DNA of 64,000 nucleotides from Melanopsichium pennsylvanicum (taxonomy: Eukaryota > Basidiomycota > Ustilaginomycetes > Ustilaginales): positions 558,001 to 622,000 of the forward strand of contig OAPG01000004.1 of assembly GCA_900208305.1 (NCBI GenBank), in the 5' to 3' direction. How positions within the stretch are numbered: the first letter of the stretch is position 1; every line of letters begins with the position of its first letter. The notes below the pieces were generated by a model that ran no database searches, was not told the DNA's origin, and saw nothing but the letters and a program-made list of their open reading frames with translations. This document shows, piece by piece, positions 1-64,000 of the stretch. Position numbers and translations under genes: made by a program.

Positions 1-1000
1 CCTATACGGAGAGGACCGCGTTGCGTATGGTCACTAAAACACCACACGTCGAACGAGACGGTCTGATGAGGGCGAGAGTAGGAAGAGATGAATGAAGGAA
101 GGGTCGACTGAAAGGAAGGATCGAGGTGGGAAAGGGTAGCCAAATATGTAGTTGGAATCGGCCGTCGCTACGTGATTGCTTTCTTATCCGCGACTGACAG
201 AAGGAGACAGACACGCCAGAAGGGAGGGAAGAGATCTCGGTAGGGTAGCAGAGGACTAGCTGCGAGCGGGGGAATGGCAAGGGAGTCTGCCAGAGACTAC
301 ACTTTGGATACGGAGGTCGGAGCTATAGGATGGGTGCCTTGCAGAGGAGGAGGGATAAGAGAGAAGCGGGTGTCACAGCGGAGAATCGAGTTGGGCGTGA
401 CCGACCAGAGAGTGCAAAACGTTCGTTGAAAAAGGCCAAAATAGCAGAGACAGAGCTGCAGCCTCGAGATCATATTGCACTCAAATCAAAAAGAACGTGC
501 ATTTTCCAGAGCCTTTTTGAAATTTTCATTAATAAACCACATGTACGCTGCAATCCTGACAATTTTATGCCTAAATGTCGAACAATAAATATTTATGCCT
601 TGATATCAGTTTAAGATCAAAAGGAATACATAAATTTACTGTATTAAAAAACCAAAAAAGGCCACTCACTGTACTGTCCAAGGAAGCACAAAGGGCAACA
701 TGAAACGAGGTCTTTTGTGTTCGTTTCTGTAGGTGCACCTACCTCTGATGTTTCAGGAAGAAATCCACCTCTTAAGGGTCACAATCCACCGTGGCTGGCT
801 GTCACGGAAGCAATCTGAGACCGGCGTCGACCCAAGCGAGGACTGGCTGTGTGTACGCTTTCGTTCTCCGCTTGATTTGCTCCCTTTGCATTATGCATGT
901 TTGCAAACACTCTGCAAAGTGTTGTTAAAATTTTGCTTGAACAAAATCCCTGATCGGTCAGACCAATTCGTACTACAGGCATGATTGACAGCAGACGTTG

Positions 1001-1030
1001 CAGCCAACGGTACAGCCAACGGTACAGCCA
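1001..1030. repeat. 12-bp tandem repeat, 2.5 copies
   Basis: The unit CAGCCAACGGTA is repeated exactly at 1001-1012 and 1013-1024, followed by a half unit (CAGCCA). It is noncoding as far as can be seen and probably arose by replication slippage. Confidence 0.8.
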
Positions 1031-3614
1031 CCCCCTGATGATCAGATCAGCTCTTCCGCTGCTCGTGAAACGCACACACCGTCTCCTCCGACCCAACTTC
1101 CTTTATGTATGCTAATCTGCCCGTCAATCCTCTGTGAAGAACCAACGGATCGTGCTTCACTGTATGTGCCACGTCCAGGAACCGACATGGTTGCGGGGAA
1201 GGGTTCATAGCTATGCCTGCTTCACCCACAACAAGATCACACTTTTTCGCCTATGCGCGGGGTAAGCCTCGCTCAAACACGATTCTATCATTTGTGGCTG
1301 GAAAAGGGAAACGCTGATAAGCCTCGAAGCGGGCTTTCTAGTGGCATGTTGAAATTGAGGGCGTTGGTAGCAGATTGCGTGCGCAATTGTGATTGTACAA
1401 GGTTTCACGCGTCATCGGACCTGATCAAAGATTCGCCAGGGTCGGTCTTGATCAGACCATGTAATTGTAATTGTAATGTAATGTAAATTTACTGTACATA
1501 TCTGTCTTTCGCATCCGACGCACTATCCGCTGTTTGAACCAACTCGACACATGCACTCTACTAGGCTGCTGTAAAATGTGTTGCAATCTCGCCCGGCCCC
1601 CTCGGCGCCATTCCGACTGCTTCAAGCGACCCGACATAGAGTAAACTTAATTCTTTTCCAAATCGAACCTCGCATCCAGACACATCTGCTTTGCTGTTCA
1701 TATTACTCACGTTGACACCTATTGAGAGCTAACCCAAGACAAGAGAGCCAGGTTAGGCGAGCTGATATGTTGAACAGTGTGAATCAGTGTCAACCAGACG
1801 CGAACACGGGGTTCTTCAAACACTAAGCGAGACGTGTGCACGGATTCCCCACACTGTTTCTTTTTCTTTTATTTTCTTTTCATTTAATTTATTTATTTTC
1901 CAACACGCTTTTTGTGTGCTGCTTTGGAGAGCGTTTACCTATCCTGTACACGACCAAATAGCCGAACTTGAATGACATTTGCTACCATCGCGAATAAGTG
2001 CCTCACCACACCTTGACGTGATCTCTGTCTCTGAGCTTCAGTGCTTGGAGCTCACATGCCGATCTTTACCATTTTTTTTTCAGTCTGGCAAGAGCGGCGT
2101 CCTATACGAGCTCTGTAAGCGATTTGCCTCGTCAAGCCAATCTGGCCCCACACGACAGGCACGTTCGGGAGAGCTGCCGAACGTCTTGGATGCAAACTTG
2201 GACACCAAGGCAGCGCACGATTGTGGTTCTGAGAGACAAATGTGAATGGAAGCCACTGACGAAGCCACGTAGTGCCATGCAGGATGACACTCTGACTGTT
2301 ATCCAATCAGCGAACTCCATCACTCACGAAGCTCGGACTTGATCCGCTCTCTATCTTTGTGATACTAGGCTCTCACCCGGAGTATCCGCAAGTCTGATGC
2401 TCATTGCTCTCGACGTTCTAGCGTGGCTGTGGTGAAGGCTCCCGCCGTCAAGAACAGGTCATGAAGGAACCCTCTTGGTTGCAGAACCTCGAGAACCCTT
2501 CCCAAGGGTCTTCTTTTCGATGCAATCTCGAGCTTCGCTTCGAGAAGGACACTGGAACCGTAATTCTCACCCTCTCGCAGATGAAGGGGGTCGCTCTACC
2601 ATGTTCCAGCCATCTTTTTGGTAGCTGAAAACAGGTTAAAGACAACCGTGTGCCAACATCTTTAGCCGCTGGACAGTGGGCATTGAAGCCGCTTAGAGAA
2701 TGCAAGGAGCCTAGTTAAGCGAATTTCAGCATTTTTGCATTGTTTTTTGTTTTTCTCTTTCATTCTTGGTCATTTTGAGTTCCAGACGGGTTTTTTTTGG
2801 TAACTCAACAGTACAGCACACTATCAGCTCTTTATCATCCTACCACGTAAACCAATCACCAATTTTTGTCAGTTTTCGATGGCATTTGTGCAAAACATCT
2901 GTGTTGTGAATGCTGCTGATATCTACCGATTTCTTGCCAATATGCCAATATTAGAATTATCTTTGTCTTGAATAATCTGCCAGAGAGGCTTAAACCTGTC
3001 AGGTACCAAAAAATGCACATTTCCCACTCAATATACTACTTGGATTTCACGAAGAAGGGCAGTTTGTAAAAATGCAAATTGAGGGGGCTTTCTGTGAAAT
3101 ACGCGCTTCCGGAGGAGCACCGAATGAAATTCATCCTGAGCTTAGCTACGGTACCATCTCTGCTAACGCGCTTGCTCTGAAAATCGTTCAGGTACAGATA
3201 CACAGTGATTTCTGAAAATCAATTACCGTCCAGTCACTGGAATTTGATGCGCTCCTCGATCAATACGTGCGGCATCGGTGCTACTCAACGTCGGTACAAT
3301 AACTACCAATCCACTGACTTGATCCGCTTGCATTTGCATGCATGCATTCGCACGTGGCAGAAATCTTCGAGTCGCAACATTGGGCGCCTTGTGTAAAGAC
3401 CCGACTGGTTTGTCCATCTTGTCAAGTCCTTCTTGATTCTGCGTTCGGCCCTAACGAAGTTGATATGACTTTTCGAACAGCTTTCGGAAAAGCTGAACTT
3501 CAACTTGAACATGTACTGTACAGATGAAACGTTCGAAACGAATCCCTATCGACTCGCTTCGGTGCAGTTAGCATCGTCTTTTTAGACACCAGTATGTTCC
3601 AAACATGAAGATGA

Positions 3615-4206
3615 AATGGAGAAGCGAAAATTGCCTCTTGCAGTGTACGCGGCTTGATTCTGCGTCGTCTCAACAAGAAGTTTCTTTCGATTGTCTTTAT
3701 CGCATTGTGGACGGAGATGGTATTCGCGCCAGACCAAAAGGCCCAAGCGGAGAGATCAGACGAGGTTTGCATCGCTGCAGCTCGACCTTCAACAAGACTT
3801 GCATGCCTGTGCCTTGTCTACTATATTACGCAACTCTTTTGCATAACTTTCGCAGTCGTTCTCGAGGAACTCAGATAACGCTCTCTTTCCATGCGGCACG
3901 TCAGAAGACGTTGTCGACTTGGCTGAACAAGTTCCGTCCATCGTAGAAAGGAGAACACTATCGCTTTCGATTCGCTTATATCTGGCATCAGCTCCAATCA
4001 TTGACCAACCGCATCGAAATGTCAAAATTCTCCCACAGAGGACCCGACACCGACACCGAATTTCTCCTTCAAGCTGGTACCCTTGGCGAAGCTTTGAAAA
4101 CAGTTATCCCGAATCATTGCTTCCTTTCTTCGAAAACAAATCCGACTCTTGGAACGGTTTTCAATCCAATCTCGCGATTCTAGTCGGAGCTGGAATCGCA
4201 TCGTAG
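3615..4206 (+). pseudogene. possible decayed secreted-protein gene
   Basis: Reading from 3615 there is a frame without an initiating ATG that encodes a short basic stretch, a hydrophobic run (FLSIVFIALW) and then a polar segment, which together look like a signal peptide plus mature start. This frame ends near 3878. The downstream coding-like sequence continues in a different frame, crosses an in-frame TAA near 3840, and then stays open to a stop at 4206. The pattern of missing start, frame change and internal stop suggests a dead gene. Lineage-specific secreted proteins that decay in this way are typical of smut genomes. I recognise no family, and the open frames could simply be chance, so this is a weak call. 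Confidence 0.25.
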
Positions 4207-5439
4207 CACCACATCATGAGGATGATTTCAACTTAGATTCGTCAAAAGGGCAAGCTCTATACGCTGCCGATTCACCGACTTGTCATTTCCAAGGACTTTG
4301 AAATCAAGGCTCATGCATATAGTACTTCTTGATAGGTCAGAGCCTCAATGTTTGCGAATGCTTTTCTGACTTTTGGACGGCAACCATCAGGGTCCACAGT
4401 CCTGTTGACATTCGCCCCTTTTGGCGGATCCCTCTAGCCGAAATCGATTTTTTTTTTTTTGGCATGAACATGATGACAAGGTGTGGAATATTTCGGGAAA
4501 CGATAGGATATATTCCGTGAGCGCTGCACATCACGATCGAGCTGGCCGTCTCGCGTACGGAACTCGAACCGACTGTCTCAAAATCCTTTTTTAATGGGTC
4601 TCCCATCCCTTTTCCGCTCTGGACCCTCATTTTCAGGGTGCTCTTTGACAGCTACGGTATCTGCGCCTGATTTGCTTCGCTTGACAAGGCAGCTTCGACA
4701 AGGATCAACTCACACGCCCTGCTGCTGCTGCTATACCTTCAACAAGTTGCAACCTGTCCGATTTGTTCGAGACAATGGAAAACCGCTTAGCGAAGCTCGT
4801 TGATTGAATCCGAACAGATCCCAGGACGATGCATGTCAAGGAGGTTGGGCAGGAAGATTTCATTCCCTGCCTAGGTCACAAATGTCTCGTTTTTACATTC
4901 AGATTCATGTTGCGGCGGAGTAAGAAGCATGCTATTGGGCCGCGGCGCAAACTGAAAGAGAGTCGCTCATCTCTGCCAAGTATGGCTTGCCAAAGGATTT
5001 ACTGTTTATGATCTTGATGATGGGACCCTAGATCGACAGTCAGACAGACAAACGGAGGGGCATTAATTTCTGACAGCTCGCTTGGTTGGGTTGAGTTAGG
5101 TTGCACTCGTCCGTGTTAACTTTTCTCTCCCAAGCACAATGAGGCACGCGTATCTAAAATTGTGTAACTTTCCGCGACACGTCTTGTTTTGGTGCGTGGC
5201 ATGAGTCGCGTGCGTTCCTTTTTTTACATTCCAATCTTGCTTTGATCTTCAATATATCATTCGTGAGAGCCCAACCCAAAATCGGCGTTATTGCTTCCCA
5301 GACTTTAGAAGAGGTATGTCTCACTCCTCTAGCATGATCGACCAATTACAGTAGCACAGCTTAGCAAGGAAAGAAATGATCAGATGCGCTCAAGTTGAGA
5401 GCGAGTGAGACATGGCCTCAATCGCCATCAAAACATACG

Positions 5440-5462
5440 CACACACACACACACACACACAC
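5440..5462. repeat. (CA)n microsatellite
   Basis: About 11 uninterrupted AC dinucleotides in the gene-poor left flank. Confidence 0.9.
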
Positions 5463-6010
5463 ATATTGTTGTACAACATAACTCTTGCATGACTAAAAAA
5501 GTTGATATGCACATACCGCCACGGGCTCGTGCGTGCAGCAGATACATTCCCAAAGCTTCTCTAAAAAAGAGGTCGTGACTTAATCTCGCATCCCTCTCCA
5601 ATCATCCATATCAAGTCACCATATTGTTCAAAAACTTCCTCGACACTACTGCTTCTAGGCCCAGAAAGTGCAGAGCCCTCTCCCACAACACCTCACAAGA
5701 ACAATATGCACCTCGACCAAGTTCCTGGATCTTCCGCAGCACTTCTCTCATGTTCATCGCGCTCGCAGAACAATCTCTTGTAAGCTCGGTAGGCCTTCGT
5801 ACTGTACAGTCCAAACACGTCGCAAGATCACCCATATCGCAAACAACACAACGAAAGAGATTGTATGAAAATTACGAAATTGCACTGCAAATACTATGAT
5901 GCTGTATGTGCATCGCATAACGAGCGTAAGTTATAGAGGTAACATGAACAAACGTCTCCAGAACCTTGAAATCTCCTGTGCTGTACACAGTACATTACCT
6001 CGTCAACACG

Positions 6011-9000
6011 TCACGTAGAGATAGGCGATCCAAGTTCATCGATCGCCAACTGCAAATGCTGCTTGGTAGCCTGAACATATACCAACAATCCTGGCATCGC
6101 CTCGGGCCGAAGTGCGAGCTTCTGCACCATGGGAGGTTGTAACTTGTTGGCTACTTCTTCCACTGAACTCTGTGATCTCAAGGGTTCCTGAGGTCGCGAT
6201 TGATGGTGAACACTGTCAACCGATGTGCTTGCTCGACGCGGATCAGGCGTGGTGATCAGATTGCTCTGGGGCCGCACTGCCAGGCTCGGACGCCGCAAGT
6301 CAAGGTTGGCAGACCTCGAGTCGGTGGTGTGCAATTGTTTCGTTGATTGGACGGAGGTATGTGCGAGGTCCACGGATCGCCTTTTGCCACTAAGCGCAGA
6401 TTGAAGCGAGATCCGACGTCCGGCTTTCGCATGTGTACCAGGCTGCTTCTTCGCATCGCGAGACCCATCTTCCCATGTGATATCGAGCGAAGACTTGGAC
6501 TGCGAAGGACCTTGCATCTTTCGCTCGAACTTTCCTGTAGAGTAGGCCGAGCGGTTGCTGTCCGATAAGGTTGGCATCGGCGGGGTTGTCTCTTGAGCGG
6601 ATATGAGGTCCGAAGGCTTTACTTGCATGCTTTCGAGCGATGTCTTTGAGCGGAGGAACGACCGACGTTTGAGATTCAGTGATCTACGTTTTTGCTTTGA
6701 TGTTGGAGGCGTTGTAGGGCCGCGGTCGAGCGAATAGCGCATTTCGTCCTTCGTATCATCTTTTGCGGCATCAGTTTCAAATGAGTTCTTAGAAGGAGCC
6801 TGAATTTCGTCAGCGACGGCACCTTTGAACACTTTCAGCAGTTCCCTCAAGCCTTGTAGTCCCGCTCTGCTTGCACTTCGCAGTCGACGCTTTGCGCTTC
6901 TGTTGGCGTCGCCAACGTCGACGCCATTCAGTGAAACTACCTCAGTTGGTTCGTTGAGTCCCACATTCACGGGTGCTGTGTTGAACGGTCGCTCCGAACT
7001 CCTCTTGGTGCGAATGGGTTTGGCGAATCTACCATCGTCAAAGCTGTCTCGATCGGGAGTGGTCAAGTTCGACAAAGCCACGCTGGCTCCGTGCGGAGGC
7101 GTGTTCGAGGGTTTAGCCGAGCGTTCGGCATCGCGTTGGGGCATTTCATCCCGAGTATACGTCTCGGATTGAAATCGGCCATGGGACCCACGATCAGCTC
7201 TGGTACTCGTCGTGACTCTCGCACTGCCCAAGATGGCGGAAAGAATATCGATCTCTCTCTGAGCATCCACGCTGCGCACGCCGTCCGTCGTCGACGTGGT
7301 CGCCTGGCTTGTCCCGCTCGTACTCCTTGCACCTGACACCGACGATTGCCTGGAACCGATTCCGTCCGAGGGCGATCTCGGTGGACACTCTCTCGAAACA
7401 TCAGACAAGGTAGCTCTTCTGCTGTCAACCCTAGCGGACAACGGCGTGTGAGAGACTGTGTCAACTCTGGCAGCGGAATCGGCCTCAGACCTCCCTTGAC
7501 CGAGCCCAATGAGCACGTCCGCGCACTCGAGCCAGTTCTGCACGCTGGCTTGCGCATCGGCACTGCTCAGCGGGGCTCTCGTTTGGTGATACATGTAGCT
7601 CGCTTTAAGAAGCTTCAGCTCTTCGATGCCTTTTGCGAAGTCGCGGACGAGGCTAATGTTGTTTCTGATCCCAGTCTGAGCTTTGCTGATGCGGCTGGGG
7701 ATCTTGAGGTCGGACAGACTGTTGCGGCGGGTGGCAGGTTTCTGGAGCGAGGGGGCGGAGGCGGCTGTGAGGATAGGCACGCTCGGGTCGGCTGTGGACG
7801 TCATTTTCTTGACCGGACTTAGTCTATGAGGATGAGAGGCTACCTCGCCACACGGGGTCCAAGGTGCATCGGTGATATGCGTATCTTCTCGCGCCAAGCT
7901 TGCGTATCGTGACTTCGAGAATGAGTTGTCGGGGGCAGACTGTTTGCGGATAGAAGGCAGGAAAACAACAGGCGCGCCCTCGAATGTTCTGTCGAGACAC
8001 AGAGGAGACCCTGTCACGCTGCCTACGCGGCTAGAATGTTCGTTCTGCTCTGACGAAGGCTCATTGCGCCCAGAAAGGTCGACAGAGGCGGTCCAGGCAG
8101 TATCTCGGGTGTCCATCGAAGGTGTGGCCCCGCGCTTGCCATGCGAAAGCCAGCCCGAAGATGACACATAGGAGAGACCAGGCGAGCTACTGACACTAGT
8201 CCCATACGACGTTTCCGAATCGTGCGCGTCCGGTCCAGAAGAGACGGAGATTTGCTTCCTCATCCTGTAGCCATACAGTGACTCGGCGCTGGTGTGACTG
8301 TGAGTGGTAGACGCGCATACCGACCTGCTGGCTGAGCCACGGTCTTCGGAGCCTCTGAGCATCTTCTCGCCAAGGTACGGATATGGTGCTGTCGCACCGT
8401 CGACGGAGGCACCCTCCGAGAGGAAGCGGGCTTGACTTTCGCGTCGAGGAGCTTGCGCCGAGCGGGCAATTGCGGCCGAGCCAGATTCGTTTCGCCTCGA
8501 TCTCGAAGGCGTTGAGGCATTTTCAGCACCGTACGTCAAGTTTGCACGCAAAGTATTCGAGCTGGAACACTCGCGGCGGAAACCAGCGGTCGGTGTAAAT
8601 CCCAGTCCGCTGGTATAGCTGCTAATGTCCTTGGAAAATGACCTGCCGACACTTTGTCGTTGTGTGTCTAAATCACCAACCCCTACGGTGTCGAAGCACT
8701 GGCCAGGACTCTTCAGCGACGCATGTACTTTAGTAGGACTGCCTGGGACGTTCCATGGTACTTGACTCGGAGACTCGTGGCAGAGGCCGCCACTTTCTCT
8801 AGAGCGTGTTGGCGTTGCTTCGCTCGAGCGACGGACGGAAGACCTAGAAGTGGGCGGCGACATTGAACAATCCGAGGCCCGGGTCGACGGCCGATGTCTG
8901 CTCGGGCTAATCATGGCATCCAAGGGCTGAGCGAGCTCTGATCCGCGGCGAGGCAGCGAGGATGGCGAAATTACAGCGGCTTCGACTCCGTTCGCAAGGT

Positions 9001-11296
9001 ATGCGGTACTCTTGTCACCGCGACCGAGCAGTCGACGGAAGCTGGTGTTGCGAAGTGCAGCATAGCTCTTCTCCAAGCTCGTTGGGCTAGCACCGCGATT
9101 GGAACGATTCGATGAAGACGACAACTGGCTAAGCAATGACGCCTGACTGCGGCTGACATGGTCGGAATAGATGCGCAAAGTGTCTCCTTCTTCAGTGGTC
9201 TCGTTGACACTGCTGCTGCACACATTCGCTACGCTGGTACGAGAGCGCGAGAAACTCAAGCGCTGTAGAGCGCCGAGTTTGGACTTGGACTGGGATCGCG
9301 AGTGGGATTTCGCTCCTGCACTGTCCGTGTGATCTTTCTGCTTGCTCAAAGGCTGCGACGGAGACTGCGTACTTGCTGCCGAATTGTTCACGAACACTGA
9401 TTTGCTCGACGAGTCGAAACCCAGCGCTGCGCCGAGTGACCGCCTGGTGGTGCGGCTTTTGGTGGCAGGAGCAGGTTCTTCCGATGGCGTCTCCGTCTCA
9501 GTGTCATCGCCACTTGCGTCGCTGCCGGCACCAATGCTGTTTTTACCCCTGCGGCCGTCGTTGGCAACGCCATGAGGGCTTCGTTGCTTCGAGCGAGTGG
9601 AGAAGTCATCGCTATCTTGTGACAGTTTCGGACGTACCGAGTCGATGTCCGACTGTGCAGCGAGCCGCGCAGAGAAATCGGTCGCATCGCTGGCTGCTGA
9701 TGCATCAGAATGGCGCTTCTTCGACGTGCTTGCATACCGCGGACTTCCAAAATTCAAGTGCGGTCGAACGTCAGGCGGCAGCCTCTGAGATGAACTCTGG
9801 ATTCCATCGTGGCTTTCGTCATGTGACCATCGCCCACTCTTTTGCAGTGAGGACGTCGTTGAAGCCGAAGGGGTGAGTCGTGGGTCTGCGTTCCACGAAA
9901 AGGCATCGTCCCAGTTCTCGACGTCGTCGCCATCATCTTCTTCGTCCTGCTGATGTAAAAGTCTTGTGGTTGCCCCACTGGCTGAAGTCTTTGCCCTGAT
10001 AGATGCTCGGCTTTCGGCATCACGACAGCTTTGTGGCGTTGACTCCATTTCATTCTGGAATAAAAAGTCGTCGTCCCAATTCTCTCTGACAGATGATGTC
10101 ACGCGGATGCCCTTAAGGTCGGCCGTATGTAAGCTCTGAAGATGCGAATCTGCTTGGGCCGGCGCTGCAGCTGCAGTTACCACAAGCCTGCTGCTGGTGA
10201 CGTTGGGATTCGCAGCCTCCTTGTCGCTTAAAAGCTTAGGATAAGACTGTGAGACCTGCTCGCCTTCGTTGAGGAGGGGCAAACGGAGAGGCTCTGCATG
10301 ATCATCCTCCGATATGCCAAGCTCTGCATCCCAATCAGCATCTCCAGATTCTCCAAGACTGCTGTCTGACGGGTTACGTTGCTTGGTCTCCGCGCCGAGA
10401 AGGGTCTTCGGAACCTTTCCACTGATCAGTGATGCAGCTTGGCAGTGCACAGGAGCGGCCGAAGCAATCGCCGCATTCGCTTGTAATTCTTTGTCCGAAA
10501 GGCGAAAACTCATGGCTGAAAACGATTGATAGGAATCTTGGTCAACTGAGTCATCGTCGGCGAGGGACTGGTAGCCATTCGAAATGCGGCTTCGCGTGAA
10601 GCTGCTCGCATCACTGCCTGACCGAGCACGACCTGCATGTAGAGGCTCGGGAGACGCCAAGAAGCTGACGCTAGTGGCTCTCGATCGTGACTGTGCGAAA
10701 GCATACGAATCACATTGCGACCGGCTCGAGGAAGGAGGTAAAAGCTCGCTGTTGGAAGCATAGCTGCGCGGCGACGGGGTCGGTTGCACGACATTCCGCA
10801 AGCCAGTGACGGACGCTGACCGGTGTGTCGCTACCTGAGAGAGCTTGAGAATAGTCGAAACATGTGCCAACGATGATGACGGTATCGAATTCGGCTGCTG
10901 TAACATCCATAGCTGCTGTTGGCGTTCGTAGAATCGAGCACTACTGGAGGGTGGTGGTCGGTAAGGGCGATCCGCTGGTCTGGTCCGTGGAGGCGTATTG
11001 GACGAGGAGACGGAGCGAGAATGTGGATCGGGTATGGGGTGCGATGAGGATGATGTCGAAGGATCGGGTGCCGACACATGCCGTGCCAATGAGGAGAATC
11101 CACTGGTTGAAGGTGATGCTCGACTTGGAACAGGTTCAAGAATGAACTCGCTTCCTTCTGCAATTACGATACGGGAAGATGAGGGAGGGTGCTCGGACGT
11201 CTGTAGTTGGGTATATACTATCTTACGTGTGGCTATTGGATCTTGTCTGCGAGGTGAGCTGCTGCCACCTGCAGCTCTCGAGGCTGATGATTGCAT
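6011..11296 (-). CDS. Byr4/Bfa1-like septation/mitotic exit regulator
   Basis: Single-exon protein of 1761 residues, very rich in Ser, Thr and Arg and largely disordered. Near the N-terminus it has three short Trp-acidic blocks, at about 322 (DWDAEL), 406 (NWDDDF) and 461 (NWDDAF). Before the first is a helix-like block at about 268-281 containing DKELQ and AAIASA. The same order, an Ala-rich 'AIASAI' block followed by Trp-Asp/Glu motifs, is what I know from Byr4/Bfa1. With Cdc16/Bub2, those proteins form the two-component GAP for the Spg1/Tem1 GTPase at the spindle pole body and restrain septation or mitotic exit. A second conserved-looking helix (NNISLVRDFAKGIEELKLLK) lies in the C-terminal half. 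The protein is about two to three times longer than yeast relatives. The assignment rests on motif resemblance only. The start is the first ATG after a pyrimidine-rich leader. Confidence 0.55.
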   Translation of the reverse strand: MQSSASRAAGGSSSPRRQDPIATRKIVYTQLQTSEHPPSSSRIVIAEGSEFILEPVPSRASPSTSGFSSLARHVSAPDPSTSSSSHPIPDPHSRSVSSSNTPPRTRPADRPYRPPPSSSARFYERQQQLWMLQQPNSIPSSSLAHVSTILKLSQVATHRSASVTGLRNVVQPTPSPRSYASNSELLPPSSSRSQCDSYAFAQSRSRATSVSFLASPEPLHAGRARSGSDASSFTRSRISNGYQSLADDDSVDQDSYQSFSAMSFRLSDKELQANAAIASAAPVHCQAASLISGKVPKTLLGAETKQRNPSDSSLGESGDADWDAELGISEDDHAEPLRLPLLNEGEQVSQSYPKLLSDKEAANPNVTSSRLVVTAAAAPAQADSHLQSLHTADLKGIRVTSSVRENWDDDFLFQNEMESTPQSCRDAESRASIRAKTSASGATTRLLHQQDEEDDGDDVENWDDAFSWNADPRLTPSASTTSSLQKSGRWSHDESHDGIQSSSQRLPPDVRPHLNFGSPRYASTSKKRHSDASAASDATDFSARLAAQSDIDSVRPKLSQDSDDFSTRSKQRSPHGVANDGRRGKNSIGAGSDASGDDTETETPSEEPAPATKSRTTRRSLGAALGFDSSSKSVFVNNSAASTQSPSQPLSKQKDHTDSAGAKSHSRSQSKSKLGALQRLSFSRSRTSVANVCSSSVNETTEEGDTLRIYSDHVSRSQASLLSQLSSSSNRSNRGASPTSLEKSYAALRNTSFRRLLGRGDKSTAYLANGVEAAVISPSSLPRRGSELAQPLDAMISPSRHRPSTRASDCSMSPPTSRSSVRRSSEATPTRSRESGGLCHESPSQVPWNVPGSPTKVHASLKSPGQCFDTVGVGDLDTQRQSVGRSFSKDISSYTSGLGFTPTAGFRRECSSSNTLRANLTYGAENASTPSRSRRNESGSAAIARSAQAPRRESQARFLSEGASVDGATAPYPYLGEKMLRGSEDRGSASRSVCASTTHSHTSAESLYGYRMRKQISVSSGPDAHDSETSYGTSVSSSPGLSYVSSSGWLSHGKRGATPSMDTRDTAWTASVDLSGRNEPSSEQNEHSSRVGSVTGSPLCLDRTFEGAPVVFLPSIRKQSAPDNSFSKSRYASLAREDTHITDAPWTPCGEVASHPHRLSPVKKMTSTADPSVPILTAASAPSLQKPATRRNSLSDLKIPSRISKAQTGIRNNISLVRDFAKGIEELKLLKASYMYHQTRAPLSSADAQASVQNWLECADVLIGLGQGRSEADSAARVDTVSHTPLSARVDSRRATLSDVSRECPPRSPSDGIGSRQSSVSGARSTSGTSQATTSTTDGVRSVDAQREIDILSAILGSARVTTSTRADRGSHGRFQSETYTRDEMPQRDAERSAKPSNTPPHGASVALSNLTTPDRDSFDDGRFAKPIRTKRSSERPFNTAPVNVGLNEPTEVVSLNGVDVGDANRSAKRRLRSASRAGLQGLRELLKVFKGAVADEIQAPSKNSFETDAAKDDTKDEMRYSLDRGPTTPPTSKQKRRSLNLKRRSFLRSKTSLESMQVKPSDLISAQETTPPMPTLSDSNRSAYSTGKFERKMQGPSQSKSSLDITWEDGSRDAKKQPGTHAKAGRRISLQSALSGKRRSVDLAHTSVQSTKQLHTTDSRSANLDLRRPSLAVRPQSNLITTPDPRRASTSVDSVHHQSRPQEPLRSQSSVEEVANKLQPPMVQKLALRPEAMPGLLVYVQATKQHLQLAIDELGSPIST

Positions 11297-13603
11297 CGTC
11301 TGTTTGCCGCTTCTATACAGTCATGAGTGAGGTGTCGGCGAGTCGTCCGAAGCTCATCGGGTCTACCGAAAGCCTTTCTAAAGCGACTTCAAGCCAGATC
11401 GTTTGAATAATTGCCTTAGCCCAAGCTCATACAGTCTGACGTTGCCCAAAGCTGTGCGCTCGTAGCTTCGTGTGCTCGTGATCACCGGCGAAGCCGAAGT
11501 GTGAGAGGGTGCTACGCCGCTTCCTGAAGGTGAGCTGATGGCGGTGTCGAGCGTTGAATGTTTGCGGTGTCGGTCGAGCGTCCTGGCACGAGTGAATGTG
11601 ACGATGATATTGATGAGTGGACAGGCAAGCGACAGGCGGACGAGATCCAAGCTCGGTGATGAAGTGTGACAGGTGTGAGATGCGCGCTGCGGTGAGAGCG
11701 GAGTTCGAGGGCTCAGCAATCGAAACCAACACTCACTCGGCTGTACAGTAAATTTACTATAGTCACTTCAGATGCACACACACGCTTCTTGTTTCTCCGT
11801 TCCTTTCCCTTTCCCTTTCATTTTAATTTTTTTTAAAAATAATTTTGTCGTCGGAATGGCCTTTGTTCGGCGGTGTCTAGCAGCGAAGCGCCTGAATTCG
11901 GTACGTGTTGGCTCGAAAGCAACGTGAGTGTGCGCATGAAAAAGTGGTTCCCAATTTCTCTTCAATACTATAGGACCGATCCACTCTGTGTCACTTTCAC
12001 GCTTCCGTTTCGATCTCTTTGCAACACTGGCCTGCTTTCCTAATTTTGTATAGGAGGTTAAGTTAGAGTGTACTGAAATCATGTCTGAGTATATCACCTT
12101 TTGGCTCCGTCAGGATCGATTAATGAGCAGCAAGAAGAGGGGATTCCGCACCGGGGATCTCAAACTGTCACCAGGACGTGAACTGGACGCGTGGCTCCGA
12201 CCATTCCGTCGTCTGCTGCAGCCAGCAACTTTGCGCCTCGAGGTGCATTTTGAGCCTACAGTAAATCACAGAAGAATTGTTTCCAAAATATATTTTTGGA
12301 GGTGAAACCAAGCCCACACGCAGTCGCAAGGCGCTTCTATGCGGTTAGCGCCGAGACGATTGCGTGCGCGCCAAAAAGTCACAGCATGCCGCAGGTGCTT
12401 CTCTGGCTCAAGTAGTAAATAGAACAGCTTCAAAAACAATGGCATCCGTGACGACATGTCTTGCTAGTCGGAATGAACCCGATAACAGCGCTCGCATCGA
12501 GACTGAAGAAAGCTTCTCTCGGCAAATCCCAGCTTTGATTTTCTTCAGGACAGGCGACCACATGAACGGTGGGTTTTCCGAGGACGAAGGGAAAGGTCGA
12601 GGCCCCAGCCCTTCATCCTTTCCAATTTGATCCCAAAGTTGACGCGATTGGACGATGACCAGCGTGTGGATGTCACGCACATGATCACACGATCAGAGGA
12701 GCTCGTAATTAAGTATGGGATGCAGTACACTTGAGCATCACCGAGTGAGAACAGAATCACCTTGGAGTGGGTTTCACTGCACAGCCCCCATGGATCATCC
12801 CACTGCTTTGCCTATAACTCCAAGTCCAATGAGGAATGTTTCTTCTGGCAATGAAGAAGCAATCCACGATCTACCGCTCTTCATCGGAAAGCTTGTACTG
12901 CGCCTGTCGAGGTGCCACTGTCTGAGCTCGGTAGCTTTTCGTTGGGCACAAGGATTGCATGCTTGTTCTTTCCGTTCCTGCATCAAGAGCGAAGGCCGTG
13001 AAGAGGAGTTTTCGAAATTTTGGCTTGTATCGCTGCAACAAGATCCTGCGGAGGCGACGTCAGAAAAGTCCTTCCCATTGGCGCGCAGGTTCAGAACTGG
13101 TAGGGCTGCATGCTCACAGTACCAGAGAAATAGGATGTGTTGACCTCGGGAATCAGTCGAACCTTGTTCTCAAAAGCATCAGAAGCATGGTTCCGAATGA
13201 CGGCAACGACGCTCGAGACTGTTCATCGTCTTGGCAAAGCAATCAGAGCGCCCCAAACAGTCATTCCGGCTACGGAAACGTGTGCTCCAGATGTTACATC
13301 CTTGCTCTGTTTGAAAGTGAACTGCGTTGCACTGACGAGTCTGACGCTGTCGCGCATCCGTCTGAAGACGGCTGGTCTTGAAGGCCATTAGGATTTGCGC
13401 CGCTCTTGCAAGCCACATCGCAGTTCGGACAAAGAGTATGTGTCGATCATAGCCGGACGGTTCTTCAGGCGAGGAGAGCCTAGTGTACTGTACATGCTTT
13501 GTTCAGTCAACCATGTAAGATGGAAGCTGGAAGAGCGTCGTGATGAAGATGATCCCAGATCACGCCGGACCTCGGAGGCGGTGTCATGCAGACAAGATGG
13601 AGC
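11297..13603. other. intergenic, no supported gene
   Basis: About 2.3 kb between the 5' end of the Byr4-like gene and the 3' end of the uS10m gene. The reverse-strand open stretch to about 11732 is probably untranslated leader of the Byr4-like gene. A compound palindromic motif (CTGTACAGTA followed by AATTTACT) lies at 11740-11762, and related motifs occur at 12257 and 13482. Plus-strand open frames at 12715-13391 show no recognisable domain and I do not call them genes. Confidence 0.5.
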
Positions 13604-14562
13604 TTACTTCTGCTCAGCCCCATCCTCACGAGCAATCTCCTTCTCAACAATATCCTCGGCGATCTCCTTGATTTCCTCAGCTGAACCCCTTTCCATTGCC
13701 TTTTCTACTTTCTTTTCATCTGTGCTACTTGCCCTCTGCAACACCTTTGCCTCATCCATCAGCTTCTCACCAACCCTAACTTCGTGATACCTAAACAACT
13801 CTGCCTTCTGGCCCACGCCTGGAAGTGCGTGGATTCTCAAAAAGTGGAGCCACCTATCAACGACCTGGTCGTTGGCATCATACAGTTTGATCGCTCGGGA
13901 GTGTGTCTTACGCCAGAAGTTTTCCTGAGACTTTTTGTGGACGAAGGGCGACCGGGGCACCGTCCAGAGGCTGGTGCGGGTAGGAAGATGCGCTACTCCA
14001 GATGCTGGAATGCCGATGGAGAAAGCGGCTCGTCGAGCAAAGTCTGCGAAGAGGTCGAGGTTGGGCAGGCCGTCGGCGTAGCAGCGAAGATGCAACGTTG
14101 CAACGTGAATACCATGTGTGGGTTTTAGCGATTCTGTTGGAAGGAGACACGAGGGTAGCACGAATTGCTCTTCCCCCTGAACAGCAGATGTATTGTCGCT
14201 GGAGGTAGTGGATGATGATGATGCAGTGACGGGCTGAAGCGGCGCTGAAGGCGCACTCTGACGTTGCTGATCAAGAGTCACTGCTGACGATGTCGAAGCA
14301 TTCGAACGGCTCGATGAAGTACTGGAGGAAGGAATGCAGATGGAGACGAATGTCAGCTCGGTGAGCAGCGAAGGGAGACCTGTGGGGTTGCCGTAAGCAG
14401 ATAGCGAGATTATCCGGAGATTCTCTTTGTCGTCGAGGATGCTGCCGGCAAGGATGTATATACTTACGTGAATGCCCGAGCGATTGGAACAGCATTTCGA
14501 TTTGAGGCGCGGGAAGCGGTGGCCACTAGTTGTCGCGCGAGACCTGTTGATCTGGATGCCAT
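13604..14562 (-). CDS. RSM10: mitochondrial small-subunit ribosomal protein uS10m
   Basis: Two exons: 14562-14468 (start ATG, donor GTAAGT) and 14321-13604. They are separated by a 146-bp intron with a CTGAC branch-like site and a CCTCCAG acceptor. The reading frame is kept exactly across the junction, giving 270 residues. Exon 1 encodes an Arg/Ser/Ala-rich stretch without acidic residues, a typical mitochondrial presequence. The core has the S10 fold signature (LHLRCYADGLPNLDLF, then TVPRSPFVHKKSQENF), which in the family binds 16S-type rRNA in the small-subunit head near the A site. The C-terminus is a charged Glu/Lys tail. An alternative GTG start within exon 2 would drop the presequence and is not credible. 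Confidence 0.93.
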
Positions 14563-15187
14563 GTTTGAAGCTTTGTGTGGTGCAACAACGACGCGAGTGT
14601 ACTGTTGACGATTGTTGAATGTGGTGTGATATGGTGACCGACGTCCACGTATAAGGTTGATATCAGGAAGAAAGCTTACAAAGGTCCTTCCGCAGTGACC
14701 AACTCGAAAAAAGGTACATCACGTGAGCTCTCGCCAAAAAATCTCGTGCGAAAATGATCATGCGATGTCTGTGTAAAAGGCTCTAGTCGATCCTGCCTCA
14801 ATATTCGACGTATAAATCGCCGCGTCCACTTTCGTCAGCATGGTGGTCAACAACACACGTGGCACAAAGTTTCGCCGAATGTCGCATTTTCGCTGTGTTC
14901 GTGATTGGCATTGGAACGTCGCAGTTAATGAGGATGCGTTGATGTAATATCGTGATAAGCATGCAGTACAAGCGGCTTGAGATTGGGTGAAGCGAGCTGA
15001 TAGCTGAGGATAAAATAAAAATGAATGCAAATTGTCCATGAGTGTTGAATGGCTCGAGATTGACGGAAACGCACATCGACAAAGATTGGGTATAGAGCTC
15101 ATGAAGCTTGGCGAATGTATCGTCGGCACGGTGTGACCATGGTCAGTCAAAACGAGGATGTGAAGAATAAAACTAGTGTGAGGTATT
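14563..15187. other. intergenic between uS10m and Whi2-like genes
   Basis: About 620 bp upstream of uS10m and downstream of the Whi2-like gene. It contains the uS10m promoter and the neighbour's 3' end. The short open frames at 14758-15150 have no recognisable content. Confidence 0.5.
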
Positions 15188-16348
15188 TTAGATCAAGCTG
15201 AGCTCCAGCGTCCATACTCTCCTTGCCCAGACACGCACTTTTCTGCCTTTGCCCGACTTGAGCAGTTCCACCTCCTTCGCCGTTAAGCTCGCATCGTTCA
15301 AGTCCTCCGCTCGGACGGTCTGCTCCGACTGCGCATCCTCCCCAGACGCAGGTAGCACAATATCAATACCATCCCACCAGCATTTCCTGGCTGGCTTTCT
15401 CCAAAAGAGCAGCAGCTTCTGCGCAGTAGCAAACTGTTGGTGATCAACTCGCATGTTGGACACCATACTCGTCTGGCCGCTCGGGTCGTGATATTCGTTC
15501 GCACCTAGACTTTCGGGATTGATTCCTTCTGCCTCGAGCTCTCCTGCGTGTGTGATACCGGTCTTGAGCAGCACAAGTGCAATCGAGGTGATGCAACAAC
15601 GGTTGGGTTCGAGCGCTCGGAAGCCCCATGCGTCTTCACGGTCAAAACCGCTCATGCACAGCATGTCGATCAAATGCTGCTCTGCCAAATTGTTCTCCTT
15701 GTTCACGTTCCTCTGTAGTGCAGTGAAGATCTGTTTGCGATCGAGCAGAGCGTCTCCGCAGGCGCTTTTGAGACGGAGGAGGGCGGGTGTAGGGTGACCA
15801 GTGGCTGGGTCGGTACCCTCGAGCGATCCAGGATCGATGCTTGTTACACCGGCCGCAGCCTTCTTGGGTGGGATGGCAAAGTATTCGAGTTCCTCACGCA
15901 ACACGATGATGGGTTGCTTGTTCATGAGCGGGATCTGAGACAGTCCCCCTTGCTGGTTCGGATCAGCGCCTTCGCCCGATGCTTGAGCAAAGTGATAGAG
16001 GCCGGGACTGCCGTAAGATGAACTGGGTCGGTATTTTCCGGGAAGTTCGGATGTGCCGTAGAACTCGTCTTGTGCTGTTTTGAAAAAGCTGAGCACGTAA
16101 GAGAGGCATTGGGGATCGAAGTCGACCAGATAGAGTTCCTCTTCATCCTCTTCACCCTCTTGATCGAGCAGCGAAGGAATGCGCGGTTGTCGTGTGAGGA
16201 TGAGACCGTTTGGAAATAGGCAGAGCAACACAGATTCGGGGAGATTCATCATGGTCTCGCGCTCGATGGTGAAGCGCGTTCCCCGCAGCTCCAGCGTGAG
16301 ATGGGTGCTGGGATCCTGCTGATAGAAGTCATCGACGGTGTCCACCAT
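15188..16348 (-). CDS. Whi2-like BTB/POZ-domain protein
   Basis: Intact frame of 386 residues starting at the ATG at 16348. The frame is open further upstream to 16567, but that stretch is leader-like and the conserved domain starts just after this Met. Residues about 15-110 form a KCTD/BTB-like fold with the signature NLPESVLLCLFPNG and later FDPQCLSYVLSFF. These are features of yeast Whi2 and its fungal homologues. Whi2 partners the plasma-membrane phosphatases Psr1/Psr2 and connects nutrient and stress signals to TORC1 repression, stress-response genes and mitophagy. The middle has a second conserved block ending in a region rich in Trp/Arg (LLLFWRKPARKCWW) and the C-terminus is basic. Function is inferred from the family. 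Confidence 0.75.
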   Translation of the reverse strand: MVDTVDDFYQQDPSTHLTLELRGTRFTIERETMMNLPESVLLCLFPNGLILTRQPRIPSLLDQEGEEDEEELYLVDFDPQCLSYVLSFFKTAQDEFYGTSELPGKYRPSSSYGSPGLYHFAQASGEGADPNQQGGLSQIPLMNKQPIIVLREELEYFAIPPKKAAAGVTSIDPGSLEGTDPATGHPTPALLRLKSACGDALLDRKQIFTALQRNVNKENNLAEQHLIDMLCMSGFDREDAWGFRALEPNRCCITSIALVLLKTGITHAGELEAEGINPESLGANEYHDPSGQTSMVSNMRVDHQQFATAQKLLLFWRKPARKCWWDGIDIVLPASGEDAQSEQTVRAEDLNDASLTAKEVELLKSGKGRKVRVWARRVWTLELSLI

Positions 16349-17359
16349 TTTGACGAAGGGGGAAGGTAGTAATTGAAACACAAAATTGCGATGTATTTGA
16401 CTGTAGTCTCCCGAACAGGTTGGAGGGAGGGTTCCAACTAACACGATAGAGCCGGATGTGATGATAGCAATGCCGCCAATGGAGCTCGAAAGAGAGAGGA
16501 ATAGGTGGCAGTCCCGTCGACTTTGATACTGGCGGCTGCAACAGTGACTAGGAGAGATGAAGGTCAAGAGGGCGGAAGCGAAGGGCGGGGTCGAGAGAGG
16601 CGGAAGGGAGGGTTTCTGAGGGGGGCGTTTGAAAAGAGAAAGAGCTCAGGTGGAGTGCCAATCCAGCCTGCACGCGTTGATCAGCAGTCGACTTGGTTGC
16701 TGTGGTGCTGTGAATTTGGTGGGGGAGGGTGTCGCGGGTTGAGCCCACCTCGCATGCAGGTTAAGAGAAGTTGCTCTTTCTCGCAAATTGATTTTGCTTT
16801 CGAATCAACAAGGGAGGAGATGGCGAAGAGGTCTAAACATCGAAACAGAGCAGATCCCCCGCGCACAAACAAATACAGCCAGACGGCCCTCAGAAGTCCT
16901 GATTCATTTTTTTCCCGCCGCACTGTCAGATTTACACGACATGCTGAAATTTGTACCACAAAACAATCCTCCACGTAACACGGGCGGGTGGGTGACCTCA
17001 AAGCTTTGGCCATGTTAGAGTGGGTGAGAATCTGCTGCACCACCGTGCGGAACAATTGTGGACGCAGGTTAAAGGTCTTGGTTGGATTCCTTCTGACTTG
17101 GACTCAAACGCAGAGGTTTCTCCTCACCACTCTCTTGTCTTCTCCCATTGTACTGTACATCGAGCGCCACCACACTGATCAGGGCTTATTCAACGCAGCT
17201 TCACAGAATCCAAACGTAACACATCATCTCCGAGGTGCAAGTCATCAAGTCTCGCTAAAGCCGCCATAAAAGCCATTCTGCCGTAATCTGCATCAAACCA
17301 AATACGCAGACTCTTTTCCCTCAACCGCAGTGTCTACAGATCAGCTTACATAGCATATC
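16349..17359. other. divergent promoter region of Whi2-like gene and SEC22
   Basis: One kilobase between two divergently transcribed genes. It contains purine/pyrimidine-skewed leader sequence for the Whi2-like gene (about 16350-16750) and a TACTGTACAT motif near 17148. I see no other gene in it. Confidence 0.5.
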
Positions 17360-18040
17360 ATGCCTCTGTCAACACAGATTGCACGAGTCTCGGACGGCCT
17401 TCCATTGGCGCAGAGCGTCGACGACGGCAAGACCGAGACTGACCTCTCCGAGCACAAGCAGCAGGCTAAGCTCATCTTCCGACGCATCACGCCGTCCTCT
17501 GAACAACGTTGCAGCATCGAAAGCGGAAAATTTACTTTGCACTACCTCATCTCGCCACCACCCGCTATGCCGTCCTCTGTGGTCTACCTGACCATCGCCG
17601 AAAAGTCCTACCCACGCAAACTCGCGTTTTCGTACCTCGACGAGCTTTCAAAAGAGTTTGAGCGAAGCTATGGGAGCCAAATTGAGCAGAGGAACTTGAG
17701 ACCGTATGCCTTTGTGAGCTTCGACACCTTCATGCAGCGCACCAAGCGACTCTATGAGGACTCTCGAACGGCGCAGTCAGCGGCGTCGTCAAACCTAGAC
17801 CGACTGAACGAGGATTTGCAGGATGTCACACGCATCATGACAAAGAACATGGAGGATTTGCTATGGAGAGGTGACAGCTTGGATCAGATGTCGACTATGT
17901 CCTCGTCGCTGCGAGACGAATCGCTAAAGTACCGAAAGGCTGCACGCCAGATCAACATCGACGCCTTGTTCAGAAAGTGGGCCCCTGTTGGCGCCGTTGG
18001 TTTCCTCTTCCTTTTCATCATCTGGATCAAGTTCTTCTGA
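17360..18040 (+). CDS. SEC22: R-SNARE Sec22 (ER-Golgi)
   Basis: Intronless 226-residue protein. Residues about 1-130 form a longin domain (start MPLSTQIARVSDGLPLAQSV, then YPRKLAFSYLDELSKEFE). Residues about 140-200 are the SNARE coiled coil, with the zero-layer Arg in the segment MEDLLWRGDSLDQM. The C-terminus is a single hydrophobic anchor (VGFLFLFIIW) ending IKFF. The order and length match yeast Sec22 (214 residues). Sec22 is the R-SNARE for COPII and COPI vesicle fusion between ER and Golgi, pairing with Sed5/Bos1/Bet1 or Ufe1/Sec20/Use1. The loop between residues 60 and 75 carries a small Ser/Pro insertion. Confidence 0.96.
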   Translation: MPLSTQIARVSDGLPLAQSVDDGKTETDLSEHKQQAKLIFRRITPSSEQRCSIESGKFTLHYLISPPPAMPSSVVYLTIAEKSYPRKLAFSYLDELSKEFERSYGSQIEQRNLRPYAFVSFDTFMQRTKRLYEDSRTAQSAASSNLDRLNEDLQDVTRIMTKNMEDLLWRGDSLDQMSTMSSSLRDESLKYRKAARQINIDALFRKWAPVGAVGFLFLFIIWIKFF

Positions 18041-19268
18041 TTCCGTCCCGTCGTCCAAGTCTGTAGTCGAGCGGCTGGCTCGTTCGGCGAGCTGCAATGT
18101 ATTTGTGGATCAACCCGCTGCGGTGCAAGGTAGATCGCCGGGAGCTCAAGCGTCTCAAACCATGAAACGCTCTGTACAATACTTTCTCATCATGTTGCAA
18201 TCGACTCTATAACCTACTAGCGCCAAGCTCGTTTAGACGGCATCGCCGTCACTAAGTGCACCTGTTGGATCATGAAGGGAAATGCAAATGACGAACTTTG
18301 TACTCACCAAAAGCGCACAACGTCGTTCCAGAATCCGGGCCTTATACACGATATAGCTTATGCCAAGATCGTGGCTGACAATATGATCTCGACGAGTCAA
18401 CGGAATGCAGAGCGAGCCACATGCTGAACTTTTATGACTGCTATGGTGTGCCTGCAACCATGTCGCTGCGGGAAGGGGGGCTATGAAGCGATCGGGTCAC
18501 CAGAGAACAAGAAGCAGAGACTGGTGGGCCCTGCCCAACTCACGTTTCTGCACCCGATTCACAATTTGTACAGGCGTAAGTCGTGTGTGTCCGAGCACTG
18601 ACCCCTTGCTTAGTGCTGCGCCAGTTTAAGCGTTTCGTGAGCTTGTCCCTCCTTCACCTTTTTTTTTTTTTTTGTTTATTTCCCGGGAAAGGGCGCTTTC
18701 TGGACTGCGTCTACTTTTGCCTTGCTGGACCCCTAAATGTCTCTTTTCTAAGCTCCAAAAAAAGGTTGGATACGCTGAAGCCGGTGGACACGTCGAACTG
18801 CAAGCGAAGCAGCGTGTGAGCGTGTGCGAATACTGTAATTAATAGTGTGACTGAAATCATGATTTTTTGGATCAACGGCGCAGCTCCGTTGTCCCGACTA
18901 CGATGTAGGACCCTCTTTGCTTCTCGCCTAATGGATCTCTGATCAACCGCTCTCTATCCGACACCTCGACTTTGGTGACAAGCCCTTCGTCGATTTCGCT
19001 CGTTCACCTCCTCACCAACTTCTGGCTCTCCCTCGCCATCACCCTCATCAACCGACTTCGATTGCGCCCATACGACCCTGTTTAAGCGTCTTTAGAAGCC
19101 TGGGTGAAGTGCAAGCGTTTGCCTTCACCTCGATAACGGATCAACTCCGATCTTGATATCAGAAGTTTTGCCATCCCTGAAGGATCAGATCGAAATCTCA
19201 TCCCATATTGACGAGCGAAAAAGTCAAGCGGCGGCTCCGTCACGGCTCTTCACAACCTTCTTCAAGCC
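18041..19268. other. intergenic between SEC22 and the helicase-like gene
   Basis: 1.2 kb holding the SEC22 3' end and the leader of the next gene. A poly-T run lies near 18659-18673. No open frame here has recognisable content. Confidence 0.5.
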
Positions 19269-22200
19269 ATGTCTGTCTCGCCATTCCTGCCGGGCAACAG
19301 CATCTGGTCCACCAACGCGCCTGCGACGCAGCAGGGCCGGACTGATCAGACCGGATTGGGCACCTCCACTGGCAACCATCAGAATGGTCTGGATGCAGGC
19401 AACTCTCTTTCGGCATCTGCGGGGACTGAACCTTCACGAATCGGAGCTCATCCTCTGCCAAACAAACCTGCCGCGCCGTCTCGAAGCAATTCTGCCATCT
19501 TAAACAAGAGCAGCGGCCCAACCCAAGATGATGCTGTGCGTTCAATGGACTCGTTCATGGCTGCAGCTTTTCGACCTGGCGTCATTGGAAGTGCCCGAGG
19601 TGGTGCCCGCGGCCAAAAGCAGGCCGACGTCAGCCGGTCCAACAGCCTTGCAGCATCGATCAACAGCTACCGCTCCGCAAACTCGGGCTCACCCTTGCCA
19701 GCATCCGCGCAGAGCTTTGCTCAAGGAAGTCTCAATGCGCAGATCGGACCGGTACAATCCCTTCAGTCGCCGTCGCTCCAGGACAACGGTACGATTTCGC
19801 GCAATCGCAGCATGAACACGAGCAGTGAGACCGAGTTCGGCACGCCACGTCTGTTTGTCGACGCACAGCACATCTTCGATCAAGATGATCGTTCGGCTAC
19901 TATGATGCTAAGCCGATCTCCGTCCAATTCTCGTCGCACTGGTTCCGGCAACAATCTGGGCAAGCCACGACCCAGTTCCTGGATGCATCCTTCGAGCCAC
20001 GACAAACAGGGCGATTCATTGAGATCTCTTAATTGCGACATCTCTGGTGCTGCTTTCCCAAGACCAGCTAGCAGCCAGGGCAGTCATTCTCATCTCTTGT
20101 CTGGTGCCGACGCTGACTTCAATGCTATCTCTGCTTCAAAGCGCTCAGCCTCGGTGCAATTCGGTCATGGCTCTATCGATGCATCTCACACGTTGGACAC
20201 GTCAGAACATACACAGGCCGGCCTGTTCGGTCCAGGAAATATCCCGACCTCTCCTGGCATCGCTTCCGGCCCGCTTAGCAGAGGGGGAAGACCTGATCAT
20301 TCAGCGGCAGCGGCAGCCGGGCGCGCAACACCTACGCTGAACGTGCCTTCCTATATAAACTTGTCGGGAGGGCTCCTTTCGCCAACTGCAGCAACGATCG
20401 GGAGTGCCAGTGCCTCGATGGCGCACTCGCCCGTAGGCAGCCCTCTGAGCGGATCCGGATTCAACAATCCAGTGCAAAATCGCTCTGTTTCTGCCGGTCA
20501 CATCTTCGACGAGCCAGCCGGCCCTGTTGACAACCTCATGAACGAATCGCCCTTGATCAAAGACGTGCTCGAACGTCTCACACGTGTCGAGGGCGGCATG
20601 AAAGATTTCTCGCGTCAGATCTCAGGCATCTCCCGAAACGTGTCGCTTTTGCTTGAACGCACCAAGGGCCTCCCGCCCGCAAGTCTCTCCAGCAGCGGTG
20701 CCAACGCTTCGCAGAACGCGTCTGTTACGAATGGTGCCAACACTGCAGACGAAGTGCGTGCGCTGAATGCTCAGGTCAGCGCTTTGGCTCAGAGCGTTTC
20801 TCATCTGATGACGCTGCAAGGCAACGGTCTGGGCGGTCCAAGCGCTGCTGGATCAGCTCCTTCACTCAACGGGCTGGGTCTTGGACCCGCCAGCGGCTTG
20901 TTGGGTACTCCGCAAATTGGAGGATCAAGCGGTCTGGACCGTGCCGCATCGCCTCGTGTCGGCGTAATCCCGAACGGGCAATTCAATGTAGGCCCGAACG
21001 GCTCTTTCCTCCCTCAAAACGGATTGAGCCCGCGTCCTCAGGGCAATGGGCGTGGCTGGATGAGCCAGAATAGCAGAGGGCAAGAGCCACGTTGGAATAC
21101 ACCAAGCCAAGGCGGAAATGCTCGCAAGGACAATGTGACTGGTGCGGGAAACTCAGTCACTACAGGCATCCCGACCACTCCAAGTCTCGATGACAACGCA
21201 GGCGCGGTCACTGGAGCACAGGCAGGTACCGGCATCATCCAACACAATGCCATTGTAACCAAGTGGGAGCATCTCAATCTGCACACCGACTTGCTGCGAT
21301 CCATTCTCAAATACGGTCTCGGGCCACCCAACAAGATCCAGCAGCGCGCTCTGCCTTTCCTCTTGCGCGGCAGCGACATCATCGCTCAAGCCCCTCCTAC
21401 CCAGGAGAGGATTGCCTCTTACGTGATTCCATCTTTGCAGCTAGTGATGAACGTTCTCAAGGAGACAGGCGGGCCTGGACAGACCGCATCCAACCGTGGT
21501 CCTGTCGCGCTTATCGTGTCCACCACGGTGGATCAGGCCACGCAAGCTCAGCGCATGGCACTCGGCCTCGGTGCTCCCCTCGGCATCCGTGTTCACATGT
21601 TGGCTGCAAGCAGCATCGACGTACATCATGAAGCACAGTCGCTAGTCCAGTCCTGGCCTCACATCGTTGTCGGAACACCGCAAAAGATGAGTGAGCTTTT
21701 CACATACATGACAAACAACGCTTCTTCGATCCAGGCTCATGGCACTGGGCCCGGCGCTTCTGCCATCAAACCCAGCGAGGTGAGACTTGTCGTTCTAGAC
21801 GAAGTTGATCAGCTCATCGCACGTAACCTGGCAGACCATATCAGCACCATGCTCCGTGTGCTGCCGCTGCCCTCCACACCAACTGGGCCCAGCAGCAGCA
21901 CGAGAGCTGCTGGTGGTCTGAGCCCAGGTCTGCCCCAAGGCACCAACAATGCCATCTTCTCACCTTTTGACCAAAGAAGCGAGGGCGTCGGCACTTCTGC
22001 AGGCACCTCTAACACGATCGATCGACAAGTGGCCCTCTTCTCCAACACCGTACCTCAGGATGTGCTCAACTTCGCTCAATCTATCCATCTTCGCGAATCT
22101 GTTCGTGTCCTCGTCCGTCGCGACGGCGCCGGCGGAGGCGGAAGCAGCCTCATGCAACCCCCCACCGGGTCTGCTTCAGGTATGGGCGGACCCAATGGAC

Positions 22201-22991
22201 CAAACTCGGCCTTGCAACCCACTAACACCCAACGCGACATGCCGCAGCCCACCAACGCCCTCGGTGCCCATCCCGCCAACTCTTCCGTCAGCGTCTCCAA
22301 AGATCCGCTCATGACCGCCCTCAAGGGTCTTCGCCAATACTACCTCTACATTGCCGTGACTTCTCAACACGGCGGTATGGGCTCCTCCTCCCCCATTCCT
22401 GGCCTTTCCCACAATCCTGCAGGAGAAATGAAGCTTGATCTGATTTCCGACCTCCTTGAAGACATAGACTTTGGCCATACCGTTATTTACTGTGCCAACG
22501 TGCCCACACAAGAAGCGCTCATTTACAAGCTTTCTTCCAAAGGCATCGAAGCGCTTGGTTTGAACAGAGAAATGAACGCGTATACAAGGCAGCAGACGAT
22601 TGCAAAGTTCCGCAGCCCCTCCTCGCACTTTGGGACGAACGCGATGATCAGCAGCGCCACTTTTGCTCAGCCAGGAGGCTTTGTTGGGGTAAACGCAGCA
22701 AGTAGCACGAGGAAAGCTCTGGTAGTGTGCGATCTGGCGGTGAATCCGAAGGAGGTGCACCAAATTGCACTGATCGTTTTCTACGACATGCCGAGGTCGG
22801 TCGAGGATTACAAGGAGAAGATCAGCTGTGCAGCTGCAGGAGCGATGGCCAGGCCTAGTGTGTGTGTGAACGTGGTCACTGCATCAGGAGGTCCGAGGGG
22901 TGACGTAGAGATGTTGAGGACACTCGAATGCCATCTAGGTTGCAAGATGGCTGAATTGCCGATGGATCCGAAGCAGATCCTCAACTTTTAG
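19269..22991 (+). CDS. eIF4A-derived pseudo-helicase with long disordered N-terminus
   Basis: Intronless protein of 1240 residues. Residues 1-660 are Ser/Gly/Asn-rich and disordered, with a possible short coiled coil near 430-470 (DVLERLTRVEGGMKDF). From about 666 a DEAD-box fold of the eIF4A type begins: WEHLNLH, a Q-motif-like GPPNKIQQRALPF, then IIAQA where motif I should follow. The P-loop GKT is replaced by PPTQER (about 707). The DEAD box reads DEVD (about 842) and is followed by a Gly/Ser-rich insertion. The second RecA domain is recognisable (VIYCANVPTQEAL; FYDMPRSVEDYKEKI), but the motif VI arginines (HRIGR) are absent. The tail ELPMDPKQIL matches the end of eIF4A. I infer an RNA- or protein-binding scaffold without ATPase activity. 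Confidence 0.75.
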   Translation: MSVSPFLPGNSIWSTNAPATQQGRTDQTGLGTSTGNHQNGLDAGNSLSASAGTEPSRIGAHPLPNKPAAPSRSNSAILNKSSGPTQDDAVRSMDSFMAAAFRPGVIGSARGGARGQKQADVSRSNSLAASINSYRSANSGSPLPASAQSFAQGSLNAQIGPVQSLQSPSLQDNGTISRNRSMNTSSETEFGTPRLFVDAQHIFDQDDRSATMMLSRSPSNSRRTGSGNNLGKPRPSSWMHPSSHDKQGDSLRSLNCDISGAAFPRPASSQGSHSHLLSGADADFNAISASKRSASVQFGHGSIDASHTLDTSEHTQAGLFGPGNIPTSPGIASGPLSRGGRPDHSAAAAAGRATPTLNVPSYINLSGGLLSPTAATIGSASASMAHSPVGSPLSGSGFNNPVQNRSVSAGHIFDEPAGPVDNLMNESPLIKDVLERLTRVEGGMKDFSRQISGISRNVSLLLERTKGLPPASLSSSGANASQNASVTNGANTADEVRALNAQVSALAQSVSHLMTLQGNGLGGPSAAGSAPSLNGLGLGPASGLLGTPQIGGSSGLDRAASPRVGVIPNGQFNVGPNGSFLPQNGLSPRPQGNGRGWMSQNSRGQEPRWNTPSQGGNARKDNVTGAGNSVTTGIPTTPSLDDNAGAVTGAQAGTGIIQHNAIVTKWEHLNLHTDLLRSILKYGLGPPNKIQQRALPFLLRGSDIIAQAPPTQERIASYVIPSLQLVMNVLKETGGPGQTASNRGPVALIVSTTVDQATQAQRMALGLGAPLGIRVHMLAASSIDVHHEAQSLVQSWPHIVVGTPQKMSELFTYMTNNASSIQAHGTGPGASAIKPSEVRLVVLDEVDQLIARNLADHISTMLRVLPLPSTPTGPSSSTRAAGGLSPGLPQGTNNAIFSPFDQRSEGVGTSAGTSNTIDRQVALFSNTVPQDVLNFAQSIHLRESVRVLVRRDGAGGGGSSLMQPPTGSASGMGGPNGPNSALQPTNTQRDMPQPTNALGAHPANSSVSVSKDPLMTALKGLRQYYLYIAVTSQHGGMGSSSPIPGLSHNPAGEMKLDLISDLLEDIDFGHTVIYCANVPTQEALIYKLSSKGIEALGLNREMNAYTRQQTIAKFRSPSSHFGTNAMISSATFAQPGGFVGVNAASSTRKALVVCDLAVNPKEVHQIALIVFYDMPRSVEDYKEKISCAAAGAMARPSVCVNVVTASGGPRGDVEMLRTLECHLGCKMAELPMDPKQILNF

Positions 22992-23745
22992 GCGACACCG
23001 TCTAGCTTGATTACAGGTCGACAAAGTCGCAACGCCCTATTACCATAAATTGTGCGCTTGGGTAATCCCAGCTGTTCAACCGTTCTTCCCCTCCATACTC
23101 GTACCAATTCCAGTCTCGATTTCACAGCCTCAGCATATAAGCCGACCAACGAACCAGATACCCTAGAATCAACATCAGTCTCATCTCTTGCTTTCACTCT
23201 GCTACATTACACATCACGCTCAGCAATCTCAACCTGTCCCGCTTTCCGAATGTTGCGAAAGAAGCCTATCCCTGCATGCTATTCCCTGCTACTCCAGTGT
23301 TTTCATCTGCTGTTCTCAACGCTGTTTCATGACCCACTTCTGAATATTGTTGGACAAAGCTCCGACTAGTTCGTATCTTTGGGGCTGCGCATCTCTGCTG
23401 TGAGAGGATCATGCGATTGGGTTTGATGAGATGCTGAATAGTTAGAACGCCAAGGGTTTTCAGATGGGAATGGTTGTGGCGGGCGGGATTCGGGAATGCA
23501 CAAAGACAGGCCGGTGTTTTGACTTTCACGCGAAGCCGGAAAATGTGGAGATCAGGGTCCTCCTTCTTGTCTTTTGCACAGCGTACTTTGCTTCAACTCC
23601 ACGTCGAACCTGCCATCATCATCTTCACCAGACTTACCATCTGTACCGGCTCTCACACGGCTATCGTCTTCAAAAGTGCTTGTACACCAGCCCCGAGACC
23701 TTGCATAGACAGACAAATCTCGGATCTGCATTTCAATCTGTCAAC
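22992..23745. other. intergenic / leader of next gene
   Basis: About 750 bp between two plus-strand genes. The frame of the next gene is open upstream of its likely start, but that translation (His/Cys-rich, no domain) looks like untranslated leader. Nothing else is seen. Confidence 0.5.
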
Positions 23746-25155
23746 ATGGTGGACAATTCAAAAGGGAAAGGAAAAGCTCCGTCTTCCTCCCAACCTTCGT
23801 CTAATCGCGATGAGCAAGAGCGGGCGTCATCAAATAGAGGAGGAGTAAGCAGTACATCTCAGAGCTTGGCGTCATCATTACGTTCGTCCATGGCAGCTTC
23901 CCAGCTCGGGTCACTCATGCAAGGGATATCTGGAGGCAAGGCTGAATTCCAGCCTTCTGGAGGAAGTTCGGGGACAGAGCTAAGGGATTGGCTGGTGCAA
24001 GATCTTCGCGGCGCCTCTGGAGGCTCTCCACAAGCTTTAAATGCTACGAGCCGTTCACATACACAGGCCTTTCGGACTTCAGCAGGACTGGACATTGAGC
24101 AGGACAAGTTGTTTGACGACTTTTCTCAGGGCCTCGTCTTGGACAAAACTTCCGGGCAATCTGAACAAGCCGACTTCAGGATACAGCAAGACCTCTTGTC
24201 GAATTCCCAAGCGGTTGATCAGGCTTGGAAGGACTCTGTTAAAGACAACAGCGCAAGCGAAAGTAGATGGATCAGCACTGGCGTCAACCCAACATCAGCC
24301 CGACCTATTCAATCTTATACCGATTTTGACTCTCCACTGCACGAAGCTGTTCGGCAACAACACTCACCACAATACACCTCTTATGCCAACATGGGCACGA
24401 CCACTGCTATTGCTTACCAGTCCGCAAGTGCAGCGCCATTAGCACTGACAGACGACATCTTTGCCTTGCTGGATTCCGAACAACAACCCTCCGAACCAAC
24501 TTTCACATCTGATTCAAACGCACCGAGCTTCGCTCCTTCAGCCGAGTCGAAGTCCACACTGGCTTTAACGACCAATGACAGCAGTTTGAACGTGGTATTG
24601 TCCAAGTTCGACCCTCATTATCGCTCACCAAGTCCATCCAATGAAGGCTTTACACGGGAACAGGCAACGTTGCACATGCAACTAGCGAAAGCCCAAGCTT
24701 CCGAACAAGGACGACAGGAACTGCAGATGCCTCGACCTGACAATCCAACTCTCCAGGAAGGAGTCTATGCAGCCACCGCCCTAGAAGCTCTCAAAAGTGT
24801 TTTTGAAGGACGAGGTGACAGCACTCGGGTCACCGAAGAAGAAGAAAAATCACAAGATAGGTCAAGTGATGTGGTCCGAAAGATCACAAAGTACTTTAGT
24901 GCTTCGACATACTTGGATGACGTTTATGGAGTCTGTCCTTTGCTGAGAGAGACTATTGAGGAGGCGATAAAGCCGAAAGTTGAGGCTGATGATGAGACAA
25001 GTGCAGCGCAGGAAGCGAAGAGGCAGAAGGCGATCCAAAGACTGGAAAGCTTGTGGAATCATCTTAGCAACAAGCAGCCTGCATCCACTACAAATACTAC
25101 TAGTAATGCGCAAGGAACTGAGTGGGTGGATAGCTGGCTTCGGAACAACACCTGA
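23746..25155 (+). CDS. uncharacterised conserved-looking protein
   Basis: Intronless frame of 469 residues from the ATG at 23746. The frame stays open to 23464, but the extra part lacks protein-like composition and the sequence around the internal Met (MVDNSKGKGK) is a better start. I do not recognise a family. The first third is Ser/Gln/Gly-rich. The middle carries short hydrophobic-acidic blocks (ELRDWLVQDL; KLFDDFSQGL; DDIFALLDSE) of the kind used as docking motifs. The last third (about 330-450) is helical and charged, with a block STYLDDVYGVCPLL followed by a predicted coiled coil. There is no signal peptide and no membrane segment. It runs convergently into the phospholipase-AcpS gene, with 177 bp between the stops. 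Confidence 0.7.
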   Translation: MVDNSKGKGKAPSSSQPSSNRDEQERASSNRGGVSSTSQSLASSLRSSMAASQLGSLMQGISGGKAEFQPSGGSSGTELRDWLVQDLRGASGGSPQALNATSRSHTQAFRTSAGLDIEQDKLFDDFSQGLVLDKTSGQSEQADFRIQQDLLSNSQAVDQAWKDSVKDNSASESRWISTGVNPTSARPIQSYTDFDSPLHEAVRQQHSPQYTSYANMGTTTAIAYQSASAAPLALTDDIFALLDSEQQPSEPTFTSDSNAPSFAPSAESKSTLALTTNDSSLNVVLSKFDPHYRSPSPSNEGFTREQATLHMQLAKAQASEQGRQELQMPRPDNPTLQEGVYAATALEALKSVFEGRGDSTRVTEEEEKSQDRSSDVVRKITKYFSASTYLDDVYGVCPLLRETIEEAIKPKVEADDETSAAQEAKRQKAIQRLESLWNHLSNKQPASTTNTTSNAQGTEWVDSWLRNNT

Positions 25156-25332
25156 CTTCATCCAACATTGCATGTCTCTCACTACGAACATCATCTGTAC
25201 CGCCGGAACACTATTGAACATCATAGTTTGCTATAATCATGCTCAAACTAGCGAACTCAAATCAGCCAAATCTAGTCTGATCTATTGGAAGTGTTTACAT
25301 GGCGTAAAAGCTTCGAATGTCATTTGTGATTT

Positions 25333-28300
25333 TCACCCAAGAGTTGTGGTAGATGAAGACGAAAGTCGAGCAGCTTTCTTCTCCTCATACACATGTCGCA
25401 GAACCTGACGAATCGTGTGCAACGCATACCGTTCGAGATTGGCCTCCGAAGTGGTTAGCAGAGATTTGATTTGGGTGGGAGTCCAAACAAGATTGTAAGA
25501 GTTGCTGAAATTTGATGTGGCCGGATCGTACTCTGCGTTGATTTTATTTGGTAAAAGGGGACAATAGATTAACCAAAATTCTGATTCGTCCACTTCTCGT
25601 TTGCCTTTCAACACCCGCGCGTATTGATCCAAGAACTTTTGCTCAATTTCCTCACCCAATGTCGACTTTGTAGAACTACGAGAAGTAGAAGATGGGTAAG
25701 AAGAAGAATCTTCGGGTGTGAGAGGGTCAAAGTAGGGACCGGGAGGATTGAAAAGATGAGTGCAATCGGAAAGAGAGATTTGACAGTCATCAGCAAAGTT
25801 GTGAATGCGCCTCATAGCAGAGCCAGCTTGAACATCCGACGAGGCATCAAACGCAATGATGATCTCAGCGCCGCGCTCGATTCGGGCCAAGATATGGTTT
25901 GGGAGATTGTTAGACATTCCTGAATCCATCAAGCGGATTCTTCCGGATGACTCCCAAGAGACAGCGTCTTGCGGGCGTTCTAGTTTTGGTGAGATATCAC
26001 CATCCGGTGCAGCCGCGCCTACGCTTACCGACCTGCCCAATTGCGAGATACTACCATCTTCTAGTGTTTCTTGAATGGGAGAACTTGAGGGAAAATCGAC
26101 TTGGAGATTCGTGAAATCTTCGACACTCTTTGATTGCGGTCGCCCTTTGACATCAAGTGACTTAGTGTCTTCAGCTAGAACGTTGGCCACCACATATTCT
26201 CCGTCGTGAGAAACGCTCAGGTGTAGTTTTGGCAGAGCATTGACGCCAGGATGCTTCGACTTCCACTCGTTCGAGAATGAGATTACCGGCTTCTTGGTTC
26301 GATGACCTTGGCTCTCGGATTGTGCCAGATTCACCCCATCAATCGGCGCGCCAGAGCGAGTGCCGGGTTTATGCACGCACAGATCTTTCCAAGATGCTAC
26401 GTAGCGCGGATATAACGCTTTGTACGCTGCTTCCTTGGCAACCCATCGTGTCGCAAGGTACTTTTCAAGGGAGTCGAGGGTGGTCACTTGGGCGTATTCG
26501 TCTTGTTCCGATTTGCACAGAATTCGTTTGGCGAGCTTGTCCAGCCCCTCTCGGCGACCATTCTCTGTCTCAATGACTGTATCAGATTTAGATCGAGCGC
26601 CGCGCCTATGCACGAATTGCTGCAAACGAGGGAGGTGCAAGATGTCGATGCCTATCCCCAGGATGCTGGTCTTTGCAGCGTTCTGAGGAGAAATCTTGGG
26701 CACCGGGTTTACATTCAAGCCATAAAAAGGATTCGGCTCGTCCCCAGCACGAATGGGATTGCCCCACCTTTTCTCCCACCTTTTCATCCTGACAAAGTTG
26801 TTCAAGAAATGTAATATTCTCGACATGACCGTGCCTTTGGGTAGCGACGCCAGCAGCGCCGAGATGTATCCAGTCAGAGGACCTGCGGGTGCAGAAGTAC
26901 ACTGTCCGAGAAGGAGGGAGAGCGATTCTTCAGGTCTTCGGTCAAGGGAGCGGCCAGAGACGAAAGGACGACCCCAGGCCCACGTTGGCAAGTAGCCTTG
27001 TACATCGGATGAGCCGACTTCGAGTGGAGTCGCTTCAAACCACTGAAAATATCCTTTCGCCACCGGAAGGGCGTATATGTCACTTCTATCATCAACGTTC
27101 GTCGGAGTCTGTGTGTTAGGAATTAGTTCGATGGTAGTGGTGGATGGCTGGATGGAAGCATCAGAGGTCGACTTGATATCGGTGAGAGCCTTTGACGCTG
27201 CCGACTGATGCTGAGTAAGAGCCCTGTTGGGCGGCTGCCCTTTGCTAAGAGACGAGTCTGTATGAGGTCGAACACCAGGTGCATCCCGAGGAGCCACCCT
27301 GACAGCAGTGAAGATGGGCAATGGTTCTTTGCCCTCGTTGATGCCGCTCCTATCCCACACCCTGGAGAACTGGAAGGTAGCCCTGCTGAGCCTTGCTCTC
27401 GGCTCCCTTGACAAGAACTGATATGTTGTGGTCAGAGTGGCGTAAAGGTCCATGATTCCGAGACCGACAATGCCTGCTTGAGCCTTTCTGATCAGGGGTC
27501 CGAGCAGAAAGTAAACGCCCCTACTGCTACGGGCAACGGTATCCAAGGCATTTACACTCATGGGATGAGCTAGCTCATTGGCCACCGCCAAGAAGTGCTT
27601 GACCAACCTCTCGGCGTCTTGGTAGGCAATGGTGTAGTAGGCAGCCAAAGTCCAACAGCTCCCGCTCACTCCACCTGCCCAAGAGATGCAATCCCAAAGC
27701 GTGGAGCGTTTGGAGGCAGCGATGAAGCCCGCAAACCCATACATTGCTCTGTAGCCTCCACCCGAACCGCCGAGCGCGACTAGGGGAACATCGCGTGGGT
27801 CGACTTTTTCATGAGGGGAAAGTGACAGGAAATGCCTGAGGGAGTCGGAGCCTTGGCAAGATATTTGGTTCTGACGTTTGAGTAGGAACTTGGATTCTTC
27901 CGGGTGAAGGGATGAAGAGCGCCGCACGGTAGCATCCCAGTCGAGCTCAGGGTAGGCTTTGCGATCGGTGACATCTGCGCGGAGAAGGGCTTGGACTTGG
28001 GCGAGATCTCTAGCTCTCTGTCTCCAGCGCATCACAATGCGCCGAAAGAACGGGGCCTCAGCATTTGGGCCGAGTACCTCAGGGGAGATGACTACTTGGT
28101 TACTGGTATCTGGTGTAAGTGAGTGGGGTGCCAAAGAGGTTGATGTGACGACATTTTGGTTGGGTATCGGAAACGGATGCTCAACTGGGACGATTCGGGG
28201 GCCGAGTCGAGTTTGTATGAGTCGATATCTGTTGAGTTGAAGTGTCTGTCCGAGCTGCGGGATACGCGAAGAGACAGGAGCTGCTTGGAAGAGAGTGACG

Positions 28301-28371
28301 AGCGCACAGAGACAGTAGACCTTGATGTAGAGGTAGGTGGGGCTCTGGCGTAACGACGTCAGGATTGGCAT
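25333..28371 (-). CDS. cPLA2-type phospholipase with an AcpS phosphopantetheinyl transferase inserted in its catalytic domain
   Basis: One uninterrupted 1012-residue frame. Residues about 12-31 form a hydrophobic signal or anchor. Residues 187-560 and 805-990 are the two halves of a cytosolic phospholipase A2/lysophospholipase domain. They contain the oxyanion Gly cluster GGSGGGYRAM (201-210), nucleophile Ser236 in GVSGS, and Asp816 in LMDSGMSNN. Between them, at 569-731, lies a complete AcpS-type holo-ACP synthase: GIGIDI with metal ligand Asp576, RILCKSEQDEY, then ATRWVAKEAAYKAL with Glu647 and Lys651, and LSVSHDGEYVVANVL at the end. AcpS enzymes transfer 4'-phosphopantetheine from CoA to acyl carrier protein; in fungi this serves mitochondrial ACP. 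There is no Met between 529 and 815, so a separate internal gene is unlikely. Both sets of catalytic residues are present. The gene is divergent from the Cox16-Erv1 gene. Confidence 0.88.
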   Translation of the reverse strand: MPILTSLRQSPTYLYIKVYCLCALVTLFQAAPVSSRIPQLGQTLQLNRYRLIQTRLGPRIVPVEHPFPIPNQNVVTSTSLAPHSLTPDTSNQVVISPEVLGPNAEAPFFRRIVMRWRQRARDLAQVQALLRADVTDRKAYPELDWDATVRRSSSLHPEESKFLLKRQNQISCQGSDSLRHFLSLSPHEKVDPRDVPLVALGGSGGGYRAMYGFAGFIAASKRSTLWDCISWAGGVSGSCWTLAAYYTIAYQDAERLVKHFLAVANELAHPMSVNALDTVARSSRGVYFLLGPLIRKAQAGIVGLGIMDLYATLTTTYQFLSREPRARLSRATFQFSRVWDRSGINEGKEPLPIFTAVRVAPRDAPGVRPHTDSSLSKGQPPNRALTQHQSAASKALTDIKSTSDASIQPSTTTIELIPNTQTPTNVDDRSDIYALPVAKGYFQWFEATPLEVGSSDVQGYLPTWAWGRPFVSGRSLDRRPEESLSLLLGQCTSAPAGPLTGYISALLASLPKGTVMSRILHFLNNFVRMKRWEKRWGNPIRAGDEPNPFYGLNVNPVPKISPQNAAKTSILGIGIDILHLPRLQQFVHRRGARSKSDTVIETENGRREGLDKLAKRILCKSEQDEYAQVTTLDSLEKYLATRWVAKEAAYKALYPRYVASWKDLCVHKPGTRSGAPIDGVNLAQSESQGHRTKKPVISFSNEWKSKHPGVNALPKLHLSVSHDGEYVVANVLAEDTKSLDVKGRPQSKSVEDFTNLQVDFPSSSPIQETLEDGSISQLGRSVSVGAAAPDGDISPKLERPQDAVSWESSGRIRLMDSGMSNNLPNHILARIERGAEIIIAFDASSDVQAGSAMRRIHNFADDCQISLSDCTHLFNPPGPYFDPLTPEDSSSYPSSTSRSSTKSTLGEEIEQKFLDQYARVLKGKREVDESEFWLIYCPLLPNKINAEYDPATSNFSNSYNLVWTPTQIKSLLTTSEANLERYALHTIRQVLRHVYEEKKAARLSSSSTTTLG

Positions 28372-28860
28372 TGGTGCATTCGAGATTGCATGGTAGCTTC
28401 AACGAAAGTAGGATGATTGTTGAAGATAGAAGATGATGATGAGCAAGATGGTAGTGTTTGATCACATGTCGAGGAGCATTCTGCGAGCGATTTTTGTCGA
28501 ACGTGCCCTCGTTCATGCAGCAAGAAGAATCAGAAAACAAACGTGAAAGCGTCAACAAAACAAAAGCAGCTCCACTTTTTTTTTTTTTTTAAACAGCATC
28601 ACTTGTTTTAACAGCAACACTTTTTTTTTAACAGCTTCACCTTTTTAATAGCACCACTCAGTGACTCTGACTTTTGGCCAACTTTTCTTCATCTCAACCT
28701 TTCGGAAGACGGATTTTGATTCTTTTCAAATGTCAAGATTCTGAAGGATGGTTAGAAATACCTCTTACCATTCCATATCACACTGCGCCATCATACATTA
28801 CACGCTTATACGGGACACGGGACACGGTTGTATCTAACGGCGCTTCAACTTATAGCGAAA
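28372..28860. promoter_or_regulatory. shared divergent promoter with degenerate tandem repeat
   Basis: The 489 bp between the phospholipase-AcpS gene (-) and the Cox16-Erv1 gene (+) must carry both promoters. It includes, at about 28565-28660, roughly five imperfect copies of a unit of the form ACAGCNNCAC followed by a T run. No known element is recognised. Confidence 0.5.
28565..28660. repeat. imperfect tandem repeat ACAGCNNCAC-T(n)
   Basis: Successive blocks read AGCAGCTCCAC, AACAGCATCAC, AACAGCAACAC, AACAGCTTCAC and ATAGCACCAC, each followed by a T-rich spacer of 5 to 15 bases. The spacing is about 18-27 bp. Confidence 0.7.
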
Positions 28861-30008
28861 ATGCCGACATTTGATTCGAAGCCATTACGAAAGTCAAACT
28901 CGGTTCTTGCGAGACTGGCGCCGCAAGTACGTCGAAGACCGCTTCTCTTTTTTGGTCTTCCCTTCCTCGCCACCATTGTCGGTGCCAGTTTTGGGCTTGC
29001 CAACCTCACCCAAACTCGATATGATTACAATGCAACCAAGGTGCAGACCATCACCAAGCAAGAGGAGCTGCGCATGAAGAAGGATCGAAAGCGAATCGAT
29101 ATTCGCGAGGAATACTTTGTAAGTTTACATCTATCCGTGTCCTATCGTAGTCTTTGCGACCACGTTTGACTCACATTCATCTATCTTGCTTGAATCGGCA
29201 TTTATAGAGGCTTCAAGCCAAACAGGACGAACTCGAAGACTGGGAGCCAAAACGTATTGAGCGTCCTGAAGGTGTAGCAGATTGGGGTGTGGCGCCAACC
29301 AATTACCGTTCGATTCAAAACGAGAGCCTGACGGGCCAAGATGCTGCGAACGAGAAGAGTCAAGGATTCACGGCTGCCAATGTGGGCTCTTCCCGTAAGC
29401 AGCCACAGGTGGTGCTGGGACCCGATGGAAAGCCATGCCGCGCTTGTAATTCGAAACTTGCGTTTGCTGCCGCTATGAAGGGAGCCAAAGTACCCCCTAA
29501 CACCTCTTCGCCATCACAGAAGCCACCAACATCAGCAGGCTCCACTAGCGCAACGGCAGCAGCGTCAGCAGCGTCAGCAGCTGCTGCCGCATCTCTGGCA
29601 TCATCTTCCCCTCCGTCTGAGAAGGAGTGTCCACCCGACGGTGAAGAATTAGGACGATCAACCTGGATTCTATTGCACTCTGCGGCGGCATACTTTCCCG
29701 AAGATCCATCAGCGCATCAGCAAAGCTCCATGCTGGCACTCTTCCGTGCTCTACCACACGTCTACCCTTGCCACTCGTGCGCGGAGGCGTTGGGCGAGGA
29801 ATACCAGAGGGAAGAGAGGGAAGGCGGATGGGAAGATAGCAAGTTGAGATTGGTTGAAGCTGTAAAGTCGGGTTCAGGACTCAGAAAGTGGCTTTGTGGG
29901 ATTCACAATGAGGTGAACTCGAGGTTGGGGAAGCCCAAATTTGACTGCAGTGAAGACAAGCTAAAGGAGAGATGGTTCGAGGGACCAGCTGATGGCAGCT
30001 GCGACTAA
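28861..30008 (+). CDS. Cox16-Erv1 fusion: COX assembly factor joined to FAD-linked sulfhydryl oxidase
   Basis: Two exons, 28861-29118 and 29208-30008, joined in phase 0 across an 89-bp intron (GTAAGT...TTTATAG), give 352 residues. Residues 1-115 are Cox16: a basic N-terminus, one membrane segment at about 28-47, then KKDRKRIDIREEYF|RLQAKQ and DWEPKRIERPEGV, with the intron exactly inside the conserved block. The frame continues without a stop into Erv1. That part has the shuttle pair C163-x-x-C166 in GPDGKPCRACN, an Ala/Ser-rich linker, and the FAD domain from about 227 (GRSTWILLHSAAAYFP). Active-site C274-H-S-C277 and the C316/C333 pair around HNEVNSRLGKPKFDC follow. Erv1 reoxidises Mia40 in the intermembrane space; Cox16 works on Cox2 in the inner membrane. 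The Erv1 part has no Met before its shuttle pair, which supports one polypeptide. Confidence 0.9.
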
Positions 30009-30726
30009 GACTTGCAATTGCTCCGAGGAAGCATACTCTTACCTCGAAGATGGATTTGACTTTACCATTCTGTTACGACGACTGCATTACACCACCACTC
30101 CAGTTATCACATGCATCGTCTCTTGTACTTTTACCCTGATAAGCCCAGCTGACATGGCAGTTCAGTCTCTTTTGCATACGGAAGTGTGGCAGAGTGTGGA
30201 GTGTGGTTGTTGTCTTGTCAACAGCTAACCCTCACGGATCGGGTGTCAGACAGATCGGCTTATGATTCGAACTTCCGAGGTGTCCCGATATGAGATCCCA
30301 AGATCATTTTGAGTCAATTTCACATGACGAAAAAAGGCAGACGTTTTTTTTTTCGCCAAAGTAGCCGCCGCTGTGATTGGCTGTTACAGAGGGCGGTCTT
30401 GCATGATAAGTACACGAATCCACCGGCAGGGTGTTTAGCCGGTGATGCCTGTGCAAAATGTTAATATATTTGTACGTGCGGTTGATTTTGAAACATGGGC
30501 AGCGAGCAGACATGTCAATCAATCTATGAGAAACATGCTCGTCCGATTACTTTTTGTCAGGAAGCGGACAGGATCGGAAGTATAGTCCGAGCTAAAGCTC
30601 AAGGCGGAGAGACCCACGCCAGCTGAATCAGCAGTCACAGTTAAAGTGTAGCGTAGAGCATCAGAGCAGTCAGGGCAAGGCGTGACAGCGCGTGGCTCTT
30701 CTAGCTCCGGAAGCGAACCACAAAAA

Positions 30727-30770
30727 CAAATAAACAAATAAATAAATAAATAAATAAATGAATAAAATAA
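30727..30770. repeat. (AAAT)n tetranucleotide repeat
   Basis: About nine AAAT/AAAC units, ending in a slightly degenerate AATG/AAAAT stretch. Confidence 0.85.
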
Positions 30771-31010
30771 TTGGAAGAAATTTGGTCGGTAAGCCCGGTC
30801 TTGACTGCGCAGTCCAGTAGCACACCCGCAAGGAATTGGCCGATTTTCAACGTGAACAAGAAGAACAGCAACACGCTCGTAATCTCTGGTTCAGTGCAGG
30901 GCTAATTGATTGAACCACGGCAGACCACCAGAGAACCAACCAGATTTCAAGACCGGAAAGTGAAAGCGGGGAAGTAAATATCGCATTTTCTATCGTCGTC
31001 CAGAGAGGGG

Positions 31011-31070
31011 AGAGAGAGAGAAAAAAAAAAAAAAAAAAAAAAAAAAGAAAAAAGAGAGAGAGAGAGAGAG
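31011..31070. repeat. (GA)n - poly(A) - (GA)n tract
   Basis: An AG run, then 26 consecutive A residues from 31021, a G, six A, then another GA run to 31070. It lies about 300 bp upstream of the carrier start codon and may serve as a nucleosome-excluding promoter tract. Confidence 0.85.
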
Positions 31071-31372
31071 TTTTGGACCGGTAAATCAAAAACAAGTTGA
31101 CCTCCGGAATTGGTCGCTTCCAACGAGTGTGAGTGGGTGGGGTCGAGACATGCCCCCCGCCCCGGCCGGTCATCGATTGGTTTGGTCTCCGCGTGATGCT
31201 CACCTCCGCCTTGCCTCTTCACCATCACTTTCGGAAGGCACCGGTCCAACTTGATCCCTGCTACATCGCGCCTCCACAGCAAGGTTATTCTTGTATTCGG
31301 ACTCACCACAAATTTGTCCTCTTTGGAAACAAGACTCGCTCCCCAACAAGGCAACCGCATATCATAGTCACA

Positions 31373-32404
31373 ATGGCCGACGACCAGACGTCAGCCGCTA
31401 TCAAGGATGAGGAGTTTGAGCAGAAGAAGCAGGCCACCTCTTCGGTCAAGTCTTTCCTCTCTGGTGGTTTCGGTGGTGTTTGCTCCGTCCTGGTCGGTCA
31501 TCCATTCGATTTGACCAAGACCCGTCTTCAAACCGCTGCTGACGGCAAATACAAGGGTGGTCTCGATGTCGTGAAACAGACGATCAAGGCGGACGGTATC
31601 AAGGGGTAAGTTTTGCGGCACGAACTTGACGAGCAGCAGCCTCTTGCGTGGATAACCTGACTGAATGTTTTGTTTGTTCTTCCAACACTTGGTGAATACA
31701 GCATGTACCGAGGTATGGGACCTCCTTTGATCGGTGTTACACCCATTTTTGCACTCTCCTTCTGGTCGTACGACATGGGCAAAAAATTGGTTTATGCTAT
31801 GACTCCTTCTCGAACCGACCCCAAGCTTTCCATTCCTGAACTCGCTTTTGCTGGTTTCTTCTCGGCCATCCCTACCACCATGGTCGCCGGCCCTGCTGAG
31901 CGTGTCAAAGTGCTGCTTCAATTGCAAGGACAGTCTGGATCCACTGGCCCTACCTACAACGGTCCCGTGGACGTGGTTCGTCAACTTTACAAGGAAGGTG
32001 GTCTCAAGTCCATCTTCCGTGGTACCGGTGCCACGCTTGCGCGTGATGGTCCAGGATCGGCCGCATACTTCTGCGCCTACGAGGCATCCAAGCGCATGCT
32101 CACACCTGCCGGTCAGGATCCTCAGCAACTCAACTTTTTGAACGTGTTGACCGCAGGCGGTTTGGCCGGTATGGCCATGTGGGCTTTGGCCATCCCTCCC
32201 GATGTCATCAAGTCGAGATACCAGGGCGCTCCTCACGGCACTTACACTGGCTTTTTGGACTGCGCCAAAAAGACGGTCGCAAAGGATGGCATGAAGGCTC
32301 TCTTCAAGGGCTTCGGTCCCGCCATGGCTCGTGCTTTCCCTGCCAACGCCGCCACTTTCCTCGGCGTCGAAGTCTCGCTGCAAGCCATGAACAAAATGTT
32401 CTAA
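31373..32404 (+). CDS. CRC1: mitochondrial carnitine/acylcarnitine carrier
   Basis: Two exons, 31373-31605 (phase 2 donor GTAAG) and 31702-32404, give 311 residues. It has three mitochondrial-carrier repeats with the signature Px[DE]xx[RK] in GHPFDLTKTRLQ, AGPAERVKVLLQ and AIPPDVIKSRYQ, each followed by the usual G-rich helix. The combination GVTPIFALSFWSYDMGK and RVKVLLQLQGQ is characteristic of the carnitine-acylcarnitine subfamily (yeast Crc1, human SLC25A20). These exchange acylcarnitine for free carnitine across the inner membrane to feed acyl groups to mitochondria. The start is chosen because the upstream frame (open from 31133) has no carrier sequence and this ATG gives the short acidic N-terminus usual in the family. 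Confidence 0.93.
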
Positions 32405-32691
32405 GCATCAACAAAACCATTCTCAATCATGCTTATCTTTGTATTGGATCCCCTCCTCACATTAGACAAAACAACTTGCAGCTCTGATAGATAACTTCGC
32501 TTGTTGCGCCGCAGAAGTACCCTTACGGTTGGGCTGTGTTTGGCTGCTGTACGTACATTACAGTACGCGTTCCAGCTCAACTGGTGATTATCGCTTCTTC
32601 TGATTGTGTCAAGAGGTGCGTGCCCTTTCTCTCAAGTTCTGTAAAAAAGGAGATTGTTACAGTATCTCTTAGCGTCTAAGACTGGCCATTC

Positions 32692-32736
<45 letters not shown>

Positions 32737-33027
32737 TTTCGAGTTGAAAATGTCGAATGTGTCATTCGTCGGAAGAAGTGCCAAGTAAATTGGATTTTTT
32801 TTATTTTTATTTTTATTCCCCGAAAAACGCTTAGGGAGAAGTTGTGCTACTGTAACTTAATTTACAGTAATTTATGTGCATGCACCCTGATTTTCGTGTG
32901 TTGGAGTGCGCTTGCCATTCCAACTCTAAACTTACCAGTAGAAACATGCTCTCTTTCTTTCCTTCATATCACCAACCTCAACAATTCACCCAACTTTTAT
33001 CTTTTCTCAGAGTGACTGGCAGATACG
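32405..33027. other. intergenic with GT/GA microsatellite
   Basis: About 620 bp. It contains the (GT)n(GA)n tract at 32695-32736, a short ATTTTT repeat near 32795-32815, and the motif pair CTACTGTAA/TTACAGTAA at 32847-32874 shortly upstream of the next gene. Confidence 0.55.
32695..32736. repeat. (GT)16(AG)5 compound microsatellite
   Basis: Sixteen TG dinucleotides directly followed by five AG dinucleotides. Confidence 0.9.
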
Positions 33028-35562
33028 ATGAGGCAAGTCCCGGCGGAAGCTGGACCCAGCTCACCAACAGCGCCCAACAATCTCTCTTTGCTCCCATCCA
33101 ACGTCCTCACTGTGTTTCTTGCTCGATTTCACGTTCGCCATGGTAACCAGATCGAATACCAATACCCTCCCGCTCCTGCTTTTACTCCCATTGCCAAACA
33201 TGATCTCATCGATATTGACGACACAAAAACCACCTCTGATCACGCACTGGACCTCAGCGGTGTGGAATGGAAAGTTCTCCCTAGTGGTGGTCATCTCATC
33301 GAGAAAGATGTCATTTACTTTGAAACTCGTCACAAAGGCACCACTGGAGTCGCTTGCTTTCGCAACCTCAAACTTGACACCACGGCGGATGCTAATGCAG
33401 CAGCAACTCAACGTGGGGCAAGCATGGTCAGCGTAGGCTTGATTCTTCGATGCCAATCTCACCCGGATCAACAACCCACTTCACTTTCACAACAACTCGC
33501 CATCGTACCCCACCTTTTCAACCTCGGCAAAATCGCAGATCAACTCGTACACAGTCCCCAAGACACATCTCCGCTCCAGAGCTACTACGAAACCCATAGA
33601 CCCCGTACCAATACTTCTGGTACGACCACTCTGGATGGCAGGAGAATGAAACAGTTGCGCATGCGTCGAAGGCGAGATCCAAAAAACCTCCCACATGATC
33701 CAATATCGCACATGCCAGCCCTCTCTGGTTCGCTCGGTGCACTCCTCCCACACTTGCTCAAGAAACTCATGTTACCGCATCACAGGCTCCTCATCTTTTC
33801 GCCAAGTCCACCGTTGGTCCATGCAGCGCATATCGGGTTCAATCTGGCGGATCTCGTCGCTTTGGCCGTGGGTAGGGTTGGTAAAAGGCATGAGAACTTG
33901 CAGAGCTTTGCAAGCAAAGGCATCATCACGGTTCGTGGACAGATCGGCGTGCATGACATTACACAGTTGGAGGAGGAAGAAAACAAAGCGAGCAATCAAG
34001 ATGATTCAACAACCGAGAGGCGTAATAGTTGGATTGCGTGGACGAGCGATAAGATCTTGCTCGAAAAACCATGGTTGTTCGACTCAGTGCTGGATCTGTC
34101 GCCGCTCATCACGCGAGACTCGCATGGCGTGCTAAACGAAGCGGCATTGGAAAACACCGCGACCGGTGCACGATTGCTTACAGTCATACGACCATTTCTT
34201 TCTGCCAACAGTGCAGAGAAGCCAAGGTTGAAAGTGGAATCGTGGACAACGCGCGAATTTGCGACGTTCAACGAGCTGGATGTGCAAGCATCACGCCATG
34301 CTGAGCGAGTTTCGCGTCTAGGTCCCTCGGCCTGCGTTTCTCGACGCAAGTCCAAATCCCGTCTTTCGAGAACCGCGTCTTCTTCCAATCCTGGACTCTC
34401 GAGGCACAACAGTGGTGACCAGCATACAAATCCTGATGCGGTCACTGTGGCGCAATGGAGAGGCAGTGCTACGTGTTCAAGACGGAGTAGGGGGATGGGC
34501 ACTTTGAGTGCAATTCTGGCCTTTTTAAGGTATTGGTTGGCAGGTTGGTGGTTCCTACCGAGTCAATGGAGGTACGGTTTACCCGCAGCATACGTGTTAC
34601 CTCTGGGAATCAGGGGTGATGGAGGGGTAAGGGCGAGTATCTTAGTGATGCCCGAAGACGAGAGTGATGATGACGACGATTCCAACGGTGATTTGGATGA
34701 AGAAGAAGATCGGGAGATCGCTCTCGAGGATGAACAACGAGAAGAAGAGCGAGAGCGGAGGAGTAATGCGTTTGCTGATGATGCAGTTGGAGAGATGCCT
34801 TGTGCACCCGACGATGCAGCGGCCACGGTGGTAGCTCGTCGAGCAGTGGATAGAATTGATGTTGACCAAAATCCTAGCACCAACAGCAGCAGTACTGATG
34901 AAACTGATGATGGTCCTGCTTACCCCAACGTGGCGCGTAGCAATCATCATCATCTGATCCCACCTGATCCCCTTTTGGCAGCAGTCGGAGCTAGCCCTTT
35001 ACGCAGCGAATCTGATCGACTCTCTCTATCGCATCATTCGCTTCGACGTCGTTCCACAGATCGATCGCTTTCGCAGTACGCACGGTCGTTTTCATCCCAC
35101 GCCGATGGTTTTGAAGACCCCACCGCATGGACCTCGATGAGTACGAATATGGTGAAGGACGAATTGCAAGATCGTTTCCACACCATTCTTAGTGATAGTT
35201 TGTGGATGGTATGGTCTCATTGGACCACCGCGCTCGTTTGCGGCGTTTTGGATATTTTGGAAGATCGGTTGGCACAGATGGAAATCGAGGAGGATGGTGA
35301 TGAAACAAGTGTAGATTCGGAAGAAGTTGATTTGTCCGCATTGCTAGTGACCAAGTTGAGTCGAGGATTGGTGTTGGAGTTGGCGCATCAGGATATGGCA
35401 TCGTTGGGATTGAGTGTGGGAAACAAAGTGGATGTTGAAGTGGTCGAGTGTTTGGGAAGTACATGTTTGAACTTGTTGACCAGCTCGATTTGTCAAGGTA
35501 AGGATAAAGAACCAAAGGTGGTGGTTAGGAGAGGTTGGAGTTTATTTCGCTGGTTGTTGTAG
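33028..35562 (+). CDS. DENND11/LCHN (Anr2-like) DENN-family protein
   Basis: Intronless, 844 residues. The N-terminal 200 residues carry the family pattern: a strand VLTVFLARFHVRHGNQIEYQYP, then WKVLPSGGHLIEKDVIYF and GVACFRNLKL. A second conserved region at about 230-370 includes LSGSLGALLPHLLKKLMLPHHRLLIFS and later IGVHDI. The stretch WIAWTSDKILLEKPWLFD leads into a long acidic, Ser-rich insertion (about 540-690). A C-terminal helical block follows (SDSLWMVWSHWTTALVCGVLDI). This organisation matches the LCHN/DENND11 group, which includes yeast Anr2. The DENN fold usually acts as a Rab guanine-nucleotide exchange module. The target GTPase cannot be read from sequence. The insertion is a lineage-specific elaboration. 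Confidence 0.72.
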   Translation: MRQVPAEAGPSSPTAPNNLSLLPSNVLTVFLARFHVRHGNQIEYQYPPAPAFTPIAKHDLIDIDDTKTTSDHALDLSGVEWKVLPSGGHLIEKDVIYFETRHKGTTGVACFRNLKLDTTADANAAATQRGASMVSVGLILRCQSHPDQQPTSLSQQLAIVPHLFNLGKIADQLVHSPQDTSPLQSYYETHRPRTNTSGTTTLDGRRMKQLRMRRRRDPKNLPHDPISHMPALSGSLGALLPHLLKKLMLPHHRLLIFSPSPPLVHAAHIGFNLADLVALAVGRVGKRHENLQSFASKGIITVRGQIGVHDITQLEEEENKASNQDDSTTERRNSWIAWTSDKILLEKPWLFDSVLDLSPLITRDSHGVLNEAALENTATGARLLTVIRPFLSANSAEKPRLKVESWTTREFATFNELDVQASRHAERVSRLGPSACVSRRKSKSRLSRTASSSNPGLSRHNSGDQHTNPDAVTVAQWRGSATCSRRSRGMGTLSAILAFLRYWLAGWWFLPSQWRYGLPAAYVLPLGIRGDGGVRASILVMPEDESDDDDDSNGDLDEEEDREIALEDEQREEERERRSNAFADDAVGEMPCAPDDAAATVVARRAVDRIDVDQNPSTNSSSTDETDDGPAYPNVARSNHHHLIPPDPLLAAVGASPLRSESDRLSLSHHSLRRRSTDRSLSQYARSFSSHADGFEDPTAWTSMSTNMVKDELQDRFHTILSDSLWMVWSHWTTALVCGVLDILEDRLAQMEIEEDGDETSVDSEEVDLSALLVTKLSRGLVLELAHQDMASLGLSVGNKVDVEVVECLGSTCLNLLTSSICQGKDKEPKVVVRRGWSLFRWLL

Positions 35563-35614
35563 AATGCCAGATAAAAGAAAATCGTTAAAAATTTATGTAG
35601 GATGGTGGTGCATG

Positions 35615-36721
35615 CTAATTTGTTTCCATAGCTGTGCTTGTGTCTGTGTGTGATTGATGAGATGGCTGCGTCGTTAAGGTTGAGACAACTTTTTGCGTCT
35701 CTGCATGATTTAAATGATCCTCTTCCTCTTGTTCCACTTCCTCTTCTTCTTGTTGTTGTTGTTGTTGTTGTTCATCATCATCGTCATCATCATCATCTCT
35801 TTCGTCTTGATCGTCTTTGCTAGTGGGATTCAACAAGTCTTTGATGGTGTCGGTGATTTTTTTTTGCATCTCTGTACCAAATTTGCCATTTTTCGCCAAC
35901 ATTCCGGTTGTAAAACCAACATGACCATCACTAGCTTTGCTTGTACTTTCCGAAAAAGAAAAAGTAGAAGAGGTTACAATGTGACGAATAAGCAAATCGT
36001 AAACACTAGCCTCTCCACTCGTGTCTCTAGAAGCATAATCAACTGGTTCAGTCTCGAGCAGTTTGAGCAGGTTATTTTGCTGTCCTCGTCTCTCTTCGAT
36101 TCGTAACGAGTCATGCTGTTGTTCAACCAATTTTCGAAGTGGACCAGAAAGAAATTGAAGGAAGGTAATTTTGGAGCCCAGGTTCATATTTTGATGTGTT
36201 GTAGCAACCTCTAGCGATGATGTGGAATGTGTTGAGAATAATGCGGGTTGGGAGAAAGCAGTTGGTGTTAGGGTGTGTGCGGTTGCAGCGGTATCTCGCA
36301 AAGAAGGGTTGGAAAGAGTAGCAGATGAGACGCTTTGTTGTGCATTAATTGGCGTTGAAGACGTCATACTGGAAGCAGTCAATGTTGTACTTGGTGTGGG
36401 TGCTGAGATTACCGGTACTGGAGGTGCAGATGGTGTGGCAGTGAAGAAAGTATCCAACATCTGACGCCGAAGCTGATCCACATACCCGCTTTTCTTGAGC
36501 TCCTGTAGTACTTGATCAGGTGTAAGTCCTGTCACCGTAACCTTCTGTGGAACATTTTCAGGTTTGGTATCTGTTACAATTGTTGCTTCTATGGTGTCCG
36601 TAGTGCTTTTGGTTGTCGCATCCACTATTGAGGTCGGGTCGTTTGAGGCTATCGCGGGTTGAATGGGCGCGATTGAAGATAAATTCGCAATAGCTTCATT
36701 CGAAACCGTTGCTGAGCTCAT
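35615..36721 (-). CDS. Shg1/BOD1-domain protein (COMPASS-associated)
   Basis: Frame of 368 residues from the ATG at 36721. Residues about 70-95 (PDQVLQELKKSGYVDQLRRQ, then MLDTF) are the hallmark of the Shg1/BOD1 family. Yeast Shg1 is a subunit of the Set1/COMPASS histone H3K4 methyltransferase, and animal BOD1 proteins act on Set1 complexes and kinetochores. A long Ser/Thr/Pro linker follows, then a second helical block (about 190-240: LSGPLRKLVEQQHDSLRIEE). The tail is extremely low-complexity: about nine Asp, seven Gln and then Glu-rich, encoded by GAT and CAG-type triplet runs at about 35740-35800. An in-frame acceptor lies 24 bases upstream of the ATG, so upstream exons are possible (see the next entry). 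Confidence 0.72.
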   Translation of the reverse strand: MSSATVSNEAIANLSSIAPIQPAIASNDPTSIVDATTKSTTDTIEATIVTDTKPENVPQKVTVTGLTPDQVLQELKKSGYVDQLRRQMLDTFFTATPSAPPVPVISAPTPSTTLTASSMTSSTPINAQQSVSSATLSNPSLRDTAATAHTLTPTAFSQPALFSTHSTSSLEVATTHQNMNLGSKITFLQFLSGPLRKLVEQQHDSLRIEERRGQQNNLLKLLETEPVDYASRDTSGEASVYDLLIRHIVTSSTFSFSESTSKASDGHVGFTTGMLAKNGKFGTEMQKKITDTIKDLLNPTSKDDQDERDDDDDDDDEQQQQQQQEEEEVEQEEEDHLNHAETQKVVSTLTTQPSHQSHTDTSTAMETN

Positions 36722-37883
36722 GATAGTTGGATTAGTAGCGAGAGACTATGTGGAAAAGGCGAGAACAGGACGTAAGAGGGTTGAAAAGGCAAGCAAGAAA
36801 GGTATGTATGGTAGGACCCTAAGACTAGTGTTGGCCCGCGTTCCGAGATATCCCAAAACATAAAACGGAGAGACGCACTTCGAGAGAATACTCACACTAG
36901 TCTTGGACAACACGCCATCTGGTCTCAAGAGCAAGAGGAGGCCATCCTCACTTGAATCCAGCCCAATCCAATCCTCGATGGTGATACTTTGACCGACCTC
37001 AAATAACATACAAAGCAAGCACGATCGATCGATCTCACAGACTGGCACAAATCAAACGATCTAAATTATAACATGTATTGCCAACTCTACAGATCGAAAC
37101 GAGTAATAAAATGAAAAGGGGGGGAAAACGTACGTAGGTCAGCAATAGTTCGTATTGGACCATCAATTTTCCTTGGACAGTAGCATCTAATGCCATTGCA
37201 ATGCACCGAATCGTTTGCGAAATGGGATATGGCTTTCGACCAAGATCAGAATCCGATGTAGATATCAACAAATGCCCGTCCCTTTTTTGAATACACAGCC
37301 TGTGTTACCAAGACTGCGCCTTGCAATGCCGCTCACATTTTGTACACCGGAGCTAAACGAAGCAAGGGAAGAGAAGCAGGTGTGTTTATGTCCGCCCATC
37401 GGGGTAATTATCATCCTTTCGAGAGGGTTTAAAAAGCTTTCCCATTCTTTAAAGCCAACGTCATGGGTGCGAACGTCGATGGCAGGAATTGCTGTGGAAA
37501 TAGATGATCGCTGTTTATGTGTGGGTTGACTACTTACCAGTTGGCTACGTAACCAGCAAAAGAATATGTTGGCTGAGCACACCTCGAAAGATGTGAAGGG
37601 TGAGAAAAGGAGGTTTGAATAGAAAAGGTCCAGGACTGTAAACTTTTTTTTTCTTCTTCTTCTTTTCTTTCCTTGCTTGGTCGACTGCGAGCCTTTTTTT
37701 TTTCTTTTCTCCTCGATTTGGCACAATCACACGCGCGAGAAAAGGGCAAAATCTCGGAGATCGGAAGTAGATTACTGGTCACAGTGTAGGACCCTCTCTG
37801 CGTGTGTCTCTCTCTTACACAAGAACGTTCGTCAACCTTGAACCATCCTTCACCCTTTTGTCCACAAGCATATATCATACAAG
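36722..37883. other. divergent intergenic region with possible unassigned minus-strand exons
   Basis: Between the Shg1-type gene (-) and FMC1 (+). On the minus strand there are two coding-like blocks with splice signals. Block A, 37196-37134, starts ATG (MALDATVQGK) and ends at GTACGT. Block B, about 37038-36896 (VGQSITIEDWIGLDSSEDG), ends at GTGAGT. A strong pyrimidine-rich acceptor ending at 36746 would join block B in phase 0 to eight codons leading into the Shg1 ATG. They could be 5' exons of that gene or a separate small gene. I recognise no family, and the junction between A and B is uncertain. The right half is FMC1 promoter, with T/C-rich tracts near 37640-37710. Confidence 0.35.
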
Positions 37884-38628
37884 ATGTTCGCTACAGCAAA
37901 AAGGTCGATGGCTGTAAAGGCACTTTATGATGATGTGGTAAAGCTTGCCGAGCGCTCCGTATGTGTCTTTTTCAGCAGCGCTGCTCCTTGCTTGCCTTGG
38001 AACTTCAAACTGACCAAACACTCTTACATACTTGTATTGACACAGGTAAAGACCGGACCTCTTGCATCCTACCTTCAGAAGGAATTCAAAGATGTTGCCA
38101 CTGGCATTGTCTCTTCTTCCCCCAAATCAACAAGCGACTATACACCTTTCATTCCACCAAACAAGACCACAGAACAGATGCGTCAACAGAACCTCGAAAA
38201 TCTACACATCTTCCTGACCAACAAGGCTTTACATGCCGTATGTACTTTTCACCCCTTTGAAATATCCATTCAACTTTGTTGAAATTTTTACTAATCCTCA
38301 TAATCTCATTTTTCATTCAATTCGTTCGATTGTGTGATCACAGGAGCTATTGCAGAGGTACAACCCAACCACAGCAATGTCGGAAGAAGAACGAATTCGT
38401 CTCACCGCTCGTCGTGTGGGTCTCGACGTACCCATCACCCACAATCCTTCCGCTGCTTCTACTTCCATGTCAGACACCGACTCGGCTAACAATTACAGAG
38501 AGAGCGCACAGATCGCACAAAACAAGTACGAACAGGACAAACATCACCGTCAAGGCCAATTGTATTCGGGAAACGGTGATGGTTTGAATGTGGGTGGTCC
38601 ATTGCGACCTCCTGGATCCAAAGAGTAA
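37884..38628 (+). CDS. FMC1: ATP synthase assembly factor Fmc1 (LYR family)
   Basis: Three exons, 37884-37958, 38046-38237 and 38344-38628, all phase 0 with GTATGT donors and CAG acceptors, give 183 residues. Exon 1 carries the LYR-like position (KALYDDVVKLAE, with Asp in place of Arg). Exon 3 carries the Fmc1 hallmark LQRYNP followed by MSEEERIRLTARRVGLDVP. In yeast, Fmc1 assists Atp12 in assembling the F1 head of mitochondrial ATP synthase at elevated temperature. The C-terminal 70 residues are polar and low-complexity, longer than in most relatives. It is convergent with the next gene, with 89 bp between the stops. Confidence 0.85.
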
Positions 38629-38717
38629 AGCTTGCATTTGTATCTATCTATGGTTGAATGCAAAATCCCGAATAAACACATTTCGGGTCCAGACCTGAGT
38701 AAGGGGATGAGGTCGGT

Positions 38718-40073
38718 TCAAAAACCGTATTCTTCCAACTTGGCTGCAACTTTGGCAACCTCGACATTGCCGCCACTCAAAATCACACCGATACGAATCT
38801 CGGGTTGATTTTCCCCAGCCTCAATTCTGTGCTTGACGATATAATCGATCCAATCCTTCAACCCCCACAGCGACCTAGGATTTTCAAGATCTGCAGATTG
38901 ATTGTTTGCCCGCCGTTGTGCAGCAGCAGCAGCAACAGCAGGAGTAGACGCCTCGTTGAATCCTTGCAAAATTGTGGCCATTCCAACGGCGGCCGAGGGT
39001 TCGACAAACTGCTTTTGACGAGTCCAGTGGAGATGCAAAGCTCTTAGCACGTTTTCTTCGCGTACTGTGACGATGGTATCCACGTTCTTTTGAATGTGTT
39101 GGAGGGTGCGAGGCGATAATGAAGTTAAGAGGCCGTCGCAGATCGTCTTTGGTGGCTGTGGTGGTAATTCAACTTTACCTGTTTGAACGGAATGAAAGGC
39201 GTCATTCACAAGGTCTGGTTCAGCACCAATCACGATGATTCTGTCATCTGCTGCTTTGATGGCGGTGGAGACACCTGAGAGCATTCCACCTCCGCCTACT
39301 GGAGCGATCACTATGTCAAAAACTGGTTGCGATGCGTCTCTCGTTTTCCATGCTGCTTCTGCTTTCGGGCCTTGAGCGAGAACATTCTTTGAGCCGAAAA
39401 GCTTTCTAGCCGAAACGTTGCTAGACTCGGCAGCGTGAGAGCAAGCTGGTTTATACTCGAGCCATGGCGCTTGATCCAGCATTTCCAAAGCCATGGTTCC
39501 CTGTCCAGCAATCACCAGTGGCTCATCGTAAGGATGAACAAATTTTACCGTATAGCCTTGCTTTTCATACTTTTCCATCACTTCTCGAGCTGTTGATTCG
39601 CGTGCCTCGTTGGTAGGTTTGCAAAATGTGATGCTCGCGCCGTATCCAGCCACCGCGTCTTTCTTGGGCCTGGGAGCATTCTCTGGCATGACCACTGCGG
39701 CGATACACCCTGCAGACTTGGCTGCGCACGCAAGTGCAGCGGCATGGTTGCCTGAAGAGTGAGTGACTACTACAAGTTTGGATGGACAAAACGGTTCGGG
39801 TCCATTGTGAGCCGATTTGGCAGAGGCAAGATGAACGAGCACCGAATTGGTGGCTCCGCGGTATTTGAACGCTCCTACTCGTTGAAGATGCTCTGCCTTG
39901 AACGCAAGACGAATACGACGGGTTGTGGAAGCGGAAGAGGAGGAGGAGGAGTCGTCGCCAACAAGAGATTGGGTTGCAAGGGCATCTACAGCCTGGTTGG
40001 TGAGAAGGGGGGTATAGTGAGTGTAGGGTGAAATTCGAGCGTGGGCCTCTTGAATGTCGTTGAGTGATACCAT
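38718..40073 (-). CDS. serine racemase / 3-hydroxyaspartate dehydratase-type PLP enzyme
   Basis: 451 residues from the ATG at 40073; the frame is open 13 codons further upstream, but those residues do not fit the family start. It is a fold-type II PLP enzyme: Schiff-base Lys70 in GAFKYRGA, substrate loop SSGNH at 106-110, and PLP-phosphate loop GGGG at 260-263 (VGGGGMLSG). The arrangement and the sequence around Lys70 place it with mammalian serine racemase, yeast Sry1 (threo-3-hydroxyaspartate ammonia-lyase) and threonine dehydratases lacking the regulatory ACT domain. Substrate choice cannot be decided from sequence. Ser/Ala-rich insertions occur at 40-52 and about 210-245. No targeting peptide is evident, so it is probably cytosolic. 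Confidence 0.85.
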   Translation of the reverse strand: MVSLNDIQEAHARISPYTHYTPLLTNQAVDALATQSLVGDDSSSSSSASTTRRIRLAFKAEHLQRVGAFKYRGATNSVLVHLASAKSAHNGPEPFCPSKLVVVTHSSGNHAAALACAAKSAGCIAAVVMPENAPRPKKDAVAGYGASITFCKPTNEARESTAREVMEKYEKQGYTVKFVHPYDEPLVIAGQGTMALEMLDQAPWLEYKPACSHAAESSNVSARKLFGSKNVLAQGPKAEAAWKTRDASQPVFDIVIAPVGGGGMLSGVSTAIKAADDRIIVIGAEPDLVNDAFHSVQTGKVELPPQPPKTICDGLLTSLSPRTLQHIQKNVDTIVTVREENVLRALHLHWTRQKQFVEPSAAVGMATILQGFNEASTPAVAAAAAQRRANNQSADLENPRSLWGLKDWIDYIVKHRIEAGENQPEIRIGVILSGGNVEVAKVAAKLEEYGF

Positions 40074-40907
40074 TTTGGCGTGAGAGTGCCAAAGAAAGAG
40101 GTGATTAATCAATACGATAGCGATCCTTTGATATTCACATTGCTGGAGATTGTCTAAAACACAAAGGTAGACCTATGCAGCAAAATAAGACTTGATGGCT
40201 GCCCAACCCAGATAAAGTAGTGTCGGCCAACCATGTGGACGCTATGCCGATTACTAATTGATATATAAACAAATCGGGTAGCTTGTCGAACCAACTCCGT
40301 ATCGCACGGCAAAACAGTGTAAACTTCGTGCTTCGAATTCACTTTTTTTTTATTTTCGGCAATTTTCCAGAAAAAGTTTCGTTTAGGTTCCAAGAAATAA
40401 AGGATCGGCTGTTGCCCCGATTGTTACGCCGCCAATCTCGATTCACCAACAGGAAATTGGTGTGAGGATGAGAGCTGTGATAGTTGGTTTCATTCGTAAA
40501 TATACTGTATAATAAATCACAGACTAGGCTGCCGTGATGTGCCAACACGCTCGATTTCTTAGTGCAGCAAACGCAAAGCTGAACCAAGAGAAAAACAAAG
40601 CTAAGACCGGAGCGGTATGTGACTGTGACTGTGACTGTGACTGTGACTGATGCAACAAGCAGCTTTGCTTTCTTGTATTTGAGATTTGTGCTTCTGCATC
40701 CCGTCTCTGGCCGCACTGGGAGAGTGTACTGAAAAGTATACTACAATTACAGTTGTGTGCTCGACCTCTGCTCTCCTATCTCCACACGACGAATCGTAGT
40801 ATCTTTCTTCTTAGCCTTTTTTTTCTTTTTGGCTTTCACCTCTCTCTTCAACCTTCATACGGTCCCCTGATCCTTTCTTCTTGCCCCCTGAAATCCATAC
40901 GGAAACT
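40074..40907. other. divergent promoter region with hexanucleotide repeat
   Basis: About 830 bp between the PLP enzyme gene (-) and TOM70 (+). It contains five exact GTGACT units at 40619-40648, TACTGTA-type motifs near 40500 and 40725, and a C/T-rich leader directly before TOM70. Confidence 0.55.
40619..40648. repeat. (GTGACT)5 tandem repeat
   Basis: Five perfect hexanucleotide copies about 260 bp upstream of the TOM70 start codon. Confidence 0.9.
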
Positions 40908-42887
40908 ATGGCGCCAATTCCAAACCCGCAGCAGGCTTCTCAACAGGCCGCTAGAGCAGCCGACCGTGCTCAGCACACTGCCAATAATACCGCCAACAAG
41001 CTCTCGAAATGGGTCCAAGAGAACCGTACCCTCGTCATTGCCCTTGCTACCGGTACTCTTGCTCTCGGTGGTTATTACCTCTACTCTCGCTCCTCCTCCA
41101 ACTCCAACTACAATTCCAAAGCAAAGGATACTCTCAGCGACAGTGATGATGAAGAGAAGGCAGGTGCCGCAACTGGTACCTCTTCTAGCTCTGCCACCAA
41201 AAAGAAGAAGAAGAAAGGTACGAAGAAGAAAACCTCGTCTTCTACCGCCGCTGGTTCCACCTCCACCGACTCCCATACTCAACGCTCCACTGGATTGCCC
41301 TCAGACCCATCAGGTCCCTTGCTAGACGAAGCCACCGATGATCAGCTCGCCGAGTTGCCTGAAACCGAAATTCTCAGGCTTCCTCAGCAGAGGCGTGAAA
41401 CTCTCTCTCAACATCTCAAGACTCTCGGAAATAAAGCCTACGCTAACCGTCAGTTCGACAGGGCCATCATCCACTACACCAAGGCCATCGCTGCTCACCC
41501 CATGGCCGTCTTCTATTCCAATCGCGCTGCCTGTTACGCAAACCTCAACCAGCCTCAGCAGGTAGTAGCCGACTGCGATGAGGCGCTCAAGATGGACCGA
41601 GTTTATGTCAAGGCGCTCAACCGTCGTGCTGTCGCCAAGGAGCAAATGGGTAACCCCACCGATGGTCAAGAAGGGATCGGAGAAGAAAAGGCAACATTGC
41701 TGTTTGACTCGCTTGCTGATTTCACCGCCGTCGCCATCTTGGGCCAATTTAGGGATCAGACTGCGACCGAGGCCGTCGAGCGTGTGCTTCGAAAGCTCGC
41801 AACGGGAAAGGCACAAGACATTCTTAAGAGCCGCGAACCCAAACTTCCTTCGCCCACTTTTGTCACCGCTTATCTCGAAGCATTCCGCTCCAAACCCAAA
41901 CCCACTCTTTCTGAGAATGCATCGCAGGGTGACGAGACGCTGCTCAAAGCATACGGTGCTCTGGAGGCCAAATCGTACCCACATGCTTTCACGCTGTTCA
42001 ATGAGGCCATCGAGCAGGGTCTTTCGAACGAGGATCTGGAGGCAAACGCATACAACATGAGGGGTACGTTCAAGTTTGTGATTGGTAATGCCAAAGAGGC
42101 ACTTGCCGATCTTGAACGTTCCACTTGGCTTCGACCCAACTATGTGCAATCTTGGGTCAAGAAGGCATCCGTCCACATGGAGCTGTCCGATAAGGAAGCG
42201 GCTTTCAATGACTTTGAAAAGGCCATCCAAGCCAACGCAGAAGACCCGGACATTTACTACCACCGTGGTCAAGTGAATTTCATCCTAGGTGAATTCGAAG
42301 CAGCGATTAAGGATTACCAAAACTCGACTTCGCTGGATGATACGTTTATCTTTTCGCAAGTGCAGTATGCGGTTGCTCATTACAAGAACGGTAACGTTGG
42401 TCACAGTACGGCTGCTTTCCGGAAACTGTTGCGCAAGTTTGAAACGAGTTCGGAAGCGTACAACTACTATGGAGAGTTGCTTTTGGATCAACAAAAGTTT
42501 GAAGAGGCTATGGAAAAGTTTGATAAGGCCATCGAGATTGAATCGGCTAAAACCGGATCTACGAATGTGTTGCCAATGATTAACAAGGCTTTGGCGTTGT
42601 TCCAGTGGAAGCAAGATATAACGGCTGCTGAGGATTTATGTAGACAGGCGTTGGATAAGGATGAGGATTGCGATGTGGCTGTGGCGACGTTGGCGCAGTT
42701 GAGTTTGCAGCAGGGTAAGATTCAAGATGCGATTGGTTACTTTGAAAGGTCGGCCAAGATCGCGAGGACGGAACCCGAATTGATCAATGCTTTGACGTAT
42801 GAGAATGCTAGTAGGGCTCAGTTGATGTTTATTCAAGAGTATCCTGAACAGGGGGCTGCGTTGGGTCAGATGGCTGGTATGCTTTAA
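40908..42887 (+). CDS. TOM70: mitochondrial import receptor Tom70
   Basis: Intronless, 659 residues. A hydrophilic N-terminus of about 40 residues precedes a single membrane segment (about 41-58, ending GGYYLYSR). A Ser/Lys-rich linker and a cytosolic array of tetratricopeptide repeats from about 165 follow (KTLGNKAYANRQFDRAIIHYTKAI; the carboxylate-clamp repeat that binds Hsp70/Hsp90 tails), continuing to the C-terminus (LSLQQGKIQDAIGYFERSA). This is the Tom70 architecture and its usual length is about 600-620. Tom70 receives carrier-type precursors from chaperones at the outer membrane. The carnitine carrier encoded 9 kb away would be a typical client. The start at 40908 is the first ATG; an open frame to 40881 begins with TTG. 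Confidence 0.92.
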   Translation: MAPIPNPQQASQQAARAADRAQHTANNTANKLSKWVQENRTLVIALATGTLALGGYYLYSRSSSNSNYNSKAKDTLSDSDDEEKAGAATGTSSSSATKKKKKKGTKKKTSSSTAAGSTSTDSHTQRSTGLPSDPSGPLLDEATDDQLAELPETEILRLPQQRRETLSQHLKTLGNKAYANRQFDRAIIHYTKAIAAHPMAVFYSNRAACYANLNQPQQVVADCDEALKMDRVYVKALNRRAVAKEQMGNPTDGQEGIGEEKATLLFDSLADFTAVAILGQFRDQTATEAVERVLRKLATGKAQDILKSREPKLPSPTFVTAYLEAFRSKPKPTLSENASQGDETLLKAYGALEAKSYPHAFTLFNEAIEQGLSNEDLEANAYNMRGTFKFVIGNAKEALADLERSTWLRPNYVQSWVKKASVHMELSDKEAAFNDFEKAIQANAEDPDIYYHRGQVNFILGEFEAAIKDYQNSTSLDDTFIFSQVQYAVAHYKNGNVGHSTAAFRKLLRKFETSSEAYNYYGELLLDQQKFEEAMEKFDKAIEIESAKTGSTNVLPMINKALALFQWKQDITAAEDLCRQALDKDEDCDVAVATLAQLSLQQGKIQDAIGYFERSAKIARTEPELINALTYENASRAQLMFIQEYPEQGAALGQMAGML

Positions 42888-43938
42888 AATAATAATGTAA
42901 AAAGAGGGAAATAAAGATTTTGATCGTTTTCGAGGCGATGCAGGCTTTGGAAAGAAGGAGTCAAGTAGTGCGACCTTGGGAGGTGGAGAAGAAGAGAAGG
43001 TGGGTGGTTCAGGTTAGCTTTGCAGGCGGAGACACATACACAAGTCGTTTTGAAAATTCACCACCACCACCACCACCAACATCACTCTCTTGATCAAAAG
43101 AACCAACAGTATGCAATACTTTATTTGCACTCTTTCGTTCTCTCATAATGATTGCAAAACGAAATTGAACCATTTGTACGAGGTTATGCTTGTACCATCC
43201 AGTTGTTTCACGTGATTTGAGAGGTATGAGGGGTTTTGAGAGGCGCAGTAATTGCACTGTACTGTATCAGGAGAAGGGTATATGCAAAGAGATTGAGTAA
43301 GTTGGTGTGGAAGATTTGATAGAGTAGCAGAAGTAGGTTTTTAATGAAAGGATGCTTGGCGGAGTTGGGGGTGCGAAAGGGGTTTATTTGTTAGATTGGG
43401 GATTTTGGTTCATTGGAATCGATCAAATTATAATATATAACGTATGTTGTGGTTTGTATGACGCACAATTAAGATGATGGAATCAGGATTAATATTTTTA
43501 CATTGATAGGATTCAATGTGCTGTGATATAATTGTATTCTGATTCAATGTACAAGTACTGCAATACAGTAAGGTAAGTTTCGGCTTTCGTTATGATACTA
43601 AAGAAGAATACAGTGTGTTCGTATCTTTTAGTAAAAATCGTGATTGTCGTTGGGTACTTACAATATAAGAGAAAAAAAAAAGAAAAAAAAGGGCAAGTGC
43701 GATGACGTTTAAATTTCGAACGCCACCAAAAGTTACACATACTGTACCAGTAAAGTAAAAATAAGTGTACACTTCTTTTTGCCGAGAATCATCAAGCTTT
43801 CTGACTGTGCATAAATTGAGAAGAGAAAAAGAGAAAATAAAGAGAATGATTGCTGATCGTTTGAACCAGAAATAATGAAAAGGCTTAAACAGACGTCTGC
43901 TTGTTGTCGGACTCCAGTCGATGTAAGTAAAATCAAAA

Positions 43939-43971
<33 letters not shown>

Positions 43972-44722
43972 GAGTCAGCCACGAGGCTATACGTACCGTG
44001 TCAGCTCGAGTTCAAACATCGACTCATTTATACATTTAGTAGTAAAAGAATAGACGTTGCGTAACATGAGTTAGCCTGGCAACGCCTGTGCCATTTACTG
44101 TATGTTGATGCATGTCACTGTACAGTACAGTATTTTAGAATACAGTAATGTACACTGTAGCAGCAGAGTTGAACATTTCTTTTTCTTTTTGGTCCGCAGC
44201 CAGCCACGCTTAAAGAGGCGTACTCGAAAGGACGTCATCTTTTCCATCATCCATACATGCTCAACCAAACAAAGAGAGACAACACGCTCCTTTCTAATGT
44301 TATCATGTAGAAGTAAAGTAAATTTACAGTAGAGTGTAGTTCTACCGTACCATGTGTATATGCGGTATGTACTGTAATGTGTCTCAGGAGGCTACTGTTC
44401 AGGTACGTGAAACATCACATGCTCAACTTCCCCACTTTTGACCCTTGATGTGTTGCCCCCCCTTTGCAACTCTTTTGCAATGTCTGCTACCACGTAACGC
44501 TCTCCTAGACCAGCCTGCCTCCCAAACGGATGGATCAAAAAAGTACTTAATCCCTAACTTAGCTGTAAATCCCATCCTTGCGCTCTTCTTCATCCACTTG
44601 TTCACCATTCACACCTTCCAATACGCTTGTTTTCCTCAACATTCTACATTCTTATTAAACTAAACCTCTCTAGAACACACTAACCTCCAAGCAGCAAAAG
44701 GAATAAAACGAATTTTACAAAC
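42888..44722. other. AT-rich intergenic region, no gene seen
   Basis: 1.8 kb without a recognisable gene. It contains a 30-base A tract (43940-43969) and several TACTGTA-type motifs: 43255, 43555, 43738, a dense group at 44093-44160, and AGTAAATTTACAGTA near 44317. The region from about 44,650 is probably the leader of the small gene that follows. Confidence 0.55.
43940..43969. repeat. poly(A) tract, 30 bases
   Basis: Uninterrupted A run on the plus strand. It has no flanking target-site duplication that I can see. Confidence 0.85.
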
Positions 44723-45150
44723 ATGGGCGCAGTAGCATCGTGTCTAAGCAGCATAGTTTCTGCCATTGCCGATGTGTTTCATACCATCTTTAGCGCCATT
44801 GGTAGCATTTTGCACACCATGTAAGTCAACTTTCCCCCCCTTTTTAAAAAAAAAATCCCTTTTTACTGTCCATCCTTTCTTCTGACTGACCAACAAACAC
44901 TGACACGCACACACACCACATCATTTTTTATTTTCATTTTTCTTTTCTAATTTTTGGAAATCTTGTTCTTTTTTTTTTTCGCTTCACCACATACGCCTAA
45001 AACAACTACGACTACCATGTTTGGATATTGAAAATAATTAGTGTCTCGGCCATCTCATCATGCTTAATCGCAACTTTCAATTGTATCGCAGACGTCCTCT
45101 GTTGTCGTTGCGGTGGTGGCAGTAGAAGAACAAGACGATCAAAAATCTAA
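44723..45150 (+). CDS. 68-residue, probably N-acylated membrane protein
   Basis: Two short exons, 44723-44820 and 45042-45150, joined in frame (phase 2) through a 221-bp intron with GTAAGT donor and ATTAG acceptor. The product starts MGAVASCLSSIV: Gly2 followed by Ser6 fits N-myristoylation, and Cys7 could be palmitoylated. Two amphipathic or hydrophobic stretches follow with a repeated pattern of Ile, Ala and Ser (IVSAIADVFHTIFSAIG, then VSAISSCLIATFNCIADV), then a CCRCGGG cluster and a basic tail (RRTRRSKI). Small proteins of this look are widespread but uncharacterised in fungi. The long T-rich intron and the exact frame retention support a real gene despite its size. Confidence 0.7.
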
Positions 45151-46003
45151 AACCTTCTATCCAAATCCCATATCTCCTTACAATATCCCCCCCCCATCTT
45201 GCAACTCTCAAACAAACTTGAACACTAACCAACCTTTTTCTTGCAATACGATACCCTTCACTTGATTTTTTTTACTTGCTTGCTTTTCTTCCCTACGTCC
45301 AGCACTACCTCATCGTTTCCGATTCATGCCATGAAATCCCATACGCAAAAAAAAAGGCGAGAGTAGTTCATCCACATCATTAGCTTTGAAACTTTTCCTT
45401 ATCACCATACCAGCAAAGCAAGCAGCAAAAATTTTGATCCATGATACACATGCCGACGCATCTTGAAACCAAAGTCCATGTCAAAAAAAAAAAAAGGGAA
45501 TGCCAGCACAGCGGCAATGAGCCAACATTTTTGTGCATAAACGGAAAACAAGTACATTTGGAAGAACGAGGTACGGACGAGATACAGGCATCAAGAAGAA
45601 CTGACCTTGAGCACGACGAACGCTTACGTGCAGTGTGTTGAATCGTCACAGTCGACCAACGATACAGTTCTGCATGTAGAGTCATTCGAGCCTGGCTTCT
45701 ACCAAATTATTTTGGTTGACACCGCATGCGATGACGCGGTTTCAACATGAGATGAAGCCAGATGATCTATGGTTGCTGTGAGAAACAAAGGTTGGTGCGG
45801 AAATGCAACAATCCACCACCCCCAAGTTGCGGAAAGAGGACGAGAGAGTACGCCAAAAAGTACCCTGGATTACGGCGGGATACAAGCACAGTATGCATGC
45901 TTTCAACATGCTGCCAAGTGATGTTGCACAAGTCGAGCAAGAAGGGGGGTATACGAGTGTGACGCAAGACACAACAGAGGCACAGAGAGCGTCGAGTAGC
46001 TGA
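45151..46003. other. intergenic between small membrane-protein gene and SUMO gene
   Basis: About 850 bp between convergent genes, holding two 3' untranslated regions. Open frames here on both strands have no recognisable content. Confidence 0.5.
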
Positions 46004-46415
46004 TTAGCAGCCGCCGAGCTGCTCAATCATTGCGTCGATTTCGTCTTGATCCTCCATATTGAGCTGATGAGCGCAAGTTCAAAGCGGAGATCAAAAAAGT
46101 CGGTGTCAAATGTCAGCAATCATTCCTTGTAGAAACCTATGTGAACAAAGGTGCAGCCGCACTTGTAGAGTGGTGGGTGCACATGATCCTTACTGTCTCT
46201 GCGGTGTCGTTGTCACCGATTCGCTGACCGTCAAAGATGAAGCGCACGCTATTTTCGGGCTTTCCCATTCTCTCTGCGTACGCCTTCTTGAGCTTGGAGA
46301 GCTTGGTGGTACGCTTGACCTTGAAGAAGACCTCGTTTCCATCGGCATCCTTGACCTTGATGTTGAGCTGCTCACCGCCCTCGGGCTTAGGCTGGGGAGC
46401 TTCTGCGTCAGACAT
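46004..46415 (-). CDS. SMT3: SUMO (Smt3)
   Basis: Two exons, 46415-46194 and 46063-46004, joined in phase 0 across a 130-bp intron (GTAAGG donor, ATCAG acceptor), give 93 residues. After a short acidic-Pro N-terminus comes the ubiquitin fold (LNIKVKDADGNEVFFKVKR; AYAERMGKPENSVRFIFDGQ; MEDQDEIDAMIEQLGG). The precursor ends Gly-Gly-Cys, so a Ulp-type protease needs to remove only one residue to expose the di-glycine. In fungi SUMO is the sole modifier of its type and is attached through Aos1/Uba2 and Ubc9 to nuclear, septin and DNA-repair targets. The N-terminus has no obvious PsiKxE site for chain formation. Confidence 0.95.
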
Positions 46416-47361
46416 AGTGATGCTTTTGGTGTTTCAAGTGTAGACGTATGTGAGAGTGGTGTGGTGGTGGTCAAGAGCGAATGCGGTTTGCTGGATGAGA
46501 TGTGATGAGAGAAAGAGAACAAGCTGAGCTGCGGTTTGGCGGATAAAGTGACAGACAGGCTTGGTTGGACTGGCAAGTACACAACTGTGACAGCATAGCA
46601 TGCGGAATAGGCTCAGAATCGGGTGTGAGCCAACGCGATGCAAATTTACAGTATTGCATTTTTCGTATCGCGACTCACAAAGCGCTCTGCTCCGCCAAAA
46701 GACTGTAACTCGCCTTTAAAAAAGCGGCTGCTCATAACGGCTTGGCAAACCCAGAGTCGGAACCGAGCGAACAAGAACTATGTGGAGGGCTTCCTGTCTG
46801 TCTGCTTATCAGGATTTCCTGCTCTTAATTTTTTTGTCCCTTTTCCGAGCTTTAACTTATCAAGTTAATTGCGATTTTAGACACCATCACAGCGCAGGCT
46901 AAGGCAGAAAAGAGACGGGTGGAATGGTCCATGTTCCGCTGCTTTGAAATTTTTCCAAATTTTTTAGAAAAGTATTCACGATTATACCCCACTTGAACTT
47001 CTGAACCCTGAACGACGTTTTTTCAGTAACTAACCTCGAGCTCCTTCCGAACTACAACAATCCTACATCATCAGCTTCCACATCTTCTCCTATAACCTCT
47101 GCAGCTACGCCCTTTGCTGGCTCAAGCCGACGCATTGAGCCGTCCTCGAGCATCCGAATATAGGCTAAGGTGCCTTTCCTACCATCACGCAAGCTCTCCT
47201 CGAGTGCTAGCGTTTCGGTCCTACACCACCACGCACTCCCTACACTCACAAACACTCGGCCTTCTGCGTCACCACCGCACCGGTCGTAACTTGCCACTCT
47301 GCAAAATTGGCGTGAATGATCGTTCAAAGCTTGAACACCATCAAAGCATAGCATCGCCATC
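46416..47361. other. divergent promoter region of SMT3 and the CSL gene
   Basis: About 950 bp between two divergent genes, with leader-like sequence at both ends. A T-rich stretch lies near 46830-46990. No further gene is seen. Confidence 0.5.
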
Positions 47362-50300
47362 ATGGAGGCTGGAGAGTCAATAGATGCGGCCGCCAGGCCC
47401 AGCTCCACCACTTCTGTCTCAGATGCCCAGCATCCTCAATCACTCGGGAATCACACCGGAACTTCCCCAAACAATTTGGACACGGCCACACACAAGAATG
47501 ATGCCGACTCGCACCTTCCAGACTTGTCTATAATGGACGGTGTCCCAACGCTCGATGCTGCTAATCTCGCAAGTTTCCTACCATCTACCTCTTCAGAGGA
47601 CGCCAAATCTGGTCAGCACGAGCCTACGCTTGAAGAACAAATTCAGGCCTTCACCGCAGGAATTGCGGGTCAGTTTGGGACTGCCACTCAAGCCGAGGCT
47701 CTGCATACCCCTGTCGATCTCTCGACCGTCAACACGGCGTATAACGCTCCCACACAGGGTCAAGCCACACCGGCTAAGACGGAAGACGTTGCATCCTTTG
47801 AGACGCTCATCGCTTCGCTCATGCCGACACCGCAATCAGGCTCGCCAATCCCATCGCAAGTTGACTCCACGACAGAGCAAGCACCAGCACTGTCGGCTTC
47901 CGCTTCCGCCTCGGCTAACCCGACTGCCTTTGCAACGCCCGATCCACAGCCATCCACTTCTGCCGACAATGCTGCACAGTCCTTCGTAGACAATTTGCTG
48001 CGCGAGGCCAATCTCTTCTCCGCCAATGCCGACACCGACACTCCGCAAGAAATGATCGAAGCTACCGAACAGACCAACACTGCAGCCACCACGGAAAGTC
48101 AGCCGCAAATCGGCGCGGTTCCGGATGACGCACTCGCTGCAAGCTTAGAGCAGTTTATGGCCAGTCTTCAAGGCAGAATCTCCTCGAGCCTCGCCACAGA
48201 AGCACCCAAAGACACGCAAGAGCCCGCCAAGCCAAAGCCGCCGACAAAGCAAGCAAAATCCGTCAAGAAGCCTAAAAAGATCTCCGGCAAGCGAAAGTAC
48301 CGCGAGATCGGACCTATGGAGCGCCGAAGCAGAGTAGAGAAAGCTATCTCTGAGTATATCGCCAGCATCGATACCCTCACCAAGCCCAATACCGTCACCG
48401 GTCCTATCGTTGCCGCAGACGCATCCAAAACAAAAATGACCACGATTCGATGTGCGCATGCTTCGGTAGCACAGAAAAGCTATGGATCCGAGAAGCGCTT
48501 CTTCAATCCACCTCCTATCATCAGCGTCACCGGACCACTGCGAAGATATGCTGAGCACGGCGCTGCTATTCTTCATACCTCATCTGTTTCGGAGGATGCC
48601 GATGAAGAGGATCAGTGCAGGGTCAGTTTGCTTGTTCGCGGAGATACCGATGAATTTTACTCGAATGAGAATGTTGCCGTGCTCGACGGCAAGCTTGAAA
48701 CAAAAATGCGATCGCTCTACGTCACACCCACAGGACGCTCCAAGTGCTTCCGCTTGCAACTCAACCTTCTCCGCCCATCCGGCCTCGAACCGCGACTGCC
48801 CATCTTCAGCCTGCTTAAAAAGTCCCGAACTGCCGATGCACTCTCGCCAGCAATCAGCGTCGGCAGTCCCGCCAATGACCCAGCCGATACCAATGCATCC
48901 GAGACACTGTCTCGTCTCCCCAAAGGTCTCGCTTGGGCATCATTTGAATCAGCACCAGTCACAATCATCTCAAAATCGTCAAAGAAGACAGCCAAGCCAA
49001 GAGGCCAACTGAATCAAGTCCAAAACGGATCGCTCGTCTCGCTTTTCAACCGCATCAACTCGCAGACTGCCAGAACAAAGTACATGCACAGCACTCGAGA
49101 TGGTAGCCTAACAGTGCATGGCGCGGAATGGTCGACATATCGAATCACTCTCATTTCGAGGCCACCTTTGGCTGATCTCGCAGGTGCCGAAGACGACAGC
49201 GTCACATACGGCTCGACGATTGTTCTGACCGATGTTAATACGGGGTTCAGCACCGATCCCTTGGTCGTTTGCAAAGTGGATAAAGGACAGGTACAGCTCC
49301 CTCAGCTAGATCCACCTGCCGAGCTGTTGAAAGCTGGGTCAGGCAACAAGTCCAAACGAGTCGCTATTGACAGAGTTTTGCGGGATAAGCTCGCAGCCGT
49401 CAGTAGCAAGTCTTCCTCTAACGGACACAATCGCACTGGTGCAGCCAAATCCACCAGCAATCTAGGCAAGCCGGGAAACAGCGCGCAGTCCGCCATCAAG
49501 ATCCAAGGTGACCTCACTCAACTCCCACCTCCACCTGCTTCCACAACCGCAGATGGAAGCAATGAACCCAAAGACGACCTCAACCTCTATGGTCCAGTTG
49601 GACAGTTGCAGAAAGTGGCCCTGATGCGATTCGTCCCATCTAGCGACAGCGAGACCGTCTTTGGCGATTCGGAGCATCTCGAGTCCAGCTTTGCCACCCC
49701 TCGAAGCTTTTTGTGTGCGACGACGCCGGAGCTCTGGAAGCATACCTCGCCCGAAAAGATAGGCCATGAACCACTGGCGATCAATTTTGCCGCGACTCAC
49801 GAGGAGGGCTTTGGGTTTGAGGAACCGCCTTTGTCCACTGTTGACTTGAACAAAACTTTAGAGAGCAACTCGATCACCTACGTCACGCCCAAGACTCTGA
49901 CCGTGCCCAAGGACCACAGTGTGGGAAGAAAGGTGGTGGATGAAGTGGATGATGCATTCGTATGGACGGTTATCGGTGTGTCTAGGTTTGAATACTCTTA
50001 TTTCGACACGAGTGCAACACAAGCTAGTAAGGATGAAGGACCATGTGAGGTGCCAATGACTCCTTTTCCTTTGATCACCTCCATGCCGACATACGTTCAA
50101 ACACAGCACATCTTAGTCACGACTGTAACCAACTTTATTGTTCCCGCCGCCATCACTTCGGATCCAATTCCACTCGATGTGTGGATCGGCCCGCTTGGAC
50201 CTCTCAGAGTGAACCACTCGATTAAACGTCCAAATCCCGGTGGCGATCCAGAAGCACACATCACCGTGACGTTACCATCTATCAAAGACATGCTCAGAGT

Positions 50301-50562
50301 CGCACTCAAAGGGAACGTGACCGAAAACAAAATGGATGTACGAGGTACACCAGCCCAGTTTCTGCTTCCTTTGATCTTTGTTAACGATTCCGACGGAACA
50401 GCATACCACAGCGGAAGACACATTGTCTGCGAGGATTTGGTTCAGCTAATGAAGGCCACGGGTCACGATACCACCAGCCAAGTGCTCAAACAATTAGGGT
50501 TTGGATTGGGAGAACTCGCTGGTCCTCCAACCGTCGGTGCTTGGAGTTTGAGAATCATCTAA
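47362..50562 (+). CDS. CSL-family transcription factor (CBF1/Su(H)/LAG-1)
   Basis: Intronless, 1066 residues. About 300 N-terminal residues are Ser/Thr/Ala/Gln-rich, followed by a basic Lys-rich stretch. The Rel-homology N-terminal domain then contains the nearly invariant DNA-contact block VAQKSYGSEKRFFNPPP at about 369. The beta-trefoil domain follows (ISKSSKKTAKP, GSLVSLFNRINSQTARTKYM at about 535-580). A C-terminal immunoglobulin-like (TIG) domain lies at the end (PIPLDVWIGPLGPLRV). CSL proteins bind GTG(G/A)GAA sites. In animals they mediate Notch signalling; fungi have CSL proteins (fission yeast Cbf11 and Cbf12) without Notch, affecting adhesion, cell cycle and lipid metabolism. The insertions within the trefoil and the long N-terminus are usual for the fungal class. 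Confidence 0.92.
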   Translation: MEAGESIDAAARPSSTTSVSDAQHPQSLGNHTGTSPNNLDTATHKNDADSHLPDLSIMDGVPTLDAANLASFLPSTSSEDAKSGQHEPTLEEQIQAFTAGIAGQFGTATQAEALHTPVDLSTVNTAYNAPTQGQATPAKTEDVASFETLIASLMPTPQSGSPIPSQVDSTTEQAPALSASASASANPTAFATPDPQPSTSADNAAQSFVDNLLREANLFSANADTDTPQEMIEATEQTNTAATTESQPQIGAVPDDALAASLEQFMASLQGRISSSLATEAPKDTQEPAKPKPPTKQAKSVKKPKKISGKRKYREIGPMERRSRVEKAISEYIASIDTLTKPNTVTGPIVAADASKTKMTTIRCAHASVAQKSYGSEKRFFNPPPIISVTGPLRRYAEHGAAILHTSSVSEDADEEDQCRVSLLVRGDTDEFYSNENVAVLDGKLETKMRSLYVTPTGRSKCFRLQLNLLRPSGLEPRLPIFSLLKKSRTADALSPAISVGSPANDPADTNASETLSRLPKGLAWASFESAPVTIISKSSKKTAKPRGQLNQVQNGSLVSLFNRINSQTARTKYMHSTRDGSLTVHGAEWSTYRITLISRPPLADLAGAEDDSVTYGSTIVLTDVNTGFSTDPLVVCKVDKGQVQLPQLDPPAELLKAGSGNKSKRVAIDRVLRDKLAAVSSKSSSNGHNRTGAAKSTSNLGKPGNSAQSAIKIQGDLTQLPPPPASTTADGSNEPKDDLNLYGPVGQLQKVALMRFVPSSDSETVFGDSEHLESSFATPRSFLCATTPELWKHTSPEKIGHEPLAINFAATHEEGFGFEEPPLSTVDLNKTLESNSITYVTPKTLTVPKDHSVGRKVVDEVDDAFVWTVIGVSRFEYSYFDTSATQASKDEGPCEVPMTPFPLITSMPTYVQTQHILVTTVTNFIVPAAITSDPIPLDVWIGPLGPLRVNHSIKRPNPGGDPEAHITVTLPSIKDMLRVALKGNVTENKMDVRGTPAQFLLPLIFVNDSDGTAYHSGRHIVCEDLVQLMKATGHDTTSQVLKQLGFGLGELAGPPTVGAWSLRII

Positions 50563-51092
50563 ATTTACACTTCAACATCGAAACACAGTGTGGTAAATTA
50601 CGTGGTCTATGCATATCACCCCGCCTTGTTCTTCATCACTTTGATCATCATCGACCCACTTTGTATTTGTACAACATCAATCCTCAATCTTCAATCCTAT
50701 AGGATTGCATATCATCTCATCCCTCAGGCATCCATTCCACACCTTTTTTGAACGACAGCACAGACTCAGCTACGAATATTTACAACTGAGTCATAATATT
50801 GCGAAGTTTTATTTTGGAGACCAACTACGATACGAGACAAAGAGAGCAAAAGCTCAACATTCGGGAAGAAAGTGTATGCGAAGAGCTCATCTTTGAAAGC
50901 CTTAGAATGTCCGTGGAAAGACGAGAAACGAAAGCCAAAACCAAAAAAAGGACCATTATTGAGTGACTTTAGCGGCCATCGGGGAAACAAAGTAAAAAAA
51001 AAAAACCTCATCAACTACGGGCGTTTAAAGTCGTACGAGGCGCTTAAAAGATCGATCGAAATTTCAACCTCGACCTCGATCTGACTTTTATA
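50563..51092. other. intergenic between convergent genes
   Basis: 530 bp between the stop codons of the CSL gene and the multicopper oxidase gene. It is presumably occupied by their 3' untranslated regions. Nothing else is seen. Confidence 0.6.
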
Positions 51093-53159
51093 CTAGGCCG
51101 GCAAGACGAGGTTCAAGGCTGGACCACTGGTGGGGCACAGATCCAAAACCTCTTGACTAAACGGCATCTGCTGGATCTTTTTCGGATGGATTGCTACTGC
51201 GGCCATCAAACCTTCGGCAACGTGCATTGCAATGTGACAGTGCAGAGGCCATACTCCCGGTAGATTGGCCAAGATCCTGATCACAACATAGCTGCTCCTT
51301 GTGACTGAAATCGTGTCTCTCCTCAGCGGATTGTTAAGGTTGAGACCCGTACCTTGCTGGTTCAACGCAATCCACTGAGCTTGAGTCATATTGCCAGATC
51401 CACGTGCGACCAAGTGCATATCGGTACCATGAAGGTGGAACGGATGATCGAGGAAATTGTCCTGGTTGTTAATGATAAAATCGGCGACCCAAACATCATC
51501 GGGTACCACCAACGAGGCAACCGTCGACGAATTGATCTGTTGGCCGCGATGCGTCAGTTCGAGATATGGCTTGTTGACGTAATTGGTATGCGTGATGTTA
51601 TCGATGAAGAATCGACCCAGAGTGGTACCGTTAGCGAGTTTGAGATTGCCAAACTGAGAGTTGAAGATGCCGAGACTGTTGATGTTGTGGTTTGGAGGAA
51701 TGCTAGTGTCGATCGCGGGGATGAGCTCGCTATCGTCCAAATCCTTACATTGAGTACCCATGGCATCCTTCCAATCGTTAGGAACAGGCGCTTTTCTCTT
51801 CACCGAACTTCCAGGCTGTTTGTAGTGCAGAGTCAGATTCGCCACTGGGTCCAACAACGGATCGACAAATGCAAAACATGCGGTCATCATGCTTGATCGC
51901 AGCAAGAACGAATCTCCGTCCTTACCAACATTGGTATCAACTAGCACATCATGACGCTGTCCGTTTGCGATGGGGATACGATGCACTTTGTGTGGCTTGA
52001 CAGGAGTACCATCGGCAGAGATGACTTGAAGTTCGTGATTGTCGATCGAGATGATATGCTGAGCATGTGAGCCGGTGTTGATGAAACGAAATCGGTATCG
52101 TTTATTAGGGACGACGCTCGCGCTTGGCGCTTTCAATTGGATGCATTGACTTGGCATACCAGGTTGTTTGGTCTTTGCTCTGGCCAGTGCTGTACAATTG
52201 AACTGTCCCTTCCCATTGATCAATCCCGATTGCGGCGAAGGCGCAGCCGCGGTTCCGTTGTAACCCTGGGCGCTAAGCAGCTGGTTGACAATATCATCTG
52301 CAAAGTCGTGATAGTTATCGGCGAACAAAAACACCTTTTCATGATCGTAGTCCCTGCACTTCTGGTATGGATCGTTTTGAGAATGCACAATGAGACCTCC
52401 GTACAGACCATCGGTATACTGCATCTTGCTGTGACTGTGCCACCAGTAGCTGCCGTATTGACCCTCAATTTTAAATCTGTAGGTAAGATGTCCACCAGCA
52501 GGGATAGGGCATTGAGAGAAGCCAGCTATGCCGTCCATAAAGGGAGTAGAGTTTTGGAACATGCCGTGCCAGTGAATCGAGGTACCTTCGTCTAGAAAAT
52601 TCTTGACGTGAACGACGATGGTGTCGCCTTCGTTGGCTTCGATCAGAGGACCGGGAGAGGCGCCGTTGATAAGGATGCGCTTTTTGAGGAAGCCATCGGG
52701 GGCAGAGCGACCGTAAGTCAAAGTCCAATCGAACTCGCGCGTGCGCGGAGTGAAGTCATGCGGCTTGCATCCGACGTCTTCGGAGTGAGGTGGTTGAACA
52801 TGATGGTGTCCATGCTCATCCTCGTGCCGATCCCCATGCTCGTGCTCGTGATGCTTATCGGCACCATGACCAGGCCAATTCCCAGGTACGGGACCCAAGC
52901 CATATGACTCTGGGCTCTGTGCCTCCCTCCAGACATCGTCTGCGATATGACGTACCACCCGACCCACACCGCCATCATCACCGATAAAGTCCTGACCGAG
53001 CCATAAGTCGCCATTGTCTGGCTGTTGATCCACATCGCGCTCAACCAGTCCTTTATGGCTGACGTCTGTGCAGCCCTCATCACCGAGCGTAGCGGGGAAA
53101 GCGAGGACGCTGTTGGCTGCCAACGCGGCGATGGCAAGAGTGGCCCAGATGAGCCTCAT
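51093..53159 (-). CDS. secreted multicopper oxidase (laccase-like)
   Basis: Intronless, 688 residues with an N-terminal signal peptide (MRLIWATLAIAALAANSVLA). The mature start is followed at about 100-125 by a His/Glu/Asp-rich segment not needed for the fold. Three cupredoxin domains follow with all four copper motifs: HWHG at 196, WWHSHS at 239, HPFHLHGTD, and HCHIAMHVAEGLM from 640. Cys641 is the type-1 copper ligand and the axial position is Leu651, as in many laccases; no Met ligand is available there. A ferroxidase role would need acidic residues near the T1 site that cannot be judged by eye. Such enzymes oxidise phenols or metal ions outside the cell, and in smuts take part in pigment formation. 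Confidence 0.9.
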   Translation of the reverse strand: MRLIWATLAIAALAANSVLAFPATLGDEGCTDVSHKGLVERDVDQQPDNGDLWLGQDFIGDDGGVGRVVRHIADDVWREAQSPESYGLGPVPGNWPGHGADKHHEHEHGDRHEDEHGHHHVQPPHSEDVGCKPHDFTPRTREFDWTLTYGRSAPDGFLKKRILINGASPGPLIEANEGDTIVVHVKNFLDEGTSIHWHGMFQNSTPFMDGIAGFSQCPIPAGGHLTYRFKIEGQYGSYWWHSHSKMQYTDGLYGGLIVHSQNDPYQKCRDYDHEKVFLFADNYHDFADDIVNQLLSAQGYNGTAAAPSPQSGLINGKGQFNCTALARAKTKQPGMPSQCIQLKAPSASVVPNKRYRFRFINTGSHAQHIISIDNHELQVISADGTPVKPHKVHRIPIANGQRHDVLVDTNVGKDGDSFLLRSSMMTACFAFVDPLLDPVANLTLHYKQPGSSVKRKAPVPNDWKDAMGTQCKDLDDSELIPAIDTSIPPNHNINSLGIFNSQFGNLKLANGTTLGRFFIDNITHTNYVNKPYLELTHRGQQINSSTVASLVVPDDVWVADFIINNQDNFLDHPFHLHGTDMHLVARGSGNMTQAQWIALNQQGTGLNLNNPLRRDTISVTRSSYVVIRILANLPGVWPLHCHIAMHVAEGLMAAVAIHPKKIQQMPFSQEVLDLCPTSGPALNLVLPA

Positions 53160-53957
53160 TCCGGAAAAGGCTGAGGAGTCGCTTTTGATCAGATGATGTC
53201 TAGCGACGCGAACTGGTTGTAGATGACGAGAACAAGTAGGGAAAGGTTCTCAGTATCTGTAGCCCCTTGGTTGGAAGCTGTGAGAAGAAACAATCAGATG
53301 AGGAGGGAGAAGAATTCATATCGACTGGGCATTCTTATACCTTTTCTGGCCCAGCATCGGCCCTTACGGTACCAAGCCTTCGCTCAGCCACGCACACATG
53401 ACGTCTCAGTTGTTTCGGGATTGAGCGATTACGGCTGGCAAAAAGGGGCCCGTCCCACCAGTGATATCGCCGGTTACCCGCACACCGAGAGGTCAAAGCT
53501 ACTGTTATCACATGGTTCAGGTTGCTGTTCAAGGCACAGTAGAGCACGAAGAGTAGAAACAAATGGGGGAACCACCAATGTCATTACCATGCATATGAAG
53601 CTGCATCGTACATTTTCAAGACCAGTGCTCTACCGTACCACGACTGCACCCTTGCCGCTTTACACAACATCAGCCATCCTCGAGTGCGGGTGAGCCGACA
53701 ACGAGTGTCACACGCACAAGATGCTGTAAGGCAAGATGACAACGGTGGAGAGAATCCCACCCGGCAAAGTGAGCCTGATGTCGGGCAGTGGGACGGGAGA
53801 GTGGGCTGTCAACAACGAGAGGGGATGAGGGCAAAACTCGCTCAGCTCTGCTTACTTTTTTTCCCTCATGTTCGGGATTCTTGAGGCGGAAATGCCGCCA
53901 AGATGGTTATCATCCGTACAACAATGCTTGTCGGCACAAACTCGACATAAAGTAATA

Positions 53958-54055
53958 GGGCACTTCATCTTGTTTTACATGTGTGATGATACAGTACTGT
54001 GCAGTAATTTACCGTACTGTAATGGGATGCTTCATCTTGTTTCACACGCGTGAAG
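53958..54055. repeat. direct repeats flanking a TACTGTA cluster
   Basis: Two related blocks of about 32 bp at 53958-53989 and 54024-54055 both read GGG..CTTCATCTTGTTT followed by ACA..CGTG or ACATGTGTG. They flank a 34-bp segment made almost wholly of CAGTACTGT/CAGTAATTTAC/GTACTGTA elements. Confidence 0.7.
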
Positions 54056-54477
54056 ACAGCGGAAGATGTTGTCCGTTTCAGAATGGGAACATGAGGTTCA
54101 GTCTTGACATTGACAAGTGGGCTGTAAACTACCGACAATTAGAGTAGCTACTGTACATACCAAGGAGACGAGAGATTCGGTAGGTACAGTATACTGTACT
54201 GTAGCAAACGTCCCTAAATTTCATACCATTGAGGTCGAAGGTGTGGTCGGCAAGAAACTCGCCAGTGGGACCCTCTTAAGGGGGAATGGGAGGCGCGTTC
54301 CTGATTCGGATGGGTATCAGAGAGCTTTGGTCGGCCAACCCGAGCAAAAGTAAACTATAGCCTTCGCGTATTCGAGTTCAGCCCTACTGAGTGGCGCAAA
54401 GGCGCTACGGATCTACGCACAGTGACTCGATCGGCGAACCATTCGACCACTGTTTTGTTCCAAGCGGTTAATACAAG

Positions 54478-54529
54478 CGGTCATTGCGAACGATCATTGC
54501 GAACGGTCATTGCGAGCGGTCATTGCAAG
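54478..54529. repeat. 13-bp tandem repeat, 4 copies
   Basis: Units CGGTCATTGCGAA, CGATCATTGCGAA, CGGTCATTGCGAG and CGGTCATTGCAAG occupy 54478-54490, 54491-54503, 54504-54516 and 54517-54529. Confidence 0.9.
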
Positions 54530-55956
54530 CTTTCACTTCCATCGCGGGCCGTGCACTCATTTTGAACCTGCAACCTTCTCATCTGTCAAATGCGCTCTGG
54601 CATCAACGTAGTAAGCATTGTCACAGTGTTTGCCGTTATTTTAATTTATCGGCAGACCGCAACTTGTTGCCCATGCAGGATTGCGTGTGGCCCCTTTCAT
54701 CCGGTTGTGGAATCACCCACAGACCCACCAATGCGATGCAGGGCTTGCGAGGCGGCCTTCATCAATCAAGTCCGTATTGCCTCATCTCGATTTTCCAGAT
54801 ACTGTACTGTACAGAAAATTTACAGAAGATGGCCCCATTTGTCGTTCGAGGGACGAAGTCGAGCTTTCGCGGCCTGCCCCGAGATACTGTAAATTACTGT
54901 ACGTATGTACACTGTCACCAATTGCCGTGCGACGTTTCGGAAAGTTTGAAAGCGACGCGTGATCACACGACAGATGTGGTTGAGCGAATCTCGCTCTCGG
55001 CCTTGCCTATATTGCGTGAGTCACACACGGCGGAAGAGCCGATTCAACGGTCGGATGAAAGAATAGAGGAGAGATGAGCAAAAAAAAATATCGAATGAAA
55101 TGGCTTGTTGTCGAGTGTCGCCCACTCCCAATCCCACCCCCCCGTTGCGATCCTGCTGTCTGGACAAGTTGAACAAGACAGCCAAGATGAAAGTGTACAA
55201 GCCACCAAAAGACTTCATTAGAGTGCTCTCGTTGTTACAGTAGGTGAGCTGTCTAGCAGAGCTCGTCCCCACACCGTGTTTCCCGTGTGACATGTCGAAA
55301 ACGAGTTCTTTTAAGCTCACCATCTTGAGAGTCGTGCCTGGAACAGTAACCGCGGCTGTTCCGAAGCCCAAGCCAAACCTGAATCTATTGTAAATAACTA
55401 CTGTTGCTGTATCTCGAGTATGCTCTTGGCAATCACGTCCATTTGCTCTGTGCACACGGGAATCCAAAGCTTCATTTGTCCATTCACAACAAGATTCTTG
55501 TCTTCAGCACTCGACTTTATGGCCCACTTCGAACGTGCCTCAACTCAATGTGGTGCATGTTCTTCCCAAGCCTTTGAATCGAGAGACGTGCACGAGGTTT
55601 ATCGAGACAAGAATTCATTTGACTGAGCTTTGTCTCAAGTCTGCGCCAAGCAGAATGCCAGGCTTAGCGGGCAACGTCTATCCCTCGTCTATCCGATACT
55701 CCCTAGTGTATTTTGCAGATGAAAAACCACTTACTCCAGCCTCAGGGAATCCAGTCTGTGACCTGGTCTTATCCCAACGCCTCCGCCCACCAGCCCGCCG
55801 GAGTAATTGCGCAAAACACAAAAGACCATCTGTGATGATGTGGGAAACAATATATTATTACATGCGCCAAGACAAATCAAACGAAGAGCCACACAAACGT
55901 GTCTTTCTCGTCGCAAATTGGATCAATCTAGATCGTAGCGAACCTCTCGATCCATC

Positions 55957-56757
55957 TCACTGTGTCTGTGGGCCGTAACCACGTAGCATCTCGGCGAAGC
56001 CCCAGTTGGTAGGAACACTGTACGGTTCCGAAATCTCGCATCCATCCTTGGAAACCTTGGCCACTCTGAACCTGTTCAAGCTTCTAGCGTCCCTGTAGAA
56101 CAGAACCTTCATGCAATTCTCCAAAATCTCCTTTGCCTCTGCTTCCTCCAATGTATCCTCTCTTCCTTCTACCATCTTTCTCAGCAATGGTTGTGCCAAG
56201 TGCATTCCGAACCCGGTTGCGATGGTGCTACTGGTAAAAGTGGTCCCCAACAGATCCACATATCCAAGGAAAGGAGTACCGTCCTTAGGATCCACGCCTC
56301 CGAGAACAAAGCTGTTCCAGAGCGGGTTGATGTCGCTTCTCCTCTTGTACATGACCTTGGCCACATATGCGTAAATCTGGGTGGGTGTAAGCGAGTGACC
56401 ATCCGCAGCAACGTCTTCCGAGGTGATGAGCTTGTTAAGCATATGTTGGACATATTGCCAATCGCTCATGTCACCACTTGCGCCGATCAGCGTGTTCTGG
56501 CCGAATTGGGAAATGCGGGTGATATCCATGAATCGAGCAAGCGAGCCGTACGAGGCGAGTGTGTCGGTAGCAAGCATAATGCCATCTTTGTACTTGAGTC
56601 CGAGAACAGATGTTCCGGTAACGATGGGTTGCGAGGTGTGCGATGTGGGGTCAGAGGACGAGGATGCTGCAGCGGACGAAAACGATGGTGTGCCCATCTG
56701 TGCGTACGACTGGTTGGGGCTTGAAGACCAGGTTTGGCCAGGGTGGAAGTTGATCAT
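55957..56757 (-). CDS. PRE4: 20S proteasome subunit beta7 (Pre4/PSMB4)
   Basis: Intronless, 266 residues. About 42 Ser-rich residues precede the beta fold at PIVTGTSVLGLKYKDGIMLATD, the normal N-terminal processing region. The rest matches yeast Pre4 along its length: YGSLARFMDITRI, MYKRRSDINPLWNSFVLGGVD, YVDLLGTTFTSSTIATGFGMHLA, LFYRDARSLNRF and a C-terminal GYGPQTQ. Beta7 is a structural, non-catalytic subunit whose C-terminal tail in yeast reaches into the other half-proteasome. It is divergent from SF3a2, with 536 bp between the start codons. Confidence 0.95.
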   Translation of the reverse strand: MINFHPGQTWSSSPNQSYAQMGTPSFSSAAASSSSDPTSHTSQPIVTGTSVLGLKYKDGIMLATDTLASYGSLARFMDITRISQFGQNTLIGASGDMSDWQYVQHMLNKLITSEDVAADGHSLTPTQIYAYVAKVMYKRRSDINPLWNSFVLGGVDPKDGTPFLGYVDLLGTTFTSSTIATGFGMHLAQPLLRKMVEGREDTLEEAEAKEILENCMKVLFYRDARSLNRFRVAKVSKDGCEISEPYSVPTNWGFAEMLRGYGPQTQ

Positions 56758-57293
56758 GTTTGCTCTTCTGTATTGGAGTGCCGATGATGTTCTGAAGAGC
56801 TATTGAAGTAAACTTCGCAACAACAAAAAGATCGACAGAGATGGTGTAGAGAGGATGATACGAACTGGAGGTGCTAAAACCAAGTGGCTCAAGCGCTATG
56901 TGGGCTTGCGCAGCTCGCTATGCTCAAAAACGCGTTCTTAGAGAGTGAGCTTGAGTTGATGTGGAGTGATCGTCGCGGAAACTTAATTTCCGCCTTTGTC
57001 ACTGGCTAGGATGTAACACATTTTCTTGACTTTTTGGTGATCAAAATTCGGAAACCGGAAGATCGAACGAACCCTTTTGAGCTCCACACTTTTGCTGCTG
57101 AGCCTCACCTCTGAAACCTTGTCAACACTATCTATGCAACGGCTTCGGAAGGCCTTTGCACCTCCATCCTCTCACGAATCATCCCTTACGACTAATACCT
57201 ATTTTGACCGCTTTCCAAGTTCGAGTAGCTAGCGACGCGAATTGCTTCTACCAATCTCGACTTCCATTCTGTTGACCATTCTGAACGAAGAAG
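56758..57293. promoter_or_regulatory. divergent promoter PRE4 / SF3a2
   Basis: 536 bp between two housekeeping genes. I looked for the yeast proteasome-associated element (GGTGGCAAA) on both strands and did not see it. C/T-rich leader lies before the SF3a2 start. Confidence 0.45.
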
Positions 57294-58019
57294 ATGGACT
57301 TTTCCGGCAGAGCAGGCAACAAAGGAGCCGGAATCGCTGGCAGTTCCGAGTCTAATGTCGACCGTCGAGACCGACTTCGCAAACTTGCACTTGAAACCAT
57401 CGATCTTGCCAAAGACCCTTACCTGCTCAAGAACCACCTGGGCGGACTGGAGTGTCGACTCTGTCTAACCCTTCATACCAACGAAGGTTCGTACCTCGCG
57501 CATACTCAGGGTAAAAAGCATCAGACCAACCTTGCTCGTCGTGCAGCTCGTGAAGCGAAAGAAAATGCTTACGATTCCAACAAACTCATCACCGCCTCTT
57601 CCAATGTCGAGGCTGTACCCAAGAAGAGTTTTGTCAAGATCGGTAGACCAGGTTACAAGGTTACGAAAGTTAGAGAGCCAGTGTTGGAAGCCCAAGGTGT
57701 AGGGGGAGGCGGTAGGTTGGGTTTGCTATTTCAAATAAGTTTGCCAGAGATTAAGGAGGGTGTGACACCGATGCATAGATTTATGGGCGCATTCGAACAA
57801 AAAGTGGAACCAGCGGATAGGAATTATCAGTATCTCGTCGTTGCAGCAGAACCGTATGAGACCATTGCTTTCAAGTTGCAAAGCAAAGAGATCGATAGGA
57901 GGGATACGGGATTACTTACAAGTGCAGCTCCAGGTGCAAGACCAAGAGCAGAACCAAGTACTTGGAGTCACTACGATCCAGATGCAAAGACGTTCTCCGT
58001 TCAAGTCATTTTCAAGTGA
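57294..58019 (+). CDS. PRP11: splicing factor SF3a subunit 2 (Prp11)
   Basis: Intronless, 241 residues starting MDFSGRAGNKGAG, the invariant start of the SF3a66 family. A C2H2 zinc finger of the matrin/U1 type is formed by C54, C57, H70 and H76 (ECRLCLTLHTNEGSYLAHTQGKKH). The central domain (SFVKIGRPGYKVTK; LGLLFQISLPEIKEGVTPMHRFM; YQYLVVAAEPYETIAFKLQS) is the platform that contacts SF3a1 and SF3a3 in the U2 snRNP. The animal Pro-rich heptad tail is missing, as in yeast Prp11. SF3a is needed to convert the 15S to the 17S U2 particle and to recognise the branch site. Confidence 0.95.
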   Translation: MDFSGRAGNKGAGIAGSSESNVDRRDRLRKLALETIDLAKDPYLLKNHLGGLECRLCLTLHTNEGSYLAHTQGKKHQTNLARRAAREAKENAYDSNKLITASSNVEAVPKKSFVKIGRPGYKVTKVREPVLEAQGVGGGGRLGLLFQISLPEIKEGVTPMHRFMGAFEQKVEPADRNYQYLVVAAEPYETIAFKLQSKEIDRRDTGLLTSAAPGARPRAEPSTWSHYDPDAKTFSVQVIFK

Positions 58020-58081
58020 ACTCCGAGAATCAGCTCCATTCCTGTACACGTATCCGTAAACACTTATCCCCTCGCAAACAA

Positions 58082-58109
58082 ACACACACACACACACACA
58101 CACACACTC
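58082..58109. repeat. (CA)n microsatellite
   Basis: About 14 uninterrupted AC dinucleotides just downstream of the SF3a2 stop codon. Confidence 0.9.
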
Positions 58110-58270
58110 GGATTGTATTTGTAACAAGACATCATCTGTAATTTACGTGAGCCTCATTCTCTTTCATCAATGCATGATCCGCAAGCAGCATTCCTATGAC
58201 GCAAGCACTTCCAGGTTGACTGTTTGTCTTTTGTGCTGAGTTACAAAATGGACAAGCTAAGAGGGACTTA

Positions 58271-61200
58271 CTAAAAACTGGCCAATTTCGTCTGACCTAA
58301 AGAAAGCCAGGATGAATATGCTCTCACTTTGGCCTCAGATGTCGTCGTTGTAGTTGTTGTTGCTGTTCCCCCTGCTGTTCCACCCGTCGTCATCGCAGGC
58401 ACACCAATATTGTTGTTACTGGACAGTAATCCCGCTGTCATGGACGCCATGGGATGAGTATAAGATACTGTTGCCAAGTGGCTCACTGCATTCGCATGAT
58501 TTACGAGTACTGGATCCACTGTACTATACCTCACAAACCTGTCCACCGCAATCGGTCTGCCATCGCTGATGGCTACACCTTCTTCGTAGATCAGAATATC
58601 TTTTTCGTCGATCAAATGGTCATCGGTCAAAGCTGCACTTGACGGTCTCACGATTCTCGTTTCATGCGCTGCTACCTCTACCGGACCATGAAAGTTGGTC
58701 ATGGATCCATTCGGTCTTGCGTATTCGTCCAAAAATTGCCTAGTGTAGAATGCATACTCGGATTCCTCCTCTTCAGAAATGTGCGGATTGCACGCCTTGT
58801 TGAGCGCAGCTTCAATCGCAACATTGGATCCAGCGATAGCCGGTCCAACCGGATTCACGGTCTGCCATCGTCCGGCAAAGTTAAACGTATGCGGATCAAA
58901 ACCTACCCCTGCTGCTGCGCTTGCGGAATGTAGAGCCGAAACCGGACCAATGTCAAAAGAACGGTTCAGCGTGGCAGCAGCAGCAGCAGCATCACCAGCC
59001 CGTCTGATATCGCCATGATTCCCATCACCACCTTCAGAAGAGGCGATGCTGTAGCGTTTGCTGGACTTGCGAATGTCTCCGAGACGTGGCGAGCCTCCTG
59101 GTTTGTTGATCGAAATCCAACGTCTGACACCACCTATGATCGCTTTGGATGGCGGTGGAGCGCTTACCGAAGCGGTGGGTGAAGCAGAGTGGAATTGCCC
59201 GCTTCGGGTAGACACTGGACTCCGAGCGTCGTTGACTATCGTCGTCGAGGTCTGTGTCGTGGAACTTCGCGCATCATCCAGCGAGCGTCGTCCATGTTGA
59301 CTACCTCTGTAGCCCGAATCGTTACCTCCACCACGAGGCTTGAACGGACTCGGATACGCAACCATCAACTCTGCCTGTATCGGGTTCAACGTGCCTGAAG
59401 ACAAGCTCGAGATTGAGTCGGAACGAACGTGACGTGAAAGATCGGTAGCACCACCGATCTGCGTAGAGTACATGCTCAACGCGCCAGTTGTTTGACTGTA
59501 TGGCATTCCCAACCCGCCCGACGTGTGCGAAACGCCTCCATGCAGGTGCGAATATTGATGCACAGCTGTCATCTTGAATGCGTGATGACGATTCAAGTCA
59601 GTGAACAGACTCGGTCGATAGTATTCCGCCCAGAAGCCTGCATCTGCATTGGCGACTTCCTTGAGCCTTCGCTGACGCGTCTCTATCGTCCCACGAGGTT
59701 GCAAGTGAAGGGGATCATACCAGTGCTGGTAATGAGGCCGGAACGGTACGGCCTGTACCGCTTTCATCGCTCGCTCGTCGCTGTTCTTCTCCTTGGTCAT
59801 CGTTGGTACCATGATGGTCTCTGGAAACACATGTGGCGAAAAGTCTGGTGCCATTGGATTTACCCCGAGGAAGAGATTGATCGCAGCCTGTTTGTCAGCG
59901 TCAGCAAACGAGTTTGCATAGTATCGCTTCATGCTTTCGAGCACATCACGGGAATGCGACGTCCATTGGTTGATCTTTCGATACGTATCTGTAGTATGGG
60001 CCAGAGCCGACCCTCCATACTGCATCGCAATCGTGTCTCCGAGATCGTGGTACATTTCCGTCAGCATATTGACGGCGTCCGAATCGAAAGGTAGCGAAGG
60101 ATCGTCCAGCAATCCTAATGCATGAAGCTGATGTCCGAACGCAGCCTTGCCAATAACAAACTGGGCAGCGTTGGTCCTGTCGAGGCAGTCGACACAGTTG
60201 ACTCTCGCAACGCCTTCCTGGAGCAGAATCGTCTCCCTTCGCGCAGAGCGACCAAGCAGCATGTCCGATCCTCCACTTGCTTTGTAATTTGAAGTCGTAT
60301 TTCTGCCGTTGACACGCAATGCCGAGTTCAGACGGTCACTGTGATCGGAGGTTAGGTCGCTGCGCGCGCTTGCCTGTGACCGTACAGCCGCAGGCTCAGG
60401 CCCAGAATGGAAGAAATGTGTCGTCTCCAGTGTTTCCTGCGCAATGTCTTCCAAAATACCGATGACATCCACATCGTGCGCCTTGCTAGCTCGACTCATG
60501 TCCCATGCGATGTACCGGATCTTCTTGTCAGCCGGCAGGAACTGGTTGAGATAACTGGTACACTCGCCGAATGTTCGCAGCAGCTTCATCTCTCGCTCCT
60601 GTTTTTCTTTGCTCTTTATGAGGTTGAGAACGATGATCGGGGTGCCGTAGCGATGGAAGAGTTCGTCGAAATGAAGTGCTGCAGCTGAGTAGTAAGGATC
60701 TACAAGAGAGATGTCAATCGGAGGACGCGGTGACATGTTGCTCGAGTCCTGTGTCCAATAGACCGGAATACTGCCTCTCATCATCACGTACGAGGTGTAC
60801 CTGGGCGAAGCGTCGAGCGGCAGATCGTCATAGTCATCGTCATCCTCGTCTTTCCGGGCAAATGGACGCGCCTTCGGGTCGTCCCGAACGGGTGATGGTG
60901 GCTGGAGGACGGGTTTCTCGCGCAGACCACTGGCTCGGATCAAGTTTGATCCTCCGCGGAGGTGTTCCGAGGCTGAACGAGCCTGTCGGTCTGTTGGCTC
61001 GAATCGCTTGCGTCCTGGGGCAAAGAATGGCGTCGTGAGAGCTTCGCTTACGATCTGCTCGGTCTCGACGTCGTTGGCCACATGCCCTCTTTCGTCGATG
61101 CCTCGTTTCAAGAATCGTGCGCCCGCAAAGTGGCGTGATCTACGGGCGATGAGCGTTGTGTACACGGTGCGATTGAGCACACTCAGCTTAGCTTGATCCA

Positions 61201-63046
61201 CAAAGCCATATACGAGCGGTAGAACCCATTCGTTCCTCGGATCTTGGTGGGGTTGCAAGTGCTCCGACGCTGCAAAGGCTGGTAGGAGCAAGTGATGGTT
61301 CCAGATGAATTTTTCATTGTAACCCCACGCCGTGATGGGCTGTTTTGAGGGCGAGATTGAGCTGGCCTGTTCGAGCGGATCACCGGGTGTAGATGTGAGA
61401 TTGTCTTGGAGAGTCTTGGTCAAGTCGTAGGTGTAGGAAAAGTAAAAGTTCTTGCTCAAATCGACTTGCTTGAAAAGGTGGAGGAGTCGCGCTTCTTCTT
61501 GCTCCATCAGCTTTGTGCGGCCAGGCAGGGATGCCAAAACCGATTGATGGCAGACAGGCAGAATCACCGTCTCGTCGCAGTGGTATATGTAGTGCCCGCC
61601 GATAAGGGCGACTACGCTGCGGCGACTGATGAGGACCATATAGTATGTGCTTGTAAAGCGGATGAAGCCGACAATGCCAAAGAAGCGACCGACCTCGTGA
61701 AGACCACCGGTAGCACGGTTGCCCTCGCGAATCATTTCGAGTAGCTCAGCTACCTGTGATCTCGAGTAGACAACGCGATCTGAAGTGACGTTGAGTTCGC
61801 AATCAGCCGCTCCAGACTTGTTCATGTCATTCGCCTTGAAAGATGACGCCGTGTCCGATTGTTTTGGAGCAGACGCCACTGGCGCGTTGGCAGTGGCCTT
61901 AGGATCGGTTCCTGAGATTAATACTGGAGTGGACCTCGAGGACATCCCCACAGCGCTGGCTTTGGTAGTGCTCCCTGTAGCGGTCGAGCTTGACCCGGCA
62001 CCAGACTCGCGAGGTATCTGCTTGGCATCAAGCATACGTCGATTGAGTTTGCAGATCTGAGGATCGTCGAGAGAGAGGTAGCGCTGGCCACGGACTGAGC
62101 AGTCAGCTGAAGTCGCAGCGGCATTGGGCTTGCCTCCCTTGCTGGAGTCGGTCTTCGCATCCGCGAGCTTGGAAGATAGCCCAGACACAGAGGCGTGTGA
62201 CGAAGGGTCAACTGAAGCTGCAGCTTGGCTGGGTCCGTTGAGATTGATCGTGCTAGCGCTTGGAGCAACATCGGAATCAGCGTTTGCTTTGGATGGGACG
62301 CTCGCGCTGGGTAGTGTTCGATCGACCTTGAGGATCCGAAAACGAGTCTGACTTGTATTGTATGCAACAAGATAGAAGCGGGTCTTTGTCTCCCACAGCG
62401 TGAATCGCTTGAGATCCCCGATTCTTCCGGGTTCTGCGGCTTCAGCACGCGCAGCGGCAGCAGAGGCGGCGATGGGACCCCAAGTTGATCCGGGCGTCAA
62501 GGTGGGTGTGGGATTGATGAAGGATGAAGCGGCCATACTTGGTCTTGGGGGCGGAAGCATGTTTGGTCTGGAAGCGGACAAAGAGACAGCTGGATCTGGG
62601 ATGGTATTCGCATTCTTGATGCTGTGCGCAGCACGGACCTCCTTGGGACTCGGGTGGGCTTCATGTGTTGCGGCCGGTGCGATAGCAGAAGCAGATGGTC
62701 GTTTTTGATCTGCGGTGTCATTGTGAGATACGGTCTCGTCCTTGAGTTGATCGCTTTGCGCCAATGTTGCCTCTGTGGCGCCAGAGGTTGGGATTGCTTC
62801 AGGTGCGCCATTGGATGAAATAGCAGCTACGCCGTTAGAGACATGATCCTTTTGAATGCTTCCCTTGGCACGTTGAGCTGATGCATTTTTGACAGGCTCA
62901 GCTCTTGTACTTGTATCATTGTTCACATCGTCTGTGGGCCGCAAATGAGGAAAATTGTTTGCGTCGTGCCGGATATGGTCCGCTGGTGTCGAGTTAGTCC
63001 AAGTAGCATGACCCTCGCTGGCTTGATCTGGTTGTGCCGGCGTCAT
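58271..63046 (-). CDS. FIG4: Fig4-type phosphoinositide 5-phosphatase (Sac domain)
   Basis: Intronless, 1591 residues from the ATG at 63046; the frame continues 14 codons to a GTG that is unlikely to be used. After about 210 disordered residues, the Sac domain starts at RFTLWETKTRFYLVAY. It continues through GRFFGIVGFIRFTSTYYMVLI, FYFSYTYDLTKTLQ, SRHFAGARFLKRGID, MMRGSIPVYWTQ and the catalytic C-x5-R-T motif in RVNCVDCLDRTN (about 949). A helical block follows (YYANSFADADKQAAINLFLG), then a disordered tail of about 450 residues. Fig4 hydrolyses PI(3,5)P2 on endolysosomes and vacuoles, and in a complex with Vac14 and Fab1 also activates synthesis of the same lipid. Yeast Fig4 has 879 residues, so nearly half of this protein is lineage-specific insertion and tails, including Ala and Thr runs. 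Confidence 0.92.
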   Translation of the reverse strand: MTPAQPDQASEGHATWTNSTPADHIRHDANNFPHLRPTDDVNNDTSTRAEPVKNASAQRAKGSIQKDHVSNGVAAISSNGAPEAIPTSGATEATLAQSDQLKDETVSHNDTADQKRPSASAIAPAATHEAHPSPKEVRAAHSIKNANTIPDPAVSLSASRPNMLPPPRPSMAASSFINPTPTLTPGSTWGPIAASAAAARAEAAEPGRIGDLKRFTLWETKTRFYLVAYNTSQTRFRILKVDRTLPSASVPSKANADSDVAPSASTINLNGPSQAAASVDPSSHASVSGLSSKLADAKTDSSKGGKPNAAATSADCSVRGQRYLSLDDPQICKLNRRMLDAKQIPRESGAGSSSTATGSTTKASAVGMSSRSTPVLISGTDPKATANAPVASAPKQSDTASSFKANDMNKSGAADCELNVTSDRVVYSRSQVAELLEMIREGNRATGGLHEVGRFFGIVGFIRFTSTYYMVLISRRSVVALIGGHYIYHCDETVILPVCHQSVLASLPGRTKLMEQEEARLLHLFKQVDLSKNFYFSYTYDLTKTLQDNLTSTPGDPLEQASSISPSKQPITAWGYNEKFIWNHHLLLPAFAASEHLQPHQDPRNEWVLPLVYGFVDQAKLSVLNRTVYTTLIARRSRHFAGARFLKRGIDERGHVANDVETEQIVSEALTTPFFAPGRKRFEPTDRQARSASEHLRGGSNLIRASGLREKPVLQPPSPVRDDPKARPFARKDEDDDDYDDLPLDASPRYTSYVMMRGSIPVYWTQDSSNMSPRPPIDISLVDPYYSAAALHFDELFHRYGTPIIVLNLIKSKEKQEREMKLLRTFGECTSYLNQFLPADKKIRYIAWDMSRASKAHDVDVIGILEDIAQETLETTHFFHSGPEPAAVRSQASARSDLTSDHSDRLNSALRVNGRNTTSNYKASGGSDMLLGRSARRETILLQEGVARVNCVDCLDRTNAAQFVIGKAAFGHQLHALGLLDDPSLPFDSDAVNMLTEMYHDLGDTIAMQYGGSALAHTTDTYRKINQWTSHSRDVLESMKRYYANSFADADKQAAINLFLGVNPMAPDFSPHVFPETIMVPTMTKEKNSDERAMKAVQAVPFRPHYQHWYDPLHLQPRGTIETRQRRLKEVANADAGFWAEYYRPSLFTDLNRHHAFKMTAVHQYSHLHGGVSHTSGGLGMPYSQTTGALSMYSTQIGGATDLSRHVRSDSISSLSSGTLNPIQAELMVAYPSPFKPRGGGNDSGYRGSQHGRRSLDDARSSTTQTSTTIVNDARSPVSTRSGQFHSASPTASVSAPPPSKAIIGGVRRWISINKPGGSPRLGDIRKSSKRYSIASSEGGDGNHGDIRRAGDAAAAAATLNRSFDIGPVSALHSASAAAGVGFDPHTFNFAGRWQTVNPVGPAIAGSNVAIEAALNKACNPHISEEEESEYAFYTRQFLDEYARPNGSMTNFHGPVEVAAHETRIVRPSSAALTDDHLIDEKDILIYEEGVAISDGRPIAVDRFVRYSTVDPVLVNHANAVSHLATVSYTHPMASMTAGLLSSNNNIGVPAMTTGGTAGGTATTTTTTTSEAKVRAYSSWLSLGQTKLASF

Positions 63047-63484
63047 AGCGTCATGATGAAGCGCGAGAGTATTGCAAGGTACTAGCACTGCGCCTTAAAG
63101 TCGTCAGCAGAAAAGTAATGCAAAACGTAGATAAGTAATGCCACACGTAGATGAAAGGTTGGAAGGAACTTCAAGAAGCTGATGGTAAGGATGACCATAT
63201 TATATAGCTGTTTGGCGAGAGCGTCAACTCGATTTTGGGGGTTGGTTGAAAGATTTCAGGGTCTCAAAGGATGGTTCGGGGCGTGCGTCAAAAGTGCATT
63301 TGACAAATGGAGAAGTGCTCTGCTCACCCGCACACCCGCATTTTCGAGAACAACACCCATACTTGCTCCTCGCGTTCACAGAGTACCGCTCGCTACTCCT
63401 CCTTCGTCACAGCAAAAAATCACGCTTTAGTCGTACATTGTGTGTTTAACTAGATCAATCTATTGATTCCTTTGCTGTCTATCA
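63047..63484. other. short intergenic region
   Basis: About 440 bp between the 5' end of FIG4 and the 3' end of the next minus-strand gene. No feature is recognised besides FIG4 leader and promoter. Confidence 0.5.
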
Positions 63485-64000
63485 TCAAAGTTCGATCTCG
63501 GCGCCAATGGAGATGTGATCAGAAGCGCAAACGCCCTTTCTCGGCAAGCCCAGTTGCAGCGTTTCCGTCCTGTGCGTCTTTAACAACCTCGTCACCGTCG
63601 GATACTGCTCCTCTGCCTTTCCACCTTGCTTCTTGTCCTTTGGCAACATAAAAATGTAGTCCAGCGTAAGCGAGAATAGACTCGAAAATATGGTCCACAT
63701 GGGCTCGGTACTGTGACCCAAGTGACAATTTGGCGTTTCTGATGTCCAGTTCGGGTCATCATATCTCTCGCGTCCACGGCCAGGTGAGCCGAAGAAATTG
63801 CCCTCCTCAGAGGCAACATGACCATAATGTAAGCCGTATGCTGATCCAAGATGTGCCGCATGCGAAAGATTCTGTGCCGATTCATCTCGACGTGGTTGTG
63901 AGCCTGGACGGGGCCTGCAGACATCGTGTAGTTGGAGCAGCTCGTCGACGGTTAGAAGCGCATCTTGTGGCTGAGCAGCTCGGCAATTCTTGAGCATCTG
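63485..64000 (-). CDS. exonuclease-endonuclease-phosphatase family protein, C-terminal part
   Basis: The reading frame enters from the right edge and ends at 63485, so only about 171 C-terminal residues are visible. The segment PMWTIFSSLFSLTLDYIFML is the core strand LDYIF of the EEP fold. The tail LLKTHRTETLQLGLPRKGVCASDHISIGAEI carries the terminal SDH catalytic His/Asp pair typical of this superfamily, which includes Ccr4/Ngl-type RNA nucleases. The Met at 63997 is probably internal. Between residues about 20 and 85 is a polar insertion. The exact substrate class cannot be told from this fragment. Confidence 0.75.
   Translation of the reverse strand, partial: QMLKNCRAAQPQDALLTVDELLQLHDVCRPRPGSQPRRDESAQNLSHAAHLGSAYGLHYGHVASEEGNFFGSPGRGRERYDDPNWTSETPNCHLGHSTEPMWTIFSSLFSLTLDYIFMLPKDKKQGGKAEEQYPTVTRLLKTHRTETLQLGLPRKGVCASDHISIGAEIEL

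What the first reader, a model, noticed from the sequence alone, without database searches (positions are those of the whole stretch)
25333..28371. AcpS phosphopantetheinyl transferase nested inside a phospholipase catalytic domain
The frame is open for 3 kb with no intron needed. The phospholipase Ser (236) and Asp (816) lie on either side of a full AcpS module (569-731; genome about 26179-26667). That module keeps Asp576, Glu647, Lys651 and the C-terminal SVSHDGEYVVA block. The insertion point falls in a loop between the Asn-Pro-Phe-Tyr-Gly segment and the catalytic Asp segment, so both folds could form. No Met exists between 529 and 815, so AcpS cannot easily be its own gene. Inference: one protein could link release of acyl chains from lipid to activation of acyl carrier protein, or the AcpS part could be the cell's only mitochondrial ACP-activating enzyme. 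I know of no described protein of this design.
Basis: partly seen in the sequence, partly recalled or inferred. Interest (0 to 1): 0.9.

Follow-up and report, generated by a model that had tools for sequence, protein, structure and literature searches.

The report
ACP-activating enzyme nested inside a phospholipase
In one fungus allied to the true smuts, and in its near relatives, an enzyme that switches on acyl carrier protein is built into a loop of a phospholipase with the active-site residues of both intact; in the one genome searched no separate gene for it was found, and related moulds keep an insert whose key catalytic residues are lost.

Summary
One 1012-residue frame encodes a cPLA2-type phospholipase whose Ser236 and Asp816 flank a complete AcpS/Ppt2-type phosphopantetheinyl transferase (568-736). 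It is no assembly or annotation accident: 20 of 20 aligned Ustilaginales-type proteins (window included, 8 with species names) carry the module at the same site with Asp576, Glu647, Lys651, Ser721 and His722 intact. AlphaFold gives both folds confident cores. Relatives without the insert bridge the site with as few as 11-13 residues.
The window's genome shows three AcpS-family places: the fatty acid synthase, an Sfp-type enzyme and this one. Two stand-alone Ppt2 queries find only this one. A small ACP of mitochondrial type is present. So the nested module is most likely this cell's mitochondrial-type PPTase.
Some ascomycetes have the same phospholipase with the insert at the same site, but Asp576 and Glu647 are lost in 11 of 11 such rows; others have no insert. 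Transfer between the phyla, probably out of a smut relative, then loss of catalysis, fits best; direction is not proven.
Mitochondrial location is unshown. The open-access searches listed no description of it.

The parts
25333..28371 (-). Whole gene: 1012-residue phospholipase with nested AcpS/Ppt2-type phosphopantetheinyl transferase, single open frame
28228..28371 (-). Residues 1-48: conserved basic, acid-free, partly hydrophobic leader (membrane anchor and/or mitochondrial targeting; function unproven)
   Evidence: no Asp/Glu in the first 40 residues of 20 of 20 smut-type proteins; helix 11-48 at low confidence
26719..27954 (-). Residues 140-551: N-terminal part of the cPLA2-type catalytic domain, ending in NPFYG
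27754..27771 (-). Residues 201-206 GGSGGG, glycine-rich motif ahead of the nucleophile
   Evidence: 202-206: 47 of 47
27664..27666 (-). Ser236, catalytic serine (GVSGS)
   Evidence: falls on human cPLA2-alpha Ser228; 47 of 47
26671..26718 (-). Residues 552-567: first linker
   Evidence: 532-565 has pLDDT under 50; variable
26164..26670 (-). Residues 568-736: nested AcpS/Ppt2-type module
26644..26646 (-). Asp576 of AcpS (GIGID)
   Evidence: 20 of 20 nested intact, 27 of 27 stand-alone, 0 of 11 ascomycete-type inserts
26431..26433 (-). Glu647 of AcpS (WVAKEAAYKAL)
   Evidence: 20 of 20, 27 of 27, 0 of 11
26419..26421 (-). Lys651 of AcpS
   Evidence: 20 of 20, 27 of 27, 7 of 11
26200..26217 (-). 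Residues 719-724 SVSHDG of AcpS
25957..26163 (-). Residues 737-805: second linker, variable, low confidence in the model
25336..25956 (-). Residues 806-1012: C-terminal part of the phospholipase domain
25924..25926 (-). Asp816, catalytic aspartate (MDSGM)
   Evidence: falls on human cPLA2-alpha Asp549; 47 of 47

Best explanation
This is one bifunctional protein: a cPLA2-type phospholipase in which an ordinary fungal mitochondrial-type PPTase (Ppt2/AcpS) has been inserted into a loop between the two parts of the catalytic domain. In this fungus it is the only AcpS-type PPTase found, and it most likely moves 4'-phosphopantetheine from CoA to the conserved serine of the mitochondrial acyl carrier protein. 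The phospholipase cleaves a membrane lipid through its Ser-Asp dyad. The two activities share a polypeptide, and probably a location, rather than a reaction. Shown by calls: architecture, conservation, intact residues, confident modelled folds, no other AcpS-type gene found in the window's genome, a small ACP gene present. Inferred: both activities, location, ACP as substrate, AcpS-type trimer formation by the fused protein, and that other Ustilaginales also lack a second gene. The phospholipase gene has probably crossed between phyla, more likely from a smut relative to Pezizomycotina; filamentous ascomycetes in general have their own Ppt2 (PMC3360786), and there the insert lost catalysis and is absent in several lines.
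Against: No transcript, activity or localisation data. The N-terminal leader is far more conserved than presequences usually are, so it may be an anchor with another address. The ACP lies in the matrix (recalled), while the one fungal cPLA2-like protein that I saw reported in mitochondria (AoPlaA) is placed in the intermembrane space. The Sfp-type enzyme could activate the mitochondrial ACP. Many hits have no species name and 741 were not listed, so a second gene in other Ustilaginales is not excluded. The tree in which all intact modules form one clade is not rejected (p-AU 0.212), the phospholipase tree is unrooted and a quick one, and I did not check that the ascomycetes with dead inserts have a stand-alone Ppt2. 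The insert diverges about 4 times as fast as the phospholipase core in both the intact (3.96, 171 pairs) and the decayed set (3.66, 55 pairs), so overall rates do not show stronger selection on the intact form.
Confidence: 0.7

Rival explanations
1. The AcpS module is made separately, from an internal promoter or an alternative first exon; the long frame is only its genomic packaging and the full fusion is minor or inactive.
For: A Met lies 43 residues before the GIGID motif in 19 of the 21 smut-type proteins scanned, 46 and 56 before it in the other two; the stretch after it is basic, and one public model (P0123) begins in this stretch. No transcript data.
Against: No Met between that point and the motif in 21 of 21; such a product would still run into the second half of the phospholipase, as the window's frame has no stop; insert-free relatives show that the two halves belong together.
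Confidence: 0.12
2. The module is a non-catalytic structural insert in the smut-type proteins too, and the Sfp-type enzyme activates the mitochondrial ACP.
Against: All five catalytic-motif residues are kept in 20 of 20 smut-type modules, although modules of that set differ at up to 54% of positions.
Confidence: 0.09
3. The two activities are functionally coupled: acyl release from lipid regulates or feeds acyl carrier protein loading.
For: Physical linkage; the insert lies just before the segment with the catalytic Asp.
Against: Ascomycete relatives keep the phospholipase without a working PPTase; PPTases load phosphopantetheine, not acyl chains (established chemistry).
Confidence: 0.06
4. 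On history alone: the insert was ancestral to Ascomycota and Basidiomycota, or arose in ascomycetes and passed to smuts while still active there.
For: Unrooted phospholipase tree; the AU test does not reject one clade of intact modules.
Against: Ancestry needs many losses, and 8 of 27 ascomycete-type proteins are nearer to the window protein than Pseudozyma flocculosa is. An ascomycete origin is disfavoured by the decayed modules lying inside the intact ones with P0114 outermost (96/95) and by the nested modules joining Agaricomycotina stand-alone enzymes (87, open fork); but no ascomycete stand-alone Ppt2 was in the sample.
Confidence: 0.3
5. Assembly or annotation artefact.
For: None found.
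Against: Same arrangement in 19 further aligned smut-type sequences from several named genera, NCBI, ENA and other sources.
Confidence: 0.01

Closest known systems
Fungal Ppt2 / PptB (AcpS-type mitochondrial PPTase; yeast Ppt2, Aspergillus fumigatus PptB, Candida albicans Ppt2)
   Same: Same family, same conserved residues as 27 of 27 stand-alone fungal-type relatives aligned, same likely substrate (mitochondrial ACP)
   Different: Those are small separate proteins; here the enzyme is nested in a phospholipase and has no Met of its own near its start
Group IV cytosolic phospholipase A2 (PLA2_B family)
   Different: No C2 domain was reported by Pfam; carries a 169-residue enzyme in the loop before the Asp block, and a conserved N-terminal leader
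Fungal type I fatty acid synthase with built-in PPTase domain
   Same: A PPTase covalently part of a larger lipid enzyme; also present in this genome
   Different: That PPTase ends the frame and serves its own enzyme (PMC3360786 passage); this one interrupts the catalytic domain of an unrelated enzyme
Aspergillus oryzae AoPlaA, a cPLA2-like protein of the mitochondrial intermembrane space (seen only as a table row and a reference in PMC4931635)
   Same: A fungal cPLA2-like protein sent to mitochondria
   Different: Different N-terminus; I could not fetch it to test whether it is an orthologue or has any insert

Membership tests
AcpS/Ppt2-type phosphopantetheinyl transferase | ACPS-family profile match above cut-off | tested here: met
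   PF01648 39.6 bits in the full protein, 44.6 alone, cut-off 25; TIGR00556 49.7 vs 45.35 (module), though 41.2 in the full protein
AcpS/Ppt2-type phosphopantetheinyl transferase | Asp (GxD), Glu and Lys (KExxxK) and Ser-His of the C-terminal strand (roles recalled) | tested here: met
   D576, E647, K651, S721, H722; same in 27 of 27 stand-alone proteins aligned
AcpS/Ppt2-type phosphopantetheinyl transferase | AcpS fold | tested here: met
AcpS/Ppt2-type phosphopantetheinyl transferase | Trimer with shared active sites (bacterial AcpS; recalled) | not testable with these tools
   Single-chain prediction only
Bacterial AcpS equivalog TIGR00516 | Score above the equivalog cut-off 59.8 | tested here: not met
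   44.9 bits; the four stand-alone fungal-type Ppt2 proteins tested there (42.3-54.2) also fail, so it is fungal Ppt2-like, not bacterial AcpS
Mitochondrial PPTase (Ppt2) by function | Modifies mitochondrial ACP in mitochondria | not testable with these tools
   ACP gene present; leader compatible but not diagnostic
PLA2_B / group IV phospholipase A2 | Profile match and catalytic Ser and Asp | tested here: met
   PF01735 50.1 bits, cut-off 23; S236 and D816 in 47 of 47 aligned
PLA2_B / group IV phospholipase A2 | cPLA2 fold around both residues | tested here: met
PLA2_B / group IV phospholipase A2 | Lipid-hydrolysing activity | not testable with these tools
   -

The most novel reading that the evidence does not exclude
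True smut fungi (Ustilaginales) have no free-standing mitochondrial PPTase: the enzyme needed for mitochondrial ACP, and so for lipoate synthesis and respiration, exists only as a passenger inside a phospholipase. The passenger's host gene crossed into the other great fungal phylum, where the now redundant enzyme was kept as a folded, catalytically dead domain in some lines and cut out in others. One gene family thus shows the birth of a nested bifunctional enzyme, its horizontal transfer, and its decay to a pseudoenzyme.
Probability: 0.48. Interest if true: 0.82.

Novelty: new variant of a known kind. Interest (0 to 1): 0.73.

Why it matters
If true, an enzyme that is essential in A. fumigatus (pptB) and C. 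albicans (PPT2) (PMC4659657 passages) exists in this fungus, and perhaps in its whole order of mostly plant-pathogenic fungi, only inside another enzyme's catalytic domain. This tests how far one enzyme can be interrupted by another, makes the fused gene the one to test for mitochondrial ACP activation in Ustilaginales, and gives a natural series of active insert, dead insert and no insert for asking why nested enzymes are kept. It also warns that searches for a separate Ppt2 gene will report it as missing, and that database names (Lysophospholipase) hide the second activity.

Tried and rejected
Assembly or gene-model error: rejected, because the same arrangement recurs in many independent sequences. 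Chance open frame: rejected. Stand-alone Ustilaginales Ppt2: three short hits were read. P0123 begins inside phospholipase sequence and runs on through NPFYG into the module, so it is a fragment; P0126 seems to join another reading frame to the module and looks like a model error; P0195 (Ustilago sp.) is a partial copy without the GxD segment. I did not see their DNA. P0124 and P0128 are stand-alone and unnamed, so they could come from any fungus. Tilletia, also a smut in the wide sense, has stand-alone enzymes (P0125, P0127, P0131). Rhizopus P0121 and P0122 carry an AcpS beside LIM and RhoGAP domains; they look like merged neighbouring genes and are not in a phospholipase. Relaxed selection by overall rate: tested and not supported. 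Species names: of the 20 smut-type rows 8 are named (the window is not); of the 11 ascomycete-type insert rows 8 are named; of the 27 ascomycete-type rows in the phospholipase tree 20 are named; the rest are placed by the trees. The large AcpS tree (59 rows) ended as a quick tree only; a smaller one of 32 rows was finished with full support values, holding 10 of the 21 intact, 4 of the 11 decayed and 18 of the 27 stand-alone rows. Only 47 of the 120 listed phospholipase homologues went into alignment A3 and the phospholipase tree (quick method); P0114 is truncated at its C-terminus and has odd composition; P0029 (Kalmanozyma, N-terminus missing) was left out. Homologue lists show the best 120 of 207 and of 861, and only the 7991 and 7998 candidates sharing most words were scored, so the distribution is a lower bound. 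No dN/dS, as only proteins of relatives were at hand. No model coordinates could be read, so distances between active sites were not measured. The second model is poor outside the insert (mean pLDDT 59.9, pTM 0.42) and its alignment held intact relatives. Literature (open-access library only, several lists capped, judged by titles and abstract starts) listed nothing about this fusion; passages of four papers were seen, the last without bearing on it. The AcpS trimer and residue roles are recalled.

Full report
What is there. The minus-strand frame 25333-28371 runs 1012 codons from ATG to stop. It matches the lysophospholipase/cPLA2 catalytic family at 198-361 (2e-13) and the phosphopantetheinyl transferase family at 573-667 (5.9e-10). 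The sequence aligns with human cPLA2-alpha in three pieces, 155-247, 441-517 and 782-845. Ser236 falls on Ser228, and through the insert-free homologue P0028 Asp816 falls on Asp549. The transferase lies wholly between the second and third piece. GIGID (572), KEAAYK (646-651) and SVSHDG (719) are intact, and in the window protein there is no Met from 530 to the MDSGM block. The insert's own frame has no stop, against 13 and 12 in the other two frames of its strand.

It is a conserved architecture. Among the 120 listed homologues (of 207 found), 107 show both anchor motifs. Of these, 32 have 199-288 residues between the anchors and 75 have fewer than 130, median 54. In the aligned subset the loop is as short as 11-13 residues in relatives without the insert (P0045, P0028). 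The long form occurs in Ustilago, Sporisorium, Pseudozyma, Kalmanozyma and Testicularia, and also in Stachybotrys, Paramyrothecium, Dactylonectria, Ilyonectria, Thelonectria and Mariannaea, besides sequences without a species name.

The genome around it. The window's genome (21.1 Mb, 61 contigs) has three ACPS-family places at E up to 1: a fatty acid synthase frame, an Sfp-type frame and this gene. Two stand-alone Ppt2-type proteins used as queries, P0128 (no species name) and P0140 (Botryobasidium), hit only this gene at E up to 10. Of 12 PP-binding places one, on contig 5, lies in a short gene; read by eye over three exons it is a single small carrier protein with a basic leader, which I take to be the mitochondrial ACP. 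In one search the stand-alone enzyme appears in Tilletia, Pucciniomycotina, Agaricomycotina and Mucoromycota. No protein named as Ustilaginales is a full stand-alone enzyme among the 120 of 861 hits listed; three short candidates look like fragments or faulty models; many hits are unnamed. In yeast the AcpS-type Ppt2 exclusively activates the mitochondrial ACP, and Aspergillus has PptB for this (PMC3360786, passages). pptB is essential in A. fumigatus and PPT2 in C. albicans (PMC4659657, passages); the same paper says that another enzyme filling this role cannot be ruled out. Hence the nested module is most likely the mitochondrial-type PPTase of this fungus. The neighbours upstream, in divergent orientation, are COX16 and an Erv1/Alr protein, both mitochondrial by family; this is only suggestive.

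Where it acts. The N-terminal leader has no acidic residue in the first 40 in 20 of 20 smut-type proteins and is basic and moderately hydrophobic. That fits a mitochondrial presequence or a membrane anchor. It is strikingly conserved even in ascomycetes, which is unusual for a presequence. A fungal cPLA2-like protein, AoPlaA, is reported in the mitochondrial intermembrane space (seen as a table row and a reference in PMC4931635); its N-terminus differs and I could not test orthology. Location is therefore inferred, not shown.

History. In the finished AcpS tree all nested modules group together (84/95). The decayed ones form one group (100/99) inside the intact ones, beside Testicularia alone in the quick tree (81) and beside Testicularia plus Ps. 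flocculosa (92/42), with P0114 outermost (96/95 for the rest). A tree with all intact modules as one clade is not rejected (p-AU 0.212). In the phospholipase tree (quick, unrooted) the 27 ascomycete-type proteins form one group (99), and smut core plus ascomycetes are separated from flocculosa and P0114 (98). 8 of 27 ascomycete-type proteins are nearer to the window protein than Ps. flocculosa is. This is hard to square with descent from the common ancestor of two phyla and favours transfer between them. A smut relative as donor is the reading of the AcpS trees; a transfer the other way, from an ascomycete whose insert was still active, is not excluded. The three insert states take 4 changes on the phospholipase tree. 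That ascomycetes with dead inserts have a separate Ppt2 is expected from the literature on filamentous ascomycetes but was not checked for these species.

Verdict. I call it a new variant of a known kind: enzymes nested in other proteins are known in general (recalled), and this combination was in no listing of the searches made.

Noticed in passing
L025:696-3941 (window's genome, contig C9:139195-142440): The Sfp-type PPTase of this genome also lies in one open frame (1081 aa) behind an indoleamine 2,3-dioxygenase domain, so all three PPTase places found in this genome sit in frames with other enzymes. Fusion or two adjoining genes was not tested.
   Followed up: partly
P0020-P0023, P0027, P0030, P0031, P0033, P0035, P0037, P0039 (Stachybotrys, Dactylonectria and relatives, some unnamed): Apparent pseudo-PPTase inside the phospholipase: catalytic Asp and Glu lost in 11 of 11, AcpS fold still modelled in the one tested, P0021; what keeps it is unknown.
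   Followed up: partly
28861-30008 (+): COX16 and an Erv1/Alr-family gene lie directly upstream in divergent orientation, both mitochondrial by family.
   Followed up: no
P0121, P0122: Rhizopus protein models join an intact-looking AcpS to LIM and RhoGAP domains; probably merged gene models, not checked on DNA.
   Followed up: no
23464-25155 (+): Downstream convergent 563-aa frame; the part from 23749 on has no Pfam match at E up to 0.01.
   Followed up: no
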